Assembly (NCBI GenBank): GCA_021792815.1
Contig: JAJYTX010000160.1
Span: forward strand, 1 to 6,639
DNA from: Pseudomonadota bacterium
GTDB taxonomy: Bacteria; Pseudomonadota; Gammaproteobacteria; Steroidobacterales; Steroidobacteraceae
Reading direction: 5' to 3'
Length of the DNA stretch: 6,639 nucleotides
Shown: piece after piece, positions 1 to 6,639 of the stretch
Layout of the letters: every line of letters starts with the position of its first letter
How positions within the stretch are numbered: the first letter of the stretch is position 1
Notes under the pieces: model-generated
The model's input: the letters and a program-made list of their open reading frames with translations, nothing else
What the model was told of the DNA's origin: nothing
The model's database searches: none
Program-made: the position numbers and the translations under genes

Positions 1-478
1 TCGTATTCGAAGAGATGACCGCCGACGGCGCCACCACCGCTTCGACCTGCGAGAAAATGCGCCGCTTGAGCGCAAGATCTTCCGTGGCCGCCTCGATGAC
101 CCAGTCGCAGCCGGCGAGCGCGCCATAATCGGTGGTCGGCGCAAGGCCGGCGCGAACCGACGCGGCCCGTTCGGCGGAAATCTTCCTGCGTTGCAGGCCC
201 TTCTCGAGGTAACCGTGGATCCGTTCCTGGGCACGCGCCAGCGCCGCCGGCGCGATGTCGACCAGGACCAGCTTCAGTCCTGGAATCTCGCTGGCAAGGT
301 AATACGCGATGTCCGGTCCGATGGTGCCGGCGCCGATGACGCCGACCGAGCGCGGGAGCGTCCGCGATGGACGGATGAGAGCGGGGTTGGCGGGGGTATC
401 TCTCAGACGCACGTCGGCCTCCGTGATCACGTAGGGGAACCCGGCCCTGCGAGCCTGCGGAACCGCCCGGCGTACCAT
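1..478 (-). CDS. 3-hydroxyacyl-CoA dehydrogenase, NAD-binding N-terminal part (partial, runs off left edge)
   Basis: The visible 159 residues form a Rossmann NAD-binding domain of the 3-hydroxyacyl-CoA dehydrogenase family, which oxidises L-3-hydroxyacyl-CoA to 3-oxoacyl-CoA in beta-oxidation-type pathways in the cytoplasm. Reading the minus strand, the dinucleotide loop VGVIGAGTIGPDIAYYL has glycines at residues 49, 51 and 54. The acidic end of strand 2 is LVLVD (Asp74). The family motif CDWVIEAATED follows (Glu129), and the fragment ends in SSNT (156-159), the start of the active-site serine segment. The C-terminal domain lies beyond the edge, so a fused hydratase cannot be excluded. The only upstream ATG (476-478) gives a 45-residue extension ahead of the Rossmann strand, longer than usual. 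GTG codons at residues 17 and 23 are alternative starts, and none has a clear Shine-Dalgarno site. The gene is divergent from cobS and shares its control region. The substrate cannot be read from this piece. Confidence 0.9.
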   Translation of the reverse strand, partial: MVRRAVPQARRAGFPYVITEADVRLRDTPANPALIRPSRTLPRSVGVIGAGTIGPDIAYYLASEIPGLKLVLVDIAPAALARAQERIHGYLEKGLQRRKISAERAASVRAGLAPTTDYGALAGCDWVIEAATEDLALKRRIFSQVEAVVAPSAVISSNT

Positions 479-520
479 GTGTCGGCGACGCTGCGGGCCC
501 GCGCAGTCTTGACAGGATTG

Positions 521-530
521 CTGTGCACAG
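521..530. promoter_or_regulatory. Perfect 10-base palindrome CTGTGCACAG, candidate operator
   Basis: The sequence is identical to its reverse complement and lies exactly between the candidate -35 and -10 boxes of the operon promoter. A repressor or MerR-type regulator binding here would control the operon and could affect the divergent gene. No regulator gene is in the window, so the protein is unknown. Confidence 0.35.
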
Positions 531-534
531 TATA
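529..534 (-). promoter_or_regulatory. Candidate -10 box for the divergent dehydrogenase gene
   Basis: On the minus strand TATACT matches the -10 consensus at five of six positions and overlaps the plus-strand -10 box base for base. No good -35 box lies 16-18 bases upstream; the 12-base palindrome at 547-558 sits about there instead. This would fit an activator-dependent promoter, but that is inference. The leader to the ATG at 478 would be about 45 bases. Confidence 0.3.
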
Positions 535-546
535 CAAGATACGCGG

Positions 547-558
547 ACTTTCGAAAGT
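547..558. promoter_or_regulatory. Perfect 12-base palindrome ACTTTCGAAAGT, candidate operator
   Basis: A fully self-complementary 12-mer lies just downstream of the plus-strand -10 box, around the expected transcription start, and at the -35 distance for the divergent gene. It is AT-richer than its surroundings. It also lies inside the cupin-like frame, where it encodes Thr-Phe-Glu-Ser, so it may be coincidental. Confidence 0.35.
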
Positions 559-634
559 GGGAACCTGCTGTACCTGCCGCCGGCGGTGCACCACGATCGC
601 CCCAGGGCTCCGATGAGCTGCTGCCCGAACACGC

Positions 635-660
635 GCGCGCCCGCCGGTGGCGCGCAGGAA
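635..660 (+). promoter_or_regulatory. cobS ribosome binding site next to a GC hairpin
   Basis: AGGAA (656-660) lies eight bases before the TTG start and is the best Shine-Dalgarno match in the operon. Directly before it, GCGCGC (635-640) and GCGCGC (650-655) can pair around a nine-base loop, so the stem ends where the ribosome site begins. The stem could limit initiation or act as a spacer, and its effect is not visible from sequence alone. Confidence 0.45.
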
Positions 661-668
661 TTCCTCCG

Positions 669-1652
669 TTGACCGACGCCGACGAGCTGCTGCACACCAG
701 GCCCGACAAATCCGTCTCGGCACGCGAGTTCGGCGTGGCGAGCGACATGCAGGTGCCTGCGTTCTCGCATCCGAACGAATATGTCCCCGAGCGGGATCAG
801 ACCTACCGATTCGATCCCGAAACCACCCTGGCGATCCTCGCCGGCTTTGCATTCAACCGCCGCGTGATGGTCCAGGGCTACCACGGCACGGGCAAGTCGA
901 CGCACATTGAGCAGGTTGCCGCAGTCCTCAACTGGCCGCTGATCCGCATCAACCTCGATGGGCACATCAGCCGCTCCGATCTGGTTGGCCGGGATGCGAT
1001 CGTCCTGCGCGACGGCCGCCAGGTGACCGAGTTTCGCGAAGGGCTGCTGCCGTGGGCGCTGCAAAGAGCCGTCGCGCTCACCTTCGACGAATACGACGCC
1101 GGCCGTCCGGACGTGATGTTCGTGATCCAGCGGGTCCTCGAGGCGAACGGCCGGTTCACGCTCGTGGACCAGAACCGCGTCATCAGCCCACATCCTCATT
1201 TCCGGCTGTTCGGCACCGCGAACACGCTCGGGCTCGGTGATGCCACCGGGCTGTATCAGGGCACGCAGCAGATCAACCAGGGACAGATGGACCGCTGGTC
1301 GATCCTGACGACGCTCAATTACCTCGATCACGACGCGGAGGCGGCAATCGTGCTGGCCAAGGCGACGGCGTTCGATACCGATGCCGGCCGCCGCATGATC
1401 ATGGCGATGGTCCGCGTCGCCGACATGACCCGTAACGCGTTCATCAACGGCGATCTCTCTACGGTGATGAGCCCGCGGACGGTGATTACCTGGGCGGAGA
1501 ACACCCAGATTTTTCGGGATGTCGGCCTGGCGTTCCGCATGACGTTTCTGAACAAGTGCGACGAGTCGGAGCGGGCGACTGTTGCCGAGTTCTTTCAGAA
1601 AGCCTTCGACGCCGAGCTGCCTGAAAGCGCCGCGCGCCTCATGGTTGTCTGA
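669..1652 (+). CDS. cobS: CobS, AAA+ ATPase subunit of aerobic-type cobaltochelatase
   Basis: This 327-residue protein matches CobS closely along its whole length, including the N-terminal [20 protein letters not shown] region. CobS forms AAA+ rings that, with CobT, power ATP-dependent cobalt insertion by CobN into hydrogenobyrinic acid a,c-diamide in the cytoplasm. Walker A is GYHGTGKST (residues 70-78, Lys76). Walker B is VALTFDEYD (135-143, Asp140 and Glu141). The sensor segment [12 protein letters not shown] and the MDRWS arginine-finger region are present, and the C-terminal part keeps [19 protein letters not shown]. No key residue is missing, so an active ATPase is expected. The TTG start is chosen because no ATG or GTG lies upstream in frame for over 130 bases, AGGAA precedes it at good spacing, and the length fits the family (about 330). 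CobT follows 17 bases downstream, as is usual. The odd point is the XdhC/MocA neighbourhood without cobN. Confidence 0.95.
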
Positions 1653-1669
1653 CTCCGGACCTCGATCCT

Positions 1670-3667
1670 GTGTCCGAGCGCCAGGCGCCAACCGATCAGC
1701 TCAAGCGCCTGCTCGCGCAGTCGGTACGCGCTCTCGGCGCCAGCCAGGCGGTCACGATCGCGTTCGGCCGCTCCCGACAGGATACCGGCCCAGGCACGCT
1801 GAACCTGCCTGAGCCGCGGCAACCGCTCGACCACGCCGAACTGGCCCGCCTGCGGGGCCACGCCGACCGGCTCGCGCTGCATCTGGCGCATCACGATGCC
1901 GAGTTGCACGAGGTGGGCCGGCCATCCGAGCCGCGGGCGCGCGCCCTGTATGACGCGCTCGAGGAACTCCGCTGCCAGGCGCTCGGCGCACGAGCACTTC
2001 CGGGAGTCGCTCGCAATCTGATGGCCGCGCTTGCCGACGACCTGACACGAACTCAAACCAACCGTACCACAGGTGGCCAGGAGGACACGGAGCGGATCGA
2101 GGCGCTCGTGCTGCTGATCCGCGAACGCCTGACCGGGGCCGCACCGCCGACCGCCGTCGCTGCGCCGCTCGAACGATGGCGCAATGAGCTGCTGGAGTAC
2201 GCCGGAGCGAACATCGCGCGCATGCCGGCGGTCCTGACTGACCAGGAGGCGTTTGCGCGGCTCAGTCACGCTCTGCTGCGCGATCTTCGATTCGCATGCG
2301 ACACGGTGGCGCCAGCAGGCAGTCCGGGTGGGACGGCGCAGCCGCGGGTTTCGGAGCCGCGGGCGATCGCCACGGAGCAGTGCAGCGCACCGATGACCAT
2401 CGCGCCAGACGACCCCCGTCGGTCGCGCGACGAGACGGTGTCCGCGGAAGCGGCGGCGGCACCGGTGGCCGTGCGGGCAGCCGCCGAGCCGCACAATGCG
2501 GAAACGCCTGAGCACAGGGAGCGCCGCGCGGCGCTGTTCCGGGTGGCCGCCGAGCCGCCCGCGGCGGACTTCGACTACCGGATCTACAGCCGCGCGTACG
2601 ACGAGATCCTGCTCCCGGAGCGCGCCTGCGAGCCCGGTGAACTCGGGCGACTCACGGCGATGCTGCGCCACCAGACACAACCGCTCGAGGCGGGACTGGT
2701 CCGACTCGCGAATCGACTTGAGCGGCTGCTGCGCGCACAACAGCGGCGCCGGTGGCGCTTCGACCGGGACGATGGCGTGCTCGACGCCGCACGGCTGAGC
2801 CGCGTGATCGTCGATCCCTCCATGCCGCTCGTCTACAAGGACGAGGAGGACCTGGATTGCAACGATACGGTCGTGACTCTGTTGCTCGACAATTCCGGCT
2901 CGATGCGCGGTCGGCCGATCCTGATGACCGCATTGTGCGCGGACCTGATCTGTCGCACACTCGAGCGCTGCGCGATCAAGGTGGAAATTCTCGGCTACAC
3001 CACCCGGGAATGGAACGGGGGCCGCTCGCGCGACGCCTGGTTGCGCGCCGGATGTCCCCAGCGGCCCGGTCGCTTGAGTGACCTGCGACACGTCATTTAC
3101 AAGGCGGCCGACTCCCCGTGGCGCCGTGCGCGCCACAACCTGGGACTGATGCTACGCGACGAGCTGCTCAAGGAGAACATTGACGGCGAGGCGCTCCTGT
3201 GGGCGCACGGCCGACTATTGCTGCGACGCGAGCGGCGCCGGATTCTTCTGGTAATCAGCGATGGGGTCCCGCTCGATGAATCGACGCTGTCGGAGAACTC
3301 ACACGATTTCCTGGAACGGCATCTGCGCAGCGTCATCCGGTCAATCGAATGCCATTCACCGGTGGAACTCGTGGCGATCGGCGTCGGACACGACGTCACT
3401 CATTTCTACACCCGTGCAACGGTCATTCGGACGGTCGACGAACTCGGCGCCGCCCTCATCGGCCGGCTTGCCGAGCTATTCAGCGCCGAAGCGGCGCCCG
3501 AGCGCGGAGTCCGGCGGAATCCGCCGGCGTCGGGCTCATCCGGGGGAGCCGGACTTCCGGGGTGGGGCATTCGCCGACCCCCTGCCCGTGGAAAAACCAG
3601 CGCCGAGCACCCGGCGGATGCCGCGCGCATCTCACGGCCGGGTCGGACCACCCCGCGCGCGGGTTGA
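1670..3667 (+). CDS. cobT: CobT, von Willebrand factor A subunit of aerobic-type cobaltochelatase
   Basis: This 665-residue protein is the partner of CobS in the chelatase motor. The N-terminal domain (about 1-208) keeps the family pattern ([17 protein letters not shown]-like RERLTG). A linker (about 209-299) follows, then a helical region from residue 300 with [14 protein letters not shown]. The C-terminal VWA domain (about 400-604) has the metal-ion site [15 protein letters not shown] (Asp407, Ser409, Ser411) and ISDG (Asp531). [16 protein letters not shown] and [15 protein letters not shown] are strongly family-typical. Two things are odd. The linker is rich in Ala, Pro and Arg, whereas I recall it as very acidic in the classical protein. 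A further 61-residue Pro/Gly/Arg/Ser tail (605-665) follows the VWA domain, where known CobT ends soon after. The start is GTG with only a weak upstream CCGGA. It lies 17 bases after cobS, so translation is probably coupled. Confidence 0.94.
3511..3527 (+). repeat. Perfect 7-base inverted repeat inside the cobT tail
   Basis: CCGGCGG and CCGCCGG flank AAT and form a tight, very GC-rich hairpin within the coding sequence for the extra CobT tail. No T-run follows, so it is not a classical intrinsic terminator. It may slow transcription or translation, or simply reflect base composition. Confidence 0.35.
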
Positions 3668-3721
3668 CGGATGTCCCGCAACCGATTGCCCCGGAACCGA
3701 CACGCCGTGTAGCATCAAGCG

Positions 3722-4795
3722 ATGGAATTCAACCTCGGACCGCTGTTCCCGTTGCTCAACCGCGAGCGCTCGGCCGGACGGGCGATGGCGCTCGGGATCC
3801 TGCTCGACACCGCCGGGTCGACCTATGCCAGGCCCGGGGCCCTGCTGCTGATTGCCCAGGATGGCGAGTATGCCGGGCTGATCTCGGGTGGCTGTCTGGA
3901 AGGGGATCTCGCCGAACACGCCCAGGCGGTCATCGATTCCGGCGAGGCGCGGCGGGTCAACTACGATCTGCGCAATCCGGATGATCTGGTATGGGGTCTG
4001 GGCTCCGGCTGCGAGGGAGCGATGCACATCCTATTGGTGCGTGTCGGACCCGTTGAGGACTGGCAGCCGCTGGAGCATCTCTCGGCGGCTTTCGCAGCCG
4101 GCACGCCTACCGCGATCGGCATCGTCACGGAATCCCATGACACGAGGATACTGACCGGCTCCTGCCTGCTGCCCGACTCCGACATGAGTCAGCTCCTCCC
4201 CAGCCTGGAGCGACGGGTTTTCGACGCGGCCAGTCATGCGCCCGCTCCCGGCTGGTTCGAAGACCCCGGCCGCTGCCGGGTGTTTCTGCTGCCGCTCATC
4301 ATGCCGCCGCGACTGTTGCTGCTCGGCGCGGGCCCCGACGCACGGCCGGTGTGCCAATTCGCTGCGCAACTGTACTGGCAGGTGACGCTCGCGGATCATC
4401 GGCCCGCCTTTGCGGTCGCCACCCGGTTTCCGGCGGCCGAGCGGCTCGTCATCGTCCGTCCGGAAGCGCTGTCGGAGTCGCTCGATCTGGCGCGATTCCA
4501 CGCGGCCGTGGTCATGAGTCACCACCTGGAATCCGACAGAGAGTACCTGCGGGCGCTGGCGCGCAGCGAACTGCCTTATGTCGGACTGCTCGGACCTGCG
4601 GCACGCAGAGACAAACTCCTGGCGCAATTGGGCTCCGATGCGCAGCGCCTGCGCACCCGGCTGCGTGCGCCAGTCGGTCTCGACCTCGGCGGGCGTGCTC
4701 CGCCAGCCATCGCGCTGAGCATCGTGGCCGAAATCCTGGAATTTCTCCAGGGCCGCTCGGGCGGTGCCGTCTCCTCCAGCCGTGAGGCGGGCTGA
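3722..4795 (+). CDS. xdhC: XdhC/CoxI family molybdenum hydroxylase maturation protein
   Basis: This 357-residue protein belongs to the XdhC/CoxI family. Members bind molybdenum cofactor, promote its sulfuration and hand it to xanthine-oxidase-type hydroxylases in the cytoplasm. The N-terminal domain has AGSTYARPGALLLI, then SGGCLEGDL (Cys58) and GSGCEGAMHILL (Cys97), the two cysteine motifs of the family. The C-terminal Rossmann domain has LLLLGAGPDARPV (Gly202, Gly204, Asp206), VVMSHHLESDREYL, YVGLLGPAARRDKLL and the typical end GLDLGGRAPPAIALSIVAEI. Both domains are on one chain, so this is the full-length form. The ATG is chosen because the family homology begins just after it. No strong Shine-Dalgarno site is seen. 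It lies 54 bases after cobT and 60 before the nucleotidyltransferase, in the same direction. It may serve an enzyme encoded elsewhere. The symbol follows the family, and the client enzyme is unknown. Confidence 0.92.
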   Translation: MEFNLGPLFPLLNRERSAGRAMALGILLDTAGSTYARPGALLLIAQDGEYAGLISGGCLEGDLAEHAQAVIDSGEARRVNYDLRNPDDLVWGLGSGCEGAMHILLVRVGPVEDWQPLEHLSAAFAAGTPTAIGIVTESHDTRILTGSCLLPDSDMSQLLPSLERRVFDAASHAPAPGWFEDPGRCRVFLLPLIMPPRLLLLGAGPDARPVCQFAAQLYWQVTLADHRPAFAVATRFPAAERLVIVRPEALSESLDLARFHAAVVMSHHLESDREYLRALARSELPYVGLLGPAARRDKLLAQLGSDAQRLRTRLRAPVGLDLGGRAPPAIALSIVAEILEFLQGRSGGAVSSSREAG

Positions 4796-4855
4796 GTCGC
4801 CAGCCCACACCGGGGCCCGCGGGCGAGCCGCCTCGCCACGCGACACGGCGGCGGC

Positions 4856-5467
4856 GTGAGCGACGATATCGAGCTGCACGCTCTGGTGCTCGCCGCCGGT
4901 GCCGCGAGTCGTTTCGGCGGGTTGAAACAACTGGTGACCCTCGAGGGTCGACCGCTGCTGCGTGGCGTTGCCGATCGCGCGGCTGCGGTCGCCGACCGGA
5001 CATGGGTGGTGCTCGGGGCAAGGGCAGCCGAAATCGCGCCGGTCCTGGCAGAGTGCCCGGTTTCAGTGCTCATCAATCCACTGTGGTCCGAGGGGCTCGC
5101 CAGTTCGATCCGAACCGGCATCGCCCAGCTGCCACCCTCGTGCGACGCCGTGCTGTTGCTGCTGGCCGATCAGGCCCGCGTCCGTGGCGAGGACCTGCGG
5201 CGACTGGCTTCGATGTGGAGACGCCGGCCTCAGGGTATCGCGGCAGCCCAGCATGGGACCGTAGTGGGCGTGCCGGCAATCTTCCCCCGGTCACTGTTTG
5301 CCGAGCTTTCGCAACTGGCAGGCGACGTCGGTGCCCGGGGCATCATCGCCCGCCACACCAGCCAGGTCACGAGCGTGCCCATGCCCAATGCCGCGTTCGA
5401 CCTGGACACCCCCGCGGACCTGTCATCCCTGACGAGCAGTGCCGGCCCTGATCGGCATTCGAGCTGA
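4856..5467 (+). CDS. mocA: MocA-type molybdopterin cytidylyltransferase family protein
   Basis: This 203-residue protein is a MobA-like nucleotidyltransferase of the MocA branch, which joins CMP from CTP to Mo-molybdopterin to give the cytosine dinucleotide cofactor used by xanthine-oxidase-family enzymes. The nucleotide-binding signature LAAGAASRFGGLK spans residues 12-24 (Lys24). NPLWSEGLASS (74-84), LLLLADQ with metal-binding Asp105, GVPAIFPRSLFAEL (138-151), GDVGARGII and FDLDTPADL (181-189) follow in the usual order. Length agrees with E. coli MocA (about 190). The GTG start is the only usable one; no start lies upstream in frame within the 60-base gap after xdhC, and its ribosome site is weak. 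Pairing with XdhC is typical, because XdhC-type proteins and this enzyme act in succession on the same cofactor. Choice of CTP over GTP is inferred from family and context. Related proteins without proven cofactor activity exist in the same family. Confidence 0.87.
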   Translation: MSDDIELHALVLAAGAASRFGGLKQLVTLEGRPLLRGVADRAAAVADRTWVVLGARAAEIAPVLAECPVSVLINPLWSEGLASSIRTGIAQLPPSCDAVLLLLADQARVRGEDLRRLASMWRRRPQGIAAAQHGTVVGVPAIFPRSLFAELSQLAGDVGARGIIARHTSQVTSVPMPNAAFDLDTPADLSSLTSSAGPDRHSS

Positions 5468-5615
5468 AATGCCCCGGCCCGACTTCCGCCTGACGCGTGC
5501 GGCAGACCGATCGATCGTGCTCGGGCTGATGAGGATCGGACCGTGGTCAGCGTGAGCACGCAGTCCACCCGTGTCCGTCGATCATCCGGACATCCGCTGT
5601 GAGTCGAACCGGGGG

Positions 5616-5645
5616 CAGAGGCCGCATCTGGCTCACAAGCCTCTG
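5616..5645 (+). terminator. Inverted repeat CAGAGGC/GCCTCTG, possible end of the operon
   Basis: A perfect seven-base stem (5616-5622 with 5639-5645) encloses 16 bases and is followed on the plus strand by ATTCATAT, a poor U-tract. It lies about 150 bases after mocA and faces the oncoming tRNA transcript. It could be a weak terminator or an RNA-stabilising end. TGTGAG (5598-5603) and CTCACA (5632-5637) form a second, overlapping pairing. Confidence 0.3.
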
Positions 5646-5665
5646 ATTCATATCGCGATAATCAG
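5643..5665. repeat. Imperfect palindrome centred on TATCGCGATA
   Basis: TATCGCGATA (5651-5660) is a perfect ten-base palindrome. CTGAT (5643-5647) and ATCAG (5661-5665) extend it as outer arms, with a three-base bulge TCA on the left. It is unusually AT-rich for the region and could be a protein-binding site or RNA hairpin. ATCAG also takes part in the stem described at 5661-5703, so the two structures exclude each other. Confidence 0.35.
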
Positions 5666-5703
5666 CATGGGAGAAACGCGCCGGTAAGCCGGGGCACGCT
5701 GAT
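5661..5703 (-). terminator. Structured trailer downstream of tRNA-Ala
   Basis: Starting seven bases after the encoded CCA, the minus strand reads ATCAGCGTG (5703-5695) and, after an inner CCGG-CTTA-CCGG hairpin, CATGCTGAT (5669-5661). These nine bases can pair with one G-U. No U-run follows, so this is probably a processing or Rho-dependent end and not an intrinsic terminator. Confidence 0.3.
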
Positions 5704-5709
5704 CGGGGG

Positions 5710-5785
<76 letters not shown>

Positions 5786-5800
5786 ACGGCGGAGGGCGCG

Positions 5801-5829
5801 AAGGTACGTAAGGCGCGCCGTGCTGTCAA
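5801..5829 (-). promoter_or_regulatory. Promoter of tRNA-Ala with GC-rich discriminator
   Basis: On the minus strand a perfect TTGACA (5829-5824) is followed by an exact 17-base spacer and TACCTT (5806-5801), a -10 box matching at three positions including the key TA and final T. The start would fall near 5793, about eight bases before the tRNA. The discriminator CGCGCCC is very GC-rich, a feature of stable-RNA promoters under stringent control. This gives the tRNA its own transcription independent of gltX. Confidence 0.7.
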
Positions 5830-5902
5830 GATATGAAAACAGTATCCGCGACATGCCTCCAGGCGACCCATTCGCATCAGGGAAGCCGCAAAGCGGTCGG
5901 AA

Positions 5903-6639
5903 TCAACCGGCAGAAGCGCCGCCCAGTGCCGCCTCCAGTCGCGCGAGTGTGCGCTGCCGTCCCAGCAGCTCCAGCGTCAGGTCGATCGGCGGTGAGACCG
6001 CCGTACCGGTGACGGCCACCCGCAACGGCTGGGCCACCTTGCCGAGTCCCGCTCCGAGCGTCGTGGCCAACTCATGCAGCGCCGCATGGATCCCGGGCGC
6101 CGTCCAATCCGGCAGCGCCACGAGGCGCTCGCGCACCTTCGCGAGCATCCCGAGTCCCTCGCCCGAGAGATGCCGGGCTGCGGCCTTGGGCTCAATGTCC
6201 ACCGTCTCGGTGAAGAAAAACCGGCTGTTCTGCGCCATTTCCTTCAACGTCTTGGCGCGCTCCCGCTGCGAAACGATGATGCCTTCGAGCAACCGCTGAT
6301 CATCGCTATCGAGCCCCAGGCGGCGCAGCTGCGCGCGCAGGTAAGGCACCAGGGCCGCCGGCTGCGCCCGCATCATGTGCTGCTGGTTGAGCCACAGAAG
6401 CTTGTCGGGATTGAACGCCGAGGCAGCCTTGCCGACATCCCTGATGTCGAAGGCCGCGATCATTTCCTCGCGCGTGAAGACTTCCTGGTCGCCACGGGAC
6501 CAGCCGAGGCGCACCAGGTAGTTGAGCAGCGCGTCCGGCAGGTACCCCTCCTCCTCGTACTGCAGCACGCTCACCGCGCCGTGCCGCTTCGACAGCTTGG
6601 CCCCATCGGGACCGAGGATCATGGGCACGTGCGCATACA
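5903..6639 (-). CDS. gltX: Glutamyl-tRNA synthetase, C-terminal part (partial, runs off right edge)
   Basis: The visible 245 residues are the C-terminal half of GltX, the class I synthetase that charges tRNA-Glu with glutamate in the cytoplasm. The fragment opens with YAHVPMILGPDGAKLSKRHGA, which holds the KMSKS-type signature (KLSKR) of the catalytic domain. It continues with YLPDALLNYLVRLGWS and the helical anticodon-binding domain (FNPDKLLWLNQQHM; RAKTLKEMAQNSRFFF). It ends in the family-typical VAVTGTAVSPPIDLTLELLGRQRTLARL close to the stop. The upstream catalytic fold, including the HIGH motif, lies outside the window. The sequence looks intact with no missing motif. It is followed on the same strand by tRNA-Ala; only a weak hairpin (CCGC-TTT-GCGG, 5896-5886) lies between, so some read-through into the tRNA is possible. 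Confidence 0.97.
   Translation of the reverse strand, partial: YAHVPMILGPDGAKLSKRHGAVSVLQYEEEGYLPDALLNYLVRLGWSRGDQEVFTREEMIAAFDIRDVGKAASAFNPDKLLWLNQQHMMRAQPAALVPYLRAQLRRLGLDSDDQRLLEGIIVSQRERAKTLKEMAQNSRFFFTETVDIEPKAAARHLSGEGLGMLAKVRERLVALPDWTAPGIHAALHELATTLGAGLGKVAQPLRVAVTGTAVSPPIDLTLELLGRQRTLARLEAALGGASAG

Follow-up and report, generated by a model that had tools for sequence, protein, structure and literature searches.

A CobS-CobT motor pair ahead of xdhC and mocA-type genes in Steroidobacterales: a candidate CobN-independent AAA+/VWA motor

Introduction

The joint presence of CobS and CobT is routinely taken as a sign of aerobic B12 synthesis. In the window analysed here, a stretch of 6,639 nucleotides (6.6 kb) from a Steroidobacteraceae contig, the genes of this pair stand directly ahead of an xdhC-type and a mocA-type gene, and no CobN lies within its 6.6 kb, as the preliminary description of this DNA had stated. 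What, then, does the motor drive at such a locus? One possible model is CO dehydrogenase, for which the available part of one report (PMC4240915) places the AAA+ and VWA proteins of the CoxD/CoxE/CoxF set beside an XdhC-related gene; the window likewise has AAA+ and VWA genes adjoining a gene of this family. A search of the open-access literature found no paper on CobST with XdhC, on CobT with hydroquinone dioxygenase, on cobS and cobT in relation to the essential genes of Caulobacter, or on CobS and CobT in relation to VWA and MoxR proteins. On balance we favour the view that CobST descends from alphaproteobacteria, acts here as an AAA+/VWA motor independent of CobN on a putative client of its own, and joined an ordinary xdhC-mocA pair late.

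Results and Discussion

The locus and its proteins

The ORF coordinates bear out the order, the single strand and the spacers of 17, 54 and 60 bases that had been claimed for the run of cobS, cobT, xdhC and mocA-type genes (Table 1). A crude scan detected no terminator-like site in these three gaps and no promoter-like site in positions 400-5950. The TTG start of cobS is supported by the relatives, in most of which the match begins at residue 1.

Table 1. Features of the window.
Feature	Position	Strand	Remarks
hcdh (3-hydroxyacyl-CoA dehydrogenase), 5' part, cut by window edge	2..616	-	PF02737; divergent from cobS
cobS	669..1652	+	AAA+ motor subunit, 327 aa, TTG start; TIGR01650, PDB alignment
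cobT	1670..3667	+	665 aa; N-terminal domain, linker, VWA domain; PF06213 + PF11775
xdhC-type maturation factor	3722..4795	+	357 aa; PF02625 + PF13478
mocA-type MobA-like nucleotidyltransferase	4856..5467	+	203 aa; PF12804
tRNA-Ala (ggc)	5710..5785	-	right boundary of block
gltX (glutamate-tRNA ligase), C-terminal part, cut by window edge	5903..6637	-	TIGR00464, 203.5 bits

Both motor subunits resemble those of the cobaltochelatase CobNST. CobS carries the Pfam domains CobS_N and AAA_5, passes the NCBIfam cobaltochelatase equivalog TIGR01650 (591 bits, cut-off 558.6) and is 73-83% identical to other Steroidobacterales copies (loci L197-L207); its residues 9-325 align to PDB chain 9ujv_A, with the nucleotide-binding P-loop GYHGTGKST and the motif FDEYDAG kept. 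CobT carries the domains CobT and CobT_C (291 bits), and its residues 8-616 align to chain 9uka_G, with the MIDAS-type motif DNSGSMRG kept. Unlike the cobaltochelatase protein, it stays below the NCBIfam equivalog TIGR01651 (626 bits, cut-off 759), as do six Steroidobacterales CobTs (584-719) and a divergent copy in genome G861 (293); three alphaproteobacterial-type CobTs pass (834-985). Its linker has also lost its acidity, with a net charge about neutral against about -30 in cobaltochelatase-type CobT. In the linker charge alignment one row (L101) has no linker letters and was omitted from the 109-row count and scored 0 in the 110-row count. We rejected the idea that an acidic linker is tied to CobN, given that nine alphaproteobacterial-type CobT rows without a PF02514 match keep charges of -22 to -33.

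The two genes that follow form a pair of ordinary type. XdhC matches the Pfam families XdhC_CoxI (69.5 bits) and XdhC_C (114.3 bits) above cut-off, and falls below both the equivalog TIGR02964 (63.7 bits, cut-off 161.6) and the NCBIfam AOR factor model (126, cut-off 350). The mocA-type protein belongs to NTP_transf_3, and relatives of it are 92% and 87% identical; TIGR03310 is the best of the NCBIfam models listed for it, although the score is below cut-off (118.7 bits against 186.45). In 53 genomes of another order XdhC identity reached no more than 36-43%, and in a gltX comparison of 15 genomes the best match (G417) had 60%. Related XdhCs (51-66% identity) occur in 24 Steroidobacterales genomes, and in all 24 of these loci mocA comes after xdhC on the same strand, 23-1927 bases away, as in the accessory pairs of xanthine-oxidase-family hydroxylases. 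Nine of the 24 fetched loci also include a molybdenum-subunit cluster (Fer2_2 and MoCoBD confirmed for L163 alone). Unlike such pairs, that of the window has cobST before it and, in place of hydroxylase subunits, gltX after it.

CobST and molybdenum enzymes

The preliminary description had proposed CobST as a possible motor of a molybdenum enzyme, alone or in addition to cobalt insertion. In this reading CobST would mature a molybdenum hydroxylase in a CoxD/CoxE-like role, with XdhC and MocA as operon partners, and beyond the Cox precedent it can draw on the tight same-strand spacing, on the gaps free of terminator-like sites and on the finding of a MoCoBD_2 protein in 16 of 17 CobST-bearing Steroidobacterales relatives. 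The exception, G867, has CobST without a MoCoBD_2 match and is also missing from the XdhC matches (its membership in that sample is inferred). The window itself departs from CO dehydrogenase clusters, since it holds no molybdenum hydroxylase subunit in its 6.6 kb, and its CobT falls in the CobT and CobT_C families, with no match to VWA_CoxE (PF05762) at E <= 0.001.

The wider distribution also speaks against this role. Neither xdhC nor mocA was found in the flanks examined of cobT in 80 alphaproteobacterial-type loci, nor near cobT in the 17 Steroidobacterales relatives, where the contig stops within 260 bases of the cobT 3' end in three. Conversely, of the 24 genomes whose XdhC is nearest to that of the window, 23 have no CobT and the other (G785) has a remnant, and by hand count XdhC is no commoner with CobT (9/12) than without it (230/296). 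CobST and XdhC are thus independently distributed, the molybdenum link of CobST is weak, and we regard a role as a molybdenum motor as unlikely.

We rejected as improbable that the adjacency is peculiar to the window. The MocA cluster P0241 (92%) and the CobT cluster P0002 (82%) have a longest contig of the same length, 16,991 bases, and members of the XdhC cluster P0121 lie on six contigs; since proteins more than 90% identical share one cluster in the database, it is not tenable that P0002 lacks xdhC, as the XdhC matches had at first implied. It is therefore probable, to judge from these matches, that one further close metagenome contig shares the cobST-xdhC-mocA order. Such linkage is not evident for the next CobT cluster (P0003, 76%, longest contig 68,731 bases), there being no MocA cluster of at least 87% identity with so long a contig. 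In G785 the locus has decayed: cobS is missing, cobT is reduced to an N-terminal remnant and xdhC is frame-broken, yet the latter two lie side by side, and behind the shared hcdh follow the FAD, 2Fe-2S and molybdenum subunits of a three-subunit hydroxylase, a CoA transferase and a thiolase. Conservation of the adjacency, a point raised in the preliminary description, thus fails as a general rule and holds in a small lineage made up of the window, probably this one contig and, in decayed form, G785. The probable shared contig and the G785 remnants beside hydroxylase genes leave some room for a CobST-molybdenum link specific to this lineage. However, the XdhC tree sets the window apart from a clade (support 98) that unites the G785 remnant with unlinked XdhCs, so the joins of cobT and xdhC in the window and in G785 may be independent.

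CobN in CobST-bearing genomes

Alternatively, CobST might take part in aerobic B12 synthesis with a CobN encoded elsewhere in the genome, and lie beside xdhC by chance. This would agree with the CobS score above the equivalog cut-off and the nearly full-length alignment of both subunits to solved cobaltochelatase chains, and against it stand the CobT score below its own cut-off and the lost acidic linker. CobT is carried by 17 of 196 Steroidobacterales genomes (plus one remnant), and in these 17, draft assemblies of unknown completeness, no CobN was seen once PF02514 matches had been told apart (one of two G861 fragments unscanned). This family comprises both CobN and BchH and does not separate them; the CobN candidates that it suggested in G846, G826 and G861 were rejected, as all three score as magnesium-chelatase BchH. 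Among nine control relatives lacking CobST, by comparison, CobN is found in two, G785 and G945. In G785, the closest relative to have a B12 cluster (with CbiJ/CobK and CbiD), CobN adjoins a ChlID-type motor (TIGR02442, 770.6 bits; cut-off 779), while cobST has decayed.

In a sample of the phylum, a PF02514 protein accompanies full-length CobT in 55 of 72 genomes, a count in favour of an unlinked CobN that is nonetheless blind to the difference from BchH. It is absent from the other 17, and from four of eight genomes with partial CobT. Since the family covers both proteins, the overall figure of 59/80 sets a maximum for the presence of CobN, and 17/72 and 4/8 are minimum figures for its absence. 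Service to an unlinked CobN therefore appears quite improbable to us. The lack of CobN in 17 CobST genomes, together with the different motor beside the CobN of G785, means that the customary step from CobST to B12 synthesis fails in this order, and the former observation suggests, at the level of gene content, that the Steroidobacterales CobST lineage works without CobN. The earlier proposal is thus supported by the relatives as regards CobST without CobN, though not in its link to molybdenum enzymes.

Motor pairs without the large subunit have precedents, in the accessible portions of the reports concerned, in ChlI/ChlD without ChlH or CobN (PMC9227772) and in viral CobST (PMC8651126); these concern ChlID and viral genes, whereas the CobST of the window is cellular and lies beside catabolic genes.

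Descent of CobST and a possible mechanism

The preliminary description had asked for trees of CobS and CobT. In a quick CobT tree, for which 20 of the 80 loci of alphaproteobacterial type and 35 of the 119 remaining database matches were used, the window and 12 Steroidobacterales fall in a 46-row clade (support 100) nested inside alphaproteobacterial CobT, and the window's own clade has six members (support 99). It is very improbable that CobST is a relic which the cell can spare and is about to lose, with no present function at the locus: the decay in G785 and the fast divergence of CobT (82% to P0002, where MocA has 92%), strongest in the linker, would fit, but the window keeps open cobS and cobT frames with their motif residues, identity to P0002 is 90% in the VWA domain and 69% in the linker, a pattern suggestive of purifying selection, and 17 relatives have kept CobST.

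MoxR-type AAA+/VWA pairs include CbbQO, NorQD and CoxDE. In the reading that we favour, of a CobN-independent motor, Steroidobacterales would have acquired an intact CobS-CobT motor, an AAA+ ring with its VWA partner, of alphaproteobacterial descent, and by analogy with those pairs it may remodel or activate a client oxidoreductase that differs from lineage to lineage. The xdhC-mocA pair, which would cytidylylate and sulfurate the molybdenum cofactor for a xanthine-oxidase-family hydroxylase, presumably came to lie behind cobST in the small lineage by a late neighbourhood effect within a cluster of catabolic genes, and would not belong to a conserved CobST-molybdenum system.

A broader version is doubtful, namely that in this order CobST has left cobaltochelatase entirely and now activates, without CobN, catabolic oxidoreductases that depend on metals or cofactors in general, being rewired in each lineage, with loss of the acidic linker marking the change. 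Its clients would be a molybdenum hydroxylase here, and the products of hydroquinone dioxygenase and betaine-demethylation/aldehyde-dehydrogenase operons in relatives. Should CobST have clients apart from CobN, the re-use of AAA+/VWA machines could be examined in a well-studied ATP-driven chelatase motor, for which hydroquinone dioxygenase and aldehyde dehydrogenase operons offer concrete candidate clients. Elsewhere in Steroidobacterales, CobST adjoins genes for aldehyde dehydrogenase, betaine demethylation (MttB, DMGDH-like) or hydroquinone dioxygenase. The hcdh at the left edge of the window has relatives in G785 (88%) and G760 (82%), next to cobT/cobS in both, and the G760 protein is a fusion with an enoyl-CoA hydratase domain.

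Integrity of the motor pair

The spacing of cobS, cobT, xdhC and the mocA-type gene given in the preliminary description agrees with the gene coordinates of the window. Both motor proteins align with chains of solved cobaltochelatase (9ujv_A, 9uka_G), retain the P-loop and the DxSxS-type motif, and look intact. The window CobS scores above its equivalog cut-off, while CobT, XdhC and MocA each fall below theirs. The nearest matches to this XdhC, where named, belong to Steroidobacteraceae.

Genes of the window and their location
Feature	Location	Strand
cobS	669-1652	+
cobT	1670-3667	+
xdhC	3722-4795	+
mocA-type gene	4856-5467	+
hcdh (3-hydroxyacyl-CoA dehydrogenase), 5' part	flank of four-gene row	-
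tRNA-Ala and gltX	flank of four-gene row	-

CobST in genomes where no CobN was found

Among 196 relatives of the compared genome G785, which are draft assemblies, CobT gave 18 matches at E <= 1e-6: one is a remnant in G785 itself, and the other 17 are genes, some of them truncated where a contig stops. PF02514, the family covering both CobN and BchH, was present in three of these 17 CobT-bearing relatives. The CobN candidates in G846 and G826 both score as the magnesium-chelatase BchH, as does the match in G861, of which a second fragment lay outside the scan. With BchH told apart and apart from that fragment, the PF02514 search found no CobN in the 17 relatives. The same search in nine CobST-lacking genomes gave matches in three (CobN in G785 and G945, BchH in G818). 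The CobN of G785 lies in a B12 cluster with CbiJ/CobK and CbiD, beside a fused ChlI/ChlD-type (ChlID-type) motor scoring 770.6 against the TIGR02442 cut-off of 779.45; cobST has decayed in this genome. In a wider phylum sample that gave 129 CobT genomes, 17 of the 72 tested with a full-length CobT had no PF02514 match at all. A second CobT-like type, whose matches (29-37%) begin no earlier than about residue 176, was seen in eight genomes (G202, G261, G328 and G255 among them), four of which lack a PF02514 match.

Motor pairs without a large subunit are already known: ChlI/ChlD subunits of this kind have been described, and their function is called unclear (PMC9227772). For viral CobST, use of the host CobN has been proposed (PMC8651126). 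A search of the open-access literature found no paper in which CobST is connected to XdhC or to hydroquinone dioxygenase.

Linkage of cobST to xdhC and mocA

Across the loci compared, the cobST-xdhC-mocA adjacency is not general. Within the available flanks, neither xdhC nor mocA occurs near cobT in any of 80 alphaproteobacterial-type loci (for 65 of them the flanks reach 3 kb or more on both sides of cobT) or 17 Steroidobacterales loci (in G417, G1058 and G1047 the contig stops less than 260 bases from the cobT 3' end). The genes that usually surround cobT in the alphaproteobacterial type, as read from a representative locus, encode DnaJ, BolA, dehydroquinate synthase, a phytase-like esterase and ribosomal protein L28. 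Other observations speak for a lineage-specific join. The database clusters matching the window CobT (P0002, 82%) and MocA (P0241, 92%) both have a longest contig of 16,991 bases, and one further contig probably shares the join of CobST to xdhC-mocA. In G785, hcdh is 88% identical to that of the window and lies beside an N-terminal cobT remnant, which a frame-broken xdhC directly follows. G760 has the hcdh-cobS-cobT order of the window but no xdhC in that row. In the XdhC tree the window protein falls outside a 23-row clade (support 98) to which the G785 remnant belongs together with many XdhCs that have no such linkage; the join may have arisen once, long ago, with later losses, or twice.

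Behind hcdh, G785 carries a methylmalonyl-CoA-mutase-type gene, the FAD, 2Fe-2S and molybdenum subunits of a three-subunit molybdenum hydroxylase, a CoA transferase and a thiolase, and this locus (L187, 3-9370, with hcdh/enoyl-CoA hydratase) looks like a CoA-thioester catabolic pathway.

XdhC sulfurates and MocA cytidylylates the molybdenum cofactor, and since elsewhere neither needs CobST, these ordinary roles suffice for the window proteins. All 24 genomes with the closest XdhCs (51-66% identical) have mocA 23-1927 bases behind xdhC on the same strand, and none has CobT except for the G785 remnant. Nine of these 24 loci include, within the stretch analysed, a gene of one molybdenum-subunit cluster, confirmed by Pfam (Fer2_2, MoCoBD domains) for L163 only. 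The CobT search concerned covered 40 genomes and matched G785 and G925 only. XdhC (E <= 1e-30) occurs in 9/12 CobT-bearing genomes versus 230/296 of all, sample membership of match-less genomes being inferred from handle numbers, and there is therefore no CobT-XdhC association. G867 has CobST but neither an XdhC match nor a MoCoBD_2 protein; a MoCoBD_2 protein is present in the remaining 16 CobST-bearing genomes, a survey that cuts both ways for a molybdenum link.

Descent of CobT

A quick tree placed the window CobT with 12 Steroidobacterales and 33 database proteins (support 100), nested inside alphaproteobacterial CobT. The clade is best read as one acquisition, with taxa known for a minority of its database proteins.

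The linker that joins the N-terminal domain to the VWA domain averages a net charge of -29.8 (-41 to -13) across 109 CobTs of the alphaproteobacterial type, of which 80 come from named loci and 29 from other genomes. The mean is -9.2 in 11 Steroidobacterales CobTs and +4.4 (-2 to +11) in the 12 proteins of the wider window clade. For the two flanking domains the difference in mean charge is 7 units or less. In the window lineage the formerly acidic linker (residues about 212-300) has become neutral to basic, with flanking domains little changed. Alphaproteobacterial-type CobTs without a PF02514 match keep the acidic linker, so CobN absence alone does not explain the loss of acidity.

Possible clients of CobST

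CobS forms the ATP-driven ring of the motor, with CobT as the partner that bears the VWA domain (PMC7689651). Without CobN, the motor would either act on another target or do nothing. MoxR-type AAA+/VWA pairs such as CbbQO, NorQD and CoxDE activate metalloenzymes. For CoxD and CoxE the target is CO dehydrogenase (PMC4240915). By analogy with these pairs, the window CobST most likely remodels an oxidoreductase. A molybdenum hydroxylase, first suggested from the xdhC and mocA neighbours, is one candidate client, though an unlikely one; a different or variable client is judged more likely.

Elsewhere, an aldehyde dehydrogenase gene directly upstream of cobS is Pfam-confirmed in G867, G1047, G861 and G915, and assigned by similarity clusters only in further genomes. 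G867 also has MttB and DMGDH-like genes near CobST, and G861 has the order hydroquinone dioxygenase large subunit (PF18191), aldehyde dehydrogenase, cobS, cobT, Dabb; dioxygenase-type gene clusters are common to G915, G925 and G826. From this survey, CobST neighbours vary by lineage and are mostly catabolic oxidoreductases.

Two recurrent arrangements were seen. In several CobN-less Steroidobacterales, at L221 (G867), L231 (G1047), L219, L220 and L223-L225, aldehyde dehydrogenase-cobS-cobT adjoins MttB-like methyltransferase and DMGDH-like genes, Pfam covering some genes only. In L227 (G915), L228 (G925), L229 (G861) and L230 (G826), a divergent CobST (CobT 33-40% to that of the window) stands in what looks like an operon, together with genes of the hydroquinone 1,2-dioxygenase type and those for aldehyde dehydrogenase and a Dabb protein, the domains being confirmed in L229, partly in L227 and otherwise assigned by similarity clusters.
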